NCBI GenBank assembly: GCA_021414025.1
Contig: JAIOPG010000002.1
Location: 186,001-250,000, forward strand
DNA: 64,000 bases
Reading direction: 5' to 3'
From: Planctomycetota bacterium
Lineage (GTDB): Bacteria > Planctomycetota > Phycisphaerae > Phycisphaerales > SM1A02
In this document: positions 1 to 64,000 of the stretch, in pieces
How the letters are laid out: each line of letters starts with the position of its first letter
Numbering within the stretch: the first letter of the stretch is position 1
Notes under the pieces: generated by a model
What the model was told of the DNA's origin: nothing
The model's database searches: none
Seen by the model: the letters and a program-made list of their open reading frames with translations, nothing else
Position numbers and translations under genes: made by a program

Positions 1-98
1 AACCTCAGGCCGGCTCGATCACGGTGCGGGTGGCGGGAGCGAAACCCCTCGCGCTTTCGCAGGCGGCGGCGGCGAAGATCCTGGCGCGACCGGTGTGA
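1..98 (+). CDS. C-terminal end of an unidentified protein (partial)
   Basis: The frame starting at base 3 stays open to a TGA at 96-98 and gives 31 residues ending in KILARPV. This is only the tail of a gene that begins outside the window, and it is too short to assign. It lies on the same strand as pheS, 63 bases upstream of the pheS start. Alanine- and valine-rich composition makes it more protein-like than the other two frames, but it could still be non-coding. Confidence 0.35.
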   Translation, partial: PQAGSITVRVAGAKPLALSQAAAAKILARPV

Positions 99-149
99 TC
101 GTGCGTGACGTGCGGCGGGAGCAAAAAGCCTCGGTCAAGGCAAAATCGC

Positions 150-155
150 TAAACT
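150..155 (+). promoter_or_regulatory. Leaderless-type -10 element of pheS
   Basis: TAAACT ends six bases before the GTG start codon and no Shine-Dalgarno-like sequence precedes the start. The same spacing recurs at cbs, the transsulfuration lyase gene, rsmE, hutU, hutH, ogt and glyA. Confidence 0.5.
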
Positions 156-161
156 TCGCCC

Positions 162-1154
162 GTGCTTGAAGCCATCGACCAACATGAGCAGGAGGCGATC
201 TCCACGCTGGCCTCCGCCGCCAACGCGGCCCAGCTCGAGGCGTGGCGAGTGGCCTGGCTGGGCACGTCCGGCCGCGTCGGCGCCATGATGGAGGCCCTTC
301 GCTCCGCCCCCAAGGAGAAGAAACCCGTCCTGGGCAAGCAGCTCAATGCCATGAAGCAGAAGCTGGAGGCCGCCTTCACGGAGAAAAAGTCCGCGGCCGG
401 GTCAGCACCGGAAGGGCCATCCATCGACCTGACCGAGCCGGGCCTGCCCGCGGGCATGGGTCGCCGCCACGTGCTCACGCGCACCATCGCCGACATCGTC
501 GACATCTTCGGACGCATGGGTTTCCGCGTGGCCGAAGGCCCCGAGGTGGAGGATGAGTGGCACAACTTTACGGCCCTGAACATTCCCGAGGGCCACCCCG
601 CCCGCGAGGCGACCGACAATTTCTACATGGCCGAGCAGGGGGGCGTGCGCCGCCTGCTGCGCACCCAGACCAGCACCGTGCAGATCCGCACCATGGAGAA
701 GGAGAAGCCGCCGCTGAAGATCGTCGCGGTGGGCCGCGTCTATCGGCCTGACACGCACGACGCCACGCATTTCTCGATGTTCCACCAGGTCGAGGGGCTA
801 TGCGTGGACAAGAACATCTCGATGGTCGACCTGAAGACGGCGCTCTGGCAGTTCGCTCGCGCCTGCTTCGGGCCCGAGGCCGAAGTGCGCATGCGTCCGA
901 GCTTCTTTCCATTCACCGAGCCCAGCGCCGAAGTGGACATGAAGATGAAGATCAAGGGCGAGTGGCGCTGGGTGGAACTTGGTGGGTGCGGCATGGTGGA
1001 TCCGGCAGTGTTCGAATCCGTCGGCATCGATCCTGAAATCTGGACGGGCTACGCCTTCGGATTGGGCGTGGAGCGCATCGCCATGCGCCGCCACGGCATC
1101 TCCGACATCCGCTGGCTCTACGAAAATGATGTGCGGTTTCTGAGACAATTCTGA
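162..1154 (+). CDS. pheS: Phenylalanyl-tRNA synthetase alpha subunit
   Basis: This is the catalytic alpha subunit of the cytoplasmic tetrameric enzyme that charges tRNA-Phe. The 330 residues have the family layout: an N-terminal coiled coil (about 1-80), then the class II aminoacylation core. Core signatures include FHQVEGLCVD (around 208-217), the GGCGMVDP segment and the motif 3 stretch GLGVERIAMRRHGI near the C-terminus. The start is GTG at 162; the ORF runs no further upstream from a better start. The stop overlaps the next start codon (TGATG), so the downstream gene is probably co-transcribed and translationally coupled. No pheT follows, so the beta subunit must be encoded elsewhere. Confidence 0.95.
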   Translation: MLEAIDQHEQEAISTLASAANAAQLEAWRVAWLGTSGRVGAMMEALRSAPKEKKPVLGKQLNAMKQKLEAAFTEKKSAAGSAPEGPSIDLTEPGLPAGMGRRHVLTRTIADIVDIFGRMGFRVAEGPEVEDEWHNFTALNIPEGHPAREATDNFYMAEQGGVRRLLRTQTSTVQIRTMEKEKPPLKIVAVGRVYRPDTHDATHFSMFHQVEGLCVDKNISMVDLKTALWQFARACFGPEAEVRMRPSFFPFTEPSAEVDMKMKIKGEWRWVELGGCGMVDPAVFESVGIDPEIWTGYAFGLGVERIAMRRHGISDIRWLYENDVRFLRQF

Positions 1155-2209
1155 TGAAGGCGCGCTTCCTGCTGAAAGCCGTCGTCATCATTGCGGCGTT
1201 CGCCGCACTATATGGAATCGCGGACGTGGTCTTACCCTTTCTCGCTGAGTCCGCGAAGGAAGCACATCCCGGGCCGGCGACTCTGGCCAAGCCCGGCATG
1301 GCTCCGATTGAGCCGGCGAACGCCGCACAGCCGGGCGACGGGGATCAGTCGGCTCCAGCAAATCAAAAGTCGGACGATTCTCATTCCGCGATCGTGAAGA
1401 AGTCCGTGCAGCGTCTTGAAGAAGGCAATGCAGCCCAGTCGCTGGTCGAGATGCAGGCCGCCATCGACCTGGCCAAGCAGCAGGGGGCGTCACCCACCGA
1501 GGTCGACGCCCTTCGCAACATGCAGATGCGCATCCACTGGTGCCAGGATGGTCCCGAAGGCATGCTGGCCTGGATGTCCGCTCCCGAGGCCGCGCTGGCT
1601 GTGCCCGATCCGCAGTCACCCGCCGTGATCGACCGCGACCGGATGGAGATCGAGGCACTGCTGGCGCTGGGAAAATTGCAGGAAGCCTGGGACAAGTCCA
1701 AGGTGCTGCTCTCGCGCTTCGAGAAGCCGGGACCCGGCCAAGGCAAGGAGCCGCTGGCTCTGGAGCAGGCGATCCGCATTGCCGCGACCGCCGGCGCGGA
1801 TGACCAGATTCCGGCGCTGGAAAAGAAATTGCGCACCGCGATGGAAGCCAGCATCTCCCTCAAGACGCTTGTGGATCCACAACTGCCGCTGGCCACGCTG
1901 GGCACCCTGGCGAAGGCGCGCGGCAACTGTCTCACCGCGATCAAGCTCTATGACCAGGCGCTGGAAGGCTTCGACACCAATCTCTGGCTGCGCGAGAAGC
2001 GCGTCGCTCCGTGGCGGCTGCAGATCCTGGCGCTGGTCGCCATGGACCGCGTGGATTGCCTGCGGCAGGCGGGCGAGATCGAGCGAGCCAAGGGCCGCGC
2101 CTCTGTGCTGGCCGCGGACCTGGCCACGGCGCTGGGCGAGCAGGATCCTTTGGCGCTGCAAGCCGCCGATCTGCGCGACCAGATGCTCTTCGCAACGACT
2201 TCGCCTTGA
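1154..2209 (+). CDS. Membrane-anchored protein of unknown function
   Basis: I do not recognise a named family. The 351 residues start with a short basic stretch and one hydrophobic segment (about 8-30, LKAVVIIAAFAALYGIADVV), consistent with an inner-membrane anchor or uncleaved signal. A proline/alanine-rich linker follows to about residue 75, and then an alpha-helical domain rich in Ala, Leu, Glu and Gln. Repeated helix pairs such as ALLALGKLQEAWDKSKVLL and LAKARGNCLTAIKLYDQALEGF look like degenerate TPR units. The ATG overlaps the pheS stop codon, which suggests co-expression but says little about function. A scaffolding role is inference only. Confidence 0.8.
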   Translation: MKARFLLKAVVIIAAFAALYGIADVVLPFLAESAKEAHPGPATLAKPGMAPIEPANAAQPGDGDQSAPANQKSDDSHSAIVKKSVQRLEEGNAAQSLVEMQAAIDLAKQQGASPTEVDALRNMQMRIHWCQDGPEGMLAWMSAPEAALAVPDPQSPAVIDRDRMEIEALLALGKLQEAWDKSKVLLSRFEKPGPGQGKEPLALEQAIRIAATAGADDQIPALEKKLRTAMEASISLKTLVDPQLPLATLGTLAKARGNCLTAIKLYDQALEGFDTNLWLREKRVAPWRLQILALVAMDRVDCLRQAGEIERAKGRASVLAADLATALGEQDPLALQAADLRDQMLFATTSP

Positions 2210-2269
2210 TTGTGCGGAGGCCGCGATAATGACGACGCGCCGTGATCTTCCCGGGGCTCGCGCCCGCGC

Positions 2270-3442
2270 CTACTTCGCCGTCGACTTCTTGGGGGTCAGA
2301 CTCGCCTCGATGATCTCGGCCAGCCGCCAGCCCGCCTTGTGGATCTCCAACTCGGTCTGCTGGGCGGCCCAATCCTTGTAGGAGATTCCGTCAGGCATCT
2401 TTTTCTCGTTGGCGTCGCCTGAGGCGCTCTCGCCCTTGATGGTGACATTGACGAATTCGAGGCGGTCATGCGCCTTGGTCGCCAACGGCAGGATCTCGTT
2501 GGCCCACGCCAGCGCCCACTCGGTGGGCGGCGACTTCGCCTTGGGCTTCCAGTCCTTGGGCTCGGAGTTGGCGAACCACGCCACGATCTCCTCGTCCTTC
2601 ACCTTGCCCTTGTGGTCGGGCTTCGCCTTGATGTCCTTTTCGACGAGATCCAGGGCCGCCTCGACCGCGTCGGTGTCCCAGAAACTGTGCAGGTTGTCCT
2701 TGCTCTTGCTGGACTTCTTGGACGAAGTCTTGCCGCCGGACTTGGAATCGCCCTTCGTGTCGGGTTTGGCCTCTGCCTTGTTGTCGCCGAGGTTGATCGA
2801 GAATCCATTGCCGCCATGATCGGGAAAGCTCTTGCCGCCCTTTGACGGATTGACCAGGTTGCCCGCCGAACTGAAATAGGCGTTGCCCACGTGCAGCGGC
2901 TGGTGGATGTCGCCGACGTAGTGCGAGAGCAGGATCAGGGCCACCGGCTTGGTGATCTTTCGCTCGTTGCTCTCCGGCTCGTCGCCGGAGAGAACCTTCA
3001 CGCAGTAGGGAATCATCTGCACGATGTCGTAGGGCTCGGTGCCGAGGTTGCCCTTGACGTACTTGCTTCCATCCACGGCGGGCACGTCGGTGTAGTGAAA
3101 TTCCTTGTGCGTGGGGGCGTCGCTGCCCTTGGCCTTGGTGGGGGGATTGGCCATCCAGAATGCGACGAGTTGCTCCTGCAGCTGGGGATGATCCTTCAGG
3201 ATGATCGACTTCGGCTGACCCTTGGGCATCGTGTCCCAGCTCTTGATGGTGTCGGCGAGCACCGCGGCCTCGGCCAGTGTCAGGCCGTCGAGCAGCTTGG
3301 TGACCGCGGCACCGGTCGGCGTGTTGGCAAGGCGCATGTCGGCGATGGCGCCGACCGTCTCATGGCCGAGCTTCCCATAGGGATAGACCGGCATCGCCAG
3401 AATCAGAGTGACGCAGGACAGGCTGATGATTCGAAATCGCAT
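2270..3442 (-). CDS. Exported S1/P1-type nuclease
   Basis: This is a zinc-dependent single-strand nuclease/3'-nucleotidase of the S1/P1 family, expected outside the cytoplasm. A signal peptide (about 1-22) precedes YGKLGH. In fungal P1 the mature N-terminal Trp is a zinc ligand; here Tyr is in the equivalent position. The other zinc-ligand motifs are visible: EFHYTD, LLSHYVGDIHQPLHVG, DHGGN and NLHSFWDTD. A Lys/Ser/Gly-rich insertion (KSGGKTSSKKSSKSKD) sits between the last two, which is unusual. The ATG at 3442 is preferred because GGAAGGA precedes it and it begins the signal peptide; an upstream in-frame ATG at 3466 exists. Length from this start is 390 residues. Confidence 0.88.
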   Translation of the reverse strand: MRFRIISLSCVTLILAMPVYPYGKLGHETVGAIADMRLANTPTGAAVTKLLDGLTLAEAAVLADTIKSWDTMPKGQPKSIILKDHPQLQEQLVAFWMANPPTKAKGSDAPTHKEFHYTDVPAVDGSKYVKGNLGTEPYDIVQMIPYCVKVLSGDEPESNERKITKPVALILLSHYVGDIHQPLHVGNAYFSSAGNLVNPSKGGKSFPDHGGNGFSINLGDNKAEAKPDTKGDSKSGGKTSSKKSSKSKDNLHSFWDTDAVEAALDLVEKDIKAKPDHKGKVKDEEIVAWFANSEPKDWKPKAKSPPTEWALAWANEILPLATKAHDRLEFVNVTIKGESASGDANEKKMPDGISYKDWAAQQTELEIHKAGWRLAEIIEASLTPKKSTAK

Positions 3443-3503
3443 GGCATCCTTCCGCCACCGGTTCATTGCGGGGCTCGAACAGCCTACCGCACGCGGCCAA
3501 TTT

Positions 3504-4802
3504 TCAAGTGGTGTATTCGCTGTTGAGCTTCACATATTCCTCGGTCATTCCGCTGGAAAGGAAGAAATCCGAGTGGCTGCCCAGCCCGAGATCGAATTCG
3601 ATGTCCACCGTGGGCCGTGAGAATTCCCCGGCGGCGAGCCCGGGGGAGGCGTCGACAGGGCAGCCCTTCTCGAAGAGCAGGACGCCGCCGGCGCGGAGCG
3701 TGAGTTTCAGGGGGTCGATCGTGGCGCCGCTGCGCCCCGCGGCCGCGAGCAGACGGCCCCAGTTGGGATCGCCGCCGGTGACGGCGCAGCGGACCAGCGT
3801 GCTGGTGGCCGCGGTCCGGGCGACGGCCAGTGCGTCGGCGGCGCTGGCGGCTCCGCGAACCGTCACACGGATGCCGCGGGTGAAGCCCTCGCCGTCGCAG
3901 ACGACCATCTGCGCGAGTGCCTGGGCCACTTCCACGAAGGCCTGCTGCAATTCCCCGCGATCGGCCGCGGCGTGGCGCTTGCCGGTGGCGAAGGCAAAAA
4001 CCGAGTCATTGGTGCTGGTGTCGCCATCGATGGAGATGCGATGGAAGGATTGCTCGACCGATGCGCGAAGCATCGCGTCCAGTTCCTGCGGCTCCAGGGC
4101 CGCGTCGGTGGCGATCACCGCGATCATCGTCGCCATGTTGGGATGGATCATGCCTGCGCCCTTGGCGACTCCGGTCACGCGGATCGGGGCGCCGCCGTCG
4201 GCCGCCATGACTTCGCGCGAGCTCATCTTGGGGCGAGTGTCGGTGGTCATGATGGCGCGGGCGAAGGGCTCGGCGCTGCCCGCCGCGCAACTTGCCGCCA
4301 GCGCCGGAATGGCTTCCTCGATGCGGAGGCGGGGCAGGGGCTTGCCGATGATGCCCGTGGAGTTCATGAGCACGGCGTCGGGCGAGCAGTCGCAGACCCG
4401 CGCCGTGCAATCGCCGATCGAGTCGGCGTCGGCGAGGCCTTGCTCGCCGGTGGCGGCATTGGCGCATCCCGAATTGATGATCAGCACACTGGCATGGCCG
4501 CGCGAATCGCGCAGATGCTGGCGCGAGACCAGGATCGGCGCCGCCGCGAAGATGTTGGTGGTGAAAACGGCCGCGGCCGCGGCGCCTTCGTCCATGCGCA
4601 GCATGGCCAGGTCGGGGGCGCCGGTGGACTTGATTCCGGCGGAGACTCCGGCGGCGCGGACACCAAGCGGCCAGGGAGGCGCGGCATGCGGCGGCGCCAG
4701 TTTTGGCTCGTGCAAAACTGAGCCTCGCTGCGTTGTTCCAGCCTCGCGTTGTTTCGCGTCGGCGCCTTCGCCGTGGGTTGAATTCGTCTTGACTCTGCTC
4801 AT
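3504..4802 (-). CDS. argJ: Arginine biosynthesis bifunctional protein ArgJ
   Basis: ArgJ transfers the acetyl group from N-acetylornithine to glutamate (ornithine acetyltransferase) and, in many species, also makes N-acetylglutamate from acetyl-CoA. The protein is 432 residues from the ATG at 4802. The autoproteolytic/catalytic threonine lies in KGAGMIHPNMATM, and GDPNWGR is the conserved C-terminal signature. The frame stays open about 99 codons further upstream, but that part is the antisense-of-frame shadow of argH. The ATG at 4802 overlaps the argH stop as ATGA, the same coupling seen along the whole operon. It is the last gene of the arg operon. Presence of ArgJ implies the cyclic acetyl route. 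Confidence 0.94.
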   Translation of the reverse strand: MSRVKTNSTHGEGADAKQREAGTTQRGSVLHEPKLAPPHAAPPWPLGVRAAGVSAGIKSTGAPDLAMLRMDEGAAAAAVFTTNIFAAAPILVSRQHLRDSRGHASVLIINSGCANAATGEQGLADADSIGDCTARVCDCSPDAVLMNSTGIIGKPLPRLRIEEAIPALAASCAAGSAEPFARAIMTTDTRPKMSSREVMAADGGAPIRVTGVAKGAGMIHPNMATMIAVIATDAALEPQELDAMLRASVEQSFHRISIDGDTSTNDSVFAFATGKRHAAADRGELQQAFVEVAQALAQMVVCDGEGFTRGIRVTVRGAASAADALAVARTAATSTLVRCAVTGGDPNWGRLLAAAGRSGATIDPLKLTLRAGGVLLFEKGCPVDASPGLAAGEFSRPTVDIEFDLGLGSHSDFFLSSGMTEEYVKLNSEYTT

Positions 4803-6682
4803 GCAACCTCGCTTTCCTTCAGGTCCAGCACCATGGCGATCTCGTCGCAGTTCTGGTTCTTGGGGCACTGGGCGCAATCCTTGGTGACCTTCTGCGGCAG
4901 GCTGTTGATGCTCACGGTGCGGAAGCCGCATTTCTCGAAGAAGGCGGGCATGCGGGTGAGCACGAAGAGGCGCTGGATGCCGATGCTGCGCGCCTTCTCG
5001 ATGAAGAACTGCACCAGCTGCGTGCCGAGGCCGCGCCCCTGGAAGCCCTCGTCGACACCCAGCGAGCGAATCTCGGCGAGGTCGGACTCGTAGATCCACA
5101 GACTGGCGCAGCCGCGCACCTTGCCGTCGACGGCGGCGATGCCGAAGTCGGTGATCTTCTCCATGATCTCATCGCGGGTGCGCGGCAGGTTTTCGCCGCG
5201 GCTGCTCCACAGGTCGACCAGTCGCTTGATGTCGTCCAGATCCTCGACCACTGCGTCGCGGAAGCCGGTGGCTCCGCCGGCGCTTCGGCGCTTAGGCCGG
5301 CGCGTGGCCCGCAAGCTGCGCTTGGCTTCCTTCACTCGCGCATTCACTTGGTCGGGCGCGGTGCCGCCGGGCACGCTGCGGCGATTGAGCGCCGAATCAA
5401 CGGTCAGCGTGACAAAGACGTCGCTGGTGACCAGCGGAGCGAGTTTGACCATGTCCTCGACGGACAGTTCTTCCAGCGGCTTGCCCTGCCGAACCGCCTC
5501 GCGCACCAGCAGCCCGACTTGGTGATGGGCGTCGCGGAAGGCAACGCCCTTGCGCACCAGGTAGTCCGCCAGTTCGGTGGCGTTGGCGTAGCTGGCGATG
5601 GCCGCCTTGCGGGCGCGGATGCGGTCCACCTTGAGGCCCTTGAGCACGCGCGGCACCATGCGCAGGCAGAGCGAGAGCGTGTCCATGGCGTCGAAGAGCG
5701 GCTCCTTGTCCTCCTGCAGGTCCTTGTTGTAGGCCAGAGGCAGACCCTTGAGCGTGACCAGCAGTCCAGTGAGCGAGCCGATCACGCGCCCGGTCTTGCC
5801 GCGGATCAATTCCAGCGCGTCGGGATTCTTCTTCTGCGGCATCAGGCTGCTGCCGGTGCTGACGTCGTCGGCCAATTCGATGTAGGCGGCTTCGCCGGTG
5901 GCGTAGAAGATGATGTCCTCGGCCATGCGGCTCAGGTGCAGCATGCACATGGAAGCGGCGGCGACCAGCTCGACGACGAAGTCCCGGTCGCTCACGGCGT
6001 CAAGGCTGTTGGCGCTGGGCGTGTCGAATCCCAGATCCTTGGCCAGCTTCTGACGGTCGATGGGATAGGCCGTTCCCGAGAGCGCTCCGGAGCCCAGCGG
6101 ACAACGGGCCACGCGATCCAGCGCGTCGGCGAAGCGGTCGGCGTCGCGGCGCAACATTTCCACGTAGGCCAGGCACCAATGCGCAAAGAGAATCGGCTGC
6201 GCCCGCTGCAGATGCGTGAAACCCGGGAAGACCGTATCGCGCTCGCGCTCCGCGAGCTCGAGAAAGCTCAGATTGGCGGCGTCGATCTCCGCAAGGCGAA
6301 GGCGCGTCTGCTTCAAACACCAGAGCCGCAAGTCGGTGGCCACCTGGTCGTTGCGGCTGCGCCCCGTGTGCAGTCGCTTGCCCAGGTCGCCGACGCGCGC
6401 GACCAGCTCTCGCTCCACCCAGCTGTGCACATCCTCGTCGACGGCCTTGGTCAGAAGCGAGGGATCGCTCTCCACCAGCGCCGCGATCTCGCGCAGTGAC
6501 TTCTCGATTCGCGCCCGGTCGCCGTCGGTGATCACGCTGGCCCGTGCCAGCGCGGCGGCCCAGCCGATGGAGCCCTCGATGTCTTCCTGAATGAGCCGCC
6601 GGTCGAAGGGCAGGCTGTCGTTGAAGGTGCGAAAGAGCGAATCCTGCTGGCCTTGGATGCGACCCTGCCAGATTGCCGTCAC
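4799..6682 (-). CDS. argH: Argininosuccinate lyase fused to a GNAT acetyltransferase domain
   Basis: The first roughly 455 residues are argininosuccinate lyase, which cleaves argininosuccinate into arginine and fumarate. Visible signatures are [17 protein letters not shown] and the catalytic-serine loop [13 protein letters not shown] basic linker (around 455-472) joins a GNAT domain (about 474-627) with the acetyl-CoA motif [11 protein letters not shown] and a tail [14 protein letters not shown] typical of ArgA-like stand-alone acetyltransferases. Such ArgH(A) fusions are known from marine gammaproteobacteria, where the domain acts as N-acetylglutamate synthase; that activity here is inference. 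ATGA overlaps couple it to argG upstream and argJ downstream. At 627 residues it is far longer than ordinary ArgH (about 460). Confidence 0.94.
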
Positions 6683-7995
6683 CGATTGGCTCCGCTCTTG
6701 TCGCCCACTCGCCTGGAGTCGATGCCGAAGAGCTTGTTCAGCCCGAGCAACGCGCGGATGCGACTTGGCAGCGAGAAGAGGCGGATGAAGCCCTCCGCGT
6801 GCTGCTGGTTGTAGACGTCATCCTCGCCGAAAGTGGCGAAGGCCTGCGAGTAGAGCGAATTCGGACTGCGCCGCCGCGTGGTGACCGCGCTTCCCTTAAA
6901 GGCCCGCACGGCAACTTCGCCGGTCAGGGGACGGGCCAGCGACTGGATTGCCGCCCATTGGCTTTCGCGCAGTGGCGTGAACCAGCGTCCGTCGTAGATG
7001 ACGCGAGCGAAATCGTTGGCGAGTTCCTCGCGGAAGCGCATCGAGTCGCGGTCGAGCACGATCTGCTCGAGGCCGCGCAGCGCCTCCATCAGGATGGTTC
7101 CGCCCGGGGTCTCGTAGCAGCCGCGACTCTTCATGCCGACCAGCCGGTTCTCGACCATGTCCACGCGGCCAACGCCGTGCTTGGCGCCGATCTCGTTGAG
7201 GGCATCGAGCAGCTTCACCGCTGAAAGTTTCTTGCCGTTCACGCTCACGGGCAGGCCATGCTCGAAACCCACGACCACTTCCTCGGGTTCGTTGGGCGCC
7301 TGCCGCGGATCCGTGGTGCGGATCCACAGATCCTCAGGCGGCGCGTTCCAGGGATCCTCCAACTCGGCCCCCTCGTGGGAGACATGCCAGGAGTTGGCAT
7401 CGCGAGAATAAATTTTCGTGGCGCTGGCGGCGCAGGGAATGTTGCGTTCAGCAAGGTAGGCCAGCATCGCCTCGCGGCTGCGCAGCGTCCAGGAGTTTTC
7501 GCGCCATGGGGCGATCACTCGAAGCTGCGGAGCCAGCGCCGCGTAGACGCTCTCGAATCGCACCTGGTCGTTGCCTTTGCCGGTGCAGCCGTGAGCCACG
7601 GCGTCGCAGTTCTCCTCCAGCGCCGCCTCAACCTGGGCCTGCGCGATGCAGGGCCGCGCGATGCTGGTGCCCAGCAGGTAGCGGCCTTCGTAGACCGCCC
7701 CGGACATCACCATGGGGAAAACGAAGTCAGTGAGGAAGGTTTCCTTCAAGTCCTTGATCACGCACTTGCAGGCGCCGGAGTCGGCGGCCTTCTTCTCGAT
7801 GCCGATCAGTTCCTGCGCGCCCTGCCCGACGTCGGCGACGCACGCCACCACTTCGCAGCCATAGGTGTCGCGCAGCCAGGGAATGACGCAGCTGGTGTCC
7901 AGGCCCCCCGAGTAGGCCACGCAGATGCGGCGCGGCTTGCCGGAGCGGGAGGTGGTTGCGGGTGCGGGAGGGTTGTTCTTGATGGCGGTGGTCAT
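6679..7995 (-). CDS. argG: Argininosuccinate synthase
   Basis: ArgG condenses citrulline and aspartate at the expense of ATP to argininosuccinate. The 438-residue protein has the P-loop-like pyrophosphatase motif AYSGGLDTS (about 27-35) and the family segments [14 protein letters not shown] and [17 protein letters not shown]. An N-terminal extension of about 20 residues (Thr/Pro/Ala-rich) precedes the core, and the C-terminus is also slightly extended compared with typical ArgG (around 400 residues). Its ATG overlaps the argF stop and its stop overlaps the argH(A) start, both as ATGA. Confidence 0.95.
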
Positions 7996-8972
7996 GAGTG
8001 GCTCCGGGTTAGAAGTGAGTACGTGTCGCGGGTTGGCGTCGCCAGCAAATTCAGCAGCAGCGCATTCTGGATGTGCATGCGGTTCTCCGCCTGGTCGAAG
8101 ACCACGCTGCGGGCTCCGTCGATGACGGCATCGACCACCTCCTGGCCGCGATGGGCGGGAAGGCAGTGCATGAAGCAGGCGTCAGGACCGGCAATGGCCA
8201 TGACCTCGGGGGTCACGCTGTAAGGCTGGAAAACCCTGGTTTTTTCTGCGGTTTCGGCCTGCCCCATGCTGGTCCAGGTGTCGGTGTAGACGGCGAAGGA
8301 ATCCTTGATGCGTCCCAGGTCGCTGGTGTACTGCAGGCTGGCGCCGGAGCGGCAGGCGCGGGCCTCCGCATCGCGGACGATCTCCGGGGACGGGGCGTAT
8401 CCCTCCGGAGTGACAACGATCATCGACGATCCCAGGGTCGCGGTGAGTTCCATGAGCGACTGGCAGACATTGTTGCCATCGCCCACCCAGGCCAGCTGGT
8501 CGCGACGGAAATCGAAACCCAGTTCGGCGAGCGTCATGTAGTCCGCCAGCGCCTGGCAGGGGTGGTGTATGTCGGAGAGCGCATTGATGACCGGGATCGC
8601 GGCATTGGCGGCCAGCGCCACGATCGTTTCGTGCTTCATGGTCCGGGCTACGATGCAGTCGCACCAGCGCTCGAGGTTGCGGCTGTAGTCGGCGATGCTC
8701 TCGCGCTCGCCGATCCGCTGCTTTTCATGGTCCAGATAGACCGCGTGGCCGCCCATGCGGGCGAAGCCGATGTCAAAGCTGACCCGCGTTCGCAGCGAGG
8801 GCTTCTCGAAGAGCATCACCAGCGAGCGCTGCGCGAATTGTTCGCGCCAGCGGCGGATGTCCGCCTTGAGCGACCGGCCGAGTTCGATCAGCGGCATCAC
8901 CTCATGCGGCCCGAGATCCATGATGCGGGTCAGGTCCTTGCTGGCAAGTCGTGAAGGAAGGGTCTCAAACAT
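7992..8972 (-). CDS. argF: Ornithine carbamoyltransferase
   Basis: This enzyme converts ornithine and carbamoyl phosphate to citrulline. The carbamoyl-phosphate motif SLRTRVSFD, the HPCQALADY motif and the ornithine-binding [11 protein letters not shown] loop are all present. From the ATG at 8972 it is 326 residues, close to the family norm. The frame is open further upstream, but that extension only shadows argB. Its start overlaps the argB C-terminus by eight bases and its stop overlaps the argG start. Confidence 0.95.
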
Positions 8973-9768
8973 TGCAGGCCTCCAGTGCGGGAAGAAAAAG
9001 CGTTCCCGCCGCGGATTCGGTGCCCAATGCGCCGAGCACCTTGGCGTCGTCCCAGCCCGTGACAAGGGTGGGAATGCGTGATTGTTCGCTGGCTTCGAGG
9101 GCGCTGCGCACCTTGGCGAGCATGCCGCCAGTGATCTCGCCGCTCTTGGTGAGGCGGTCGACGGCGGCGCGGTCGAGCGAGCGGATGATGTTGCCGGCAC
9201 CATCCTTCACGCCGGGCACATCGGTCAGCAGCACCAGTTGCTCCGCGGTGACCAGCTTGGCGATCGCCGCGGCGGCCTCGTCGGCGTTCACATTCAGCAG
9301 GCCGCCCGCATCGTCCATGGCGATGCTGGAAAAGACCGGCGTGCAACCGATGCGCAGGAGCGTCTGCACCAGGTGCGGGTCGCCGCCGGTGATCTCGCCC
9401 ACGCGTCCTGCGTCGAAATCGTATTTGCGGGTCAGGCGCGAAAGGGTCGTGCCGCCATCGGCCAGCGTGAGGCCCACCGCGTTCACTCCGCAGGCCCGCA
9501 GCAGCCCGACCAATTTTGCGTTCATCTGCCCCGCGAGCACGCTGACGATTTCGTCCATGTGCTCCGGCGGCGTGATGCGGATGCCGTCGCGCTTGCCGCT
9601 CTTGAGACCGAGCCGCTCAAGATGGCGGTCGACAATGACGCCACCGCCATGCACGACCACCAACGGGCGGCCCTGCGTGATCAACTCGGCAAGTGCCGCG
9701 AAGAAGGGGCGGTTGGCCTTGGGCTCGTCCAGAAGCGCGCCGCCCAGCTTGATGACCAGAGGCTTCAA
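8965..9768 (-). CDS. argB: Acetylglutamate kinase, probable TTG start
   Basis: ArgB phosphorylates N-acetylglutamate. The N-terminal KPLVIKLGGALLD loop, the VVHGGG motif and the NVNADEAAAAI segment define the amino-acid kinase fold. I place the start at TTG 9768, which overlaps the argC stop as TTGA, exactly like the ATGA junctions elsewhere in the operon. This gives 267 residues beginning M-K-P-L-V-I-K-L-G-G, matching the short ArgB form. An ATG at 9840 would add 24 low-complexity residues (Gly, Pro, Arg, Ser) and overlap argC by 76 bases, so it is less likely. Confidence 0.93.
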   Translation of the reverse strand: MKPLVIKLGGALLDEPKANRPFFAALAELITQGRPLVVVHGGGVIVDRHLERLGLKSGKRDGIRITPPEHMDEIVSVLAGQMNAKLVGLLRACGVNAVGLTLADGGTTLSRLTRKYDFDAGRVGEITGGDPHLVQTLLRIGCTPVFSSIAMDDAGGLLNVNADEAAAAIAKLVTAEQLVLLTDVPGVKDGAGNIIRSLDRAAVDRLTKSGEITGGMLAKVRSALEASEQSRIPTLVTGWDDAKVLGALGTESAAGTLFLPALEACNV

Positions 9769-10817
9769 GAAAGCACTCGATCGGCCGCGGCGGCGAGAAG
9801 ACCCAGGGTCTCCGGGAACCCCAGGCGAATATTCATGCATTGCAGGGCCTGGCCGGCGGCGCCCTTGACCAGATTGTCGATCGAGGAGGCGATCACCAGG
9901 TGCCGGGTGGGCTCATCGACGGCAAGCGAGACATCGCAGAAGTTCGTTCGCTCAACGGCGGCGATGGAGCTCCAGGTGCCGGCGGGCAGCAGGCGGATGA
10001 AAGGCTCCTCGGCATAGCAGGATTCCAGCGTGTTTCGCACCTCCGCCTCGCCGACGCCGGGGGCGAGCTGGGCGTGAATCGTGCTGAGAATGCCGCGGTC
10101 CAGCGGCAGCAGGTGCGGCGTGAAGAGGATGTCCAGCTTCGTCTCCTGACGCATCTCCGGCTGGTGCCGGTGGCGCAGAGGGGAGTAGGGCTGGTAGCTG
10201 ACCTCGCAGAACAAATTCTTCACCGATGCCCCGCGGCCCGCGCCGCTGACACCGCTGGCCGAATCGACGATCACGGGTCGCGACGCATCGAGAAGGTTGC
10301 CCTTCACCAGCGGATGCAGCGGCAGGATCACCGAGGTGGGGTAGCAGCCGGCGCAGGCAATCAGATCGGCCTCGGCGATCGCAGCGCGATGAATCTCCGG
10401 CAACCCATAGACGGCGCTGCGCAGCAGTTGGCTTGACGGATGTTCGAATCCATAATGCTCGGGATAGGCCGCCGCGTCGCGCAGCCGGAAGGCGGCGGAG
10501 AGGTCGATCACAACCAATCCCTCGGACAGCAACTTCGGGGCCAGCTCGGCGCTCGCTTCATGCGGCGTGGCCAGCAAAATCACGCGGGCACCGCACTGTG
10601 CAATGGCCTTGGCCGAGGCGGGCTGGATCGGCAGGTCGTTGACTCCGCGCAATCGTGGAAAGACCTCGGACATGCGTCGCGGAGCTTCGCCGCTCTCCCG
10701 ATCGGAGCCAAACAGGGCGACCACTTCGACCAGCGGGTGACTGGCCGCGAGACCGGCGAGCTCGGCGCCGGTGTAGCCGGCGGCGCCGACGATGGCGATG
10801 CGTGCGGGTTCGTGCAT
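9765..10817 (-). CDS. argC: N-acetyl-gamma-glutamyl-phosphate reductase
   Basis: ArgC reduces N-acetylglutamyl phosphate to the semialdehyde with NADPH. Residues 7-16 form the nucleotide-binding IVGAAGYTGAEL, and the catalytic cysteine lies in CAGCYPTS. The protein is 350 residues from the ATG at 10817, two bases after the end of argR. The frame continues far upstream through argR, but only as a shadow. Long for the short-type ArgC and typical of the about 345-residue type 1 enzyme. Confidence 0.95.
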   Translation of the reverse strand: MHEPARIAIVGAAGYTGAELAGLAASHPLVEVVALFGSDRESGEAPRRMSEVFPRLRGVNDLPIQPASAKAIAQCGARVILLATPHEASAELAPKLLSEGLVVIDLSAAFRLRDAAAYPEHYGFEHPSSQLLRSAVYGLPEIHRAAIAEADLIACAGCYPTSVILPLHPLVKGNLLDASRPVIVDSASGVSGAGRGASVKNLFCEVSYQPYSPLRHRHQPEMRQETKLDILFTPHLLPLDRGILSTIHAQLAPGVGEAEVRNTLESCYAEEPFIRLLPAGTWSSIAAVERTNFCDVSLAVDEPTRHLVIASSIDNLVKGAAGQALQCMNIRLGFPETLGLLAAAADRVLS

Positions 10818-10819
10818 GT

Positions 10820-11296
10820 TTATTTCCGAGCCGGGCGCCGAGGTCGGTCGCTCGTGCCCTGCAGGATGTTCTTGAAACGCGCGGCCAGGCTCCGTGCCAG
10901 CGCCGCGCTCTTGGCCACCAGCAGGATGGTGTCGTCGCCGGCCAGCGTGCCCAGAGAGCCCTCCAGCCGGATGCGGTCCAACTCGACGGCCAGCGGTGTG
11001 GCGTGGCCGGTGCGCGTGCGCAGGACCACCATCTGGCCGCCGGCCTCCACGTCGAGCAGGTAGGTCTGCACCGCGGAGCGGATGTCGGAGTTGTTGGTGG
11101 CCGCCGAGCCCGGCAACTGCCAGCCCGTCGGTCCCTTCACCACGCCCAGGTCCGCCAGGTCGCGGGAAAGCGTCGCCTGGGTCACATCCACACCCTCGCC
11201 GCGCAACTGCTTGAGCAGGCTGTGCTGGCTGGTGACGCGGCCGGCCTGGAGCAGGCGCTCGATCATGCGTCGTCGGTTGGGCTTGGAGGTTTCCAT
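10820..11296 (-). CDS. argR: Arginine repressor ArgR
   Basis: ArgR is the arginine-sensing hexameric repressor of arginine genes. The N-terminal winged helix includes the recognition segment VTQATLSRDLADLGVVK, and the C-terminal half carries the arginine-binding GTLAGDDTILLVAKS stretch. The ATG at 11296 follows an in-frame TTG at 11299 and yields 158 residues. The last dozen residues are basic (RPRRPARK). As the first gene of the arg operon with two ARG-box-like sites over its promoter, it should repress itself and all six downstream enzymes when arginine is abundant. Confidence 0.94.
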   Translation of the reverse strand: METSKPNRRRMIERLLQAGRVTSQHSLLKQLRGEGVDVTQATLSRDLADLGVVKGPTGWQLPGSAATNNSDIRSAVQTYLLDVEAGGQMVVLRTRTGHATPLAVELDRIRLEGSLGTLAGDDTILLVAKSAALARSLAARFKNILQGTSDRPRRPARK

Positions 11297-11300
11297 CAAG

Positions 11301-11333
11301 AGTATAATTATGCAATCTCTGCATAAGAATGCA
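11301..11333 (-). promoter_or_regulatory. Tandem ARG-box-like operators overlapping the argR promoter
   Basis: Two 14-base sites fit the enterobacterial ARG box core TGNATWWWWATNCA. Box 1, AGTATAATTATGCA at 11301-11314, has one mismatch. Box 2, TGCATAAGAATGCA at 11320-11333, has perfect arms and one G in the spacer. Their centres are 19 bases apart, about two helical turns. A minus-strand promoter, TTGCAT (11334-11329), 16-base spacer, CATAAT (11312-11307), lies inside the pair, so bound ArgR would block RNA polymerase. The start codon is only ten bases past the -10. Confidence 0.72.
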
Positions 11334-11369
11334 AGCGGTGAGGAAAAAATAATTTGGTAGTGTCCGCGA

Positions 11370-12785
11370 GTGACTCCCTCGCGCCGACGCGCTCGAACCT
11401 GGACGACGGCGGCGATCGCGGCCCTGGCTGGCGCCGCGGTCGCGAGCGCCGACGACCGGATGGGTCACTTCCTCGATGCCCTGATCAATGTCAAGCCCGG
11501 CGACACGAGGCTGGGCAACTACGACGACACCCGCGACTTGGCGGCCTTCTGGCTGATTCCCAACGTCGACCCCTTCTTCGGGTCGCAGAAGAAGTTTATC
11601 CATCTGGCCATCGACACTCCGCAGCCCCTCCCGATCAACGCGGGGCGCATCGACCCCTTCCTGAAGACCCTCGATCCGCTCTCGTCCATCGCCTCGCCCC
11701 TGCGCAACGTCGAGCTCTGGATGCGGGAGAATCTGAGCCTCCGCAACGATCTCTACGATCTTCTGGTCCTGCAGCGGGCCAGCACCGGACTTCCCGGGCA
11801 AGACCGCGGCGCGGTCACCAACCGCTTCAACTGGCGCATGGACTGGAAGGCCTGGGAGATCCAGGGACTTGGCACCGGCTCCTTCACGGCCCAATTCCGC
11901 GCCAACAACAATTGGAGCTCCCAGAATGTGAATCTCTCAAACGCCATCGGTTCGACGGCGGTGAACGTGGACACGGCCGAGTCCGCCCAGTACTACGCGC
12001 TGAGCCGGCTCTTCGTGCAGCAGGGGTTCTTCGACGACCGAGTGCTGATCGGCGCCGGCAAGATCAACCCCAACGACACCACGGCGGCCAACTTCTTCGC
12101 CGGAGACGAGACCAACCAGTTCCTGGCGAGCGTCTTCAACGGCGGCGACGCGCTGCCGGTCGGGTGGAACGGAGTCCTGCCCGGGGTCTACGCCCAGTGC
12201 ATTCCAGCCGACGGTGTCTACGTCAATGCGATCCTCACCAGCCCGCTCGGGGCTTCGTCAACGGGGTTTGGGCTGAACACGCTGAATCAGGGTCTCTATT
12301 TCGCCGGCGCCGAGGCGGGCTTCGTGACCGCGCTGGGGGCCAACCGGGAGCTGGTGGGGCGCTACTCGATCTTCGTCTGCAACACCAACGCGGGCCTGAC
12401 CACGACCGGCGCCTCGAACAAGCAGTACGGATCGGCGATGGCGATCATCGCCCAGCAGTTCATCGACCGCGACCTGGGAGTGTGGTTTTCCTACCAGCTC
12501 AGCGACGCCAACGTGAGCGCCGCCACGCAGGAATTCGCCTTCGGCGCCTCCATCGAGAACTCCTTCGGGCGCTACGGCGACAATTTCGGGATCGCCCTGG
12601 GCTGGACCGACTCCTCGCAGTCCGGCGACCGGAACCAGAAGACGATCGAGACCTACTACCGCATCCGGCTGACTGGAAGCATCGAGCTTTCACCCGATGT
12701 GCAGATCATCTTCGATCCGTCGAATCCGGCGGCCAAGAGCGGCGCCACCTGGGTCTTTGGCCTGCGGACCAAGATTCATTTCTAG
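11370..12785 (+). CDS. OprB-like carbohydrate-selective porin
   Basis: A 471-residue predicted outer-membrane protein. The GTG-initiated N-terminus has an Arg-rich start, a hydrophobic stretch (TTAAIAALAGAAVA) and an Ala-Ser-Ala cleavage region, a good signal peptide. The rest alternates aromatic and hydrophobic residues in beta-strand style and ends in ...VFGLRTKIHF, with the terminal Phe expected by the BAM machinery. Segments such as LSRLFVQQGFFDDRVLIGAGKINPNDTTAANFFAGDETNQFL resemble the OprB family. The substrate is unknown. It is divergent from the arg operon and converges on infC with a 17-base gap. Confidence 0.75.
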   Translation: MTPSRRRARTWTTAAIAALAGAAVASADDRMGHFLDALINVKPGDTRLGNYDDTRDLAAFWLIPNVDPFFGSQKKFIHLAIDTPQPLPINAGRIDPFLKTLDPLSSIASPLRNVELWMRENLSLRNDLYDLLVLQRASTGLPGQDRGAVTNRFNWRMDWKAWEIQGLGTGSFTAQFRANNNWSSQNVNLSNAIGSTAVNVDTAESAQYYALSRLFVQQGFFDDRVLIGAGKINPNDTTAANFFAGDETNQFLASVFNGGDALPVGWNGVLPGVYAQCIPADGVYVNAILTSPLGASSTGFGLNTLNQGLYFAGAEAGFVTALGANRELVGRYSIFVCNTNAGLTTTGASNKQYGSAMAIIAQQFIDRDLGVWFSYQLSDANVSAATQEFAFGASIENSFGRYGDNFGIALGWTDSSQSGDRNQKTIETYYRIRLTGSIELSPDVQIIFDPSNPAAKSGATWVFGLRTKIHF

Positions 12786-12802
12786 CCGCGAAAGGGACGA
12801 CT

Positions 12803-13576
12803 TCAGGAAGCGACTTCGGTCGAGGCGGACTTTGAAGTCGAAGATTCGGCCGGGGTGGCGCTCTTCTTCGGCTTGGCGGTTTTCTTCGGCTTCTTCGCCG
12901 TGGTTTCCGCCGTCGTGGGGGCGCCATCGTCCGCGGGCTCCGTGGACTTGGACGACTCAGCCTTGGTCGTTTCGGACTTGGCCGCCTCGGGCTTGGGTGC
13001 TTTGAACAAGGCGGGATTCTTGCGCTTGAAGGCGTCGATGCGGGCGCGGTCGGGCGAGAGCATCGCCGAGAGCCGCTTGCCGTTGAAGCGCGGCGGGCTG
13101 TCCAGGCGGGCCAGGTCGGTGAGCTTGGCGATCGCCGCGTTCAACTTCACCGCGCCGATCTCCTTGTGCGCCATTTCGCGGCCCTTGTAACTGGCCACCA
13201 ACTGCACCTTGTGTCCCTCGAGCAGGAAGCGGCGGGCCTGCTGCACGCGGATCTCCACGTCGTGCGGATCCACCTTCATGCTGCGGCCCAAACGGACTTC
13301 CTTCATCTCGCTGGTCTTGGTCTTGCGTCCCTGCTTGTCCTTCTTGGACTGCTCGTACTTGTACTTGCCGAAGTCCATGATCTTGCAGACGGGCGGGCGC
13401 ACGTCGGGGGCGATCTCGACCAGGTCGAGACCCGCCACCATCGCGAGGCGCCGGGCCTCCTCGGTCTCGACGACGCCCAGCATGGTGCCGGTCTCGTCGA
13501 TTAGCCGGACGGGAGTGATGCGGATGCGGTCATTGATGCGCGGACCGAAGGCGGAATTCGATTCGGGGCGGGACAT
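12803..13576 (-). CDS. infC: Translation initiation factor IF-3 with a charged C-terminal tail
   Basis: IF-3 binds the 30S subunit and checks start-codon pairing. The 257 residues begin with the FGPRINDRIR entry to the N-domain, then DLVEIAPDVRPPVCKIMDFGKYKYEQSKKDK at the domain boundary. The C-domain GHKVQLVASYKGREMAHKEIG follows. After about residue 180 there is a Lys/Ala/Ser/Thr/Glu-rich tail of about 75 residues that standard IF-3 lacks. The ATG at 13576 is chosen because upstream codons show no conservation; E. coli infC uses AUU, so a nearby rare start cannot be excluded. Confidence 0.93.
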   Translation of the reverse strand: MSRPESNSAFGPRINDRIRITPVRLIDETGTMLGVVETEEARRLAMVAGLDLVEIAPDVRPPVCKIMDFGKYKYEQSKKDKQGRKTKTSEMKEVRLGRSMKVDPHDVEIRVQQARRFLLEGHKVQLVASYKGREMAHKEIGAVKLNAAIAKLTDLARLDSPPRFNGKRLSAMLSPDRARIDAFKRKNPALFKAPKPEAAKSETTKAESSKSTEPADDGAPTTAETTAKKPKKTAKPKKSATPAESSTSKSASTEVAS

Positions 13577-13879
13577 GGGCGGACGGCGGGGAGGAAATGC
13601 GGAGATGGAAGAATCCTTTATGTGGAGAGCAAGCGACAGCGAATCGCTTCTGGAGCGAAGGCCGTGCAAACCGGAATGACCGGAGAAACGCGAGACAACG
13701 GGGGCGGACGCATCATGCCCGTACGAAGAATTTCTGAGACATGCAGTCGTTGTCCTCGAGTCGCGTTGCGGCGGAGAAACGTTCTCCACCGGCACGGTAG
13801 AAAGTACCTGCTGCAGCATGACCGATGCAAGCCAAAATGCAAGTCTTTTTCCCTTGAAAAAGGGGAATGGCAATGAAGA
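13577..13879 (-). other. Spacer between thrS and infC; holds the infC leader
   Basis: A 303-base stretch with no convincing gene; the short plus-strand frame at 13622-13876 has no recognisable features. A 15-base inverted repeat (GGAGAA, 3-base loop, TTCTCC) sits at 13773-13787. At 13845-13862 CTTTTTC and GAAAAAG can pair just beyond the thrS stop and could weakly terminate or attenuate transcription. A long untranslated leader for infC is possible. Confidence 0.45.
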
Positions 13880-15958
13880 TCATTTCACCGATGGGGAGAT
13901 CCGTCCGGCCAGGGGCTCGCTCGCGCGGCTCTGGTAATCCCGGGCCAATGCCGAAACAAAGTCGTCAAAGGGCATTTCTCCAGCGTTTTCCGCCTTTCCA
14001 AGCAGCCGGACGCTGACCACGCGGCGCTCGGCGTCGCGCGGACCCACGATCGCCAGCACTGGAATCTTCTGTTCGGATCCGATGCGGATCCGGTTCTGGA
14101 TCCGTTCGGAGCTGGAGTCCAGGGTGCTGCGCAACCCTGCCTGCTGCAGGGCGCGGTGCAGCTCGCGGCCATACTCCTCGCTCTTCTCGCTGATGGGTAG
14201 CACGCGCACCTGCTCCGGGCTGAGCCAGAGCGGGAACGCGCCCGCGAAGTGCTCGATGAGGACGCCGATGAAACGCTCGAAGCTTCCAAAAGGCGCGCGG
14301 TGGATCATGATCGGCCGGTGCAGTTTGTTGTCGGCGCCCTGGTAGGAAAGGTCGAATCGAAGCGGCAGGTTGTAGTCCACCTGCACCGTTCCCAGTTGCC
14401 ATGAGCGGCCGATGACGTCGCGCACGATGAAGTCGATCTTGGCCCCGTAGAAGGCGGCTTCGCCCTTCTCCTCGGTGAACGCCACACCCAGGCTCTTGGC
14501 GGCGTCCCGGCAGGCCTGCTCGGCCTTGTCCCAGTCGGCAGCTTCGCCAATGTACTTGCTGGAGTCGGGATCGCGCAGGCCCACGCGCACGCGAAAGTCC
14601 TTCATGCCCAGCGTGTTGAAAATGAGCTTGACCAGCTCAAGGCATCCCTGCAGTTCGTGCGCGACTTGATCCTCGCGGCAAAACAAGTGGGCGTCATCCT
14701 GGGTGAAGCCGCGGACGCGGGTCAGGCCGCCGATTTCGCCGGACTGCTCCCATCGGTAGACCGTGCCGAATTCGCAGAGACGCACGGGCAGATCCCGCCA
14801 GGAGCGTGGCTCGCTGGCGTAGATGCGGATGTGGTGCGGGCAGTTCATCGGCCGCAGCAGATAGCCCTCGACCTCGCCCTTCTCCAGGCGGTTGGCCAGT
14901 TCGGCACAACTGCAGCCTTCCTTGGCCAGCGCGCTCATGGTGTCATGGTCGACGATGGGGGGATACTGGCTCTCGCGGTAGTAGGGGAAGTGGCCGCTGG
15001 TGCGGTAGAGCTCAAGCTTGCCGATCTGCGGCGTGAAGACCTGGGTGTAGCCCTGGCGACGCAAGGCCTCGCCGATGAAGTTCTGAAGTTCCTGTCGGAT
15101 GACGGCGCCATTGGGAGTCCAGAGCACGAGTCCCTGGCCGACCATCTCGTCGATGTGGAAGAGACGCAGCTGCTTGCCCAGCACGCGGTGGTCGCGCTGC
15201 TTGGCCTCCTCGATCTGCTTCATGTGCGTCTCGAGCTCGGCCTTGGACGCGAACGCGGTTCCGTAGACGCGGGTGAGACGGTCGCTCTTCTCGTCGCCAT
15301 GCCAGTAACTGCTGGCCAGCGAGGTCACTTTGTAGGCGGCGACGCGCCCGGTGGTCGGAACATGCGGACCGCGGCAGAGATCTTCCCAGTTCTTTCCCGG
15401 CGCTCCGGTGGCGTACCAGCTCAGCGTCGCGCCGCCCGCGTCGCAGGCGCGCTGGGCGTTGTCGATCTTGTACTTGCTGCCTTCACTCCTGACTTTCACC
15501 AGGCCCTGGTCGGCGCCCATTTCATAGCGGGTGAAGGGGCGATCCTCCGCGACAATGCGGGCCATTTCCTGCTCGATCTTGGCGAAGTCGTCAGTGCTGG
15601 GAATCTTTCCCGACGGAAAGGCCATGTCGTAGTAGAAGCCCTGCTCGACGGGCGGCCCGTATACCAGTTGCACGCCCGGGTAGAGGTTGGTGATCGCCTC
15701 CGCCATGATGTGAGCCGCCGAGTGTCGCAGCAGATAGAGCGCGTCGGCGTCGATGGAGCCGTCGCGCTTCTTGGCGGTGACGATGGCCAGCTGCACATCG
15801 CGCTCGATCTTGGTGGCGAGATCGCAGAGCGTTCCGTCGATCTTGGCGCCCAGCGCCGCCTTGGCCAGGCCGGGGCCGATGTCGGCGGCCACCTGCGCCG
15901 CGGTCACCGGGGCGTCGTAACTTTTCTTAGTTCCGTCGGGCAGGGTGATGACGGGCAT
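13880..15958 (-). CDS. thrS: Threonyl-tRNA synthetase
   Basis: Charges tRNA-Thr in the cytoplasm. The 692 residues show an N-terminal TGS domain (about 1-65), an editing domain with HSAAHIMAEA and LCRGPHVPTTG, the class II core with RPMNCPHHIRIY and a C-terminal anticodon-binding domain with VLPISEKSEEYGRELHRAL. Its ATG at 15958 lies two bases after nrdR ends, so it is in the pyrH-frr-nrdR-thrS block. In many bacteria thrS is followed closely by infC; here infC follows after 303 bases and rpmI/rplT are absent. Confidence 0.96.
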   Translation of the reverse strand: MPVITLPDGTKKSYDAPVTAAQVAADIGPGLAKAALGAKIDGTLCDLATKIERDVQLAIVTAKKRDGSIDADALYLLRHSAAHIMAEAITNLYPGVQLVYGPPVEQGFYYDMAFPSGKIPSTDDFAKIEQEMARIVAEDRPFTRYEMGADQGLVKVRSEGSKYKIDNAQRACDAGGATLSWYATGAPGKNWEDLCRGPHVPTTGRVAAYKVTSLASSYWHGDEKSDRLTRVYGTAFASKAELETHMKQIEEAKQRDHRVLGKQLRLFHIDEMVGQGLVLWTPNGAVIRQELQNFIGEALRRQGYTQVFTPQIGKLELYRTSGHFPYYRESQYPPIVDHDTMSALAKEGCSCAELANRLEKGEVEGYLLRPMNCPHHIRIYASEPRSWRDLPVRLCEFGTVYRWEQSGEIGGLTRVRGFTQDDAHLFCREDQVAHELQGCLELVKLIFNTLGMKDFRVRVGLRDPDSSKYIGEAADWDKAEQACRDAAKSLGVAFTEEKGEAAFYGAKIDFIVRDVIGRSWQLGTVQVDYNLPLRFDLSYQGADNKLHRPIMIHRAPFGSFERFIGVLIEHFAGAFPLWLSPEQVRVLPISEKSEEYGRELHRALQQAGLRSTLDSSSERIQNRIRIGSEQKIPVLAIVGPRDAERRVVSVRLLGKAENAGEMPFDDFVSALARDYQSRASEPLAGRISPSVK

Positions 15959-15960
15959 GG

Positions 15961-16479
15961 TCAGGCTCGCTCCGCTTTCGGCTTGGCGACGGGGAAGAGA
16001 TCGATCTCGTTGGCCACGGGGCGCGGACGCGACTGCAGCGAGGCCATCTCGGCGGCAAACTCGGCGATGGAGCCGAAGCCGAAGTGCTCGCTCACGAAGC
16101 GGATGTAGGCGATGGGATCAAGCTCGCGCAGCTTGCTGGCCAGGCGCTGCCCGATCACCGAGCTCTCGACCTCGCGGTCAAAGTCGCGGTGGATTTCCTC
16201 CTCCACCTCACGGCAGAGGCGCTCCTTGTCCTCCTCGCGAATGGGGCGCTTGCCGCAGGCGGCGTGCAGGCCGCGGCTGAGCTTCTCGACTTCGTAGGGC
16301 ACACGGCTGCCGTCGCGCTTGACCACCACCAGGCGGGCGGTGCGCTCGTAGCGCTCGTAGGTCGTGAAGCGCTTGGCGCAGCCAAGGCATTCGCGGCGGC
16401 GGCGGATGGTGTCGCCATCCTCCCCGGGGCGGCTGTCGATCACCTTGTCATTGTCGACGGAACAGAAGGGACATCGCAC
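15961..16479 (-). CDS. nrdR: Transcriptional repressor NrdR
   Basis: NrdR senses ATP/dATP and represses ribonucleotide reductase genes. The N-terminal zinc ribbon has four cysteines (CPFC near residues 3-6 and CLGC near 32-35) and an Arg-rich strand between them. An ATP-cone (about 50-140) follows, with VVKRDGSRVPYEVEKLSRGL. A C-terminal extension of about 25 residues follows the cone. It is three bases from frr and two from thrS, so it is co-transcribed with translation genes rather than with nrd genes. Confidence 0.95.
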   Translation of the reverse strand: MRCPFCSVDNDKVIDSRPGEDGDTIRRRRECLGCAKRFTTYERYERTARLVVVKRDGSRVPYEVEKLSRGLHAACGKRPIREEDKERLCREVEEEIHRDFDREVESSVIGQRLASKLRELDPIAYIRFVSEHFGFGSIAEFAAEMASLQSRPRPVANEIDLFPVAKPKAERA

Positions 16480-16482
16480 GGA

Positions 16483-17049
16483 TCAAGTCTCCTCGATCTC
16501 GGAGACTTTCTTAGTCACGATCTCGTCCACCTTCGCGGTCTGCTTCTTGGTGGCTTCGTCCACGTCCTTCTGGGCGCGCTCGGCAGCGTCCTCGGTCAGG
16601 CCGGATTTCTTGTCGGCCAGCAGGGTGTCGATGCGCTTGTTGGCGTCGCGGCGCTCGTTGCGGATGGCGACCTTGGTGTCCTCCGAAAGTTTCTTCGCCT
16701 GAGCCGAGAGCTGCTTGCGCCGATCTGAGCTGGGGGAGGGCACCATGATCCGGATCTGGGCGCCCTCGGTCTGGGGATTGAGGCCCAGGCCCGCCTTCTC
16801 GATTGCCTTCACGATCTCGCTCTTGGCCCCGGGATCGAAGGGCTTCACCAGCAGCTGTGCCGGCTCGGGCACGCTGATCGCAGCCAGTTCGCGCAGGTCG
16901 GTCAGCGATCCGTAATAGTCCACCTTGATGTACTCGAGCATGGCAGTGGTGGCGCGGCCGGTGCGCATGCCGCGCAGCTCCTTCTGGAGATGCTCCACGC
17001 TCTTCTCCATCCGGTCTTCGCATTCAAGCATAATGGTGTCGAGATCCAC
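16483..17049 (-). CDS. frr: Ribosome recycling factor
   Basis: Splits post-termination ribosomes together with EF-G. Length of 188 residues matches the family, with the conserved ELRGMRTGRA near residue 25-34 and the C-terminal ERAQKDVDEATKKQTAKVDEI helix. The start is GTG at 17049 and is preceded by a clear AAGGAG-type ribosome binding site. It follows pyrH by 36 bases, the widespread pyrH-frr arrangement. Confidence 0.96.
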   Translation of the reverse strand: MDLDTIMLECEDRMEKSVEHLQKELRGMRTGRATTAMLEYIKVDYYGSLTDLRELAAISVPEPAQLLVKPFDPGAKSEIVKAIEKAGLGLNPQTEGAQIRIMVPSPSSDRRKQLSAQAKKLSEDTKVAIRNERRDANKRIDTLLADKKSGLTEDAAERAQKDVDEATKKQTAKVDEIVTKKVSEIEET

Positions 17050-17085
17050 GCGAATTCTCCTTAGGGGCAGGCGAGAATAGCAGGG

Positions 17086-17808
17086 TCAGACGGAGACGAG
17101 CGTTCCAATCGCCTCGCCGCACATGGCCCGCTTCACGTTGCCCTTTTCATGGAAGTTGAAGACGCGGATCGGCAGCGAATGCTCCATGCACATGGTCATC
17201 GCAGTGAGGTCCATCACGGCGAGCCGCTTGGCGATGGCATCGGAGAACTTGATCTGCTCCAGCTTGACCGCCTTGGGATCCTTCTTCGGATCGGCGGTGT
17301 AGACGCCGTCGACCTTGGTCGCCTTCAGCAGCATCTGCGCCTGCAGTTCCACACCGCGCAGACTCGCGCAGGTATCTGTTGTGAAGAATGGGTTGCCGGT
17401 GCCCGCCGCAAGGATGATCACGCGGCCCTTTTCCATGTGCCGCAGCGCGCGGGCTCTGATGAAAGGCTCGGCAACCGACTTCACTTCCAGCGCCGTCATC
17501 AGGCGGCTGGCCACGCCCGTCGATTCGAGCGCCTCGCGCAGTGCGAGCCCGTTGATGATCGTCCCCATCATGCCCATGTAATCAGCAGTGGCCTGGGCGA
17601 TGCGGCCTTTCTCGGCCAGACGTGCTCCGCGCACGATGTTGCCGCCGCCTACCACGATGGCCAGCTTCAGGCCGGGCACGGCGCGATAGGCCTGGGCGAT
17701 TTCCTCGGCGATCAGCGCCAATTGGTCGGCTGCGATGCCCAGCTGGCCCTCCTGGGCGAAGCTCTCGCCGCTGAGCTTGAGAACAACGCGTTGAAAGTGC
17801 TGGCTCAC
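17086..17808 (-). CDS. pyrH: Uridylate kinase
   Basis: Phosphorylates UMP to UDP; bacterial hexameric UMP kinase of the amino-acid kinase fold. Seen are VVLKLSGESFA at residues 8-18, VVGGGNIVRGARLAEKG, and TDTCASLRGVELQAQMLLKATKVDGVYTADPKKDP. The start is GTG at 17808, with CCAAGGAGAACC just upstream as a strong ribosome binding site. It lies between the transsulfuration lyase gene and frr. rpsB and tsf, which often precede it, are not here. Confidence 0.96.
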   Translation of the reverse strand: MSQHFQRVVLKLSGESFAQEGQLGIAADQLALIAEEIAQAYRAVPGLKLAIVVGGGNIVRGARLAEKGRIAQATADYMGMMGTIINGLALREALESTGVASRLMTALEVKSVAEPFIRARALRHMEKGRVIILAAGTGNPFFTTDTCASLRGVELQAQMLLKATKVDGVYTADPKKDPKAVKLEQIKFSDAIAKRLAVMDLTAMTMCMEHSLPIRVFNFHEKGNVKRAMCGEAIGTLVSV

Positions 17809-17853
17809 GAAGGTTCTCCTTGGAAGAGTCGCGTCGGTCGGGACGGGTGGAAA

Positions 17854-19059
17854 CTACACATGGGAGAGGGCCTTCTCAAGATCGCCCATCAGATCCTGCG
17901 GATGCTCAATGCCCACGCTGATGCGCACCAAATTGTCTGAGATGCCAAGAGCCTTGCGATTCTCCGGCGGCACGCTGGCGTGAGTCATGATGGCCGGGTT
18001 CTCGATCAGGCTTTCGACGCCGCCCAGGCTTTCCGCCAGGGCGAAGAGGGTGACCTTCTCCAGGAAGCGGCGGCTTTCCGCCAGACCGCCCTTGATGAAG
18101 ATGGTGATCATGCCGCCGAAGGCGGGCTTCCCGCCATGCTGCATCTGCTTCCTGGCGATCGCGTGCTGCGGGTGGGAGGCGAGGCCCGGGTAGACGACGC
18201 GCTCCACCTTGGGATGCTTCTCCAGCCACTGCGCGATCGCGAGCGCGCTCTCGCAGTGTCGCTGCATGCGCACCGCGAGCGTCTTCACGCCGCGCAACGC
18301 CAGGTAGGCGTCGAAGGGACCCATGACGCCGCCGATGGCGTTCTGCAAAAATCGCAGTTTCTCGGCGAGATCTGCCCGGTTGGTCACCAGCGCGCCGCCC
18401 ACCACGTCGCTGTGCCCGCCCAGGTACTTGGTGACGGAGTGCATCACGATGTCGAATCCTAATTCCAGCGGTCGCTGCAGCATGGGCGTGGCGAAGGTGT
18501 TGTCGCAGACGCTGATGATGCCGCTCTTCTTCGCGATGGCCGCGATGGCGGCGAGGTCGACCACCTTCAGCGTGGGATTGCTCGGCGTCTCCACCCACAC
18601 CATGCCCGGCTTGCTCTTCTTGATCGCCGCCTCGAAGTGGGCGGGATTGGTGAGGTCGGCGAAGACCGGATTCAGACCGGCGCTGCGCTGGCGCACCTTC
18701 GAAAGCAGGCGGTAGGTGCCGCCGTAGACGTCGTCCATGCACACCACCGACGCGCCGGTGTCCAGCAGTTCCAGACAGGTGCCGATCGAGGCCAGGCCGC
18801 TGGCGAAGGCGAAGCCGCCGCAGGTGCGCTCCTGGGCTTCGGAGAGCCCGCTGGACTCCAGGTTGGCAATGCATCGCTCGAAGGCGAAGCGCGTGGCGTT
18901 GTGGCTGCGCGAATATTCGAAGCCCTTGTGCACGCCGGGGCTCTCCTGAGCGAAAGTGCTCGACGTGGTGATCGCCGGCATGACCGCCCCCGTGATGGGA
19001 TCGGGATGCTGCCCGCCATGCACGCAGCGGCTTTCCAGATTGAGGGATTCATGAGCCAT
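17854..19059 (-). CDS. Cystathionine gamma-lyase/gamma-synthase family PLP enzyme
   Basis: A PLP enzyme of the Cys/Met metabolism family (401 residues). Signatures: EYSRSHNATRFAFERCIANLE (substrate/PLP phosphate contacts), GLASIGTCLELLDTGASVV, the aspartate in CDNTFATPMLQRPLELGFDIV, and the PLP lysine in HSVTKYLGGHSDVVGG. The downstream position of this gene relative to cbs favours cystathionine gamma-lyase in reverse transsulfuration (homocysteine to cysteine). A gamma-synthase cannot be ruled out from sequence alone. It has its own leaderless-type -10, so it need not depend on cbs transcription. Confidence 0.9.
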   Translation of the reverse strand: MAHESLNLESRCVHGGQHPDPITGAVMPAITTSSTFAQESPGVHKGFEYSRSHNATRFAFERCIANLESSGLSEAQERTCGGFAFASGLASIGTCLELLDTGASVVCMDDVYGGTYRLLSKVRQRSAGLNPVFADLTNPAHFEAAIKKSKPGMVWVETPSNPTLKVVDLAAIAAIAKKSGIISVCDNTFATPMLQRPLELGFDIVMHSVTKYLGGHSDVVGGALVTNRADLAEKLRFLQNAIGGVMGPFDAYLALRGVKTLAVRMQRHCESALAIAQWLEKHPKVERVVYPGLASHPQHAIARKQMQHGGKPAFGGMITIFIKGGLAESRRFLEKVTLFALAESLGGVESLIENPAIMTHASVPPENRKALGISDNLVRISVGIEHPQDLMGDLEKALSHV

Positions 19060-19065
19060 GTCCAG

Positions 19066-19071
19066 ATGCTA
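19066..19071 (-). promoter_or_regulatory. Leaderless-type -10 element of the transsulfuration lyase gene
   Basis: On the minus strand TAGCAT ends six bases before the ATG at 19059. No ribosome binding site is visible and no good -35 is present. Confidence 0.45.
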
Positions 19072-19148
19072 ACGGCTGCCGAAGCGAGCCTCCGGCGCGG
19101 CGGGCCCTCGGGCGATTCGCGGCACAGAACGCGGGGTTTGCCGCGGAA

Positions 19149-20555
19149 TCAGGGGAGCTGCTTGCGCAGGTACTGGATCAGGTCGATGCGGGTGATGATG
19201 CCGTAGAAGTGGTCGTCGTCGGCGATGATCGCCACGCGGTCGGCGCGGAAGATCGGCAGCAGGTCATTCACCGAGGACTTGGGCGAGATCGTCTCCAGCC
19301 GGCTAGTCATGTAGTCGCTGACGGGTCTGCGGGCGACGTCGGCGCCCTTGACCAGCGCCAGCAGCACGTCGCTCTCGTCGAGAATGCCGACCACGCGGTC
19401 CGCCGCGTCCAGAACGGCCAGCTGGCTCACACCATACATGTGCATGCGCTTGATGGCCTGCTGCACCGGCGTCTGCGGACTCAGCACATAGTCCTCGCGG
19501 TCCAGATGGCGCCGCGAGATCAGGTCGCGCAGGTCGCCGTAGGTCTTGCGCTGGATGAACCCGTTGTCGATCATCCACGAGTCGGAGAACATCTTGCTCA
19601 GGTACTTGGCGCCGGTGTCGCAGATCAGCGTCACCACGCGCAGCGGCTTGGTCTGCTCGCGGCAGAAGCGCAGCGCCGCAGTCAGCAGCGTGCCCACGCT
19701 GGAGCCGGCCAGAACGCCCTCTTTTTTCAGCAGTTCGCGGGCGGTGAGAAAGGCGTCCGCGTCGCTGACGGCGTAGGCCTTGTCGATCAATTTGATGTCC
19801 AGAATGCCCGGAACGAAATCCTCTCCGATGCCTTCGACCAGCCAGGAACCCGCCTCGACCATGCGACCGCTGGTGACCAGCGGCTCGAGGATGGAGCCGA
19901 CCGGATCGGCCAGCACCATCTGCAGCTTGGGATTCTTCGACTTGAGATAGCGGCCCACGCCGGAGACGGTTCCGCCGGAGCCCACGCCCGCCACGAACGC
20001 GTCGATGTCGCCCTCCATCTGATTCCAGATCTCCGGCCCGGTGTGCTCGATGTGGGCCAGCGGATTGGCCGGGTTGTAGAACTGATTGATGTAGAAATGG
20101 TTGGGCCGCTCCTTGGCGATGCGCGCCGCCATGTCCTGGTAGTACTCGGGGTGACCCTTGGCGACATCGGAGCGAGTCATGATCACTTCGGCGCCCATGG
20201 CGCGAAGATGGCTGATCTTCTCGTCGCTCATCTTGTCCGGCACCACCACCACCAGCTTGTAGCCCTTCTGCGAGGCGACCAGGGCGAGGGCCAGCCCGGT
20301 GTTGCCGGCGGTCGCCTCGATGATCGTGCCGCCGGGCTTGAGCTGGCCTGAGGCTTCCGCGGCCTCGATCATGGTGACCGCGATCCGGTCCTTGATCGAA
20401 CCGCCCGGATTCATGTTCTCCATCTTCACGAAGAGCCGGCATGGGCCGCACTCCATCTTCTTCAGTTCCAGCAGCGGCGTGTTGCCGATCATCTCCAGAA
20501 TGCCGCCAAAAACCGGGGCAAACGTTCGCTCTGGGCTGGCGGTGGAGGGCTTCAT
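19149..20555 (-). CDS. Cystathionine beta-synthase with C-terminal CBS pair
   Basis: Condenses serine and homocysteine to cystathionine (PLP, fold type II). From the ATG at 20555 it has 468 residues. The catalytic lysine is in NPGGSIKDRIA, followed by EATAGNTGLALA and the phosphate-binding GVGSGGTVSGVGRYL. Residues from about 345 on form two CBS modules (VQQAIKRMHMYGVSQLAVLD and SVNDLLPIFRADRVAIIADD), which in other proteins bind adenosyl ligands. An O-acetylserine sulfhydrylase function is a less likely alternative given the CBS pair and the neighbouring lyase. The frame continues upstream but the leaderless promoter supports this start. Confidence 0.92.
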   Translation of the reverse strand: MKPSTASPERTFAPVFGGILEMIGNTPLLELKKMECGPCRLFVKMENMNPGGSIKDRIAVTMIEAAEASGQLKPGGTIIEATAGNTGLALALVASQKGYKLVVVVPDKMSDEKISHLRAMGAEVIMTRSDVAKGHPEYYQDMAARIAKERPNHFYINQFYNPANPLAHIEHTGPEIWNQMEGDIDAFVAGVGSGGTVSGVGRYLKSKNPKLQMVLADPVGSILEPLVTSGRMVEAGSWLVEGIGEDFVPGILDIKLIDKAYAVSDADAFLTARELLKKEGVLAGSSVGTLLTAALRFCREQTKPLRVVTLICDTGAKYLSKMFSDSWMIDNGFIQRKTYGDLRDLISRRHLDREDYVLSPQTPVQQAIKRMHMYGVSQLAVLDAADRVVGILDESDVLLALVKGADVARRPVSDYMTSRLETISPKSSVNDLLPIFRADRVAIIADDDHFYGIITRIDLIQYLRKQLP

Positions 20556-20561
20556 GCCCGA

Positions 20562-20567
20562 AGTGTA
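20562..20567 (-). promoter_or_regulatory. Leaderless-type -10 element of cystathionine beta-synthase
   Basis: TACACT on the minus strand ends exactly six bases before the ATG at 20555. Confidence 0.5.
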
Positions 20568-20619
20568 CCCAGCGATTCCCGGCCAAACCGCGGGGGATTT
20601 CTTCGCCACAATACCGGGC

Positions 20620-21330
20620 ATGTCCAAACCGCCCGGAAAGATCAAGAAGGACGCGAAGTCGGCGGCGGGGCGCAACGCGCAGCCGGACCAGTGGACTCTG
20701 GAAACGTTCGAGGGTCATCCGGAATTGCGCAAGGCGGGCGACAAGCCTGGAACGGGCGTGACCGCGGATTGGAAATCGCTGCGCCTTCCCGATGGAGCCG
20801 CCTCATTGCGCAACCAGCCGCTGGGCCGTGCGGTCGGCAAGGACATTCGCACCGCGGTCGACACCACCGCGGGCCTGGGCTACGACACCTACGCGATGGC
20901 GCTGCTGGGCATCGAGGTCTGGGCGTATGAGCGCGATGCGAAGGTGTTCGCCCTTCTTGAAAGTCAATACTCGCAAGCCCAAAAGGATCCAGCCCTGGTC
21001 AGGGCGGCGGCAAAAATCCACATCAAACATGGGAATGCGATCAAACTCCTTCCGAAGATGGGGGAACGACCCGACTTGATCCTGCTCGATCCGATGTTTG
21101 GCGGGGAGCGCGGCGCGGCGAAGCCATCCAAGGCGATGCAGGCACTCGCGGCCGTGGCGGGATCCGACAATGACTCGGATGAGCTCTTCGAGATTGCGAT
21201 GGCGTGCGCGGAGAAGCGGGTCATCGTCAAGCGATCTCGACTGGCGCCGCCGCTGGCCGGCCGCGCGCCGGACTGGCAGATCAAGGGAAAACTCCTGCGT
21301 TTTGACGTCTACCGCCGCGGCGCGGAGTGA
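20620..21330 (+). CDS. rsmJ: RsmJ-like class I SAM-dependent methyltransferase
   Basis: Probable 16S rRNA (guanine-1516-N2)-methyltransferase. The SAM-binding loop is DTTAGLGYDTYAMALLG, the catalytic-type motif is LLDPMFGG, and VIVKRSRLAPPLAG matches the family's C-terminal signature. From the ATG at 20620 it is 236 residues, near the usual 250. It is divergent from cbs, which starts 64 bases away, and sits directly before a second rRNA methyltransferase gene, rsmE. A longer upstream frame exists but runs antisense to cbs. CACAAT seven bases before the ATG may be its -10. Confidence 0.85.
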   Translation: MSKPPGKIKKDAKSAAGRNAQPDQWTLETFEGHPELRKAGDKPGTGVTADWKSLRLPDGAASLRNQPLGRAVGKDIRTAVDTTAGLGYDTYAMALLGIEVWAYERDAKVFALLESQYSQAQKDPALVRAAAKIHIKHGNAIKLLPKMGERPDLILLDPMFGGERGAAKPSKAMQALAAVAGSDNDSDELFEIAMACAEKRVIVKRSRLAPPLAGRAPDWQIKGKLLRFDVYRRGAE

Positions 21331-21338
21331 TTTCCTTC

Positions 21339-21344
21339 TACACT
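21339..21344 (+). promoter_or_regulatory. Leaderless-type -10 element of rsmE
   Basis: TACACT ends exactly six bases before the GTG at 21351, supporting that codon as the start and a promoter separate from rsmJ. Confidence 0.5.
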
Positions 21345-21350
21345 GGGCCC

Positions 21351-22070
21351 GTGCCCATTCCTCGCTGCATCGTCGACCGACTGCCGGCCGTGAAAGAAAT
21401 ATCGTGGCTCGGCAAGGACGAGGCGAAGCACGCCATGGGCAGCCGGCGCTTGGAGGCGGGAGACGAGATTGAGCTGGCGGATGGCCGTGGCCAGGTTGCC
21501 ACGGCGACCATTCTGGCCAACCGCAACGCCGCGGGCGAGACGGGGGCGCAGGTTTCAAGGATCGAATCGCAGCCGCGACCGCTCCCCGAAATCCATGTCG
21601 CCGCGGCGCTACCCAAGGGCGACCGTCTCGCGACCATGCTCGACATGCTCGGGCAGCTCGCGGTGGCCTCATTCACGCCGCTGGATTGCGAGCGCAGCGT
21701 GGTGCCCGCGGACCGCTTCGACGCCTCGCGAGCCGGCCGCATTTTCAATGAGGCCCTCAAGCAAAGCCGCGGCGCCTGGACGACCGCGGTGGAAAGCGCA
21801 CGCACGCCGAAGCTGTGCATGGAAGATTGCCGGTCGAAAAAAATTCCGGCGCTGATTGCGCATCCGGATGGTCAACTGCTGTCGGGCATCAAGCTGGCCG
21901 AGCAGCGCTGCATGATCCTGATTGGACCGGAAGGGGGTTTCACCGACGCGGAAGTCGCAGCCGCCGATGAAGCCAAGGCCATTCGTGTTTCGTTGGGTTC
22001 CGCCACGTTTCGCATCGAAACCGCCGCCGCCATGGCCGCGGGTTTTCTGCGGATTTCCCCGCAAAAGTGA
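21351..22070 (+). CDS. rsmE: 16S rRNA (uracil-1498-N3)-methyltransferase
   Basis: SPOUT-class methyltransferase that modifies U1498 of 16S rRNA. An N-terminal PUA-like part (PRCIVDRLP...KHAMGSRRLEAGDEIELADGRG) precedes the knot domain. That domain has LIGPEGGFTDAEV and the terminal VSLGSATFRIETAAAMAAGFL loop, which is diagnostic. The GTG at 21351 gives 239 residues, matching RsmE, and is six bases after a TACACT. An alternative GTG at 21327 overlapping the rsmJ stop would add eight residues. Confidence 0.93.
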   Translation: MPIPRCIVDRLPAVKEISWLGKDEAKHAMGSRRLEAGDEIELADGRGQVATATILANRNAAGETGAQVSRIESQPRPLPEIHVAAALPKGDRLATMLDMLGQLAVASFTPLDCERSVVPADRFDASRAGRIFNEALKQSRGAWTTAVESARTPKLCMEDCRSKKIPALIAHPDGQLLSGIKLAEQRCMILIGPEGGFTDAEVAAADEAKAIRVSLGSATFRIETAAAMAAGFLRISPQK

Positions 22071-22079
22071 GCGGTGAAA

Positions 22080-22152
22080 TGGAGTGCATCGGGATCGAAC
22101 CGATAACCTCCGCCTTGCAAAGGCGGCGCTCTCCCAGTTGAGCTAGCACCCC
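22080..22152 (-). tRNA. tRNA-Ala (UGC anticodon)
   Basis: The minus strand folds into a complete cloverleaf of 73 bases: acceptor GGGGTGC/GCACTCC, D arm GCTC/GAGC, anticodon arm CCGCC-TTTGCAA-GGCGG, T arm ATCGG-TTCGATC-CCGAT. The anticodon is TGC. The G3:U70 wobble pair, the identity element for alanyl-tRNA synthetase, is present. CCA is not encoded. A TATACT -10 lies at 22169-22164. Confidence 0.97.
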
Positions 22153-22163
22153 AGCGGTGGGTG

Positions 22164-22169
22164 AGTATA
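22164..22169 (-). promoter_or_regulatory. -10 element of tRNA-Ala
   Basis: TATACT on the minus strand, 11 bases before the mature 5' end. The -35 region is not clear. Confidence 0.4.
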
Positions 22170-22214
22170 GGGGCAAACCGTCATGAATTACGGAAGGAAA
22201 TTCTCCTCCCGCGA

Positions 22215-23582
22215 TTAGTTCGTGTGGCCGCTCTTGCGCGTGGTGAGGATCTCGATGGCGGTCGGCTCGATCACGCTGACGCGCAGCGCCTCGTCGTAGC
22301 GCTTCTCGCCGCGGATGCCGACCAGCGTTCCCAGCATCGTCGCGAGTTGGCTGGGATTCTTGGTGCTGACGTAGGCCACGGTCTGGCCGACGCCCGGATC
22401 GACCAGGCGATAGAGCAGCGGCAATCGCTTGCCGTCATAGATGCTGCTGGCGTTAAGGATGCCGACCACGGTGAAATCCGAGCGAGCCTCCAGCGCGATC
22501 TTCATGGTGTGGAGCTGCTCCACGTCGGTGTCGATCGCCGAGCGCATCTCGCGGAGTTGGCGGATGCGCTGCTGGGCCTCGATCTGAACTTCGAGCTGCT
22601 TCACGCGGGTCGCCACCACGTTCTTGATGTCCGCCTCGCACTCAGGATCGTTCGACAGCATCAGGTAGCGATCCTTGAGCACACCCACTTCACTGGAGGC
22701 GAGGGGCTCGGCCTTGACGGTGACCCAGATGGCTTCAAGGTCCTTGAAGGTCTGGCGTCGCTTCTCAATGGCGATCTGCTGCGGGGTCTTGGTTGGCGGC
22801 GGCGGAACATGAGCCGCTTCCACGGTTTTTTCCGCTGGTTTTGCTTCGGCGGGAGGATTGTTGGTCACAGTTTCGGTCGCGGGCTTGGTGGCCTGATCGG
22901 TGGCGGCCTTGTCCGTGCCGGGAGGTGTCGTCGTCGCATCGCCGATGGTCTTGGGCTTCTCTTCGATCACCGCTGGGGTGGTGCCCGGCGCGGCCGGCAC
23001 GGCGGGAGTCGCACTCTCAGGTGCCGAAGCGAGTTTCGCGGCCTCGCCGGTGCTGGAGCGCCGCACAAAATTCAGGTTGACATGTCCCTGGCAGGTGGCG
23101 GGAACGGCGATCTTGTAGACCTTCTCGCGCTCGCCGTTGATGGTGGCGACCACCTTCAGCATGGTGCCGGAGCTGACCTTGCCGATCGACTTGAAGGAGG
23201 AATCCGGATTGCCGTCGGCGCCGATGTTGGGGGCGCGGACGTCGCTCTCGGCGTTCACGGTGAGGGTCTGCCCGTCGGCGGAAAGCACGACGTTGTCATT
23301 GGCCAGCACATATCCATAGATGTTCTTGAAAGCTGGGCCGCTGGTGCGCACCGTCGCCCATCCAAAGCCCTCGTCCACGACCTCGACCACGTCGCCCATG
23401 GAGAGCTTGCCGAAGGGATAGGCGCTGGAGGCGCTGGGTCCGCAGCGGATGTAGACGTTGTCCGCGGTCACCGTGCCGGTGTACTTCTTGGCGGCCGCGG
23501 CTGTCGTCGCGGGGGTCTGCGCCACGGCGCTGAGGCTGAAAACGGGAAGGACGAGAACGATCAGAAGGAGAGCCAATTTCAT
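22215..23582 (-). CDS. Exported protein with bacterial SH3 domain
   Basis: 455 residues from the ATG at 23582. A signal peptide (MKLALLLIVLVLPVFSLSAVAQ) precedes an SH3b-like domain (about 34-95: GTVTADNVYIRCGPSASSAYPFGKL...GFGWATV), a fold that often binds cell-wall peptides. A long Pro/Thr/Ala/Lys-rich linker (about 190-270) follows. A helical C-terminal region with many charged residues comes next, including a probable coiled coil around EVQIEAQQRIRQLREMRSAIDTDVEQL. No catalytic domain is apparent. The frame continues upstream across the tolC-like gene start, but the signal peptide and a TAGAAT seven bases upstream fix the start. Confidence 0.8.
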   Translation of the reverse strand: MKLALLLIVLVLPVFSLSAVAQTPATTAAAAKKYTGTVTADNVYIRCGPSASSAYPFGKLSMGDVVEVVDEGFGWATVRTSGPAFKNIYGYVLANDNVVLSADGQTLTVNAESDVRAPNIGADGNPDSSFKSIGKVSSGTMLKVVATINGEREKVYKIAVPATCQGHVNLNFVRRSSTGEAAKLASAPESATPAVPAAPGTTPAVIEEKPKTIGDATTTPPGTDKAATDQATKPATETVTNNPPAEAKPAEKTVEAAHVPPPPTKTPQQIAIEKRRQTFKDLEAIWVTVKAEPLASSEVGVLKDRYLMLSNDPECEADIKNVVATRVKQLEVQIEAQQRIRQLREMRSAIDTDVEQLHTMKIALEARSDFTVVGILNASSIYDGKRLPLLYRLVDPGVGQTVAYVSTKNPSQLATMLGTLVGIRGEKRYDEALRVSVIEPTAIEILTTRKSGHTN

Positions 23583-23589
23583 GGAGCGG

Positions 23590-23595
23590 ATTCTA
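23590..23595 (-). promoter_or_regulatory. Leaderless-type -10 element of the SH3-domain gene
   Basis: TAGAAT on the minus strand ends seven bases before the ATG at 23582. Confidence 0.45.
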
Positions 23596-23628
23596 CGCAT
23601 TCTTGGGGTTGGATACAGTGTCCACTTC

Positions 23629-25455
23629 ATGATTCGCTGCCGGCCAATCCTGGCAAACGCATTTGCCCTTCTCGCCGCTGTTTGCGTTGGATCCTGTGCG
23701 TCGCCGATGGATGATCCCGATGGCACCGAGCAATTGCGGCACGCCATGGACACCGCCGTGGCCCGGGAATTGGTCCAGGCCCCGGCGCAGGATCCGCTCA
23801 AGGCCGTTTCCCGCGAGAACAACGAGATCTTCAACGCGCTGCAGAAGCGGCGCACGCAATTGGACAAGTTGGGGCCTCAGGTCAACACCGCCGGGCCGGG
23901 CCTGGAACTGGGGGCCGACCTCTACGGCAAGCCCTATCCCGAAATCAATCTTTCCCTGAAGGACGCGATCCGGATCGCCGTGGAGCACAACCTGGGCACA
24001 CAGGTCGCGCGCCTGCAGCAGGGCGTGACGCAGGCGGAACTGGTGGCGGCCCAAGCAGCTTTCGACGCCTCGATCGTGGCCAACACGCAGACCAACATCT
24101 CCAACGCGCCCAACCAGGACATCGCAGCGGTGGGCATTCCGGTGGACTTCATGAATCAGTTCCGCCAGTGGAGTTTCTCCAGCGGCATCCAGGCGCCGCT
24201 GGTGACGGGCGGACAGTTCAGCGCCACAGTCGGCAGCCTCTATTCCAGCCTCTATCCCACCAGCCTCTACACGCCCAATCCGGCATGGATCAACACGGTG
24301 CAGCTGGGCCTGTCGCAGCCTCTTTTGCAGGGTTTCGGCACGGATGTGAACATGGCTTCGATCCGGATCTCGCGCAACAACGACCGCCGCAGCATGCAGC
24401 TGCTGCGCTCCAACCTGCTCTCGCTCTGCCGCGACGTGGAGGCCGCCTACTGGCAGGTGGTGGTGATGCGGCAGCGCGTGGTGACGGCGCAGTGGCTGGT
24501 GCGGGTGGGTATCGAGGTGCGCGACGTGCTGACCAAGCGGCGCGGCTTCGACGCCACGCTGGCCAACTACGCCGACGCCGTGGCCAAGGTGGAGGATCGC
24601 AAGAGTTCCGTGATCCGCGCCCAGCGCGAGGTCACCGCGGCGGTCGACCGCCTGAAGGTTTTGCTCAACGACCCGAATTTCCCGGTGGGCGACGAGACCA
24701 TGATCGTGCCGACCGACTTCATGGTCGACGAGCCGCTGGCCTATTCGCTCAAGGACGCCATCGGCACCGCGGTCGACCAGAGCCCATTGATCACGCAGGC
24801 TTTGCTGGCGGTGGACGACGCCAGCATCCGCCAGGTGGTCGCCGACAACGGACGCCTTCCCTCGCTGAACCTGACGGCGCAGATCCAGTTCCAGGGCATG
24901 GACCAGCAGAACGGAAACTACGGCCAGGCGTGGAGCGAGCTGGGCACGGCCAACTTCATGAACTACCTGATCGGTGCCAACTTCAGCCAGCCCATCGGCA
25001 ACCGCGCGCCGGAGGCGAACTACCGCAAGTCGCGGCTGGAGCGCTCCAAGACGGTCATCGCCTACCGGGCCGCGATCCAGCAGGTGATCTTCCTGGTGAA
25101 GGACTCGCTGCGCAGCATCGACGCGCAATACCGGCTGATCGAGCAGACCCGCGCCTACCGGCTGGCCCAGGCGGAGAACATGCGGGCGCTGATGCTCGAC
25201 GAGCAGACCATCACCAGTCTCTCGCCGGAGTTCCTCAACCTGAAGTTCCAGCGGCAGAACGAGCTGGCCAGCGCCCAGGTGCAGGAGGTGCAGTCGCTGG
25301 CGGACTACAACAACGCGATTGCCTCGCTGTGGATGAACATGGGCACCGGGCTGCAGATGAACCGCATCGAGCTGCGCGTCTTCGATCCGGATCCGAAGGA
25401 CACGGGCGGCGCCGCCAAGAGGGACACGGCCAATGCCGCGAATCCTTCCAAGTAA
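23629..25455 (+). CDS. TolC-family outer-membrane efflux lipoprotein
   Basis: 608 residues. The N-terminus has a hydrophobic stretch and a lipobox-like VGSC (about residue 20), so it is probably lipid-anchored. The rest is the two-fold helical hairpin pattern of outer membrane efflux proteins: LSLKDAIRIAVEHNLGTQVARLQQGVTQAELVAAQAAFDASI and, in the second half, YSLKDAIGTAVDQSPLITQALLAVDDASIRQVVADNGRLPSLNL. Such proteins form the outer-membrane exit duct of RND/ABC or type I systems; no pump genes are adjacent. An ATG at 23581 is possible, but the 23629 start gives the better lipoprotein signal. TACAGT lies nine bases upstream. It overlaps the next gene by 23 bases. Confidence 0.85.
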   Translation: MIRCRPILANAFALLAAVCVGSCASPMDDPDGTEQLRHAMDTAVARELVQAPAQDPLKAVSRENNEIFNALQKRRTQLDKLGPQVNTAGPGLELGADLYGKPYPEINLSLKDAIRIAVEHNLGTQVARLQQGVTQAELVAAQAAFDASIVANTQTNISNAPNQDIAAVGIPVDFMNQFRQWSFSSGIQAPLVTGGQFSATVGSLYSSLYPTSLYTPNPAWINTVQLGLSQPLLQGFGTDVNMASIRISRNNDRRSMQLLRSNLLSLCRDVEAAYWQVVVMRQRVVTAQWLVRVGIEVRDVLTKRRGFDATLANYADAVAKVEDRKSSVIRAQREVTAAVDRLKVLLNDPNFPVGDETMIVPTDFMVDEPLAYSLKDAIGTAVDQSPLITQALLAVDDASIRQVVADNGRLPSLNLTAQIQFQGMDQQNGNYGQAWSELGTANFMNYLIGANFSQPIGNRAPEANYRKSRLERSKTVIAYRAAIQQVIFLVKDSLRSIDAQYRLIEQTRAYRLAQAENMRALMLDEQTITSLSPEFLNLKFQRQNELASAQVQEVQSLADYNNAIASLWMNMGTGLQMNRIELRVFDPDPKDTGGAAKRDTANAANPSK

Positions 25456-26404
25456 CCACGAAGGCATCGAGCTCGCCGCCCAGCGCATTCAGAGCGGGGG
25501 CGTGGTGGTCTTCCCCACCGAGACCGTCTACGGGCTCGGGGCCAGCACGTTTTCGCAGGATGGCTTGAAGCAGATCTACCAGATCAAGGGGCGGCCCTCG
25601 GACAATCCGCTCATCGCGCATGTGCTGGACGCGGTGGAGGCACGCACGCTGGTGGCGGACTGGGATCTACGCTGCAGCCGCCTCGCCGCCAAATTCTGGC
25701 CGGGGCCGCTGACGATGATCCTGCACAAGACCGCCGAGGTTCCCGAAGAGGCGACCGCCAGCCTGAACACGATCGCGGTGCGCTCGCCGATGCATCCGGT
25801 GGCCCGCGCGCTGCTCTACGCCGTGGATGGGCCGATCAGCGCGCCCAGCGCCAACCGCTCGGGCCACGTCTCGCCGACCACCGTCGAGCATGTGGTCGGG
25901 GATTTTCCTGAGATTGAGGATCTGCTGGTGCTGGAGGGGGGCCGCGCAAATTTCGGCATCGAGAGCACTGTGTTGGATCTGACCGGGGAAGTTCCGGTGA
26001 TCCGCAGGCCCGGCTCGATCACGGTGGAATCGCTAACGCGCGTTCTTGGAACTGTGAAGGTGGCGCATGGCATCGGCCAGGGAGTGAGCCCGGGGACGCG
26101 ACTGATTCACTACGCGCCGAAAATCCCGGCAACGCTTGTGCCGTCGAACCGGCTGGAATCATTTCTGTCGACCTTGAAGGAGCCCGCGGCGGTGCTGACG
26201 CTGGACATCGCGCGAGTTGCCGCGCCGCACGTGGGCATTGCGATGCAGGCGGACGCCAAGGCCTATGCGCGGATGCTCTATTCGAAGTTGCGCGAGGCGG
26301 AGCTGTCGGGGCTGGCGCACATCGTCATCGAGGAGCCGATGGGCCAGGATGGTTTGTGGTTCGCGGTGCTCGATCGATTGCGCCGCGCGGCGTCGAGCAT
26401 CTAG
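25433..26404 (+). CDS. Threonylcarbamoyl-AMP synthase, Sua5 type
   Basis: Makes the threonylcarbamoyl-adenylate used for t6A37 modification of ANN-decoding tRNAs. The N-terminal YrdC domain shows GGVVVFPTETVYGLGAS and QIYQIKGRPSDNPLIAHV, plus the SAPSANRSGHVSPTT loop. A C-terminal Sua5 domain begins after the linker GVSPGTRLIHYAPKIP; the total of 323 residues fits the long Sua5 form rather than the short TsaC. The ATG lies inside the end of the tolC-like gene, so the two are probably co-transcribed. Confidence 0.93.
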   Translation: MPRILPSNHEGIELAAQRIQSGGVVVFPTETVYGLGASTFSQDGLKQIYQIKGRPSDNPLIAHVLDAVEARTLVADWDLRCSRLAAKFWPGPLTMILHKTAEVPEEATASLNTIAVRSPMHPVARALLYAVDGPISAPSANRSGHVSPTTVEHVVGDFPEIEDLLVLEGGRANFGIESTVLDLTGEVPVIRRPGSITVESLTRVLGTVKVAHGIGQGVSPGTRLIHYAPKIPATLVPSNRLESFLSTLKEPAAVLTLDIARVAAPHVGIAMQADAKAYARMLYSKLREAELSGLAHIVIEEPMGQDGLWFAVLDRLRRAASSI

Positions 26405-26447
26405 TCGAAACTACTCAACGTAATGCGTTTGAATTGCGATCGCAGCG

Positions 26448-28124
26448 TCAGCGATCCATTGGAATCTGCACGCCAAGTTTCGCGGCGCATTCCTTGGCCA
26501 GTTCGTAGCCCGCGTCGACGTGGCGGAAGACGCCCATCATTGGGTCGTTGGTGAGAACGCGCTCGAGTTGCTGCGCGGCCAACGGAGTTCCGTCGGCAAC
26601 GACGACTTGTCCGGCGTGCTGGCTGAAACCAATACCAACTCCTCCGCCGTGATGGAAGCTGGTCCAGCTGGCGCCGCTGGCGATGTTCACCGCGAAGTTC
26701 AACAGCGGCCAGTCGCTGACCGCGTCACTGCCGTCGAGCATGGCCTCGGTCTCGCGGTTGGGGCTGGCCACGCTGCCGCAGTCGAGGTGGTCGCGTCCGA
26801 TCACGATCGGCGCCTTCACTTCGCCGCTGGCGACCATCTCGTTGAAGCGCAGGCCGGCCTTGTGCCGCTCGCCAAGGCCGAGCCAGCAGATGCGCGCGGG
26901 CAAGCCCTGGAACGCGACGCGCTCCTGCGCCATGCGGATCCAGCGGGCCAGTGTCTCGTCCTTGGGAAAAAGTTTCAGCACGGCTTCGTCGGTGGCGCGG
27001 ATGTCAGCGGGATCGCCCGAGAGAGCGACCCAGCGGAAGGGGCCGCGACCCGTGCAGAATTGCGGGCGGATGTAGGCCGGCACGAAACCGGGGAAGGCGA
27101 AGGCGTCCGCGAGGCCGGCGTCGTGGGCGCGCTGGCGAATGTTGTTGCCGTAGTCGAAAGTCTTGGAGCCAGCGCGGGAGAATTCCACCATCAATCGCAC
27201 GTGCTCCTTCATGCTCGCGGTGCTGCGGCGCACATACTCGGCGGGGTCGCGCGTGCGAAGTGAGTCGGCGTCCTTGCGCGTCATGCCGTGCGGGTAGTAG
27301 CCGGCAAGCGGATCATGCGCGCTGGTCTGGTCGGTCAGCGTTTCGGGAATGATCTTGCGTGCGTTGAGCCGCGAGAGCAAATCAACGGCGTTGGCAAGAA
27401 CTCCCACACTGATTGCCTGCTTCGCCTTCTTCAATTCAACGGCGCGGTCGATCGCCTTGTCGAGATCCGTGAAAATCTCGTCGAGGTAGCGGTCGTGCTT
27501 GCGTTTCTCCAGCCGCTCGATGCACACATCGGCGAGCAGGCAGGTGCCCTCGTTCATGGTGATGGCCAGCGGCTGCGCCCCGCCCATGCCGCCGCAACCC
27601 GCCGTGACGTTCAGCGTGCCTTTGAGAGTGCCGCCAAAATGCTGGCGGGCGCACTCGGCGTAGGTCTCGAATGTGCCCTGCAGAATTCCCTGCGTGCCGA
27701 TGTAGATCCAGCTTCCCGCAGTCATCTGGCCGAACATCATCAGGCCGCGGCCGGCGAGGTCGTCAAAGTGCTCCTGCGTGGCCCAGTGCGGAACAAGATT
27801 TGAATTGGCGATGAGCACGCGCGGCGCGTTGACCTGCGTGCGCACGATTCCGACCGGCTTGCCGCTCTGCACCAGCAGCGTCTCGTCCACGGCGAGCGAC
27901 TTGAGCGCCGCGATGATCGCGTCGAAACATTCCCAGTTGCGGGCGGCCTGGCCGCGACCGCCGTACACGACCAAGTCCTGCGGGCGCTCCGCCACTTCCG
28001 CATCCAGATTGTTCATCAGCATGCGCATGGCGGCTTCGGCGGCCCAGCTATTGCACACGCGCTGGTTGCCGCGCGGGGCGCGAATGGTTCGAGTGGTCGC
28101 ACTGGGCTTGTTAAACGTGGACAT
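26448..28124 (-). CDS. hutU: Urocanate hydratase
   Basis: Second step of histidine degradation: urocanate to imidazolone propionate, using tightly bound NAD+. The 558-residue length is standard. Recognisable segments: [50 protein letters not shown], the active-site region [18 protein letters not shown] and [37 protein letters not shown]. It faces away from the tandem paralogues and lies 5 kb from hutH, its metabolic partner, in the same orientation. hutI and hutG are not in the window. Confidence 0.97.
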
Positions 28125-28130
28125 GCGTTT

Positions 28131-28136
28131 ACTTTA
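28131..28136 (-). promoter_or_regulatory. Leaderless-type -10 element of hutU
   Basis: TAAAGT on the minus strand ends six bases before the hutU ATG at 28124. Confidence 0.45.
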
Positions 28137-28207
28137 ACGGCGGAAGCGGGTGGTTTCATTGCGGCCATTTCAAAAATGCATGATTTGCTCTGAAAACTCG
28201 TGGCCAG

Positions 28208-28234
28208 CCCGCTTGCAAGTACGCTGGTCATCGA
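28208..28234 (+). repeat. Upstream direct repeat, copy 1
   Basis: The 27 bases before the first 807-codon gene are identical to 30706-30732 before its paralogue, so the duplication carried the promoter region. TACGCT at 28220-28225 lies nine bases before the ATG and may be the -10. Confidence 0.8.
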
Positions 28235-30658
28235 ATGCTCATGCGAACCCTGAAGTCCTCATGGATCATGTTCGTCACTGCGTGGGCGCTCGTTGTTGCA
28301 AGCGCCCATGCGGAGATCGGTGACTTTGACGCGCCGACTCCCATCACGAGCAACGATCTTGCGCGGCTGATGAAGGCCGCTGGTGTGCAGCCTCAAGAGC
28401 AGCCGCAAATTGAAGCCGCGTTCGACAACTATGTCGATGGCTGGCAAATACTGCGCGACCAGACGCTGCGCCTGCTATCGGTTCGGGTGGCGCAGTTGAG
28501 ATTGCAGCAGAAGCGGCCGCAAGATGACTATGCGGCGATTTACAAGATGCCGCCCGAGCAGCAGTCGCAGTATTGGCAATCCATCCAGGCGGAGCGTGAA
28601 GCCAAATTGAAAAACACAGCCAAGAGCGAGGCGGATCTTTGCATGAAGGTGTCCGCTGCGTGCAAGAGGATTGCTCAGCTCGAAGCGCCTCTTTTTGAGG
28701 CGCTGCGAGCTGGCGAACGCTCGCCCGCGCAACGGGGCGCCGTGGATCGCGAATCGCTACATCGAACCCGACGGCGATTGGATGCCGTGATGCTTGTCCT
28801 CGACAACCGCGTCCCGGGCGAAAGGATCTGCGCCGACATTCTTTCCGCGCCGAACCGGGGTCTCGATGCCGACGCAGTTGCAAAAATCGCCGCGATCCGG
28901 GAGGCCTATGAACAAAGGGCCACGCCGTTGCTCGAACAGATCGCGGCAAATACGCCGTTCGAACCTTTGGAGGAGGGCCGACCGACCGTGGTCTCGAACG
29001 AGCAGGTGGAATTCGCACAAATGCAGATGCGGGCGATCCAGGACATTGCAGTCGCCATGCCCAAGGATGTATCTGTCGAGTGGCTGCGAAAGGCTCGAGC
29101 GCGCGCGATGTATGCCGTGCTGTCCATTCTTCCGATGACCTCCCGAGCGGAGGTGCTCCAAGCAATTGGAGAGCGGTCCAATCCGAAGGTCGTCAAGCGA
29201 CTTGCGCAGTGGGACCTTGATCGTGCTGCGCTCGAGGATCAGTTCCTGGCCACCTTGGGGACAAATGGTTTGGCGGAGGCACATCAGATATTTCCGGGCT
29301 TGAACACGGCCGCATTGGAGGAACTCGCCCAACTATCCGACACGCCCGACCTGAAGTCACTCGAGCACCGCTATTGGACGGGCGAACTCAATGATCCCGA
29401 AGTTCCAGGCGATTGCGTGAGTCGCATATATATCAAGTCCCAGGTGCAGCTTTACTCCAAGCAGCAGGCACGGCTGGCTGAGCGTCAGGTGACCTCAGAC
29501 GGGCCGCCGCAGGAGACATTGCTGGAGCACCTCGCACGCAGAGTCCAGGTGCGGACCCTGAACGCAACCGATGTGCGGAACATCCACGACCGGCTCGCCA
29601 TTACGCCGGAGCGACGCTCCATTTGGGACGCCCTGGCCGAGGACCTGCTGGCTGACACCCGCGCGTACGCAGAGCAATTTCAACAGGTCTATGACCAGCG
29701 CGATCGCACGCCCAATTCGCCCTGGAACACGGTGGTGATTCCGCTCACGCGGGAGCAGCGTGCAAAGCAGTCGCGCCGCGAGGAGCAATGGTTCGACGAT
29801 CTGGCCACGACCATGCCCGAGCTGTCTGCCCAGTCGCTTGCCGTCGAACGCGCTCGCCGCGCGTGCGTGCGAGAAAGGTCCATGGGTGGCTCCGCGCTCC
29901 ATGACACGCAGGGACTGGGGAATCGCTGGCTGGATATCGACTTGGACCAGGCGATTGAATCGCTGAAGGTTGCACTGCCCGCAGGAGCGCAAGCCGCTGT
30001 GCAGGAAGCGCTTTCCGCATGGCGTGCGCAAAAACTTCTCGACCTGCAGGCGCTGGTGCAGCAGAATGAAACCCGCCTGGTGGGCGGCGAGGAAGAGTGG
30101 AGGAAATTGCGGAATGTGCCATACAACCCTGAGAATCCGCTCATCGCCAAGCTGCGCGAAGCGCAGGCCGAGCAGGGGCGAAACAACCGCGCCTTCTGCC
30201 GCCGCGCCTCAGAGGCGCAGCAAGGGTTCATCCAGGCGATCGTCGCGGTATTGACCCCGGATCAGGCTCGCGCGTTTCAGGATGCCTTGTATAGGCAGAT
30301 GTATCCCGAGGTGTATCGGTCGCTTGAGAGAGCGGATCCGGAGATCGACCGTGCCCGGATGGGGAAAGACGCGTCACCCCAGCAGATCGCAGCGATTTCC
30401 ACATTGGCTGATTCCTTCCACCAACGCTTCGAGCCGATCGCGGAGCGATCCGTCAAGCAGCTTGATGCCTTTGAGACATTGTGCCAAGACCCGGGCTTGA
30501 GAAAGCAAACATTCAATGGCCATCCGTGGAACGAAGTCTGGCTGGCCTTGGAATTCTCCGAAGTGATCAACGACGATTTGCAATACGACCGCGACGAGCT
30601 AGTGTCACGGACCCTGCGCCAGGTGCGCTCGCTCGGCGTCGCGGGATCAGCTGAATAA
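28235..30658 (+). CDS. Exported protein of unknown function, tandem paralogue 1
   Basis: I do not recognise the family. The 807 residues begin with a signal peptide (basic MLMRTLKSS, hydrophobic WIMFVTAWALVVASA, cleavage after AHA) and then EIGDFDAPTPI. The remainder is almost all helix-forming and rich in Glu, Arg, Gln, Ala and Leu, with few cysteines. It carries repeated heptad-like stretches and no visible catalytic motif. The protein immediately downstream is the same length and aligns end to end without obvious large gaps. Local matches include RREEQWFDDLATTMPEL and GNRWLD(I/V)DLDQAIESLK. A periplasmic structural or binding role is speculative. The promoter region is also duplicated. Confidence 0.85.
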   Translation: MLMRTLKSSWIMFVTAWALVVASAHAEIGDFDAPTPITSNDLARLMKAAGVQPQEQPQIEAAFDNYVDGWQILRDQTLRLLSVRVAQLRLQQKRPQDDYAAIYKMPPEQQSQYWQSIQAEREAKLKNTAKSEADLCMKVSAACKRIAQLEAPLFEALRAGERSPAQRGAVDRESLHRTRRRLDAVMLVLDNRVPGERICADILSAPNRGLDADAVAKIAAIREAYEQRATPLLEQIAANTPFEPLEEGRPTVVSNEQVEFAQMQMRAIQDIAVAMPKDVSVEWLRKARARAMYAVLSILPMTSRAEVLQAIGERSNPKVVKRLAQWDLDRAALEDQFLATLGTNGLAEAHQIFPGLNTAALEELAQLSDTPDLKSLEHRYWTGELNDPEVPGDCVSRIYIKSQVQLYSKQQARLAERQVTSDGPPQETLLEHLARRVQVRTLNATDVRNIHDRLAITPERRSIWDALAEDLLADTRAYAEQFQQVYDQRDRTPNSPWNTVVIPLTREQRAKQSRREEQWFDDLATTMPELSAQSLAVERARRACVRERSMGGSALHDTQGLGNRWLDIDLDQAIESLKVALPAGAQAAVQEALSAWRAQKLLDLQALVQQNETRLVGGEEEWRKLRNVPYNPENPLIAKLREAQAEQGRNNRAFCRRASEAQQGFIQAIVAVLTPDQARAFQDALYRQMYPEVYRSLERADPEIDRARMGKDASPQQIAAISTLADSFHQRFEPIAERSVKQLDAFETLCQDPGLRKQTFNGHPWNEVWLALEFSEVINDDLQYDRDELVSRTLRQVRSLGVAGSAE

Positions 30659-30705
30659 CCGCAACAACATCGGGAGCAGGGGGTTGTCCGAATCCCTTCA
30701 GCCGT

Positions 30706-30732
30706 CCCGCTTGCAAGTACGCTGGTCATCGA
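30706..30732 (+). repeat. Upstream direct repeat, copy 2
   Basis: Identical to 28208-28234 and in the same position relative to the start codon of the second paralogue. Confidence 0.8.
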
Positions 30733-33156
30733 ATGCTCGTGCGAACCCTGAAGTCCCCATGGTTAATGTTCGTCATTACGGGGATGCTCTTTGTTGCGGG
30801 CGCTCATGCGGAGATTGGTGACTTTGACACGCCGCTTCCCATCAATAGCAACGACCTTGCGCGCCTGATGAAAGCCGCCGGTATGCCGCTTCAAGAGCGG
30901 CCGCAAGTTGAAGCCGCGTTCGACAATTATGTCGATGGCTGGCAAAAGTTGCGCGACCAGACGCTGCGCCCGCTGTCGGTGCGCGTGGCGCAGTTGAAAA
31001 GACAGCAGATGTGGCCAGTGGATGATGATCCATCCAACACCAGATCTCGCGAGCAAGAGGCAAAACACTGGGCTGAAGTCGAAGCTGAACACGAGGCCAT
31101 TCTGAAAAGCACGGCAAAGACAGAGGCGGAACTTTGCTTGAAAATGGCCGCCGCGTACAAACAGATTGCACGGCTCGAATCGCCCCTCTTCGAGGTACTG
31201 CGGGCGGGCGAACGCACGCCTGCGCAATTGGCAGCCTTGGACCGCGAAGTGCTGCGTCGAAGCAGGCTTCGCTCTGGCTTGATTCTGCAGTATTGCAATG
31301 GCATCAATTATGGTCGCCCCATCTGTGCTGAAATTCTCTCCCTACCAACGCGTGGGCTGGATGCCGGCGCGATTGCAAAAATCGCCGAGCTTCAGCTGGC
31401 CTATGAGCGCCAAGTCACGCCGCTGCTCGAACAAATTGCGGCGAAAGCGCTGAGCGAGTCTGCAGATCGCGACCAACCTTCTGTCGTTTCAAAGGAGTAT
31501 GTGAATTTTGCACAGATGCAGATGAAGGCGATCAATGGCATTGCCGCCATCATGCCCAAAGATGTAGCCGACACGTGGCTGCCAAAGGCGCGAGCTCGCG
31601 CGATTTACACGGTACTGGGGTTCTCCCCAATGCCGTCTCGTGTTGATGTCATCCAGCGCATTGGAGAGCGTGCCAATCCAAAGGTTCTCAATCGCCTCGC
31701 GCAGTGGGAACATGATCGGGCCACCCTTGAGGATCAGGCCCTGGGTGCCTTGGGAAGCGAACCCTTGGAGGAGGCACGGCCACGACGCCGGCAACTGGAC
31801 GAGACCGCGCTTGAAGAATTGGCGCAACTCTCGGACACGCCTTCGTTGAAAGAACTTGCATACACCTATCGTTCGGACGCGATCAATGATCCTGAGGTTG
31901 CTAACGATTTCGTGGGCTCGGCTGGCAACAGGCAACAAGATCGAGATGGGGCCAAAAGGGGGGCGCTGTTGGCAGAGCGTCAGGTCAACGAAGACGCGCC
32001 GCCGCAGGAAACTGAGCAGCAGCACAGTGAGCGCCGAGTCCTGGTGCGGACGCTGAGTGCAGCCGATCTCCAGAGAATCCACGATCGGCTCTCTGTGGCA
32101 CCGGGGCGGCGCGCGGTCTGGGAGGCGCTAGCCGAGGACTTGCTGGCTGACACACGCGCGTATGCGGAGCAGTTTCAACGGGGATATGACAATCGCGATC
32201 ACAAGCCCGATGCTCCTCGGGTTTTGGTGATCATTCCGCTCGCGCATGAGCAGCGTATGCAGCAGTCGCGTCGCGAGGAGCAATGGTTTGATGATCTAGC
32301 CACGACCATGCCCGAGTTGCCGGTGAATTCGCTGGCCGTCGAACGAGCTCGCCGCGCATGCGCGAGAGAGCGAGCCATGGCCGGGTCGACACTGCATCGC
32401 ACGCAGGGACAGGGAAATCGCTGGCTCGATGTTGATTTGGACCAGGCGATCGAATCGCTGAAACGCCTATTGACCGGAGAATCGCCGGCCGCAATGCGCG
32501 AAACACTGGCCGCCTGGCGCACGCAAAAACTTCTTGATATTCAGGCGTTGGTGTTGTTGAACGAAACGCACATGGTGAGCCGCGAAGAAGGATGGAGAAA
32601 GTTGCGGAATGTGCCATACGACCCTGCGAATCCGCTCGTGGTCAAGCAACAAGAAGCAGAAGCTGACTATGTGCGCAACAATAATGTCTTATGCAAACGT
32701 GCTGCAGATGTGCAGGAGGGATTCATCCAGGCGCTTTCCTCAGCGTTGACGCCTGACCAGGCAGGAATGCTTCGGGTTGTCTTACGCAGGCAGATGTATC
32801 CCGAGGTGTATCTCTCGCTTGAGCGCACGGATCAGGAGATTGACCATGCGCGGGCGGGCAAAGACTTGTCACTTGAGCAGAGCGCTGCGCTGTCATCATT
32901 GACCGAATCCTTTCACCATCGCTTCGAACAGATCGCCGATCGCGCCATCAAGGAGCTCGATACCTGTGAGCAATTGTGGAAGGACCCGGATGTGAATAAA
33001 GGGCAAACCTTAAATTATCCCCCATGGAACGAGGTTCGACTGGCCTTGCAATTCGCTGAATTGAATAACAGCGACCTGCAATACGACCGCGAGGAACTTG
33101 TGGCTCAAACGCTGCGCCGAATGAGCGCGATCGGCGTCACTGGATCAACTGAATAA
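30733..33156 (+). CDS. Exported protein of unknown function, tandem paralogue 2
   Basis: Second copy, also exactly 807 residues, with signal peptide LMFVITGMLFVAGAHA followed by EIGDFDTPLPI. Conservation with copy 1 is strongest at the N-terminus (NDLARLMKAAG, AAFDNYVDGWQ) and in the middle (RREEQWFDDLATTMPEL). It is also strong at the C-terminus (LQYDREELVAQTLRRM). The least conserved part lies around residues 345-430. Synonymous positions have drifted and the gene looks slightly less GC-rich than copy 1, so the duplication is not recent. Both reading frames are intact, which argues that both are kept under selection. Confidence 0.85.
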   Translation: MLVRTLKSPWLMFVITGMLFVAGAHAEIGDFDTPLPINSNDLARLMKAAGMPLQERPQVEAAFDNYVDGWQKLRDQTLRPLSVRVAQLKRQQMWPVDDDPSNTRSREQEAKHWAEVEAEHEAILKSTAKTEAELCLKMAAAYKQIARLESPLFEVLRAGERTPAQLAALDREVLRRSRLRSGLILQYCNGINYGRPICAEILSLPTRGLDAGAIAKIAELQLAYERQVTPLLEQIAAKALSESADRDQPSVVSKEYVNFAQMQMKAINGIAAIMPKDVADTWLPKARARAIYTVLGFSPMPSRVDVIQRIGERANPKVLNRLAQWEHDRATLEDQALGALGSEPLEEARPRRRQLDETALEELAQLSDTPSLKELAYTYRSDAINDPEVANDFVGSAGNRQQDRDGAKRGALLAERQVNEDAPPQETEQQHSERRVLVRTLSAADLQRIHDRLSVAPGRRAVWEALAEDLLADTRAYAEQFQRGYDNRDHKPDAPRVLVIIPLAHEQRMQQSRREEQWFDDLATTMPELPVNSLAVERARRACARERAMAGSTLHRTQGQGNRWLDVDLDQAIESLKRLLTGESPAAMRETLAAWRTQKLLDIQALVLLNETHMVSREEGWRKLRNVPYDPANPLVVKQQEAEADYVRNNNVLCKRAADVQEGFIQALSSALTPDQAGMLRVVLRRQMYPEVYLSLERTDQEIDHARAGKDLSLEQSAALSSLTESFHHRFEQIADRAIKELDTCEQLWKDPDVNKGQTLNYPPWNEVRLALQFAELNNSDLQYDREELVAQTLRRMSAIGVTGSTE

Positions 33157-33179
33157 TCGCCGCAAAATCACTCGGATCA

Positions 33180-34688
33180 TCACTTGATCAAGTCGATGAT
33201 CGCAGCAAGGTCGGGAGCGGGGGAGCGGTCGCCCGCAAGCGGCTTCACGCGCGAACGCACCAACTTGTAGGTCGCTTCCACGCCGGCGCCGGAACGGAGC
33301 GGCCGCTGCGCCTCGAGCGCCTGCGTCATTACATAGAGCTCGATCGCGATCACGCTGCGGCAGAGTTCCACGGCGCGGGCCAGTTGCGTGGCGCTGGTCG
33401 GGCCGAACGAGTTGTAGTCCTCGATGCCGCCGCAGGTGGAGACATTGCCCACGCTCGCGGGGTGAGCCAGGCTCTGCAGCTCGTTGCAGCAGGCGGCGGC
33501 GGTGTACTGAACGATCATCAATCCGCTTTCGAGTCCGGGATGCGTGGCCAGGTGTGGCTTCACGCGGTTCATCGGGTCGTGCCCCGACAGAATCCAGAAG
33601 GTACGCCGCTCGCTGATGCCGGCGATGTGGCAGAGCGCGACCTTGGCCTGGTCCATCGCCAGCGCCAGCGGCATGCCGTGGAAATTTCCGCCGCTGACGA
33701 TGTCGAAGCCGCCCTTGCCGCCGGCGAACACCAGCGGATTGTCGGTGACCGCGCCAAGCTCACGCTCGATCACGCCGCGGGCGAAATCAAGCTGGTCGAA
33801 GGCGGCGCCGATGACCTGCGGCGAGCAGCGCAGGCCGTAGGGATCCTGCACGCGCGGGTCGTTGTCCTTGTGCGAATCGGGAATCTGCGAGCCCGCAAGA
33901 AGCCCGCGCATCGCCGCGGCCACCGCGATCTGCCCCGGCTGCTTGCGGGCCTGATGGATGCGTTCATCAAGCGGCGAGTGGCTGGCCAGGCAGGCGTCCA
34001 TGGACATGGCCGCCGCGGAGATCGCCGCGCCGCGCAGCGAATCGATTTCCTCGAAGGCGAGCGCCGCGCGCGAGGCCATCAGATGTGTGCCGTTGAGAAG
34101 TGCGAGGCCTTCCTTGGCTTCGAGTTCGAGCGGCTTCAAGTTGTGCGCCTTCAACGCGGCGGCGGCGGACATGATTTTGCCGCCCACCGACACATCGCCC
34201 TCGCCCAGCAGCGCGAGCATGGCGTGCGCAAGCGGGGCAAGATCGCCGCTGGCGCCCACGCTGCCGATTTCCGGAATCTGCGGCGTGATGTCGTGCTCCA
34301 GCAATTGCAGAATGCGCTCGACCACCTCCACTCGCACGCCGCTGTGGCCGCGGCACAGGCTCGCCGCAAGAATGAGCAGCATGCCGCGCACCACATCGGT
34401 GGGGAGCGGCTTGCCCACGCCCGCCGCGTGCGAGCGGACAATGTTGTGCTGCAGCTGGCGAAGCTGCTCCGCGGGCACCCGCACATGGGCGAGCGAGCCG
34501 AAGCCGGTGTTGATTCCGTAAACGGCTGTTGAACCGGCGGCGACGGCCGCGACCGCGCGATGTGCGGCGAGCAAGTTCTCGCGACCTTTCGCGCCGATGC
34601 GAACCGCCCGTCCGCCGCGAGCAACTTGATTGACCAGGCTGATCGAAAGCGGCTCGCCGTTCAGTTCAAGCGGTTGCGGTTGGGCCAT
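33180..34688 (-). CDS. hutH: Histidine ammonia-lyase
   Basis: First step of histidine degradation, histidine to urocanate plus ammonia. The self-made MIO cofactor comes from Ala-Ser-Gly in GSVGASGDLAPLAH (about residue 138-151). YGINTGFGSL near the N-terminus holds the catalytic tyrosine, and LNGTHLMAS, QDPYGLRCSPQV and EDYNSFGPTSA are conserved. The ATG at 34688 gives 502 residues, the usual size, and sits six bases after a TATCTT. The frame is open to 34745, but those codons overlap a 33-base palindrome and are not family-like. Confidence 0.96.
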   Translation of the reverse strand: MAQPQPLELNGEPLSISLVNQVARGGRAVRIGAKGRENLLAAHRAVAAVAAGSTAVYGINTGFGSLAHVRVPAEQLRQLQHNIVRSHAAGVGKPLPTDVVRGMLLILAASLCRGHSGVRVEVVERILQLLEHDITPQIPEIGSVGASGDLAPLAHAMLALLGEGDVSVGGKIMSAAAALKAHNLKPLELEAKEGLALLNGTHLMASRAALAFEEIDSLRGAAISAAAMSMDACLASHSPLDERIHQARKQPGQIAVAAAMRGLLAGSQIPDSHKDNDPRVQDPYGLRCSPQVIGAAFDQLDFARGVIERELGAVTDNPLVFAGGKGGFDIVSGGNFHGMPLALAMDQAKVALCHIAGISERRTFWILSGHDPMNRVKPHLATHPGLESGLMIVQYTAAACCNELQSLAHPASVGNVSTCGGIEDYNSFGPTSATQLARAVELCRSVIAIELYVMTQALEAQRPLRSGAGVEATYKLVRSRVKPLAGDRSPAPDLAAIIDLIK

Positions 34689-34694
34689 GCGCAA

Positions 34695-34700
34695 AAGATA
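34695..34700 (-). promoter_or_regulatory. Leaderless-type -10 element of hutH
   Basis: TATCTT on the minus strand ends six bases before the hutH ATG at 34688. Confidence 0.45.
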
Positions 34701-34728
34701 GCGGGTTTCAGGGGCTTCTTCGCAGAAA

Positions 34729-34761
34729 GCCAAATGCCCAGTCATTGACTGGGCATTTGGC
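34729..34761. repeat. Perfect 33-base palindrome upstream of hutH
   Basis: Sixteen-base arms around a central T; the centre reads CAGTCATTGACTG. It lies 41-73 bases before the hutH start codon. It could be an operator for a dimeric hut regulator or a transcription-stop hairpin after the ORF6N gene. It does not share the CAAWTTG core of the neighbouring palindromes. Confidence 0.85.
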
Positions 34762-34766
34762 CGCCA

Positions 34767-34797
34767 AACTTGAGGTCACAAATTGTGACCTCAAGTT
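34767..34797. repeat. ORF6N-associated palindrome P2 (non-coding copy)
   Basis: A 31-base perfect palindrome with core GGTCACAAATTGTGACC. Read on the minus strand it would encode L-R-S-Q-F-V-T-S-S, the same motif that the in-gene copies encode, although it lies beyond the ORF6N stop codon. Confidence 0.88.
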
Positions 34798-34810
34798 GCT
34801 CCACATGGAT

Positions 34811-34831
34811 GCGGTCACAAATTGTGACCGC
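34811..34831. repeat. ORF6N-associated palindrome P3 (non-coding copy)
   Basis: A 21-base perfect palindrome with the same core as P2 but different arms (GCGG/CCGC). It is followed by TCGGATCATTAT, also found after in-gene copy P4. The minus-strand translation is N-D-P-R-R-S-Q-F-V-T-A-S. Confidence 0.88.
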
Positions 34832-34896
34832 CTCGGATCATTATCTAACCCCGTCGAATTCGATGGGTTTAGAAGGAGAGGCTGGGAGTGGGAAAT

Positions 34897-35577
34897 TCAT
34901 TCATTGTCACGGTTGAAACCGATGCGGCGTTTGGGTGGATCAGGTGGGGGCTGCAGCAATGGCAACAACTTTCGATAAACATCACGCAATGCTGAATCAT
35001 GACCCAAAAGCGTCTTGGCGATCTCGGCGAGCCGCTTGAGAACGGCGGCATTGGCGGCAATCTGTTCGCGGATACGCACGAAGGCGCGAATCACAAACAC
35101 GCTCATTTCCACCGCCCGGTCGCTGCGAAGAATGTTCGCAGCCATGAGTGCGCCGTGTTCGGTAAACGCCCACGGGCGATAGGCGGTGCCTCGATGCTTT
35201 TTTGAACTGGTCACAAATTGCGACCAGTTCGGATCATTATTTGGACCTTGGGAGGAGCTCACCACAATTTGTGATGAGCTAGGAGGGCCGTCAGTGACGT
35301 TGGGTGAACTCATCGCAATTTGCGATGAGTTCGTCATATCTCCCTTATTAGCCAGTCCTTGCGCCTTTGACATCGCCAATTTGATCTTCAACTCGGCGAA
35401 CTCGGCAGCGGTGAGTTGGTATGCAAAGTCATCTGGAAATCGTTGCCGGTTGCGTTTGAAAGCTTCATTGAAACGGTAAGTCGGCACACCGTATAACTCT
35501 GCCAGGTCCGCGTCCAAAATCACCTTGTGACCTCGCATGTTCAAAATCAGGGTTTCAATTGGCTTGGAGGGCTTCAT
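34897..35577 (-). CDS. ORF6N-domain protein with palindrome-encoded SQ repeats
   Basis: 226 residues from the ATG at 35577. Residues about 6-60 match the ORF6N domain of phage and bacterial antirepressor-like proteins (MRGHKVILDADLAELYGV, RFNEAFKRNRQRFPDDFAYQLTAAEF). Residues 83-91, 100-108 and 117-125 carry the repeated motif S-Q-[IF]-[AV]-[MVT]-S-S. Then come the conserved YRPWAFTEHGALMAA and AVEMSVFVIRAFVRIRE segments and a helical tail. Each repeat is encoded by a DNA palindrome. The frame is open upstream to 35703, so a longer form is possible. DNA binding is inferred from the family. Confidence 0.82.
   Translation of the reverse strand: MKPSKPIETLILNMRGHKVILDADLAELYGVPTYRFNEAFKRNRQRFPDDFAYQLTAAEFAELKIKLAMSKAQGLANKGDMTNSSQIAMSSPNVTDGPPSSSQIVVSSSQGPNNDPNWSQFVTSSKKHRGTAYRPWAFTEHGALMAANILRSDRAVEMSVFVIRAFVRIREQIAANAAVLKRLAEIAKTLLGHDSALRDVYRKLLPLLQPPPDPPKRRIGFNRDNE
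35204..35230. repeat. ORF6N palindrome P4 (in coding sequence)
   Basis: Twenty-seven bases with one imperfect pair; arms GAACTGG/CCAGTTC around TCACAAATTGCGA. It encodes N-W-S-Q-F-V-T-S-S. The adjacent TCGGATCATTAT is shared with P3. Confidence 0.85.
35256..35280. repeat. ORF6N palindrome P5 (in coding sequence)
   Basis: Twenty-five bases with one imperfect pair; arms AGCTCA/TGAGCT around CCACAATTTGTGA. It encodes S-S-Q-I-V-V-S-S. Confidence 0.85.
35306..35332. repeat. ORF6N palindrome P6 (in coding sequence)
   Basis: Twenty-seven-base perfect palindrome; arms GAACTCATC/GATGAGTTC around GCAATTTGC. It encodes S-S-Q-I-A-M-S-S. Confidence 0.88.
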
Positions 35578-35734
35578 GGATTCCGATGCATTCGTTGATG
35601 CTGTGGCAGACCCGCAAGTCATGGCGTGCCAGATTTCCGATCTGATTTCATACCTTTTCTCGTGTCCGTTCCCACGGATGACCACCTTATTTCCCTCTGG
35701 CAAGTGTCATTTGCTCATGGAGTGAACTGCGATC

Positions 35735-36619
35735 ATGATGCCCACAATGGAACCCGCCACGGCAACGACTACGAAACCATCGGAATCAAGCGCGCGTCGA
35801 ACCATCCTGCTTTCGATCGCGATCATTCTGACGGCCTTGCTGGGCGTCTTCGCCTCGCGCTTCACCATCTCCGCCCGCGGCACGGTCGCCCCGGACCTCT
35901 TCCTCTCCACGCAGCCTGCGTTCTCCATCGCCGTTGTCCTTGTCACGATGATCGTTGCGTTCCTGATCGCGCTGCCGCTGTCGAGACACATCAACGCAGC
36001 GGTGTCGCTTTTTGTGCTGGGCTGCGCCTTCGCCACCTACGCCATGCAGGCCGGCACCATCGCCGACCTCGTCTTTCTCAACGGCAGCATGACCTGCGCC
36101 GCCATTGAAACACTCCTGTGGAGCGCCTTCATCTCGATCGCCGCAATCATCATCTTCCGCGTCGGCGGTCCGCTGCCTGATGTTCCCGCGATCAACGATG
36201 AAGGAACCTTCGCCGGCGAGATCTTTCACAAGCGAGGCCTGCTGTCGCTGCTCGCCGGAATTGCCGCGATTCCCGTGCTGATCTTCACGCTGGTGGGCCC
36301 TACCAAGGGGCAATCCATCGGCGCCTGCGTCATGGCCGGCATCGTCACCGCCGTCATTGCTCGGCTTATCTCGCCGCGCTCGCAGCCCATCCTTCTCTTC
36401 GCCGTTCCCGCCTTCGTGATCGGCGCCGCTCAACTGGTGCTGGCGCTCTCCTCGTCGGACTCCCCAGACATTGCCTTCGGCATCGGCACGCTTTCACCGC
36501 TGCGCGTGCCCATGCCAATGGACATCGCCGCGGGCTCGCTCTGCGGAGTGGCGATCGGTCTTGGCTGGTCCAAGGGTCTGGTGAAAAAGGACCCCGACGC
36601 CTCGCCCCTGAGCGGCTGA
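35735..36619 (+). CDS. Polytopic membrane protein of unknown function
   Basis: 294 residues with about eight predicted membrane segments (for example LLSIAIILTALLGVF, FSIAVVLVTMIVAFLIALPL, LLSLLAGIAAIPVLIFTLVG and ILLFAVPAFVIGAAQLVLAL). There is a cytoplasm-like Ser/Thr-rich N-terminus and a short charged C-terminus (KGLVKKDPDASPLSG). No transporter or enzyme motif is visible. It is divergent from the ORF6N gene and 27 bases before the PfkB gene, in the same direction. Three closely spaced ATG codons make the exact start uncertain. Confidence 0.75.
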   Translation: MMPTMEPATATTTKPSESSARRTILLSIAIILTALLGVFASRFTISARGTVAPDLFLSTQPAFSIAVVLVTMIVAFLIALPLSRHINAAVSLFVLGCAFATYAMQAGTIADLVFLNGSMTCAAIETLLWSAFISIAAIIIFRVGGPLPDVPAINDEGTFAGEIFHKRGLLSLLAGIAAIPVLIFTLVGPTKGQSIGACVMAGIVTAVIARLISPRSQPILLFAVPAFVIGAAQLVLALSSSDSPDIAFGIGTLSPLRVPMPMDIAAGSLCGVAIGLGWSKGLVKKDPDASPLSG

Positions 36620-36646
36620 GGTTCGCGCCGATACACTCGGCGAACC

Positions 36647-37561
36647 ATGTCCCTCATCGTCACCGGAACCATCGGAATCGACACGCTTCACACTCCCACC
36701 GGCAGCGCCGAAAAGGTGCTCGGCGGCTCCTGCAGCTATTTCGCCGCCGCCGCCAGCTTTCTCTCGCCCGTCCGCCTGGTCGGCGCCGTGGGCGGAGACT
36801 GGCCCGCCCATCACGAGAAGCAGCTCCGCGGATTCGCCAATGTCCACACCGAGGGCCTTGAAAAGCGTCCCGCCAGCAAGACCTTCGCTTGGGGCGGCCG
36901 CTACATGGAGAACATGAATCAGCGCGAAACGCTCTTCACGGAGCTGGGCGTGCTGGAGGAGCACCCGCCCAAGGTGCCGGCGGCCTACCAGGATTCCAAG
37001 TTCGTCTTCCTGGGCAACACGCATCCCTCCGTGCAGATGGACCTGCTGGCGCAATTTCCCAAACGTGCCCTCGCGGTCTGTGACACGATGGACCTCTGGA
37101 TCAATGTGGCCCGGCCCGAGCTGCTGCAGCTGCTGGCCCAGGTGGACGGCGTGGTGCTCAATGACCAGGAAGCCGAGCAGCTCACCGAGACCCGCAACGC
37201 CGTCAGCGCCGGCAAGGCCATGCTGAAGTTCGGTCCGAAATTCGTCGTGGTGAAGAAGGGCGAGCATGGCGCGGTGCTGATCCACCGCGAAGGCGTGGCC
37301 ACGCTTCCCGCGTTTCCCGCCGACGCCGCCCATGTGGTCGATCCCACCGGAGCCGGCGACAGTTTCGCGGGTGGCATGATGGCCCACATCGCCTCGGTCG
37401 GTCGCGGCGACCTGAGCGTGGTGCAGGAAGGCCTCTCCTGGGGCACCGTCATGGCCAGTTTCACCATTGAAGCCTTTGGTCTGGACCGCCTGGCAAAGCT
37501 TGATCGCAAGCAGATCGATGAACGCATGAATCAATTCCGCAAAGCGGCAAAGGTGGGATGA
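36647..37561 (+). CDS. PfkB-family carbohydrate or nucleoside kinase
   Basis: 304 residues of the ribokinase fold. The N-terminal TGTIGIDTLHTP and GGSCSYFAAAASFLSPVRLVGAVGGDW form the substrate side, and the catalytic base and anion hole lie in VVDPTGAGDSFAGGMMAHIA. The substrate cannot be read from the sequence; adenosine/ribokinase-like sugar kinases are candidates. TACACT lies nine bases before the ATG, within an imperfect hairpin that fills the spacer. Its stop overlaps the peptidase start. Confidence 0.88.
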   Translation: MSLIVTGTIGIDTLHTPTGSAEKVLGGSCSYFAAAASFLSPVRLVGAVGGDWPAHHEKQLRGFANVHTEGLEKRPASKTFAWGGRYMENMNQRETLFTELGVLEEHPPKVPAAYQDSKFVFLGNTHPSVQMDLLAQFPKRALAVCDTMDLWINVARPELLQLLAQVDGVVLNDQEAEQLTETRNAVSAGKAMLKFGPKFVVVKKGEHGAVLIHREGVATLPAFPADAAHVVDPTGAGDSFAGGMMAHIASVGRGDLSVVQEGLSWGTVMASFTIEAFGLDRLAKLDRKQIDERMNQFRKAAKVG

Positions 37562-39813
37562 TGCAACCGATGAACCCGCTCCGCAGCCTGAAAATGTTCG
37601 GTGTTCTTTGCCTTGCGGCGCTGCTCAGTTCATTGGCCGCGGCCTCGGGTCCGTGGGGCAGCGGCAGCGGCAAGTTCAAGGATCTTCCCAACGCCGAGAA
37701 AGTCACGGAACTGCAGGGCGTTCTCTCGGAGATGAGCCGCGGCGGCCGCATTCACGATCTCACCTGGACTCCCTCGGCGCTGACTTTCCATCGCGGCAAC
37801 GGCTTCTATTCCGTCGACCTCACCACGGGCGTCATCACTTCGATTCCAACTCCAGAAATCGAAGCACCTGCGGCCGCCGGTCCAAAACGCGCCGGCGATC
37901 CGCCCGCCGGCCGCGCTCGCCAGCGCACGCAGGCCACCAGTCCCGACGGCACGCTCAAGGCGGTCCATCGCGACGGCGGCGTCTTCCTCGAGACGATCGA
38001 GACCAAGGAGCAGAAGCCCGTCATCGAAATGAAGAGCGGCGAGAACATCCGCTACGGCACCGCCGACTGGGTCTACGGCGAGGAGCTCGACCAGGGCGAC
38101 GCGATGTGGTGGAGCCCCGACGGAAAATATCTCGCCTTCTACGCCTTCGACGATTCGCAGGTGCCCAAGTACGAGCTGCTTCACGGCTGGGACGATCTGC
38201 GCACCAGCAAGGCGACCATGTGGTACCCCAAGGCCGGCGATCCGAATCCCGTCGCGGGCCTGATGGTCTACGAGCTCTCCAGCGGCCGCATGGCGACCAT
38301 CGATGTTGGCTCCGACCGCGAGCAGTACGTCTACGGCATTCGCTGGACGCCCGGCGGCAAACTGCTCTATTTCCGCACCAATCGCCATCAGGACCAGCTC
38401 GACCTGGTCTGCGCCGATCCCGTCACCGGCAAGTCGCAGGTGGTGGTGACCGAATCGCAGCCCACCTGGCAGGACAACCGCCCGCCGATGAAGTTCCTCG
38501 CCGACGGCGACCGCTTCATCTGGGGCAGCGAGAAGAGCGGATTCCGCAACCTCGAGCTTCGGAAGATTTCCGATCCCTCATTCATGCAGCCGCTGACGCG
38601 CCACGCCTGCCCGGTGCTGGACATCCTTGACATCGACGAGGCCGCGGGCGAAGTCTGGTACCGCGCCAACAGCGCCCCCGTGCCGATGCTGGCGCAGATC
38701 CACCGAGTCAAGTTTGACGGCACCGGCGAGCAGCAGGTCACCGATGGGCTCAGCCACTACTCGGGGATGCAGCGATCTCCCGATGGAAAATTCTTCACCG
38801 CGGTCGCGGAGACTCCCACCGTGCCGCCGCGCAGCGTGCTGCTGGAGATCGACGCCCATGGCCCGGCCGCGGAGAAGGCCACGCTCGCCGCCTCCGACAC
38901 CGGCGCCTTTGCCAAGAACAATCTGCGCCCCTCGGAGCTTTTCACCTTCACTGCGCCCGACGGCAAGACCCCCATCTGGGGCGAGCTCTTCTTCCCGCCC
39001 AACTTCGACCCCGCGAAGAAGTATCCGCTGCTGATCGATGTCTACGGCGGTCCGAGCTCGCAGGCCATCACCGGTCGCTTCGACGCGGGCTCGGCCAATC
39101 GGGCGTTTGGCCTGCTCATCGCCAAGATCGACAACCGCGGAACGGGCGGCCGCGGCAAGGCCTTCGAAACCGCCACCTATCTCAAGCTCTGCGGTCCCGA
39201 CCTGGACGACCAGGCCGCCGGTGTGAAGTCTCTCTCGATTCGCCCCTATGTGGACTCGTCGCGCGTGGCGATCATGGGCCATTCCTACGGCGGCACCATG
39301 AGCGCCATGGGAGTGCTGCGCTACCCCGATGTCTTCAAGGCCGCGGTCGCCGGCGCACCGGTCACGGATTGGCGCAACTACGACTCCATCTACACCGAGC
39401 GCTACATGCGCACCCCCAAGGAGAACCCCGAGGGCTACGACTCCAGTAGCGCCGTGAAGCTCTGCGCCACGCTCAAGGCTAGGCTGCTGCTCATCCACGG
39501 AATGGTGGATGACAACGTGCATCCTTCCAATACTCTGCAGATGGCCAAGATCATGCAGGACGCCGAGGTGCCCTTCGAGATGATGATCTTCCCCGACTCC
39601 GACCATGGCATTCGCTCGCCCGCCTACAAGGCCAAGGCGTGGTGGTTCCTGGCCGAGCAGCTTGGGCTGCTGGATGCGCCAGAGCAAAAATCGTCGGCGA
39701 CTCCTTCCTACCAGAGCATGATCGAGTCGATTTCTGTGCCAATGCCAAATTCAGCGCCGGCGTCGATCAAGAACGCCGTGCCCGCTGGATCTGCGCCTGG
39801 ATCCGGAAAATGA
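37558..39813 (+). CDS. S9 family (DPP IV-like) serine peptidase
   Basis: 751 residues, with an N-terminal hydrophobic segment (LKMFGVLCLAALLSSLAAASG) that predicts export. The middle is the DPP IV beta-propeller, with the N-terminus-binding Glu pair in DWVYGEELDQGDAMWW. The alpha/beta-hydrolase domain has the nucleophile in GHSYGGTMSA, the aspartate in MVDDNVHPSNT and the histidine in PDSDHGIRSP, so the catalytic triad is complete. Expected activity is removal of X-Pro or X-Ala dipeptides from peptides. A 40-residue Ser/Pro/Ala-rich tail is extra. Starts and stops overlap with both neighbours, so pfkB-like kinase, peptidase and murQ form one operon. Confidence 0.9.
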   Translation: MMQPMNPLRSLKMFGVLCLAALLSSLAAASGPWGSGSGKFKDLPNAEKVTELQGVLSEMSRGGRIHDLTWTPSALTFHRGNGFYSVDLTTGVITSIPTPEIEAPAAAGPKRAGDPPAGRARQRTQATSPDGTLKAVHRDGGVFLETIETKEQKPVIEMKSGENIRYGTADWVYGEELDQGDAMWWSPDGKYLAFYAFDDSQVPKYELLHGWDDLRTSKATMWYPKAGDPNPVAGLMVYELSSGRMATIDVGSDREQYVYGIRWTPGGKLLYFRTNRHQDQLDLVCADPVTGKSQVVVTESQPTWQDNRPPMKFLADGDRFIWGSEKSGFRNLELRKISDPSFMQPLTRHACPVLDILDIDEAAGEVWYRANSAPVPMLAQIHRVKFDGTGEQQVTDGLSHYSGMQRSPDGKFFTAVAETPTVPPRSVLLEIDAHGPAAEKATLAASDTGAFAKNNLRPSELFTFTAPDGKTPIWGELFFPPNFDPAKKYPLLIDVYGGPSSQAITGRFDAGSANRAFGLLIAKIDNRGTGGRGKAFETATYLKLCGPDLDDQAAGVKSLSIRPYVDSSRVAIMGHSYGGTMSAMGVLRYPDVFKAAVAGAPVTDWRNYDSIYTERYMRTPKENPEGYDSSSAVKLCATLKARLLLIHGMVDDNVHPSNTLQMAKIMQDAEVPFEMMIFPDSDHGIRSPAYKAKAWWFLAEQLGLLDAPEQKSSATPSYQSMIESISVPMPNSAPASIKNAVPAGSAPGSGK

Positions 39814-40718
39814 ACCGCGCCATGCCCACCGACCGCGGGCATGTCCGCACCGAGCATCACCACGAGGAGGGTCTGGCCCTGGACGCCTGCGCGCCGGTCG
39901 AGTTGATCCGCCGACTGGCCCAGGACCATGAAGTCGTGACCCAGGCGGTCTCGGCTGCAGCGGAGGAATTGGGTGCCTTCGTGGATGGGCTGGTGCCCCG
40001 GATGCAGCGGGGCGGGCGGCTGATCTACATCGGGGCAGGGACCAGCGGCCGCCTGGGGGTGCTGGATGCCAGCGAATGTCCACCCACTTTTCGCAGCGAT
40101 CCCAGCCAAATTGTGGGGCTTATCGCGGGCGGGGACGCCTCGCTGCGCCGCAGCAGCGAGGGCCGTGAGGACGAGGAAATGGGGGCCAAAGAGCAGCTGG
40201 ATCTCCTGAAATTGAACAACAGCGACACGCTGCTGGGCATCGCCGCCGGCGGCACCACGCCCTATGTGCTGGGGGCCATCCGGCTGGCCAAGGCGGCCGG
40301 CGCCGCGACCGCGCTGCTCACCTGCGCCCCGCGCGAGACGCCAAAGGATTGCGACCGGATGATCCTGCTGGACACCGGCGCCGAGCTGCTCACCGGCAGC
40401 ACGCGACTGAAGGCGGGAAGCGCCACCAAGCTGGCGCTCAACGCCATCACCACCGCCACCTTCGCGCAACTGGGCAAGGTCTACGGCCAGGTCATGGTCG
40501 ACCTGGCCGCGACCAACGACAAGCTGGTCGACCGCGCGGTGCGCATCCTGACCCACATCGCCCCCGAAGTCTCGCGCGAGCATTCGCTGGCGCTGCTGAC
40601 CCAGGCGGGGGGGCAGCTGCGGGTGGCCATCGTGATGGCCCGCCTGCAGGTGGACCGCGCCGCCGCCGAGAAGAAATTGAACGACGCGCACAACTCGCTC
40701 CGACGCATCATTGGCTGA
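39810..40718 (+). CDS. murQ: N-acetylmuramic acid 6-phosphate etherase
   Basis: Cleaves the lactyl ether of MurNAc-6-phosphate in cell-wall recycling. The SIS-domain signatures are IYIGAGTSGRLGVLDASECPPTF, the GLIAGGDASLRRSSEG loop with the catalytic Glu, and LLTGSTRLKAGSATKLALNAIT. From the ATG at 39810, which overlaps the peptidase stop as ATGA, it is 302 residues, close to E. coli MurQ. The frame runs further upstream inside the peptidase gene. Together with an exported peptidase and a sugar kinase it suggests peptidoglycan or peptide scavenging. Confidence 0.93.
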   Translation: MNRAMPTDRGHVRTEHHHEEGLALDACAPVELIRRLAQDHEVVTQAVSAAAEELGAFVDGLVPRMQRGGRLIYIGAGTSGRLGVLDASECPPTFRSDPSQIVGLIAGGDASLRRSSEGREDEEMGAKEQLDLLKLNNSDTLLGIAAGGTTPYVLGAIRLAKAAGAATALLTCAPRETPKDCDRMILLDTGAELLTGSTRLKAGSATKLALNAITTATFAQLGKVYGQVMVDLAATNDKLVDRAVRILTHIAPEVSREHSLALLTQAGGQLRVAIVMARLQVDRAAAEKKLNDAHNSLRRIIG

Positions 40719-40778
40719 GCGAAGCGCGCGGTGAGCGCGACGTGTCGCGCACCCGGACTCACGCAAAACTTTCATCGG

Positions 40779-40817
40779 GACAAAAACAACGCGACCTCGT
40801 CGTGGGACGAGGTCGCG
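40779..40817 (-). terminator. Rho-independent terminator of the HU-like gene
   Basis: Perfect 12-base stem (CGCGACCTCGTC/GACGAGGTCGCG, 40790-40817) with a four-base loop. On the minus strand it is followed by TTGTTTTTGTCC. It begins 48 bases past the HU-like stop. Confidence 0.8.
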
Positions 40818-40865
40818 TGGAAGTCAATGCCAGCGGGGGCTTGCGCCGCCGCCGGGAAGATCGAT

Positions 40866-41216
40866 TCAGATCAGGCTGTTGAGCGTGCGCAGAGCGCGGA
40901 CGCGGACCTTGCGGCTCGCGGGCTTGGCCTTGATCATGATTTCCTCGCCGGTGAAGGGATTGCGGCCCTTGCGTGCGGAGGTGGCAGGCTTGTTGACGGT
41001 CTTCAGCTTCATCAGGCCGATGAAGTTGAACTCGCCGCAGCCCTTCTTGCTCAGGTCAGCAGCGATGATCGCCGTGAGAGCCTCGAACACTTCCTTCACC
41101 TTGCTGTTCTTCAGCTCGGTGCCGAGAGCGATCTGCTTCACGATCTCGCCCTTCGAGCGACGCTTGGTCGCGGGAGTGGCTTTGAAAATTTTCTTCTTGG
41201 TTGCGGTCTTGGACAT
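40866..41216 (-). CDS. HU-like DNA-binding protein with basic N-terminal extension
   Basis: 116 residues. After a Lys/Thr-rich leader of about 22 residues (SKTATKKKIFKATPATKRRSK), the IHF/HU fold follows: GEIVKQIALGTELKNSKVKEVFEALTAIIAADL, then the FNFIGLMKLKTVNKPATSARKGRNPFTGEEIMIKAKPASRKVRV arm and saddle. The RNPFTGE signature is diagnostic. GGAAAGG precedes the ATG. A promoter TTGCCG-N16-TACTAT lies about 90 bases upstream and a strong terminator follows, so it is monocistronic. Confidence 0.93.
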   Translation of the reverse strand: MSKTATKKKIFKATPATKRRSKGEIVKQIALGTELKNSKVKEVFEALTAIIAADLSKKGCGEFNFIGLMKLKTVNKPATSARKGRNPFTGEEIMIKAKPASRKVRVRALRTLNSLI

Positions 41217-41306
41217 GTGGAAATCCTTTCCAGGATCAAAGAGTCAAGCGGCGTCCGCCGATTGACGGTGTTGCGAATGTCCGCCGACATCGGCGGAGCA
41301 GCAGTG

Positions 41307-41334
41307 ATAGTACAGGGCGCTCGCCCGTCGGCAA
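41307..41334 (-). promoter_or_regulatory. Promoter of the HU-like gene
   Basis: TTGCCG (41334-41329), 16-base spacer, TACTAT (41312-41307) on the minus strand. The leader that follows holds an 18-base palindrome (TCCGCCGA/TCGGCGGA) at 41280-41297. Confidence 0.45.
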
Positions 41335-41408
41335 GGGTGAGCAAGGGCAAAAACGACTGTTTTCACCGATGTTTTTGACTCTTTTGGTTCAAACCCAGTC
41401 AAAAACTC

Positions 41409-41429
41409 GCAAAAATTAGGCTTTTTTGC
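41409..41429 (-). terminator. Possible terminator of the UDP-glucose dehydrogenase gene
   Basis: GCAAAAA and TTTTTTGC can pair across a short loop and are followed on the minus strand by GAGTTTTTG. The stem is AT-rich, so termination may be weak. Confidence 0.4.
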
Positions 41430-41456
41430 TCTTGACAACCGGAAAATTTCTGCATG

Positions 41457-42803
41457 TCACGAGCGGCTCTTGGCGGCGCCGCGCACGGTTTCGCGGCCGA
41501 TCGAGATGTAGTCGAAGCCATGCTCCTGCATGGTGTGGGCGCGGTAGAGGTTGCGCCCGTCGAAGACCAGCGGCGCCGAGAGGAAGCTCTTCACGCGATC
41601 CAGGTCCGGCGAGCGGAACTCGCTCCACTCAGTGCAGACGATCAGCGCGTCGGCGCCCTCGAGGCATTGGTACATGTCGGTGGCGATCTCCACCTGCGGC
41701 ATCTCCTGCGCCAGATTGGGCAGAGCCACCGGGTCGAAGGCGCGCACGCGGGCGCCGGCCCGCAGCGCCAGCTGCATCAGAGCCATCGAGGGCGCCTCGC
41801 GGATGTCGTCGGTGCGCGGCTTGAAGGCCACCCCCCAGAAGGCCAGCTTTTTCCCCCGCAAACCGCCGGGAAACTCCGCCTCGATCTTCTGCCAGAAGTG
41901 GGCGCGCTGGTCCTGGTTCACCTCGTGCACGGCGGCATTGAGCTTGCAGTCGAAGCCCGCGGCCTTGCCCATGCCCACCACCGCCAGCGTGTCCTTGGGG
42001 AAGCAGCTGCCGCCGTAGCCCAGCCCGGGATGGAGAAACTGATTGCCGATGCGCCGGTCGGAGCACATGCCCTCACGGACGTTGTTGATGTCGGCGCCAT
42101 ACTTCTCGCAGAGGTTGGCGATCTCGTTGATGAAGCTGATCTTGCAGGCCAGCATGGCGTTGCTGGCGTACTTCACCATCTCGGCGCTGCGCACGTCCAT
42201 GATGTAGATCGGGTTGCCCTGGCGCACGAAGGGCTCGTAGAGCTCGCGCATCATCTCGCCGGCGTGCTCGTTCTCCACGCCGCACACCACGCGGTCGGGC
42301 TTCATGAAGTCGCCGATCGCGTCGCCTTCCTTGAGGAACTCCGGATTGTCGGCGATGTGGAAGGCGACCTTGGTGCGGGCGCGGATGGCGTCGCGCACCT
42401 TGTGGCTGGTCCCCACCGGCACCGTGCTCTTGACCACCACCATCTTGGGCTTGGCGGTGGGGCCGATGCGCTCCAACTCGTCGGCGATGTCGCGGGCCAC
42501 CGAGAGCACGAACTGCAGATCGGCGCTGCCGTCGTCGCCGCTGGGCGTGCCCACGCAGATGAAGATGGCGTCGGCGTGGCGGTAGGCTTCGGCCTTGTCC
42601 AGGGTGAAGCGGATCCGCTTGGCGGCGATGTTCTTGGCCAGCATTTCGCTCAATCCCGGCTCATAAATGGGGCTTTCCCCGCGGCGGAGCTTGGCGATCT
42701 TCTTCTCGTCCACGTCCAGGCAAAGGACGTCGTTGCCGGTGTCGGCGAAGCAGGCCCCTGTGACCAAGCCCACATATCCCGTGCCGACCATGGTGAGTTT
42801 CAT
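41457..42803 (-). CDS. UDP-glucose 6-dehydrogenase
   Basis: Oxidises UDP-glucose to UDP-glucuronate for exopolysaccharide or surface-glycan synthesis. The 448 residues show an NAD-binding start (LTMVGTGYVGLVTGACFAD), the catalytic-lysine region SAEMVKYASNAMLACKISF, and the catalytic cysteine in GYGGSCFPKDTLA. The C-terminal UDP-binding domain has LAFWGVAFKPRTDDIREAPS. AAGGAG lies seven bases before the ATG at 42803, a good ribosome binding site. Other UDP-sugar oxidising enzymes share the fold, but the motifs fit Ugd. Confidence 0.93.
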   Translation of the reverse strand: MKLTMVGTGYVGLVTGACFADTGNDVLCLDVDEKKIAKLRRGESPIYEPGLSEMLAKNIAAKRIRFTLDKAEAYRHADAIFICVGTPSGDDGSADLQFVLSVARDIADELERIGPTAKPKMVVVKSTVPVGTSHKVRDAIRARTKVAFHIADNPEFLKEGDAIGDFMKPDRVVCGVENEHAGEMMRELYEPFVRQGNPIYIMDVRSAEMVKYASNAMLACKISFINEIANLCEKYGADINNVREGMCSDRRIGNQFLHPGLGYGGSCFPKDTLAVVGMGKAAGFDCKLNAAVHEVNQDQRAHFWQKIEAEFPGGLRGKKLAFWGVAFKPRTDDIREAPSMALMQLALRAGARVRAFDPVALPNLAQEMPQVEIATDMYQCLEGADALIVCTEWSEFRSPDLDRVKSFLSAPLVFDGRNLYRAHTMQEHGFDYISIGRETVRGAAKSRS

Positions 42804-42836
42804 CGCGTCGCTCCTTGCATGAGACCCAGAGGATAG

Positions 42837-43322
42837 CTACCGCTTGGCGGCGGTTCTTGAGGCGATCCGCGAAGGCGGCCTGCCTGAGGCCTGCGCATTC
42901 GACTCCCGCCAGCCCTCGCGCTTGAGCAGCCAGACCTTCAATTTCAAGGTGCCGCCGCGCGGGTTGTCGCTGCCGGCGAATCCGCCAAGTCCGGTCGAAG
43001 CCACCACACGGTGGCAGGGCACGATGACCGGCAGGGGATTGCGCCGCATGGCCTGTCCTGCGGCTCGCACCGCCGAGGGACTCCCGGCCGCCGCGGCCAG
43101 CCATCCATAGGTGCGCGTCTGCCCCGCGGGAATGCTCCGGCAGGCGCGCCAGCACTTCTCGAAGAAGGGGCTCGCCCTGGGCGTGGGGATCGATGCGAAG
43201 CTCACGCGCTTGCCCTTGAGATGTCTGGCGATCAGAAGTGCGGCTCGGTCGGCATCCTTCGCATCCATGCGTGATGCATCGATGTCAATGGTGCCGGCGG
43301 GAGTTCGAACCTTGTGCTTCAT
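42837..43322 (-). CDS. ogt: Methylated-DNA--protein-cysteine methyltransferase
   Basis: Repairs O6-alkylguanine by a single suicide transfer to cysteine. The active site is VIVPCHRVV, preceded by the helix-turn-helix region PAGQTRTYGWLAAAAGSPSAVRAAGQAMRRNP. The 161 residues are typical for the small Ogt type; the basic C-terminus (SGRPPSRIASRTAAKR) is extra. The ATG at 43322 sits six bases after TATAAA and lacks a ribosome binding site. Confidence 0.94.
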   Translation of the reverse strand: MKHKVRTPAGTIDIDASRMDAKDADRAALLIARHLKGKRVSFASIPTPRASPFFEKCWRACRSIPAGQTRTYGWLAAAAGSPSAVRAAGQAMRRNPLPVIVPCHRVVASTGLGGFAGSDNPRGGTLKLKVWLLKREGWRESNAQASGRPPSRIASRTAAKR

Positions 43323-43328
43323 TCAAGA

Positions 43329-43334
43329 TTTATA
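43329..43334 (-). promoter_or_regulatory. Leaderless-type -10 element of ogt
   Basis: TATAAA on the minus strand ends six bases before the ogt ATG at 43322. Confidence 0.5.
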
Positions 43335-43399
43335 CCACGCCGCCATGTGCGCGTTGATTTCTCGACGAAGCTGAGGCGCTTTGCGAAAAGAAGTAGCCC

Positions 43400-43518
43400 C
43401 AGTCGCTCAGACAACCGATCGCTCCGTGAGCAAAGTGCTATCAGTCGCTCAGACAACGCTCCGGGGCTCGCAGACTCGCCCCTGCGCTAAACTCGCTTGG
43501 TGATAGCACTTTGCTCAC
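43400..43518. repeat. Nested direct and inverted repeats between ogt and the RCC1 array
   Basis: CAGTCGCTCAGACAAC occurs at 43400-43415 and again at 43442-43457. An 18-base perfect inverted repeat, GTGAGCAAAGTGCTATCA at 43426-43443 and its complement at 43501-43518, flanks a GC-rich 57-base loop. No coding sequence is apparent. It lies 3' of the first RCC1 gene and may be a large terminator-like fold or a small mobile-element remnant. Confidence 0.75.
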
Positions 43519-43536
43519 TGCGCATCGGCAAATTTG

Positions 43537-45642
43537 TCAGGGGCAAGTGCCGAAGTCGAGCAGCGCTAATCCGACATCGCCGGAATCCACTTCGCCTGAG
43601 CCATCCAGATCGGTGGAGCAGCCGCTGCAAGGTCCGAAATCGAGCAGCATGAGCCCGATGTCGCCCGAATCCACCTCGCCCGATGCATCGATGTCGGCCG
43701 GACACTCGATGACAGGGTATTGAATGGCCAGCGCGTGGCCGAAGCCGGCGGCAATTGCAAAACTGCTCGAAAGAGTCGCGGGCACATTGGTTTGACCCGT
43801 GTCGTTTCTTCCCCAGGCAACAACCGATCCGCCATCACGTCGAGCCACGGTGTAGTAGCCGTTGGCGGAGATGGTGGCACAAGTGGATAAATTCGCAGGA
43901 ATGATGGCTTGCCCATATTGGGGACTCACGCCTGTGTTGAAGGTGCCCGCGCCCCACGCCAGAACGAATCCGGTGTCGCGAATCACTACGCTGTGAAAGG
44001 CCCCCGCGGCGACCGAGGTGCACAAACCAAGGGACACCGGAATGGTGGATTGTCCAAAGGAGTTGTTCCCCCAGGCCTTGACGAGACCGCTGGTTTGGAT
44101 GGCCAAGGTGTGACGCTCTCCGGCGGCAATGGCCTTGCAGGGTCCAAGGGACGCCGGGACCATCGATTGGCCGTAGTGATTGTTTGTGTTGAGATTTGAA
44201 GTTCCAGCTCCCCACGCCACCACACTTCCATTGGCCTTGATGGCCACGGTGTGGAAAGCGCCGGCCGCGATGGCCGTGCACGCGCCAAGGTTTGCCGGGA
44301 CGATGGATTGGCCGTAATGAGGGCTTGTGTTCGTGTCGGTGGCTCCCGCGCCCCATGCCACCACCGTTCCATCCTCCTTGAGGGCCACGGTGTGGTAGGA
44401 GCCCGCCGCGACCGCTTTGCAGGCGCCAAGACTTGCCGGCACGAGGGATTGTCCGAAATTGTTGTTCGTGCCGGTGTTCGTGGTTCCGGCCCCCCAGGCT
44501 GCGACCATCCCGGATTCCGTGATCGCCACGGAGTGGAAGCCGCCCGCTGCAATTTCCTTGAGATAGCCGCCGGGCGGCACCGTGGTTTGTCCGTCGATGC
44601 TGCTTCCCCAGGCCACGACGGTTCCATCTTCCTTAACCGCAAGGGTGTGGCTTAATCCGCCGGCGATGGCAATGCATGGCCCAAGAAGAATGCCGCCCTG
44701 GGTGGTTTGTCCATCGTCGTTCCGACCCCAGGCCACGAGCAATCCATTCTCAAGAAGTGCGATGGTGTGGTAGGTGCCCGCCGCAACGGCTTTGCAGGCA
44801 CCAAGAGTCGGAGGAATCATGGATTGACCGTAGTTCAAGGAGAAGCCCGTGTTCGTTGTTCCCGCACCCCACGCCACGACCGTTCCATCTTCCTTGATGG
44901 CCACCGTGTGGTAGCCGCCTGCCGCGATCGCCTTGCAAGGACCCAGATTGGCCGGGACCATGGATTGACCGTAGTTGCTGCTGGATCCGGTATTCGTGGT
45001 TCCCGCCCCCCACGCCACGACGGTTCCATCCGCCTTGATAGCCACGGTGTGGTAGTAGCCCGCGGCGATCGCCTTGCAGGCCCCAAGGGATGCAGGAACA
45101 ATGGATTGTCCAAAGTTGTCGCTGCCGGTTGTTGTGGTTCCCGCCCCCCAGGCGACGACGGTCCCAGCCGCTTGGATCGCGACCGTGTGGTATCGGCCGG
45201 TCGCAATCGCCGTGCATGTTCCCAGGTTTGCAGGGACTATGGATTGACCATAGTGGGGGGTACTTCCTGTGTTGGTCGTACCCGCGCCCCAGGCGGCGAC
45301 CGTTCCATCTTCCCTGAGCGCCACAGTGTGGTAACGACCGGCTTCAATGTCCTGGCATGCTCCTAGGGTCGCAGGCACGGTGGACTCACCGTAGGTGTTG
45401 ATGCCCCAACCTCCGACGATTCCATTTTTGTCCAGCGCCCAGGAGTGAGAAACGCTGGCGGCAACGGCCTTGCATCGGTGCGTGTTCACCGGCAATGTGG
45501 TTTGGCCATTGCTGTTGCTCCCCCAGGCCACCAGGTCACCCGCGTTTTCGGCGTGCGCGGCTTCCCCAGCCGTGAACAACGCAATGACGGCCATGGTTAA
45601 GCATGTGAAATGGTTTCGAAACGAAATCGATGTGAGGTTCAC
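43537..45642 (-). CDS. Exported RCC1-repeat protein 1 with calcium-loop tail
   Basis: 701 residues. A signal peptide ends near EAAHA. The body has 14 blades of the RCC1 type, each around the pattern LGxCKAIAAGxYHTVAIKEDGTVVAWG, with several longer inserts of the form AGTTNTG. Fourteen blades fit two seven-bladed beta-propellers. The last 55 residues hold two EF-like/dockerin-like loops, DASGEVDSGDIG and DLDGSGEVDSGDVG, each followed by LxLLDFGxC. RCC1 propellers usually mediate protein-protein binding. It lacks the promoter that precedes the other three members and starts 21 bases after gene 2, so it is probably read through from gene 2. Confidence 0.88.
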   Translation of the reverse strand: MNLTSISFRNHFTCLTMAVIALFTAGEAAHAENAGDLVAWGSNSNGQTTLPVNTHRCKAVAASVSHSWALDKNGIVGGWGINTYGESTVPATLGACQDIEAGRYHTVALREDGTVAAWGAGTTNTGSTPHYGQSIVPANLGTCTAIATGRYHTVAIQAAGTVVAWGAGTTTTGSDNFGQSIVPASLGACKAIAAGYYHTVAIKADGTVVAWGAGTTNTGSSSNYGQSMVPANLGPCKAIAAGGYHTVAIKEDGTVVAWGAGTTNTGFSLNYGQSMIPPTLGACKAVAAGTYHTIALLENGLLVAWGRNDDGQTTQGGILLGPCIAIAGGLSHTLAVKEDGTVVAWGSSIDGQTTVPPGGYLKEIAAGGFHSVAITESGMVAAWGAGTTNTGTNNNFGQSLVPASLGACKAVAAGSYHTVALKEDGTVVAWGAGATDTNTSPHYGQSIVPANLGACTAIAAGAFHTVAIKANGSVVAWGAGTSNLNTNNHYGQSMVPASLGPCKAIAAGERHTLAIQTSGLVKAWGNNSFGQSTIPVSLGLCTSVAAGAFHSVVIRDTGFVLAWGAGTFNTGVSPQYGQAIIPANLSTCATISANGYYTVARRDGGSVVAWGRNDTGQTNVPATLSSSFAIAAGFGHALAIQYPVIECPADIDASGEVDSGDIGLMLLDFGPCSGCSTDLDGSGEVDSGDVGLALLDFGTCP

Positions 45643-45663
45643 TTGAATTCCAGTTCATGTGTT

Positions 45664-47556
45664 TTAAGGGCAAGTTCCGAAGTCGAGCAGCACCATACCA
45701 ACATCGCCGCCGTCGACTTCGCCTGAGCCGTCCAGGTCGACGACGCAACCGGGGCAGGGGCCGAAGTCGAGCAGGACCATGCCGATGTCTCCGGTGTCCA
45801 CCGTGCCGGAGCCATCCAAGTCGGCTGGGCACGGCGTCTTCAGCAGCACCACGGTGTGCACGTAGCCCGCCGCGATCTCCCTGCAGGCGCCGAGGTGCGC
45901 CGGCACATTGGCCTGGCCGTAGCCGTTGTAGCCCCAGGGCACGATCACGCCGTTCTCCTGCAGCGCGATGGTGTGGTAGTAACCCGCGGCGATCGCCACG
46001 CAGGGGCTCAGCGTGTCCGGCACATTGCACTGGCCGTTGTAGTTGTAGCCCCAGGCCTTGACGATGTAATCGTCCTGCAGCGCCACGGTGTGGCCATAGC
46101 CCGCCGCGATCGCCGTGCAGGGGCCGAGATTTCCCGGCACCGAGCACTGACCATGGGCGTTCCATCCCCAGGCCACCACGCTTCCATTTTCGCGCAGCGC
46201 CACGGTGTGGTAGCGACCCGCGGCGATCGCCTTGCAGGCGCCGAGATTTGCCGGCACATTGGTCTGACCGTAGTTGTTGCAGCCCCACGCCATGACCGTT
46301 CCATCCACCTGAAGCGCGACCGTGTGAAATTGCCCCGCCGCGATCGCCTTGCAGACGCCGAGTTCCTCGGGCAGAGTGACCTGACCGTAGAAGTCATCCC
46401 CCCAGGCCACGACATTTCCATCCTCGGTGAGTGCGACACTGTGCGCAAAGCCCGCGGAAACCGCCTTGCATGGAGACATTTCCGCGGGCACGGAGCACTG
46501 GCCAAAGTCATTGAGACCCCAGGCCGCAACCGTTCCATTCTCACGGACGGCCAGCGAATGCTTGCATCCCGCGGCCATGGTCTTGCAATCGCCAAGGTCC
46601 GCGGGCACGACCGCCTGGCCGCAGGCGTTGATGCCCCAAACGACGACGATGCCATCCTCTTGGAGCGCCGCAAAGCTGTTGCCGCCCGCCGAAACTTCCG
46701 TGCAGGCCGCGAGCGACGCGGGCATGGTGATCTGTCCGTCGTTGTCGTAGCCCCAGGCGACGACGCTTCCATCCACCTGCAGCGCGACCGTGCGGAAGTT
46801 GCCCGCGGCGATCGCCTTGCAGGGACCGAGCGTCGGAGGCACCGTGGATTCACCGTAATAGTTGTAGCCCCAGGCCACGACGGTTCCATCGACCTGCAGC
46901 GCCACCGTGTGTCGGTATCCCGCGGCGATGGCCTTGCATTCGCCCAGTGTCGGCGGCACCTGGCACTGGCCATAGGAGTTGTTGCCCCAGGCCACCACCG
47001 TTCCATCTTCCTGAAGAGCCACGCTGTGATAAAAGCCCGCGGCGATCGCCTTGCAGGGAGCGAGCGACAGGGGCACATTCGATTCACCATTGCCGTTGTA
47101 GCCCCAGGCCACGACATGGCCATCCTCCTCAAGCGCAAGGGTGTGGTCGTCGCCGGCGGCGATCGCCTTGCAGGGCCCCAGTGTCGCGGGAATCGTGGTC
47201 TGGCCGTAGCTGTTCAGGCCCCAGGTGAAGACTGTTCCATCCATTGAGAGGGACACGGAGTGGCGATATCCGGCCGCCACGGCTTTGCAGGGGCCAAGAA
47301 AACCCGGCACATTGCATTGGCCGGAGTAGTTGCTGCCCCAGGCCGCGACCGTGTCGTCTTCCTGGATGGCGAGCATGTGATCGTCGCCCGCGGCGATCGA
47401 CTTGCAGGCATAGAGCGAAGCGGGGGGATCTCCCGCGCCCCATGCCGCGACCTGTCCGACATCGGAGGCGCGCGTCGTGATCGCGAAAAATCCAATCGCG
47501 ACCAGCGCTGCGCCTCGGAAAAAACTGGGGAAAAACCTAGGGAACAACCGGTTCAT
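45664..47556 (-). CDS. Exported RCC1-repeat protein 2 with calcium-loop tail
   Basis: 630 residues, the most regular member: signal peptide (FFRGAALVAIGFFAITTRAS), then 14 short blades such as LGPCKAIAAGDDHTLALEEDGHVVAWGYNGNGES, almost without inserts. The C-terminus has the loops DLDGSGTVDTGDIG and DLDGSGEVDGGDVG. Blade one starts in the first strand (DVGQVAAWG) and the last half-blade (AAGYVHTVVLL) precedes the tail, as expected for propeller closure between N- and C-termini. A promoter lies 15-43 bases upstream. Confidence 0.88.
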   Translation of the reverse strand: MNRLFPRFFPSFFRGAALVAIGFFAITTRASDVGQVAAWGAGDPPASLYACKSIAAGDDHMLAIQEDDTVAAWGSNYSGQCNVPGFLGPCKAVAAGYRHSVSLSMDGTVFTWGLNSYGQTTIPATLGPCKAIAAGDDHTLALEEDGHVVAWGYNGNGESNVPLSLAPCKAIAAGFYHSVALQEDGTVVAWGNNSYGQCQVPPTLGECKAIAAGYRHTVALQVDGTVVAWGYNYYGESTVPPTLGPCKAIAAGNFRTVALQVDGSVVAWGYDNDGQITMPASLAACTEVSAGGNSFAALQEDGIVVVWGINACGQAVVPADLGDCKTMAAGCKHSLAVRENGTVAAWGLNDFGQCSVPAEMSPCKAVSAGFAHSVALTEDGNVVAWGDDFYGQVTLPEELGVCKAIAAGQFHTVALQVDGTVMAWGCNNYGQTNVPANLGACKAIAAGRYHTVALRENGSVVAWGWNAHGQCSVPGNLGPCTAIAAGYGHTVALQDDYIVKAWGYNYNGQCNVPDTLSPCVAIAAGYYHTIALQENGVIVPWGYNGYGQANVPAHLGACREIAAGYVHTVVLLKTPCPADLDGSGTVDTGDIGMVLLDFGPCPGCVVDLDGSGEVDGGDVGMVLLDFGTCP

Positions 47557-47570
47557 GAGGAGGACGCCTC

Positions 47571-47599
47571 AGTATGACCGAAATCACACTTGAAGCAAA
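47571..47599 (-). promoter_or_regulatory. Shared-type promoter of RCC1 gene 2
   Basis: TTTGCT (47599-47594), 17-base spacer, CATACT (47576-47571) on the minus strand. The ATG follows 14 bases after the -10, so the leader would be about eight bases. Confidence 0.6.
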
Positions 47600-47670
47600 C
47601 AATAAACCCCGTGTCCAAGGAATCTTGGGTCCATAACACCACGCCTATTCACATTGTTTGCAGCGCCACG

Positions 47671-49770
47671 TTACGGGCAAGCGCCAAAGTCCAGCAGGAT
47701 CAGTCCGACATCGCCGCCATCCACTTCGCCGGAACCGTCGAGGTCGCTCGGGCAGCCGTCGCAGGGACCAAAGTCCAGCAGGATCAGTCCGACATCGCCG
47801 CCATCCACTTCGCCCGAGCCATCCAGATCGGATGGGCATGGCGTAGCCTGAATCACCACATCATGCACCTCGCCGGCGGCGATCGCGATGCAGGCGCCGA
47901 GACCCGCAGGAAGGCTGCATTGACCATAGTCGCGCAGACCCCACGCCACGAGTGTTCCGTTTTCCTGAATCGCGAGACTGTGGAATGAACCCGCGGCAAT
48001 CGCCTTGCAGGGTCCCAGATCCGCCGGCACGAGCACCTGGCCATATTGCGGCCAATCGTCGCCGGCATCGTCATCGGAGTCCTCGACGCCGGCGCCCCAG
48101 CCCACGACCGTTCCATCCTCGCGCAGAGCGAGCGTGTGCAGATTGCCCGCGGCAATGGCCGTGCATGGGCCGAGATCTGCCGGCACGACGGATTGACCGT
48201 AGTCCGGCCAAGCATTTGCGCCGCCGGATCCTTCGCCCCAGGTCACGACGGTTCCATTTTCAAGAAGAGCAACGGTGTGGAAGAGTCCCGCGGCGACCGC
48301 TTTGCACGGACCCAGATCCGCCGGCACGATGGACTGACCAAAGTCAGGGTAAGTCCCCATGTCAACACTTCCCGAGCCCCAGGCCACGACCGTTCCATCC
48401 TCGCGAATCGCAACGGAGTGATTTCCGCCGCCGGCAATCGCCTTGCAGGGGCCCAGGTCCGCCGGCACATTGCACTGACCATAGTCATTGCGGCCCCATG
48501 CGATGACGGTGCCATTCTCGCGGATCGCCATGGTGTGGAAGGCGCCGGCTGCGATGGTCTTGCACGCTCCCAGATCCACCGGCACATCGCACTGGCCGAA
48601 TTCATAGAAGGTGCCCGCGTTGTTGGCTCCGCCGCCAAAGGCCACAACGGTTCCATCGTCCTTCAGCGCCACTGTGTGATAGTCGCCTGCGGCAACGGCC
48701 TTGCATGAACCCAGCTCCTCCGGCACGATGCATTGGCTATTGATGTTGCGGCCCCATGCCAGGACATCGCCATTCTCCAGAACCAGTGCGGATTGGCCGG
48801 TGGTGCCGGAAATCGAAATGCAGGCGCCGACATTGGGCGGAAGCGTGGACTGGCTGTAGGCGTTGTTGCCCCAGAGGACGACACTTCCATTCTCCAGAAT
48901 GACCATCGTGTGATCGCCGGCGGCGGCGATGGTCTTGCAGGCGCCAAGATCAGCAGGCACATTGGCTTCGCCGTAGTCATTGGAACCCCACACCACAACG
49001 CTGCCATTGTCGCGCAGCGCCACGACCTGCTGGCCCCACGCCGAGATCGCTTTGCACGCGCCAAGATCCGCCGGCACAGTGCACTGGCCATCGTCATCAT
49101 TGCCCCACACCACGACAGCTCCGTCATCCTTCAACGCCACGGTGTGGGCGGCACCGGCGGCAATGGCCTTGCACGGACCCAGGTCCGCGGGCACAGTGGA
49201 TTCGCCGTACTCGTTGGAACCCCACGCCACCACAGTGCCATCTTCGCGCAGAGCAACGGTGTGAGCCCAGCCGGCGGCGATCGCCTTGCAGGGACCAAGA
49301 TCCGCCGGAACTTCCGACTGACCCATGTTGGGCCAGTTGCCGGGTGCCATGCCTTCTGTGCCCCAGGCCACGACCGTTCCATCCTGTTGAAGGACGACGG
49401 TGTGCAGCAGACCCGCGGCGATTGCTTTGCAATCACCAAGGTTCTCAGGAACTAGGATTTGTCCGAAGCTCGGCCACGCGTCAGTTTCATCCGCGCTGAT
49501 GGTGCCGGCACCCCAGACCACGACTGTGCCATCCGGCTGCAGCGCGACCATGTGAACCCAGCCCAGGGAAATGGTCGTGCAAGGGCCGAGAGTGGAGGGC
49601 GGATCTTCGCCTCCCCAGGCGACGACCGAACCGGTATCGCTGGCCGAGGCCGCGGGGGCATACAACGACATGCAGACAACAACAGCCAGAGACGCGAGGT
49701 GCCGCAATGCAGCAGCCACACCGGGTCGTCGCCGGATCGAGGACGATTGATTTGGTGATTGGGTCTTCAT
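47671..49770 (-). CDS. Exported RCC1-repeat protein 3 with calcium-loop tail
   Basis: 699 residues from the ATG at 49770. A basic leader (KTQSPNQSSSIRRRPG) precedes a hydrophobic stretch ending in AASAS. There are 14 blades; several carry acidic inserts (for example GAGVEDSDDDAGDDWPQYG). One blade has A-F-G in place of A-W-G. The last residues hold two nearly identical DLDGSGEVDGGDVGLILLDFG loops. The first ORF ATG at 49809 would add 13 residues but overlaps the promoter. The protein is acidic and probably calcium-stabilised outside the cell. Confidence 0.88.
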   Translation of the reverse strand: MKTQSPNQSSSIRRRPGVAAALRHLASLAVVVCMSLYAPAASASDTGSVVAWGGEDPPSTLGPCTTISLGWVHMVALQPDGTVVVWGAGTISADETDAWPSFGQILVPENLGDCKAIAAGLLHTVVLQQDGTVVAWGTEGMAPGNWPNMGQSEVPADLGPCKAIAAGWAHTVALREDGTVVAWGSNEYGESTVPADLGPCKAIAAGAAHTVALKDDGAVVVWGNDDDGQCTVPADLGACKAISAWGQQVVALRDNGSVVVWGSNDYGEANVPADLGACKTIAAAGDHTMVILENGSVVLWGNNAYSQSTLPPNVGACISISGTTGQSALVLENGDVLAWGRNINSQCIVPEELGSCKAVAAGDYHTVALKDDGTVVAFGGGANNAGTFYEFGQCDVPVDLGACKTIAAGAFHTMAIRENGTVIAWGRNDYGQCNVPADLGPCKAIAGGGNHSVAIREDGTVVAWGSGSVDMGTYPDFGQSIVPADLGPCKAVAAGLFHTVALLENGTVVTWGEGSGGANAWPDYGQSVVPADLGPCTAIAAGNLHTLALREDGTVVGWGAGVEDSDDDAGDDWPQYGQVLVPADLGPCKAIAAGSFHSLAIQENGTLVAWGLRDYGQCSLPAGLGACIAIAAGEVHDVVIQATPCPSDLDGSGEVDGGDVGLILLDFGPCDGCPSDLDGSGEVDGGDVGLILLDFGACP

Positions 49771-49781
49771 CGGGCTTTCGC

Positions 49782-49810
49782 AGTATGACCGTAAACCCGC
49801 TGAAAGCAAA
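49782..49810 (-). promoter_or_regulatory. Shared-type promoter of RCC1 gene 3
   Basis: TTTGCT (49810-49805), 17-base spacer, CATACT (49787-49782) on the minus strand, 11 bases before the ATG. Confidence 0.6.
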
Positions 49811-49886
49811 CAAAAAGTCGGGATTCACCGAGGAAATGGGCTGATAAGTCCTGAAAGGTGTCGGTCGTCGCACCACCTGCAACGCG

Positions 49887-51893
49887 TCACGAGCACGGAC
49901 TGTAGCTGAGCAGCAGCATGCCGAGATCGGCTCCATCCACTTCGCCCGAGTCGTCCAGATCGGAAGCGCATCCGCCGCATGGGCCGTAATCCAGGAACAT
50001 CAGGCCAAGATCTTCCGATCCAACTTCTCCGGAGCCGTCCAGATCGCCAAGACACGCATTCGACGCTTGGATTGCGACGGTATACCGGTTGCCTGCCGCG
50101 AGCACTTCACATCTTTCTAGGGTCGCGGGCACTGAAGTTTGACCGTAGTCATTCCGGCCCCACGCGACGACGAATCCATTTTCCTGAACGGCTGCGGTGT
50201 GATACACGCCCGCTGAGATCGCCTTGCAGACTCCAAGAGTCGCCGGCACAAGGGATTGACCGTAGTTCTCATTGGTCCAGGAATTGGTCAACCCCGCACC
50301 CCAAGCCACAACCGTGCCATCACTTTTGATCGCGACTGTGTGGGCGTTGCCTGCAGCGATTGCTTTGCACTGCCCTAGATTCGCAGGCACATTGCACTGA
50401 CCTCTCGCATTTTCCCCCCACGCTGCGACAGTGCCATCTTCCTTGAGTGCAACGGTATGGGCATTTCCGGCGGCGATGGCCATGCATGGTCCGAGAGCTG
50501 GAGGCACATTGCATTGGCCATTGCTATTCAAGCCCCACGCCACAACTGTGCCGTTGTTCTGGAGAGCCACAGAGTGGGCGTTGCCAGCCGCAATGGCCTT
50601 GCATTGTGCAAGAGTCCCCGGCACGGTGAGTTGGCCATTCAAATTCGATCCCCAGCCGGCCACACTGCCGTCTTCCTTCAAAGCGATGGAGAATGAACGG
50701 CCTCCTCCAATGGCTTTGCAGGCTCCAAGTGTTGGAGGCACAGTGGTTTTCCCATTGGCTGAGTTTCCCCACGCAACAACAGTGCCACTATCTTTAACGA
50801 CCAAAGTGTGGTCGTAGCCTGAGGCAATAGCTTTGCATTCACCCAGAGTTGCCGGCACATAGGGTTGACTGGCGTAGTTCTGGCCCCACGCCATAACGGA
50901 TCCATTTTCCTGGATGGCGACCGTATGCAAAGCGCCCGCGGAGATCGCTTTGCAAAGGCCAAGTGCTGACGGGATATTGCATTGGCTATACAAGTTGTAA
51001 CCCCAGTTTACGACTGTGCCATTTTCCATAAGAGCCACAGTGTGCAAACTGCCCGCTGCAATTGCCCTGCAGGGACCCAGAGTCGCAGAGACTGTGGATT
51101 CGCCGTAGGTGTTGTCGCCCCATGCAATAACTGTGCCATCTTCCTGGAGTGCAACAGTGTGAAATTGTCCCGCTGCAACGGCTTTGCAAGGTCCGAGTGT
51201 TACAGGCACATTGCATTGACCTTGGCTATTCGCTCCCCATGCAACGACCACCCCATTCTCCTTGATCGCGACTGTGTGGTTCCAGCCTGCGGCGATTGCT
51301 TTGCAGGCGCCAAGCGTTGCGGGCACGATGGACTGTCCACGATTTGGATCCGTACCGGTATTTGTTATTCCTGCTCCCCACGCCACCACGTTTCCATTTT
51401 CCTGGATTGCAACCGTGTGGTATTGGCCTGCCGCGATCGCCTTGCATGGTCCAAGCGTTGCGGGCACGATGGATTGACCAAGATTAGGATCCGTGCCGGA
51501 GTTTGTGATTCCCGCGCCCCAGGCCACGACGGTTCCATTTGCGGTCAGTGCCACTGTGTGGACATATCCCGCGGCAATGGCCTGGCAGGGGCCAAGCCCG
51601 GGAGGCACGACGGATTGCCCGACTTCGCCTGTGCCAATGGAAATGATGTTTGACGAGCCTGCTCCCCACGCCACGACCGATCCGTTTTCAAGCAAGGCCA
51701 CCGTGTGGTTGCTGCCTGCAGCGGTTGCCTTGCAGTTCACAAACAGAGGAGGATCCCCCCAGGCAACAACTGTGCCGGCGTCACGGGCAAGCGCACTTGA
51801 TGCAGGCACCACCATGAAAACAATCGCGGCTAGGGTCAAGAGTCGAACCAGGGCGTGGCCTGGGTTGGGAAGTGAAATCGGCGTTGTTTTCAT
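49887..51893 (-). CDS. Exported RCC1-repeat protein 4 with calcium-loop tail
   Basis: 668 residues from the ATG at 51893. Signal peptide (LLTLAAIVFMVVPASSALA), then 14 blades. Blades two to four and thirteen have the longer AGxTNxG inserts also seen in protein 1. The tail has GDLDGSGEVGSEDLGLMFLDYG and SDLDDSGEVDGADLGMLLLSYS, more diverged than in the other members. As the first gene of the array in transcription order and with its own promoter, it may be the founder or a separately controlled member. Confidence 0.88.
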   Translation of the reverse strand: MKTTPISLPNPGHALVRLLTLAAIVFMVVPASSALARDAGTVVAWGDPPLFVNCKATAAGSNHTVALLENGSVVAWGAGSSNIISIGTGEVGQSVVPPGLGPCQAIAAGYVHTVALTANGTVVAWGAGITNSGTDPNLGQSIVPATLGPCKAIAAGQYHTVAIQENGNVVAWGAGITNTGTDPNRGQSIVPATLGACKAIAAGWNHTVAIKENGVVVAWGANSQGQCNVPVTLGPCKAVAAGQFHTVALQEDGTVIAWGDNTYGESTVSATLGPCRAIAAGSLHTVALMENGTVVNWGYNLYSQCNIPSALGLCKAISAGALHTVAIQENGSVMAWGQNYASQPYVPATLGECKAIASGYDHTLVVKDSGTVVAWGNSANGKTTVPPTLGACKAIGGGRSFSIALKEDGSVAGWGSNLNGQLTVPGTLAQCKAIAAGNAHSVALQNNGTVVAWGLNSNGQCNVPPALGPCMAIAAGNAHTVALKEDGTVAAWGENARGQCNVPANLGQCKAIAAGNAHTVAIKSDGTVVAWGAGLTNSWTNENYGQSLVPATLGVCKAISAGVYHTAAVQENGFVVAWGRNDYGQTSVPATLERCEVLAAGNRYTVAIQASNACLGDLDGSGEVGSEDLGLMFLDYGPCGGCASDLDDSGEVDGADLGMLLLSYSPCS

Positions 51894-51913
51894 ATGACTT
51901 CCGGAATGCTCGC

Positions 51914-51942
51914 AGTCTAACTCCAAACACCTCCAGGGCAAA
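51914..51942 (-). promoter_or_regulatory. Shared-type promoter of RCC1 gene 4
   Basis: TTTGCC (51942-51937), 17-base spacer, TAGACT (51919-51914) on the minus strand, 20 bases before the ATG. Confidence 0.55.
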
Positions 51943-52059
51943 CAAAATCCAGACTTGAGCGAGGACGGAACGTTGATTCATCCGCAAAATATCCCTATTT
52001 CGCCGGGTCATCGCCAAAGTCGGAGCATGTGCTGCGGTTGTTAGCACTACGGCACCAGT

Positions 52060-52065
52060 TACCAT
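52060..52065 (+). promoter_or_regulatory. Leaderless-type -10 element of glyA
   Basis: TACCAT ends six bases before the glyA ATG at 52072. Confidence 0.4.
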
Positions 52066-52071
52066 GGGCGA

Positions 52072-53382
52072 ATGAGCCACGCCGCCACCTCGCACATGAA
52101 AACTTCCGTTCCGCTGGACGCACTTTCGCAGGGGCTGCTTGACCTGCTGCAGGGGCAGGATCCGGCCGTGGCGGGGATCATGGCCCGTGAGGCGGAGCGA
52201 CAGGCCACAACACTTGAGTTGATCGCAAGCGAGAACCATGTTTCGACTGCGGTCATGCATGCGGTTGGCTCCTGGCTGACCAACAAGTACGCCGAGGGTT
52301 ATCCCGGCAAGCGCTACTACGGCGGTTGCGTGCATCACGACGAGATCGAGAACCTGGCCCGCGACCGCGCCAAGAAATTGTTCAACTGCAAGTTCGCCAA
52401 TGTGCAGCCCCATTGCGGCGCCAACGCCAACGTCGCGGCCTTCATGGCCATGATGGAGCCGGGTGACACCGTGCTGAGCCTGCCCATCAAGAGCGGCGGG
52501 CATTTGAGCCATGGCCTGAAGCCGAATTTCTCCGGCACCTTCTACAAGATCGCGGAGTACGGGCTCGATCCCAAGAGCGAGCTGCTGGACTACGACGCGA
52601 TCGAAAAGATCGCGCTTGAGGTCAAGCCCAAGGTGATCATCTGCGGATACTCCGCCTATTCACGCGTGATCGATTTCGCCCGCTTCCGCAAGATCGCCGA
52701 CAAGGCGGGGGCGCTGCTGATGGCGGACATCGCCCACATCGCCGGTCTGATTGCCACCGGCGTGCATCCAAGTCCTTTCCCGCATGCCCACGTGGTGACC
52801 ACCACCACGCACAAGACGCTGCGCGGGCCGCGCGGCGGGTTGATCCTGACCGACGACGAAGAGATGGCCACCAAGGTCGACCGCAAGGTGTTCCCCGGCA
52901 GCCAGGGCGGACCGCTCATGCATGTAATCGCGGGCAAGGCCGTTGCGTTCGGCGAGGCGCTCAAGCCGGAGTTCAAGACCTATTGCAAGCAGGTGGTCGC
53001 CAACGCGAAGGCGCTGGCCGAGGCGATGCAGTCGCATGGCTATCGATTGTGCACCGGCGGCACCGACAATCACTTGATGCTGGTCGATCTGCGTCCGCGC
53101 GACGCGGCGCTCACTGGCGCCGACGCGGAGAAGTGGCTCGAGAACGCCGGCATCATCGTGAACAAGAACGGCATACCCAATGATCCGCGTCCGCCGTTGC
53201 AGACCAGCGGCCTGCGACTGGGCACGCCGGCCCTGACCACGCGCGGCTTGAAGGAGCCGCAGATGAAGCAAGTGGCGGCGTGGCTTGACCGCGTCATGAT
53301 TTCAAAGGGCGACGCCACCGTGGCCAACACGGTGCGCGAGGAAATCCGCGTGTTCTGCGAAAAGTTTCCGCTGCCGCACTAG
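52072..53382 (+). CDS. glyA: Serine hydroxymethyltransferase
   Basis: Interconverts serine and glycine with tetrahydrofolate; main source of one-carbon units. The 436 residues include LELIASENHVS, NKYAEGYPGKRYYGGC, NVQPHCGANAN, the PLP lysine in VTTTTHKTLRGPRGG, and LRLGTPALTTRG. The first 15-20 residues are extra relative to E. coli GlyA. An internal ATG at residue 9 is possible, but the upstream TACCAT favours 52072. It is divergent from the RCC1 array. Confidence 0.96.
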   Translation: MSHAATSHMKTSVPLDALSQGLLDLLQGQDPAVAGIMAREAERQATTLELIASENHVSTAVMHAVGSWLTNKYAEGYPGKRYYGGCVHHDEIENLARDRAKKLFNCKFANVQPHCGANANVAAFMAMMEPGDTVLSLPIKSGGHLSHGLKPNFSGTFYKIAEYGLDPKSELLDYDAIEKIALEVKPKVIICGYSAYSRVIDFARFRKIADKAGALLMADIAHIAGLIATGVHPSPFPHAHVVTTTTHKTLRGPRGGLILTDDEEMATKVDRKVFPGSQGGPLMHVIAGKAVAFGEALKPEFKTYCKQVVANAKALAEAMQSHGYRLCTGGTDNHLMLVDLRPRDAALTGADAEKWLENAGIIVNKNGIPNDPRPPLQTSGLRLGTPALTTRGLKEPQMKQVAAWLDRVMISKGDATVANTVREEIRVFCEKFPLPH

Positions 53383-53434
53383 GTGAGTGTGCCGCCTTCG
53401 CGGCAAACAATAAGTCGCCGCTCCGCGCCACAGT

Positions 53435-54511
53435 TCACAGTACTTCGATGCGCTGCGCGATGTCTCGAGTTTCCAAGGCCCGCACCAGTTCATCCAGGTC
53501 GCCTGCGAGCAGCTTCTGCAAATTGAAGGACTGCTCCACGCGGTGATCGACCGCGATGTTCTCCTTGTAGCGGTAGGTGCGGATCTTCTCCGCCCGCTCG
53601 CCGCCGCCGATCATGCTGCGCCGCTGCTCGCCGCGCTTGGCCGCCGCGTCGGCTAGCCGCCGCTCATGCACTCGCGCTCGCAGCAGCCGCCACGCCTTGT
53701 CGCGATTCTGCAGCTGGCTGCGCGTCTCCTGCATGCGCACCTCGATGCCGGTGGGCTCGTGGATCAGGTTCACAGCGGTGGCGACCTTGTTCACGTTTTG
53801 CCCGCCGGGACCCTGCGCCGTGGTCAGGATCTCGCGGACCTCGGCGGGGTCGACTTCAGATTCGACATTCTCCGGCTCGCTCAGCACCGCCACCGTAGCG
53901 GTCGAAGTGTGCACGCGACCCGCGGCCTCGGTGGCCGGTACTCGCTTCACCTGGTGCACGCCGCTTTCGTAACCGAGCGCGTTCCAGCAGCCCGTTCCCT
54001 CGATGCGGACGATGGCGTGTGTCACGCCGCCGGCGTCGCCATGCTTGATTTCCATCTCATCCCATTTCCAGCCGCTGCGCTCCGCCGCGGCTCGGTACAT
54101 CTGCAACAGGTCGCCCGCCCACAGTGCGGCTTCGAGCCCGCCCACGCCGCCGCGCACCTCCAGGATCAGGCTGCCGATGGCCCGATCATCCGCCATGACC
54201 AGCGTGCTGATGAGCGACTGCAACGATTGATCGCGGGCGGTCTGCAGCGCATGGATTTCCCCGCGGGCCATGGCGGCGATCTCGGCGTCCTTGTCCTTGG
54301 AGAGCGCCTCGCACTCGCGGGTTTCGCGATCCAGCCGCCGCCACTGGCGCAAATTGGCGATCAGCGGCTCGACGGCGGCGCGGCGCTGGGCCAGTGCCGT
54401 CACCTTGCGGTGGTCGGAAAGGATGTCGGGATCGGACATCTTCCGCTCGTCGCTTTGGAAGTTGGCTTCGATCTCGTCGAGTTTTTCAAGAAGCCGGGGC
54501 GATGGTTCCAT
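53435..54511 (-). CDS. prfA: Peptide chain release factor 1
   Basis: Recognises UAA and UAG and triggers peptide release. The 358 residues carry the universal GGQ in AQGPGGQNVNKV, the codon-recognition segment HQVKRVPATEAAGRVHTSTATVAV of RF1 rather than the RF2 SPF type, and the C-terminal domain. It lies downstream of rpmE in the same orientation, a common bacterial arrangement, but a strong terminator separates the two. Confidence 0.96.
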   Translation of the reverse strand: MEPSPRLLEKLDEIEANFQSDERKMSDPDILSDHRKVTALAQRRAAVEPLIANLRQWRRLDRETRECEALSKDKDAEIAAMARGEIHALQTARDQSLQSLISTLVMADDRAIGSLILEVRGGVGGLEAALWAGDLLQMYRAAAERSGWKWDEMEIKHGDAGGVTHAIVRIEGTGCWNALGYESGVHQVKRVPATEAAGRVHTSTATVAVLSEPENVESEVDPAEVREILTTAQGPGGQNVNKVATAVNLIHEPTGIEVRMQETRSQLQNRDKAWRLLRARVHERRLADAAAKRGEQRRSMIGGGERAEKIRTYRYKENIAVDHRVEQSFNLQKLLAGDLDELVRALETRDIAQRIEVL

Positions 54512-54534
54512 GAATGGATCCTGCGAAGTGGGGG

Positions 54535-54573
54535 ATCAGAAAAGAAACAGCCGCGCTGAGTTCAGCGCGGCTG
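54535..54573 (-). terminator. Rho-independent terminator of rpmE
   Basis: Perfect inverted repeat CAGCCGCGCTGA/TCAGCGCGGCTG (54548-54573), followed on the minus strand by TTTCTTTTCT. It lies between rpmE and prfA, so prfA needs its own promoter or read-through. Confidence 0.8.
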
Positions 54574-54595
54574 CAACATCATTCAAATTGAGTAA

Positions 54596-54934
54596 CTACT
54601 TCTTGTCGTCGGCAGGCTTGGCCTTGGCGGATTCCTTGAAAGCCTTGGTGTCCTTGGCCGCCTTGGTTTCCTTGTTCTCCTTGGCAGCAGGAGCTTTGAC
54701 TTCCTTGGCGGGCTTCTCGTCCTTCTTGAAGTACTCGCCGGCGAACTTCTTCTGGAAGCGCTCCACGCGGCCCAGGGTGTCAACGAAGGACTTCTGGCCG
54801 GTGTAGAACGGGTGCGAGCCCGACCACACTTCGACGTTCATTTCAGGAACCGTCGCGCCGACCGTCAGGACGTGCTGTCCGCGGAAGTTCACTTTGCAGT
54901 CCGGGTACCACTTTGGATGAGTTTCTTTTTTCAT
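54596..54934 (-). CDS. rpmE: Ribosomal protein L31 with Lys/Ala-rich tail
   Basis: From the ATG at 54934 it is 112 residues. Residues 1-70 are L31 (KKETHPKWYPDCKVNFRGQHVLTVGATVPEMNVEVWSGSHPFYTG). Only one cysteine is present, so this is the zinc-free type. After about residue 70 a tail of Lys, Ala, Glu and Asp (KAPAAKENKETKAAKDTKAF) extends it about 40 residues beyond the usual length, much like the tail on IF-3 in this genome. The frame is open upstream, but that part is not L31-like. Confidence 0.93.
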   Translation of the reverse strand: MKKETHPKWYPDCKVNFRGQHVLTVGATVPEMNVEVWSGSHPFYTGQKSFVDTLGRVERFQKKFAGEYFKKDEKPAKEVKAPAAKENKETKAAKDTKAFKESAKAKPADDKK

Positions 54935-55082
54935 GGCTTGCTCCGAGGGGTCGAGAATCCTAGCGGGTTTTGGCCGCCGGCTCAAGGGGTTGAAGAGTGC
55001 GGGGCGCGGGTGGTTTGGCTTGCGGCTTCGGGGCTGATTCCGGCTTCAAATGTGCGAAAGTGGCGGTTTTGGTCGACTTGGG

Positions 55083-55088
55083 TATGCT
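55083..55088 (+). promoter_or_regulatory. -10 element of tRNA-Asn
   Basis: TATGCT lies 12 bases before the mature 5' end of the tRNA. Confidence 0.35.
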
Positions 55089-55100
55089 TGCCGCTCCGAT

Positions 55101-55173
<73 letters not shown>

Positions 55174-55276
55174 TTTTCACGGCGGGCGCGTAAGACATCG
55201 ACATTTTGGCTTTTAGGCTGACAACCGAGATAGCTCTCATTTGCGAGCTTGTTTGGTTAATTGTTCGAGGGCTTGA

Positions 55277-56371
55277 CTAATGCGGGAAAATTTCAGCCGC
55301 TGCCAAGACAACCGTCTGATCAAATCGGCGTTCTGGCGAGAGTCGTTCGTGGCCGCCATTGAGAATGATGACCCTAAGGCGGTCTTTTGTGACCGCTGGA
55401 CGCAGAAGCCTTGGATGATGAAGATAGGAATGCGTAATTGCACCACTTAGCGCGAATTCCTTATCGCTTTGATGTCCATAGGTCATCTGTTCGAACACAT
55501 TTGCGAGTTGCACTCTTCCCACACGAGTGACCTCGAAGAGTATTCGCCAGACACGCAGCAATGCGCGAGCATGTCTGGAGATGTCCCCCGGGTTCCTTTG
55601 GGAGTTGACTCGATCTGCCACCACTCGCAAAAGAGCGAGATCCGTCCAGAGGAAAATGTCAAACGCATTGTCAGCCAGATGGGGGCTTTTGCCTTTTGTT
55701 TTCCATACAGGCTGCAGCACTAATGGTGTCTGAAATGGAGCGAGGCATGCCTGCAAATTTTGCATTCTTTCTATTACACGGGGGAGAAGGGCGAGCATTT
55801 CCTGCTGGTGTCCCCAATCGTTAACGTTTTGGCAGATCGGTTCCACAATTTCGCGTAGTTGAGTCCTCGCATCTACAGATGCCGTGTGGAACAAGCCGAG
55901 GGCACAGTGCATCGTGGTTGAAGGCCGTACAACCAACTCGGGGGCCCACTCACACTCTGGTTTGGTTAGTGTCGTATTGTCAGGAACAGTTGTTAGCTTG
56001 ATTTCAAACGGTCGCAATTGATCTCCTATGCCGGTTCCAGATGCCGATGCGTTCCCGATTACAAGGTCGGCTCTCTCAATATTCTCTGGGTCGTAGAGAT
56101 AATCGCGATATGGTTCGAATGGCGACTCAAAATTGTAAAATGGTCGATCGGCGCGCTTTGTAGCGAGGGCTTCGCCTGCATCCACCTCCACAATTTCCGT
56201 GCGGACTCCATCGTCGGCAGTCACTTGGAGAAGGCTGACGCGGTTGTCGCGCATCCAGCAGGCAAGCGCAGCAGGAAAACAACCGTTGAACTGATTCTTG
56301 CCCCATAAATCATCCCCGCGTCGATTGCTGAGGCCGATCCCGTAAAGTGATGGTTCGGGGGGTGTGGGCAT
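55277..56371 (-). CDS. HindVP-family type II restriction endonuclease (probable)
   Basis: 364 residues. The N-terminus (PSLYGIGLSNRRGDDLWGKNQFNGCFPAALACWMRDN) resembles HindVP-family endonucleases, whose characterised members cut GRCGYC. Segments NFESPFEPYRDYLYDPENIERADLVIG and FEIKLTTVPD carry an acidic/EIK arrangement reminiscent of a PD-(D/E)xK nuclease core. Base composition is clearly less GC-rich than neighbours, a sign of transfer. It is divergent from the methyltransferase with a 78-base shared promoter region, a standard restriction-modification layout. Family call from memory of the signature; the exact specificity is inference. Confidence 0.75.
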   Translation of the reverse strand: MPTPPEPSLYGIGLSNRRGDDLWGKNQFNGCFPAALACWMRDNRVSLLQVTADDGVRTEIVEVDAGEALATKRADRPFYNFESPFEPYRDYLYDPENIERADLVIGNASASGTGIGDQLRPFEIKLTTVPDNTTLTKPECEWAPELVVRPSTTMHCALGLFHTASVDARTQLREIVEPICQNVNDWGHQQEMLALLPRVIERMQNLQACLAPFQTPLVLQPVWKTKGKSPHLADNAFDIFLWTDLALLRVVADRVNSQRNPGDISRHARALLRVWRILFEVTRVGRVQLANVFEQMTYGHQSDKEFALSGAITHSYLHHPRLLRPAVTKDRLRVIILNGGHERLSPERRFDQTVVLAAAEIFPH

Positions 56372-56449
56372 TACGGCAACACTAAGTTGTCGACGGTTTG
56401 CGTGCTCAAGACGTCAATAACTTGACGCCACAATTCGGCCTGTTTATGT

Positions 56450-57433
56450 TTGCCACCAATGACACGCCTATCACCATCGAAACCGGCCATTTCTAGTCGA
56501 TGCAAGTCAAAGTCCAAATTGCGAATTCAATTGAAGGCGATCGACATGTTTTCGGGATGCGGCGGGCTCAGCCTCGGACTGCAAGCATCTGGTATTGAGA
56601 TTGTTCACGCCTTTGATTCATGGCTCCCAGCAATCAAGACTTATCAGGCCAATCTCGATCACCCATGCAATCAAATGGATTTAAGTGACATCGAAGGAAC
56701 ATTAAAAAGGCTTAATCCAATCGACTTCAACATGATTGTTGGAGGCCCGCCCTGTCAAGATTTCTCGCATGCCGGAAAGCGCGAAGAAGGCGCAAGAGCA
56801 TCTCTAACGGGTTGCTTTGCCGACATCGTCTGTCGTTCGAAGCCAAAGGTATTCATAATGGAGAATGTGGATCGAGCGCAGAACAGCAATGCGTACGCTG
56901 CCGCGAGAGTGAACTTTAATAACGCCGGTTACCACCTGGTTGAAAGAACCTTGAATGCCGCGCTTTGCGGTGTTCCGCAACTTAGAAAGAGGTTTTTTTG
57001 CATTGGATTGCGATCCAAATCTTTGGCGACTGAAGTTGCTGGTTTGCTCGATTCCCGCTTGTCTGAGCGAGAAATGACCGTTCGCGAGTACATGCATAAG
57101 GAACTCGATGTCACGCTTTATTATCGCCATCCACGAAACTATTCACGGCGTGCCATCTACTCGATTAACGAGCCTGCACCGACTATGCGAGGGGTAAATC
57201 GACCTGTTCCGGCGGGGTATCCGGGCCACCCAGGCGATGCCGGAAAGAAATCCAAATCACTCCGACCGCTTACAACAATTGAAAGGTCCCGAATTCAAAC
57301 ATTTCCGCGTGGATTTCAATGGGTTGGTACAAAGACTGATGTCGAGCAGATGATTGGCAACGCAGTACCTGTGGCTTTGGCTTGTTTTGTAGGGACGGCG
57401 GTTTGCGACGCATTTGCAATGGCACGAAAATGA
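56450..57433 (+). CDS. DNA (cytosine-5) methyltransferase
   Basis: 327 residues. All main C5-methyltransferase motifs are visible: motif I DMFSGCGGLSLGL, motif IV GGPPCQDFSHAGKR with the catalytic cysteine, motif VI MENVDRA, motif VIII LRKRFFCIGL and motif X MIGNAVPVALACFVG. The target-recognition region between VIII and IX is short. The probable partner endonuclease suggests a GRCGYC-like site. The N-terminus before LKAID is not family-like, so initiation at TTG 56531 (M-K-A-I-D-M-F-S-G) is a real alternative to the ATG at 56450. AT-richer than the host. Confidence 0.92.
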   Translation: MPPMTRLSPSKPAISSRCKSKSKLRIQLKAIDMFSGCGGLSLGLQASGIEIVHAFDSWLPAIKTYQANLDHPCNQMDLSDIEGTLKRLNPIDFNMIVGGPPCQDFSHAGKREEGARASLTGCFADIVCRSKPKVFIMENVDRAQNSNAYAAARVNFNNAGYHLVERTLNAALCGVPQLRKRFFCIGLRSKSLATEVAGLLDSRLSEREMTVREYMHKELDVTLYYRHPRNYSRRAIYSINEPAPTMRGVNRPVPAGYPGHPGDAGKKSKSLRPLTTIERSRIQTFPRGFQWVGTKTDVEQMIGNAVPVALACFVGTAVCDAFAMARK

Positions 57434-57786
57434 TGAAGTTCAAGGCAGATACACAAACAGAACTTGATGTCCAATTTTATCGCTGGCTCATGACTACCGA
57501 AGGGATGGGAGCACGCCCTGCACGCGACATCGTTTCCAGGCATCGCCGTGTGCGAAGATATGTCGATCATGATCGACTTTCAGAAGAGCCCCATGCGTGG
57601 GCATTCGCAATCAACCACACCGAGTTGTGTAAATGTTCTTCGTCAGTTCGATCGCAATTGAAAAGAGCGGTCTTGATGTACCAAGAGTTTCTTGAATCAC
57701 TTCGCCGTAGGCCAAGTTTTCAAGTAACCGAAAACTCGAATCGAAATAAAAAGGCAGAAAGTTTTTTAAAAACGACTTCGTCATGA
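57430..57786 (+). CDS. Small protein coupled to the methyltransferase
   Basis: 118 residues starting at ATG 57430, which overlaps the methyltransferase stop as ATGA, so the two are translationally coupled. No family is recognised. It is basic and helical; the segment LDVQFYRWLMTTEGMGARPARDIVSRHRRVRRYVD loosely resembles the SAM-like N-terminal domain of tyrosine recombinases. The C-terminus is polar (NSNRNKKAESFLKTTSS). It might be a control or accessory protein of the restriction-modification system, but nothing visible proves that. Confidence 0.7.
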   Translation: MMKFKADTQTELDVQFYRWLMTTEGMGARPARDIVSRHRRVRRYVDHDRLSEEPHAWAFAINHTELCKCSSSVRSQLKRAVLMYQEFLESLRRRPSFQVTENSNRNKKAESFLKTTSS

Positions 57787-57811
57787 GATAGCTCAAGTGA
57801 CAAAACTCTGA

Positions 57812-58028
57812 TCTTGGGATAGCGACACCTTGGTGCTGCATGTTCTGGGCAAGCCCGGTGCCAGGCGCGATGCCATCGGCAAGTTCCTTGGCAAGCAGCT
57901 GAAAGTCAGCGTCACGGCGAGCCCCGAAGAAGGCATAGCCACCGATTGCATTGTGCGAGTTTCTTGCTACGGAGTTCGACGTAGTAATGAGCACAATCGA
58001 TGTACTTTTCGGCCAGACACATGTGAAC
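57812..58028 (+). pseudogene. Decayed copy of the DUF167 gene
   Basis: The stretch matches 59906-60120 of the intact DUF167 gene almost base for base over its centre, for example the codons for GKQLKVSVTASPE. It has no start codon, changes a G-D to S-D at the beginning, and shifts frame after IVRV. The later part, VLFGQTHVN, resembles VVFGRTSVN in the intact copy. Non-functional. Confidence 0.85.
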
Positions 58029-58031
58029 GAC

Positions 58032-58199
58032 TAGCCCGCGAAGACGATCAAGCCTGAGCCCAAACCCGCCGACCTCCAGAACGAATGGGTGTACCTGGCC
58101 CATTTCGTTTGCGGGAAGATGCCCGTCGATCTGATTTCAAGCCTTGAACACAACGTGACCGTGGTTGCGATCCTCGACGCGGCACGGGCGGCGAAGTAG
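58032..58199 (+). pseudogene. C-terminal remnant of a Gfo/Idh/MocA oxidoreductase
   Basis: Fifty-five codons ending in TAG at 58197-58199 encode PAKTIKPEPKPADLQNEWVY...SSLEHNVTVVAILDAARAAK. This matches the last part of the intact oxidoreductase gene (PAKTVKPEAKPAELQNEWVY...). It lacks the rest of the enzyme. The order DUF167 then oxidoreductase tail is the reverse of the intact locus, as expected at the junction of a former tandem duplication. Confidence 0.85.
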
Positions 58200-58211
58200 C
58201 ATTCTGGGGCC

Positions 58212-58682
58212 ATGAGCACTGCAACTCGCGACAATCGTCAAGCCAAGGACATCATGACGGCCAAGCCGGTCTGCGCCCGAGTGGGCATGACCATCCGCGA
58301 CGTCGCCCGCATCTTCGACGAGCACAAGGTCTCCGGCACGCCGGTGGTCGACGCGGGCGGCAAGCTGGTCGGCGTGGTTTCGCGCACCGATTTGGTCAAG
58401 CGATACGCCGTCGGCGAAATCGACGGCGACCCAATGATGCTGATCGAGCTCTTCGGCGGCAAGAACGACGGCAAGTCCGGCCTGAAGCCCGCCAGCCTGA
58501 TCACCATCGAAGATTTCATGACCTGCGATCCGGTGACCGCGGAGCCGTCAACGCTCCTGAAGGATCTCGCGCAGAATATGCACAAGGCCCGCGTGCACCG
58601 GGTGATCGTCGTGGACACGAACAAGGCTCCGGTCGGCATCGTGACTAGCCTGGATCTGGTCAAGTTGCTCGCGTCGCTCTGA
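58212..58682 (+). CDS. CBS-domain pair protein
   Basis: 156 residues consisting of two CBS modules: AKDIMTAKPVCARVGMTIRDVARIFDEHKVSGTPVVDAGGKLVGVVSRTDLV and IEDFMTCDPVTAEPSTLLKDLAQNMHKARVHRVIVVDTNKAPVGIVTSLDLVKLL. Stand-alone pairs of this kind bind adenine nucleotides or act as energy sensors; the partner here is unknown. TAGCAT lies nine bases before the ATG and immediately overlaps the end of the oxidoreductase remnant. Confidence 0.9.
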   Translation: MSTATRDNRQAKDIMTAKPVCARVGMTIRDVARIFDEHKVSGTPVVDAGGKLVGVVSRTDLVKRYAVGEIDGDPMMLIELFGGKNDGKSGLKPASLITIEDFMTCDPVTAEPSTLLKDLAQNMHKARVHRVIVVDTNKAPVGIVTSLDLVKLLASL

Positions 58683-58719
58683 ATCGTGCGACTTTCGCCG
58701 GCCCAGGTTTTCACGCCAG

Positions 58720-58725
58720 TACACT
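58720..58725 (+). promoter_or_regulatory. Leaderless-type -10 element of the oxidoreductase gene
   Basis: TACACT ends seven bases before the ATG at 58733. Confidence 0.45.
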
Positions 58726-58732
58726 TCCTCGA

Positions 58733-59875
58733 ATGGTTCATTCCGCCATTGCTGCGTTGACCATTCTCATACCTGCAATGGCGTTCTCAACTCAACCTTA
58801 CGGCGATTCCGCTTCCATTGCCTCGAAGTCCCAGGATTACAACGTGTCGCACGAATCCGGTCCGCTGCGGGTCGCCATCATCGGCATGACTCACGGGCAT
58901 GTCGAAGGGCTGCTGCGGCATGCGATGGAGAACAGCGACATCAAGATCGTCGGCGCCTACGAGCCCGACCGCGCCGTCTTCGACCGTCTCGCCGCCAAAT
59001 ACAAACTCGACCCAGCGCTCTATTCGAACGATCTGAAAGCGATGCTCGATGCGGCCAAGCCCGAGGCCACAAGCGTGATGGGTTCGATCAAGAATCACCT
59101 CGCCGCCGTCGAGGCCTGCGCCCCGCGCGGCATCCACACGCTGCTTGAAAAGCCCCTCGCCTTCAGCAACGCCGACGCCCGCCGAATGGCCGAGCTCTCC
59201 AAGAAGTACCGCGTGCTCGTGCTCACCAATTACGAAACCAGCTGGTACGCATCGGTCCGCGAGGCCAAGCGGCTGATCGACCGCGGCGAAATGGCCCCGA
59301 TCCGCCGCATGGCGTTCCGTCACGGCCACAAAGGCCCCAAGGAAATCGGCTGCTCTCCCGAGTTCGTCGCGTGGCTCACCGACCCCGAGCAAAACGGCGG
59401 CGGAGCGATCGTGGATTTCGGCTGCTACGGCGCCGTGCTTTCGACTTGGCTCATGGATGGCCAGCGTCCCACGCGCGTGACCGCGGCGGCGAGCACGCTC
59501 AAGCCCGCGATGTATCCGCGCGTCGACGACGACGCGACCATCGTGCTCTCCTATCCAACTGCCACGGCGGTCATCCAGGCATCGTGGGCATGGACGCATG
59601 ACAACAAGGAGATGGATCTCTTCACCGAGAAGGGTTCGATCCACGCCGGGCGCTGGGACGACCTTCAGACGCGCGCTCCCGACCAGCCCGCGAAGACGGT
59701 CAAGCCCGAGGCAAAACCCGCCGAGCTTCAGAACGAGTGGGTATATCTGACCAATGTCGTGCGCGGCAAGACTCCGGTCGATCCGCTGTCGAGTCTCGAA
59801 AACAACGTGATCGTGGTGGAGATTCTCGACGCGGCGCGCGCGGCGGTGCAACGATCCGCATCGGCGCCACAATGA
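58733..59875 (+). CDS. Gfo/Idh/MocA-family oxidoreductase
   Basis: 380 residues. A hydrophobic N-terminus (IAALTILIPAMAFS) suggests export or membrane association, as with several Planctomycetes members. The Rossmann part is LRVAIIGMTHGHVEGLLRHAM, and the family lysine is in HTLLEKPLAF. The usual G-x-G-x-x-G is changed to G-M-T-H-G-H, so NAD(P) binding may be atypical. The C-terminal domain follows with GGGAIVDFGCYGAVLSTWLMDG. The substrate is unknown. It is coupled to the DUF167 gene, and a decayed duplicate of the 3' part lies upstream. Confidence 0.87.
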   Translation: MVHSAIAALTILIPAMAFSTQPYGDSASIASKSQDYNVSHESGPLRVAIIGMTHGHVEGLLRHAMENSDIKIVGAYEPDRAVFDRLAAKYKLDPALYSNDLKAMLDAAKPEATSVMGSIKNHLAAVEACAPRGIHTLLEKPLAFSNADARRMAELSKKYRVLVLTNYETSWYASVREAKRLIDRGEMAPIRRMAFRHGHKGPKEIGCSPEFVAWLTDPEQNGGGAIVDFGCYGAVLSTWLMDGQRPTRVTAAASTLKPAMYPRVDDDATIVLSYPTATAVIQASWAWTHDNKEMDLFTEKGSIHAGRWDDLQTRAPDQPAKTVKPEAKPAELQNEWVYLTNVVRGKTPVDPLSSLENNVIVVEILDAARAAVQRSASAPQ

Positions 59876-59886
59876 AGGAGTCGAGC

Positions 59887-60183
59887 ATGTCTTCATTCTT
59901 CTCCTGGGATGGCGACACCTTGGTGCTCAACATCCTGGGCAAGCCCAGTGCCAAGCGCGACGCCATTGGCAAAGTTCTTGGCAAGCAGCTGAAAGTCAGC
60001 GTGACGGCAAGCCCGGAGGATGGCAAGGCCACCGATCACATGGTGCGGTTTCTCGCCAAGGAGTTCGGTGTTTCCAAGAGCGCGGTCGAAGTGGTCTTCG
60101 GCCGGACCAGCGTGAACAAGCAGTTGCGGATTCGATCACCGCGCACATTGCCCGCTGGCATTTTGCCGCCCGCGCCCAGGTGA
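59887..60183 (+). CDS. DUF167 (YggU-type) protein
   Basis: 98 residues. The fold signature is LNILGKPSAKRDAIGKVLGKQLKVSVTASPEDGKATDHMVRFLAKEFGVSKSAVEVVFGRTSVNKQLRI, matching the small DUF167/YggU family of unknown function. The ATG at 59887 is preferred because AAGGAG lies six bases upstream; an ATG at 59872 overlapping the oxidoreductase stop would add five residues. The C-terminal dozen residues are Pro-rich. Confidence 0.88.
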   Translation: MSSFFSWDGDTLVLNILGKPSAKRDAIGKVLGKQLKVSVTASPEDGKATDHMVRFLAKEFGVSKSAVEVVFGRTSVNKQLRIRSPRTLPAGILPPAPR

Positions 60184-60203
60184 CGCCCGCGTGATCCTTC
60201 CTG

Positions 60204-60241
60204 CAAAAAGCAACCGGCCGGGCGCTGACGCGCCCGGCCGG
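60204..60241 (-). terminator. Rho-independent terminator of the metallothionein-like gene
   Basis: Perfect 12-base stem CCGGCCGGGCGC/GCGCCCGGCCGG with loop TGAC (60214-60241). On the minus strand it is followed by TTGCTTTTTGC. Confidence 0.75.
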
Positions 60242-60262
60242 CTTCCAAAAAACTACTTCGCA

Positions 60263-60493
60263 TTACTTGCAGCCGCAGGCGCCGCAAGAGCAAGCGCTGC
60301 TCGAGCAGCTGCAGTCGCTGCCGCACGAGCATTTGCTGCCGCATGAGCAGCCACTGCCGCACGTGCACGGCGACGGGCAAGTGCAGCCGGCTTTGCAGCA
60401 GGTGCAGCTTCCCGAGTCGTCGGCCACATTGCTCGCCGGTGCCGGCGAGAGCAGTGTCGCAGCCGTGACGGCCGCATAAATCAACTTGATCAT
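60263..60493 (-). CDS. Exported metallothionein-like Cys-rich protein
   Basis: 76 residues from the ATG at 60493, with AAGGAG upstream. A signal peptide (IKLIYAAVTAATLLSPAPA) is followed by a short linker. The remaining 45 or so residues are almost only Cys, Ser, Gly and Lys, with 17 cysteines in C-x-C and C-x-x-C spacing (CTCGSGCSCGSKCSCGSDC). This would bind soft metals such as Cu, Zn or Cd, but outside the cytoplasm, which is unusual for metallothioneins. It lies 92 bases downstream of another Cys-rich exported protein and may share its transcript. Confidence 0.8.
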   Translation of the reverse strand: MIKLIYAAVTAATLLSPAPASNVADDSGSCTCCKAGCTCPSPCTCGSGCSCGSKCSCGSDCSCSSSACSCGACGCK

Positions 60494-60585
60494 GTTGATC
60501 TCCTTGTGAAAAAATCGGTTCGTGCGACAAAGCCCCGCCGGAACATCCGACGGTACGTGCGAGGCGCACAGGGGGCAGCAAGGAT

Positions 60586-61071
60586 TTAAATGGTGTAGAT
60601 GCAGAGCACGGCGCGCCGCGTCCACGCCGGAAGCGGGGGCGGCTGGCTCTGCGCCGCCGTGACGAGCACGGCGTCCGCGTGAGACGACTCGCCGACGCCG
60701 ATCAAGGCGCCGGCATGGCTCGGCAGTTCTCTTACAGTTCGCTTGTTGATCGTGTCCGAGCGCTCAGCAACGGCTAACGGCCTCTCGCCGCTCGGGCAGC
60801 AGCAGCAACTGCGAACGACGTGGTTCGGGTTGGAAGCAGCCAACGTAGCCGCCGCCAGCGCGTCATGATGGCGGTCGCTCGCAATCTCGCGGTCGCTCGC
60901 CCCCGTCGGGTCGTTCGTGTCGCACGCGCTCTCGCCCTGGCAGCAGCAGCATGTCTGCTTGGTCGGCGCGCCGCCGCAGCCACCCGCTCCGCACGGCGAG
61001 CATTCGGCCGAAGGCAGCAACAGCCCGAACGAGAAGAGCAGCGCGAGTATGGCATGGAGCGGTCGCATCAT
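60586..61071 (-). CDS. Exported Cys-rich protein with CCCC motifs
   Basis: 161 residues from the ATG at 61071. Signal peptide LHAILALLFSFGLLLPSAE, then ECSPCGAGGCGGAPTKQTCCCCQG and later VRSCCCCPSGE. Two runs of four consecutive cysteines are rare. The rest is polar with a possible second hydrophobic patch near GALIGVGESSHADAVLVTA. No family recognised. Co-orientation with the metallothionein-like gene suggests a joint metal-handling role, by inference. TAGAAT lies 14 bases upstream of the ATG. Confidence 0.65.
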   Translation of the reverse strand: MMRPLHAILALLFSFGLLLPSAECSPCGAGGCGGAPTKQTCCCCQGESACDTNDPTGASDREIASDRHHDALAAATLAASNPNHVVRSCCCCPSGERPLAVAERSDTINKRTVRELPSHAGALIGVGESSHADAVLVTAAQSQPPPLPAWTRRAVLCIYTI

Positions 61072-61167
61072 GGACTTACCCGTGGATTCTATACGGTGCG
61101 CACCCCCCAAACTTTCGCGTCGGTCGGTCAACTTGCGCGCCTACTGTTCGACAAGAGAATTCACCCC

Positions 61168-61419
61168 ATGGAGACCCACATCATGAAATCGACCGTCGAA
61201 AACCCTTTGCGCAACCAGCCCGTCCCGAAACTCGCTCCCACGGCCCCGCGGATCACCCCTCCAACTCAGGATGCGATCCGGGCGCGGGCGCATGAGATCT
61301 TCCGGGAGCGCGGCGGACAGGACGACGCAGGGGACGAGCTCTCCGACTGGCTCCAGGCCGAGCGCGAAACCGCCGCCCGCTACCGCGGAGAGCAGCTGCT
61401 CCGGGGAGACCAGGAATGA
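61168..61419 (+). CDS. DUF2934-domain protein
   Basis: 83 residues. The core IRARAHEIFRERGGQDDAGDELSDWLQAERE matches DUF2934, a short helical domain of unknown function often found next to stress genes. The N-terminal half is Pro/Thr/Asn-rich and probably disordered. Start at ATG 61168 or the next ATG at 61183. The stop overlaps the alcohol dehydrogenase start (ATGA), so the two are co-expressed. Confidence 0.78.
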   Translation: METHIMKSTVENPLRNQPVPKLAPTAPRITPPTQDAIRARAHEIFRERGGQDDAGDELSDWLQAERETAARYRGEQLLRGDQE

Positions 61420-62549
61420 GCTCCAAGACTCAATTGACCCCGGCGTCGTTGAAGAAGCCGGCCGCGTCGCGGTCCGGATCGAGCCAGGTCATGCGCGCCT
61501 TCGTCATGCACGAGATCGGCCGGGTGGGCGTCATCGAGAAGGCGATCCCGCGTCCGGGGCCCAACGACGCGATCCTCCGCACGACCGCTGCGCTGATCTG
61601 CACCTCCGACACCCACACCGTCGCCGGAGCGATCGGACCGCGCCACGATCTGACCCTCGGCCACGAGGCGGTGGGGGTGATTCACGAGCTCGGCGAGGCT
61701 GTCGCCGCGTCAGGCCTCTTCAAGATCGGCCAGCGCGTCGCGGTCAACGCCATCACGCCCTGCTTTGGCTGCGACAACTGCCAGCGCGGTTATTCGTCGC
61801 AGTGCGGCGGCATGCTCGGCGGCTGGAAGTTCGCCAACGTCAAGGACGGTTCAATGGCGGAGTATTTCCACGTCAACGACGCGGTGGCGAACTTGGCGCC
61901 GATCCCCGATGACCTCACCGACGAGCAGGCGGCCTACTGCTGCGACATGCTCTCCACCGGATTCATCGCCGCCGAACAGGGGGACATTCCCATCGGCGGC
62001 AGCGTGGCGGTGTTCGGCGAGGGTCCGATCGGCATGATGGCCACGGTCGGGGCGCGGCTCTGCGGCGCCGGCTTCGTCATTGGCGTCGAGAGCAAGGCCA
62101 ACCGCATCACGATGGCCCGAAGGTACGGCGCCGACGCGATCGTGGACTATTCCAAGGAAGATCCGGTCGAGGCCATCAAGCGGCTGACCGGCGGCAAGGG
62201 CGTCGACGTCGCCATCGAGGCCCTGGGCAGCGCCGCGACTTTCGCGGCCTGCGTCAGCGCAACGCGGCCCGGCGGCACCATCTCCAATGTCGGCTACCAC
62301 GGCGACGGCGACACGGTTCCCATTCCGCGGCTGGACTGGGGCGTGGGCATGAGTGACAAGACCATCCGCACGGCGCTCTGCCCGGGCGGCTCCGAGCGCA
62401 TGGGCCGGCTGATGCGGCTCATCCAGACCAAGCGCGTCGATCCTTTGCCGATGACCACGCACCGCTTCAAGTTCGCCGACATCGAGAAGGCGTTCAAGAT
62501 GATGCGGACCAAGGAAGACAACATGATCAAGCCGTTGATCACCTTCTGA
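61416..62549 (+). CDS. Zinc-dependent alcohol dehydrogenase (isopropanol-dehydrogenase type)
   Basis: 377 residues. The first 25 are a Ser/Lys-rich leader. Catalytic zinc ligands lie in CTSDTHTVAG and LGHEAVGV, and the structural-zinc loop has four cysteines (CFGCDNCQRGYSSQC). The Rossmann part shows VAVFGEGPIGMMATVGARLCGAG. Segments GGWKFANVKDGSMAEYFHVNDA and SNVGYHGDGD closely resemble clostridial/thermophilic NADP-dependent secondary alcohol dehydrogenases. Likely substrate is a short-chain alcohol or ketone; exact substrate is not readable. Confidence 0.88.
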   Translation: MSSKTQLTPASLKKPAASRSGSSQVMRAFVMHEIGRVGVIEKAIPRPGPNDAILRTTAALICTSDTHTVAGAIGPRHDLTLGHEAVGVIHELGEAVAASGLFKIGQRVAVNAITPCFGCDNCQRGYSSQCGGMLGGWKFANVKDGSMAEYFHVNDAVANLAPIPDDLTDEQAAYCCDMLSTGFIAAEQGDIPIGGSVAVFGEGPIGMMATVGARLCGAGFVIGVESKANRITMARRYGADAIVDYSKEDPVEAIKRLTGGKGVDVAIEALGSAATFAACVSATRPGGTISNVGYHGDGDTVPIPRLDWGVGMSDKTIRTALCPGGSERMGRLMRLIQTKRVDPLPMTTHRFKFADIEKAFKMMRTKEDNMIKPLITF

Positions 62550-62643
62550 GTTCCCATGGCCGGGAACACCAGTTCCGCACCAAGGATCTATGGCTCGAAC
62601 AGCCCGGCCCACAGCTCGCTGAAGAACCGGTCAAGGGTGCTGA

Positions 62644-63978
62644 TCAGGAAGGGGCGTACCGGCCTGCGGCATGCCCCAGCATCGGCTGAAGCCGCATATA
62701 GCTCAGACTTCGCCACAGCCATTCCATCGGGCCGAATCGGAAGACGCTCAGCCACGCGGCGGAGAGCGGCAGTTGCACCAGGTAGATCCCCGCGACCAGC
62801 GCCGCCATCTGCGGAATCGTCCATGAGGCGAATTGCCCGAAGCCCCAATGCTGGAAAATCATCGAGCAGATCAGGGATTGCATGAGGTAGTTGGTCAGCG
62901 CCATCCGCCCGGCGCTGGCCAGCAGTCTCATCGCGTGTCGGAGAATTCCCGAATTGGCCACCAGACCCGCCGCGCCCAGATAGCCCAGGCTGATGAGCGG
63001 CGAAAAGAACATGTCACTTGCTGCGGTCAACACCCGCATGAGCGTGCTCGGATGGCTCCCCAGCCAAAAATCCGCGGAAGCCGCAGGCACGCCAATCAGC
63101 GCCGCCGCGATCACCGCCCGTACTTGCCACGCGCGTCGGTCGGCGTCAAGGAAGCGCGTCTGTACCAGCACCGAACCCATCAGCACCAACCCCACCATCT
63201 GCCAGCCGCCGAACGCAAGGAACATCAGATAGCCCGCGTAGTTCACCAGTCGCATGACCATCGCATCGAGGTAGGGGCCGTCGCGCGACGCGATCGTTTC
63301 CGCGTCCATCCAGGCCTTGTCCTGCGGACCATCGAAGGGCGGATCAGTCCGCTCGAGCGCGGCCGTGAGATGAGTCACGGGGTGACCGCCTTCGAGCGCC
63401 ATGCCCACGGGCGGCACGACCCAACTCGCAGCGGTGTGCATGCCCTCGGCCTTGGGGTCCGGCGTGGTCAGGGATTGGAAGCCGCCGCACAGGATCGAAC
63501 CAAAGAGAATGAAGAGCACCGCCGCCTTCAACAGTCCGCGCGCCGGGAACTTCAGCGCCCAGAACACCGCCAGCCCAATGGTCGCGTAGGTCAGCAGAAT
63601 GTCGCCATACCAGAGCAGAAAAATGTGGCACAGGCCGAAGACGGCGAGCACCAGCAGCCGCCGCACCTGCAGCCAATCGGCCGAGCGCCCCGCTCTCTTG
63701 GCCCGCACTTGCTGGATGGTGAGCCCCATGCCGAAAAGCATGCAGAAGAGCGGGTAGCTCTTGCCCATGAAGAAAAGTTGCACGACGTAGTGCAGGAGTG
63801 TGCCCAGCGTTCCTTGGCCGCTCGGCACGGTGGTTTCGATGAGACGACCCATGGGCTGGGCGAACGCGGAGATGTTCACGCTGAGAATGCCCAGCAGCGC
63901 GAAGCCGCGGGCAATGTCCATCGCTTCGATGCGCTGAGAAACTTGAACGGGTTCGAGCGCAGCGGTCGTGGCGGGCAT
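62644..63978 (-). CDS. DUF418 (YeiB-like) membrane protein
   Basis: 444 residues from the ATG at 63978, near the window edge. The N-terminus has RIEAMDIARGFALLGILSVNI, the hallmark of DUF418 proteins, followed by about nine or ten membrane segments. The C-terminal DUF418 region has AGRMALTNYLMQSLICSMIFQHWGFG and FRFGPMEWLWRSLSYMRLQPM. Function unknown; possibly a transporter or acyl-transfer-related protein. A TTG at 63990 could be used instead. Its own promoter lies at or beyond the end of the window. Confidence 0.87.
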   Translation of the reverse strand: MPATTAALEPVQVSQRIEAMDIARGFALLGILSVNISAFAQPMGRLIETTVPSGQGTLGTLLHYVVQLFFMGKSYPLFCMLFGMGLTIQQVRAKRAGRSADWLQVRRLLVLAVFGLCHIFLLWYGDILLTYATIGLAVFWALKFPARGLLKAAVLFILFGSILCGGFQSLTTPDPKAEGMHTAASWVVPPVGMALEGGHPVTHLTAALERTDPPFDGPQDKAWMDAETIASRDGPYLDAMVMRLVNYAGYLMFLAFGGWQMVGLVLMGSVLVQTRFLDADRRAWQVRAVIAAALIGVPAASADFWLGSHPSTLMRVLTAASDMFFSPLISLGYLGAAGLVANSGILRHAMRLLASAGRMALTNYLMQSLICSMIFQHWGFGQFASWTIPQMAALVAGIYLVQLPLSAAWLSVFRFGPMEWLWRSLSYMRLQPMLGHAAGRYAPS

Positions 63979-64000
63979 GTCCCTGCTCAAAGTGGGATCA

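Follow-up and report, generated by a model that had tools for sequence, protein, structure and literature searches.

Four adjacent fourteen-repeat RCC1 proteins with a dockerin-like tail, predicted to form tandem seven-bladed propellers, in a planctomycete genome

Four adjacent genes on the minus strand of the analysed window (the whole stretch of 64,000 nucleotides, contig C2:186001-250000 of a 2.8 Mb assembly, 97% complete, from a freshwater bacterium of Phycisphaerales type) encode RCC1 proteins of 14 blades each. This had been noted in the preliminary description of the locus, and two independent repeat counts agree on it. Fairly likely, in our judgement, these are secreted proteins built of tandem seven-bladed RCC1/BLIP-II propellers that carry a dockerin-like tag for sorting or attachment and bind ligands with a variable face. 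Each protein would comprise a tandem of two seven-bladed beta-propellers of the RCC1/BLIP-II type and, behind it, a dockerin-like calcium-binding domain of 55 residues that would serve as a common sorting or attachment tag. We propose that incomplete rings do not fold and that this keeps the number of repeats at multiples of seven.

The four-gene cluster

The region 43537-51941 of the minus strand is filled by four ORFs, termed R1 to R4, with intergenic gaps of about 20 to 115 bases (ORF listing):

43537..45642, minus strand: R1, putatively exported RCC1/BLIP-II protein, 701 aa (685 from the ATG at 45594), 14 blades
43540..43704, minus strand: R1 tail, dockerin-like, 55 aa, two F-hand loops
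45664..47556, minus strand: R2, 630 aa, 14 blades; modelled with AlphaFold2 as two propellers of seven blades each plus a tail with two helices
45667..45831, minus strand: R2 tail, dockerin-like; in the model loop and helix twice, helices 588-596 and 616-624
47671..49809, minus strand: R3, 712 aa (699 from the ATG at 49770), 14 blades, dockerin-like tail
47674..47838, minus strand: R3 tail, dockerin-like
49887..51941, minus strand: R4, 684 aa (668 from the ATG at 51893), 14 blades, dockerin-like tail
49893..50054, minus strand: R4 tail, dockerin-like, more divergent than the other three, G at position 9 of the first loop

The extent given previously, 43537-51893, is right provided that R4 begins at its ATG. 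The genes flanking the cluster encode a UDP-glucose dehydrogenase, a methylguanine methyltransferase, a serine hydroxymethyltransferase (SHMT) and a release factor. Pfam assigns RCC1_2 and RCC1-like domains to all four proteins with E-values as low as 1e-124; the RCC1_2 matches (E 1e-91 to 1e-116) far surpass the 22-bit cut-off. An NCBIfam search gave no useful assignment. The N-termini are hydrophobic and, judged by eye, resemble signal peptides, which suggests export.

Splitting the proteins at W-G or F-G yields 14 blade signatures per protein. A PSSM count made independently of this also arrives at 14 AxAGxxHTVAL cores in every one. Most repeats are 39 or 47 residues long. Blades of 47 residues are numerous in R1, which ends in a dockerin-like tail at its C-terminus, and the longest loops of the four are those of R3.

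Repeat numbers in the genome and in relatives

The RCC1_2 search of the whole genome returned at least 150 repeats among the matches listed. The matched regions hold about 25 RCC1 ORFs according to two counting methods, and a paralogue with weak repeats elsewhere could have escaped this count. Seven repeats are found in eight intact ORFs, 14 in fifteen (including R1 to R4) and 21 in one, so that a multiple of seven is present in 24/24 intact RCC1 ORFs counted. Two of these were settled by reading the sequence: the PSSM counter missed a weak repeat in each, scoring 6 in a 7-repeat ORF and 13 in a 14-repeat ORF, and this repeat is visible on reading in both. The sole exception among the 25 ORFs, C6:227078-228199, looks like a truncated copy because it ends inside repeat 8 and has no tail. 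The multiples of seven in this genome are far from chance. The earlier statement of exactly 14 blades thus holds for R1 to R4, but it is not special to them, as the genome uses 7, 14 and 21.

Relatives were taken from loci on 80 public contigs, where the query biases towards long arrays, and from genomes of the same genus, family and order, with the present genome included. An HMM-based counter found 7, 14, 21 or 28 repeats in 68 of 106 closed ORFs, and in 71 after gaps of double spacing had been filled. Many of the off-rule ORFs are one repeat short, a degenerate blade having escaped the counter. Complete arrays that depart from multiples of seven were identified by reading, namely L104 with 11, L229 with 8 and L234 with 6 repeats. 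On these arrays and the count of 68 in 106, a strict multiples-of-seven rule for all homologues was rejected. L104 and L229 appear highly repetitive, and a collapsed assembly is therefore possible; the collapse of near-identical repeats may account for part of the counts of 6, 8 and 11. Judged from these sequences, a multiple of seven is a strong preference among relatives and not a law. The idea of a constant repeat number combined with variable loops is borne out in this form: the number does not vary freely in the surveyed relatives, most of which carry multiples of seven.

Origin of the equal repeat numbers

Blades of the same index were compared between the four genes at the DNA level. 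No register signal is seen in five of the six pairs; for R1-R2 the same-index value is 0.600 vs 0.600 and for R3-R4 it is 0.600 vs 0.597. The pair R2-R3 is the exception, with 0.665 vs 0.623 (sd 0.010). At the protein level, blade register is similarly absent in most pairs genome-wide, with exceptions such as C8c-C8d. Within one protein the mean core identity is about 0.4-0.6, and the best DNA blade pair reaches 0.85.

The equal counts could be a mere reflection of recent tandem duplication of one 14-repeat gene, as the genes are adjacent and R2 and R3 are in DNA-level blade register. The five other pairs lack such register, however, and unlinked paralogues with 7, 14 and 21 repeats obey the same rule, which makes this explanation quite improbable. 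A tandem-duplication origin of all four genes was rejected on the missing register, R2/R3 excepted. As most pairs show no register, equal counts are not simply due to recent descent for those pairs. With register lacking between most neighbours, the shared count instead looks imposed by ring closure. The equal counts may also stem from old common descent, with the blades homogenised afterwards. Propellers are continuously re-amplified from single blades, and the repeat numbers of WD40 proteins peak at 7 and 14 (Pereira and Lupas, PMC9218822). Paralogues that share little blade register, yet all have 7, 14 or 21 repeats, offer a clean natural test of a constraint by fold closure.

Predicted structure and ring closure

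R2, the one modelled of the four proteins, was predicted with AlphaFold2 from 18 aligned sequences (mean pLDDT 87.9, pTM 0.66). Confidence drops around residues 271-280 and 301-320, close to where repeat 7 passes into repeat 8. A Foldseek search with this model has BLIP-II as its top match (E 4.6e-28; TM 0.89, by target length). In VIA-align 2, the model is superimposed on BLIP-II with Z 39.7 and 1.4 A over 265/273 residues (model range 32..573), and on UVR8 over 264 residues (model range 49..313). From these ranges, the most economical reading would be that residues 49-313 form one contiguous ring, so that the first propeller is predicted to consist of repeats 1-7, and the N-terminal strand (34-40) appears to join repeats 8-14 and to close the second ring. 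The double seven-bladed propeller proposed in the preliminary description is what the model of R2 displays, with two rings. Seven blades per closed ring are consistent with the multiples-of-seven counts and with the fit to BLIP-II of the R2 model, a prediction for one of the four proteins. R1 to R4 each probably fold into two seven-bladed rings.

Alternatively, the two seven-bladed propellers could close independently in series, each on its own first strand. In four paralogues of the C8 cluster, short extra linkers lie between the HTVAL and WG strands where repeat 7 meets repeat 8; the gene with 21 repeats has a further one at 14/15. A linker at this place fits a new ring that begins with the WG strand, and the GTDB relatives L136, L139, L140 and L173 have inserts of roughly 100 residues or longer in this position. 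In R1 to R4, by contrast, the hairpin at core 7 is a normal one with DG/NG. A second AlphaFold2 model (pTM 0.52), of a paralogue whose 7/8 hairpin contains a linker, aligns with BLIP-II over 25..578; as in the R2 model (32..573), the N-terminal strand is placed with the second ring, although the linker would suit each ring closing alone. Serial closure is possible as a general arrangement, though on the unlikely side, and it may apply to the linker-bearing C8-type group. For R1 to R4, closure of the second ring by the N-terminal strand is the preferred reading.

The C-terminal tail

All four proteins end in two D-x-D-x-S-G-x-x-x-x-x-D loops, in agreement with the two-loop calcium tail described previously. 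A genome search with a single tail returned 75 places, and an iterated profile locates the tail in 75 ORFs of this genome, ending 0 to 5 residues from the C-terminus in 68/75. RCC1 propellers make up one third of the tailed proteins and are the largest recognisable tag-bearing class in the genome. The remaining 51 of the 75 are non-RCC1 proteins and include S8, M14 and M12B peptidases, alpha-amylases and a GH18 enzyme. The tail is found tens of times per genome across the genus and most of the family. The suggested role as a sorting or anchoring signal is in line with this distribution, the tail behaving like a C-terminal tag that the RCC1 proteins have in common with proteases and glycosidases.

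A profile of 19 tails retrieves dockerins first from the PDB (2y3n, E 9e-7; 8ajy, 3e-6; 2mte, 4e-5; 1daq) and calmodulins next. As in type I dockerins, the 75 tail sequences have a pair of F-hand calcium loops of 12 residues, and in the R2 model a helix comes after each loop. Single tails score below the Pfam Dockerin_1 gathering score, the best reaching 16 bits vs 22.9. As this cut-off is missed, the tail is classified as no more than dockerin-like, although the profile matches dockerins first.

A search for a cohesin-like partner of the tail had also been suggested; cohesins were looked for in this genome and none was found. PF00963 gives no match at E up to 1, and the genome holds no homologue of the cohesin/HYR protein region of a relative. 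A missing contig, the genome being 97% complete, or a very divergent cohesin possibly explains the absent match. Cohesin matches, weak to clear, occur in a few members of the same genus.

The lack of a detected cohesin, the weak Pfam EF-hand matches on the tails and the calmodulins that follow the dockerins in the PDB list would also suit a generic pair of EF-hand calcium loops that stabilises the C-terminus and is not an attachment tag. Against this, dockerins rank first in the PDB, and the C-terminal place in nearly all of 75 otherwise unrelated proteins indicates tag-like behaviour; we consider a purely stabilising role somewhat doubtful. As an attachment tag, the tail would display the proteins at the cell surface or in an extracellular complex, beside dockerin-tagged proteases and glycosidases.

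Variable positions and a candidate binding face

Column entropies were calculated for 56 blades. The highest values are found at columns 11 and 12 (AAGxxH; 3.7 and 3.3 bits), followed in 39-residue blades by columns 28 and 30 (WGxNx; 3.3 and 3.2 bits) and then by 39, 3 and 31 (2.7 to 2.6 bits). The framework, in contrast, is conserved: WG is almost invariant, and AAG, H and DG range from 0.3 to 1.6 bits. The residues at the variable positions change from blade to blade. Going by the order of the strands, the AAGxxH turn would share a face of the ring with the WG loop, and the DG turn would lie on the opposite one. A hypervariable face would then be formed by two residues of the AAGxxH turn, two to three of the WGxNxxGQ loop and the 8-residue loop inserts.

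BLIP-II presumably touches beta-lactamase at the same blade positions (for example F74, N112, Y113, W152, D206, Y208, F209). By analogy with this face of BLIP-II, the variability of one face supports a candidate binding face, which most likely would bind extracellular ligands. The propellers could instead serve as structural parts or spacers in the envelope or an extracellular complex, with variable positions that drift without a binding role. The paralogues are numerous and the neighbours of the cluster include no enzyme gene of an obvious pathway, as such elements would allow. Variability is, however, concentrated in a handful of columns on one face, against a nearly invariant framework, and the closest solved relative is a binder; a spacer function is thus unlikely, and ligand binding by the variable face is preferred.

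In an extended scenario, about 24 dockerin-tagged propellers would form an extracellular recognition repertoire whose blades are amplified or reshuffled inside genes, with ring closure fixing their number at multiples of seven, and which is held together with the tagged enzymes on a non-cohesin receptor. This scenario is tentative and, taken as a whole, unlikely.

Comparison with known systems

Each component belongs to a known kind. What is of interest is how large the family is, the shared tag, the strictness of the counts within one genome and the missing receptor. A cohesin/dockerin protease complex ('planctosome') has been proposed for the freshwater Nemodlikiaceae of the Phycisphaerae (Andrei et al., PMC6461901). 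In that system of freshwater Phycisphaerae, dockerin domains sit on secreted M12B and M14 peptidases, and peptidases of both types carry the dockerin-like tail here; in contrast to it, no cohesin scaffold or adaptor is detectable and a third of the tailed proteins are RCC1 propellers. Neither RCC1 nor propellers are named in the text on the Nemodlikiaceae complex (PMC6461901), and a literature search found no paper on RCC1 proteins in planctomycetes. Propellers as the main tag-bearing class bear on the role of the proposed planctomycete surface complex, and they raise a sharp question, namely what the receptor of the tag is in a genome without detectable cohesin.

The arrangement of 14 repeats as two seven-bladed rings, here predicted, resembles that of the 14-blade WD40 protein Npun_R6612 WRAP (PMC6805158, PMC9218822). 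Its blades are nearly identical, whereas core identities here are about 0.4-0.6, and it belongs to another propeller lineage; a recently amplified, WRAP-like propeller was rejected on the grounds of these identities. In the solved tandem propeller of Utp4, the N-terminal ring is contiguous and blade 14 is completed by the N-terminus of the protein (PMC5456268), similar to what is predicted for R2. Unlike R2, Utp4 is a eukaryotic ribosome-assembly protein with four-stranded blades.

The closest likeness in the blades is to BLIP-II (PDB 1jtd, 3qhy), which is secreted and has three-stranded blades of 39 residues, seven per ring, with an identity of about 40% across the residues aligned in structure. 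BLIP-II forms a single ring and lacks a tail, whereas the proteins described here have two (or three) rings, by prediction, and a C-terminal dockerin-like domain, with a cysteine conserved in nearly every blade.

Conserved cysteines in the blades

The following features of the window are considered here:
43537-51941 (-), four adjacent RCC1/BLIP-II ORFs (R1-R4), 14 blades each, putatively exported
55277-56371, HindVP-type restriction endonuclease (PF09519, E 1.7e-89)

Cysteine occupies core column 4 in 54 of the 56 blades of R1-R4, whereas BLIP-II has valine at this position. Each protein contains 16 to 26 cysteines, an abundance that is unusual among exported proteins. The column-4 cysteines are possibly buried or, in some blades, paired with the GQC cysteine.

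Variation in repeat number and tail

Two dockerin-tailed RCC1 genes from the same order (L104 and L229) comprise 11 and 8 highly similar blades, respectively. These counts are either genuine exceptions to the rule that repeats occur in multiples of seven, or the result of repeats collapsed during assembly. In the genome of the window, an RCC1 ORF adjoining four intact family members (C6:227078-228199) stops within repeat 8 and lacks the tail; it probably represents a 14-repeat gene copy that has been truncated.

Three neighboring seven-repeat proteins (C2:809490-813772) continue, as judged by eye, into an apparent IPT/TIG-type domain, followed by only half a tail with a single calcium loop. 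In two proteins, those of L065 (C7:337361) and L072 (C6:325000 region), the dockerin-like tail lies far from the C-terminus, with 252 and 451 residues following it, respectively.

In a genome of the same genus, one protein (locus L221) combines a cohesin match, an HYR-like region and dockerin-like loops. No homologue was detected in the genome of the window. The protein resembles the adaptor proposed for the planctosome, a putative cohesin/dockerin complex of Nemodlikiaceae (PMC6461901).
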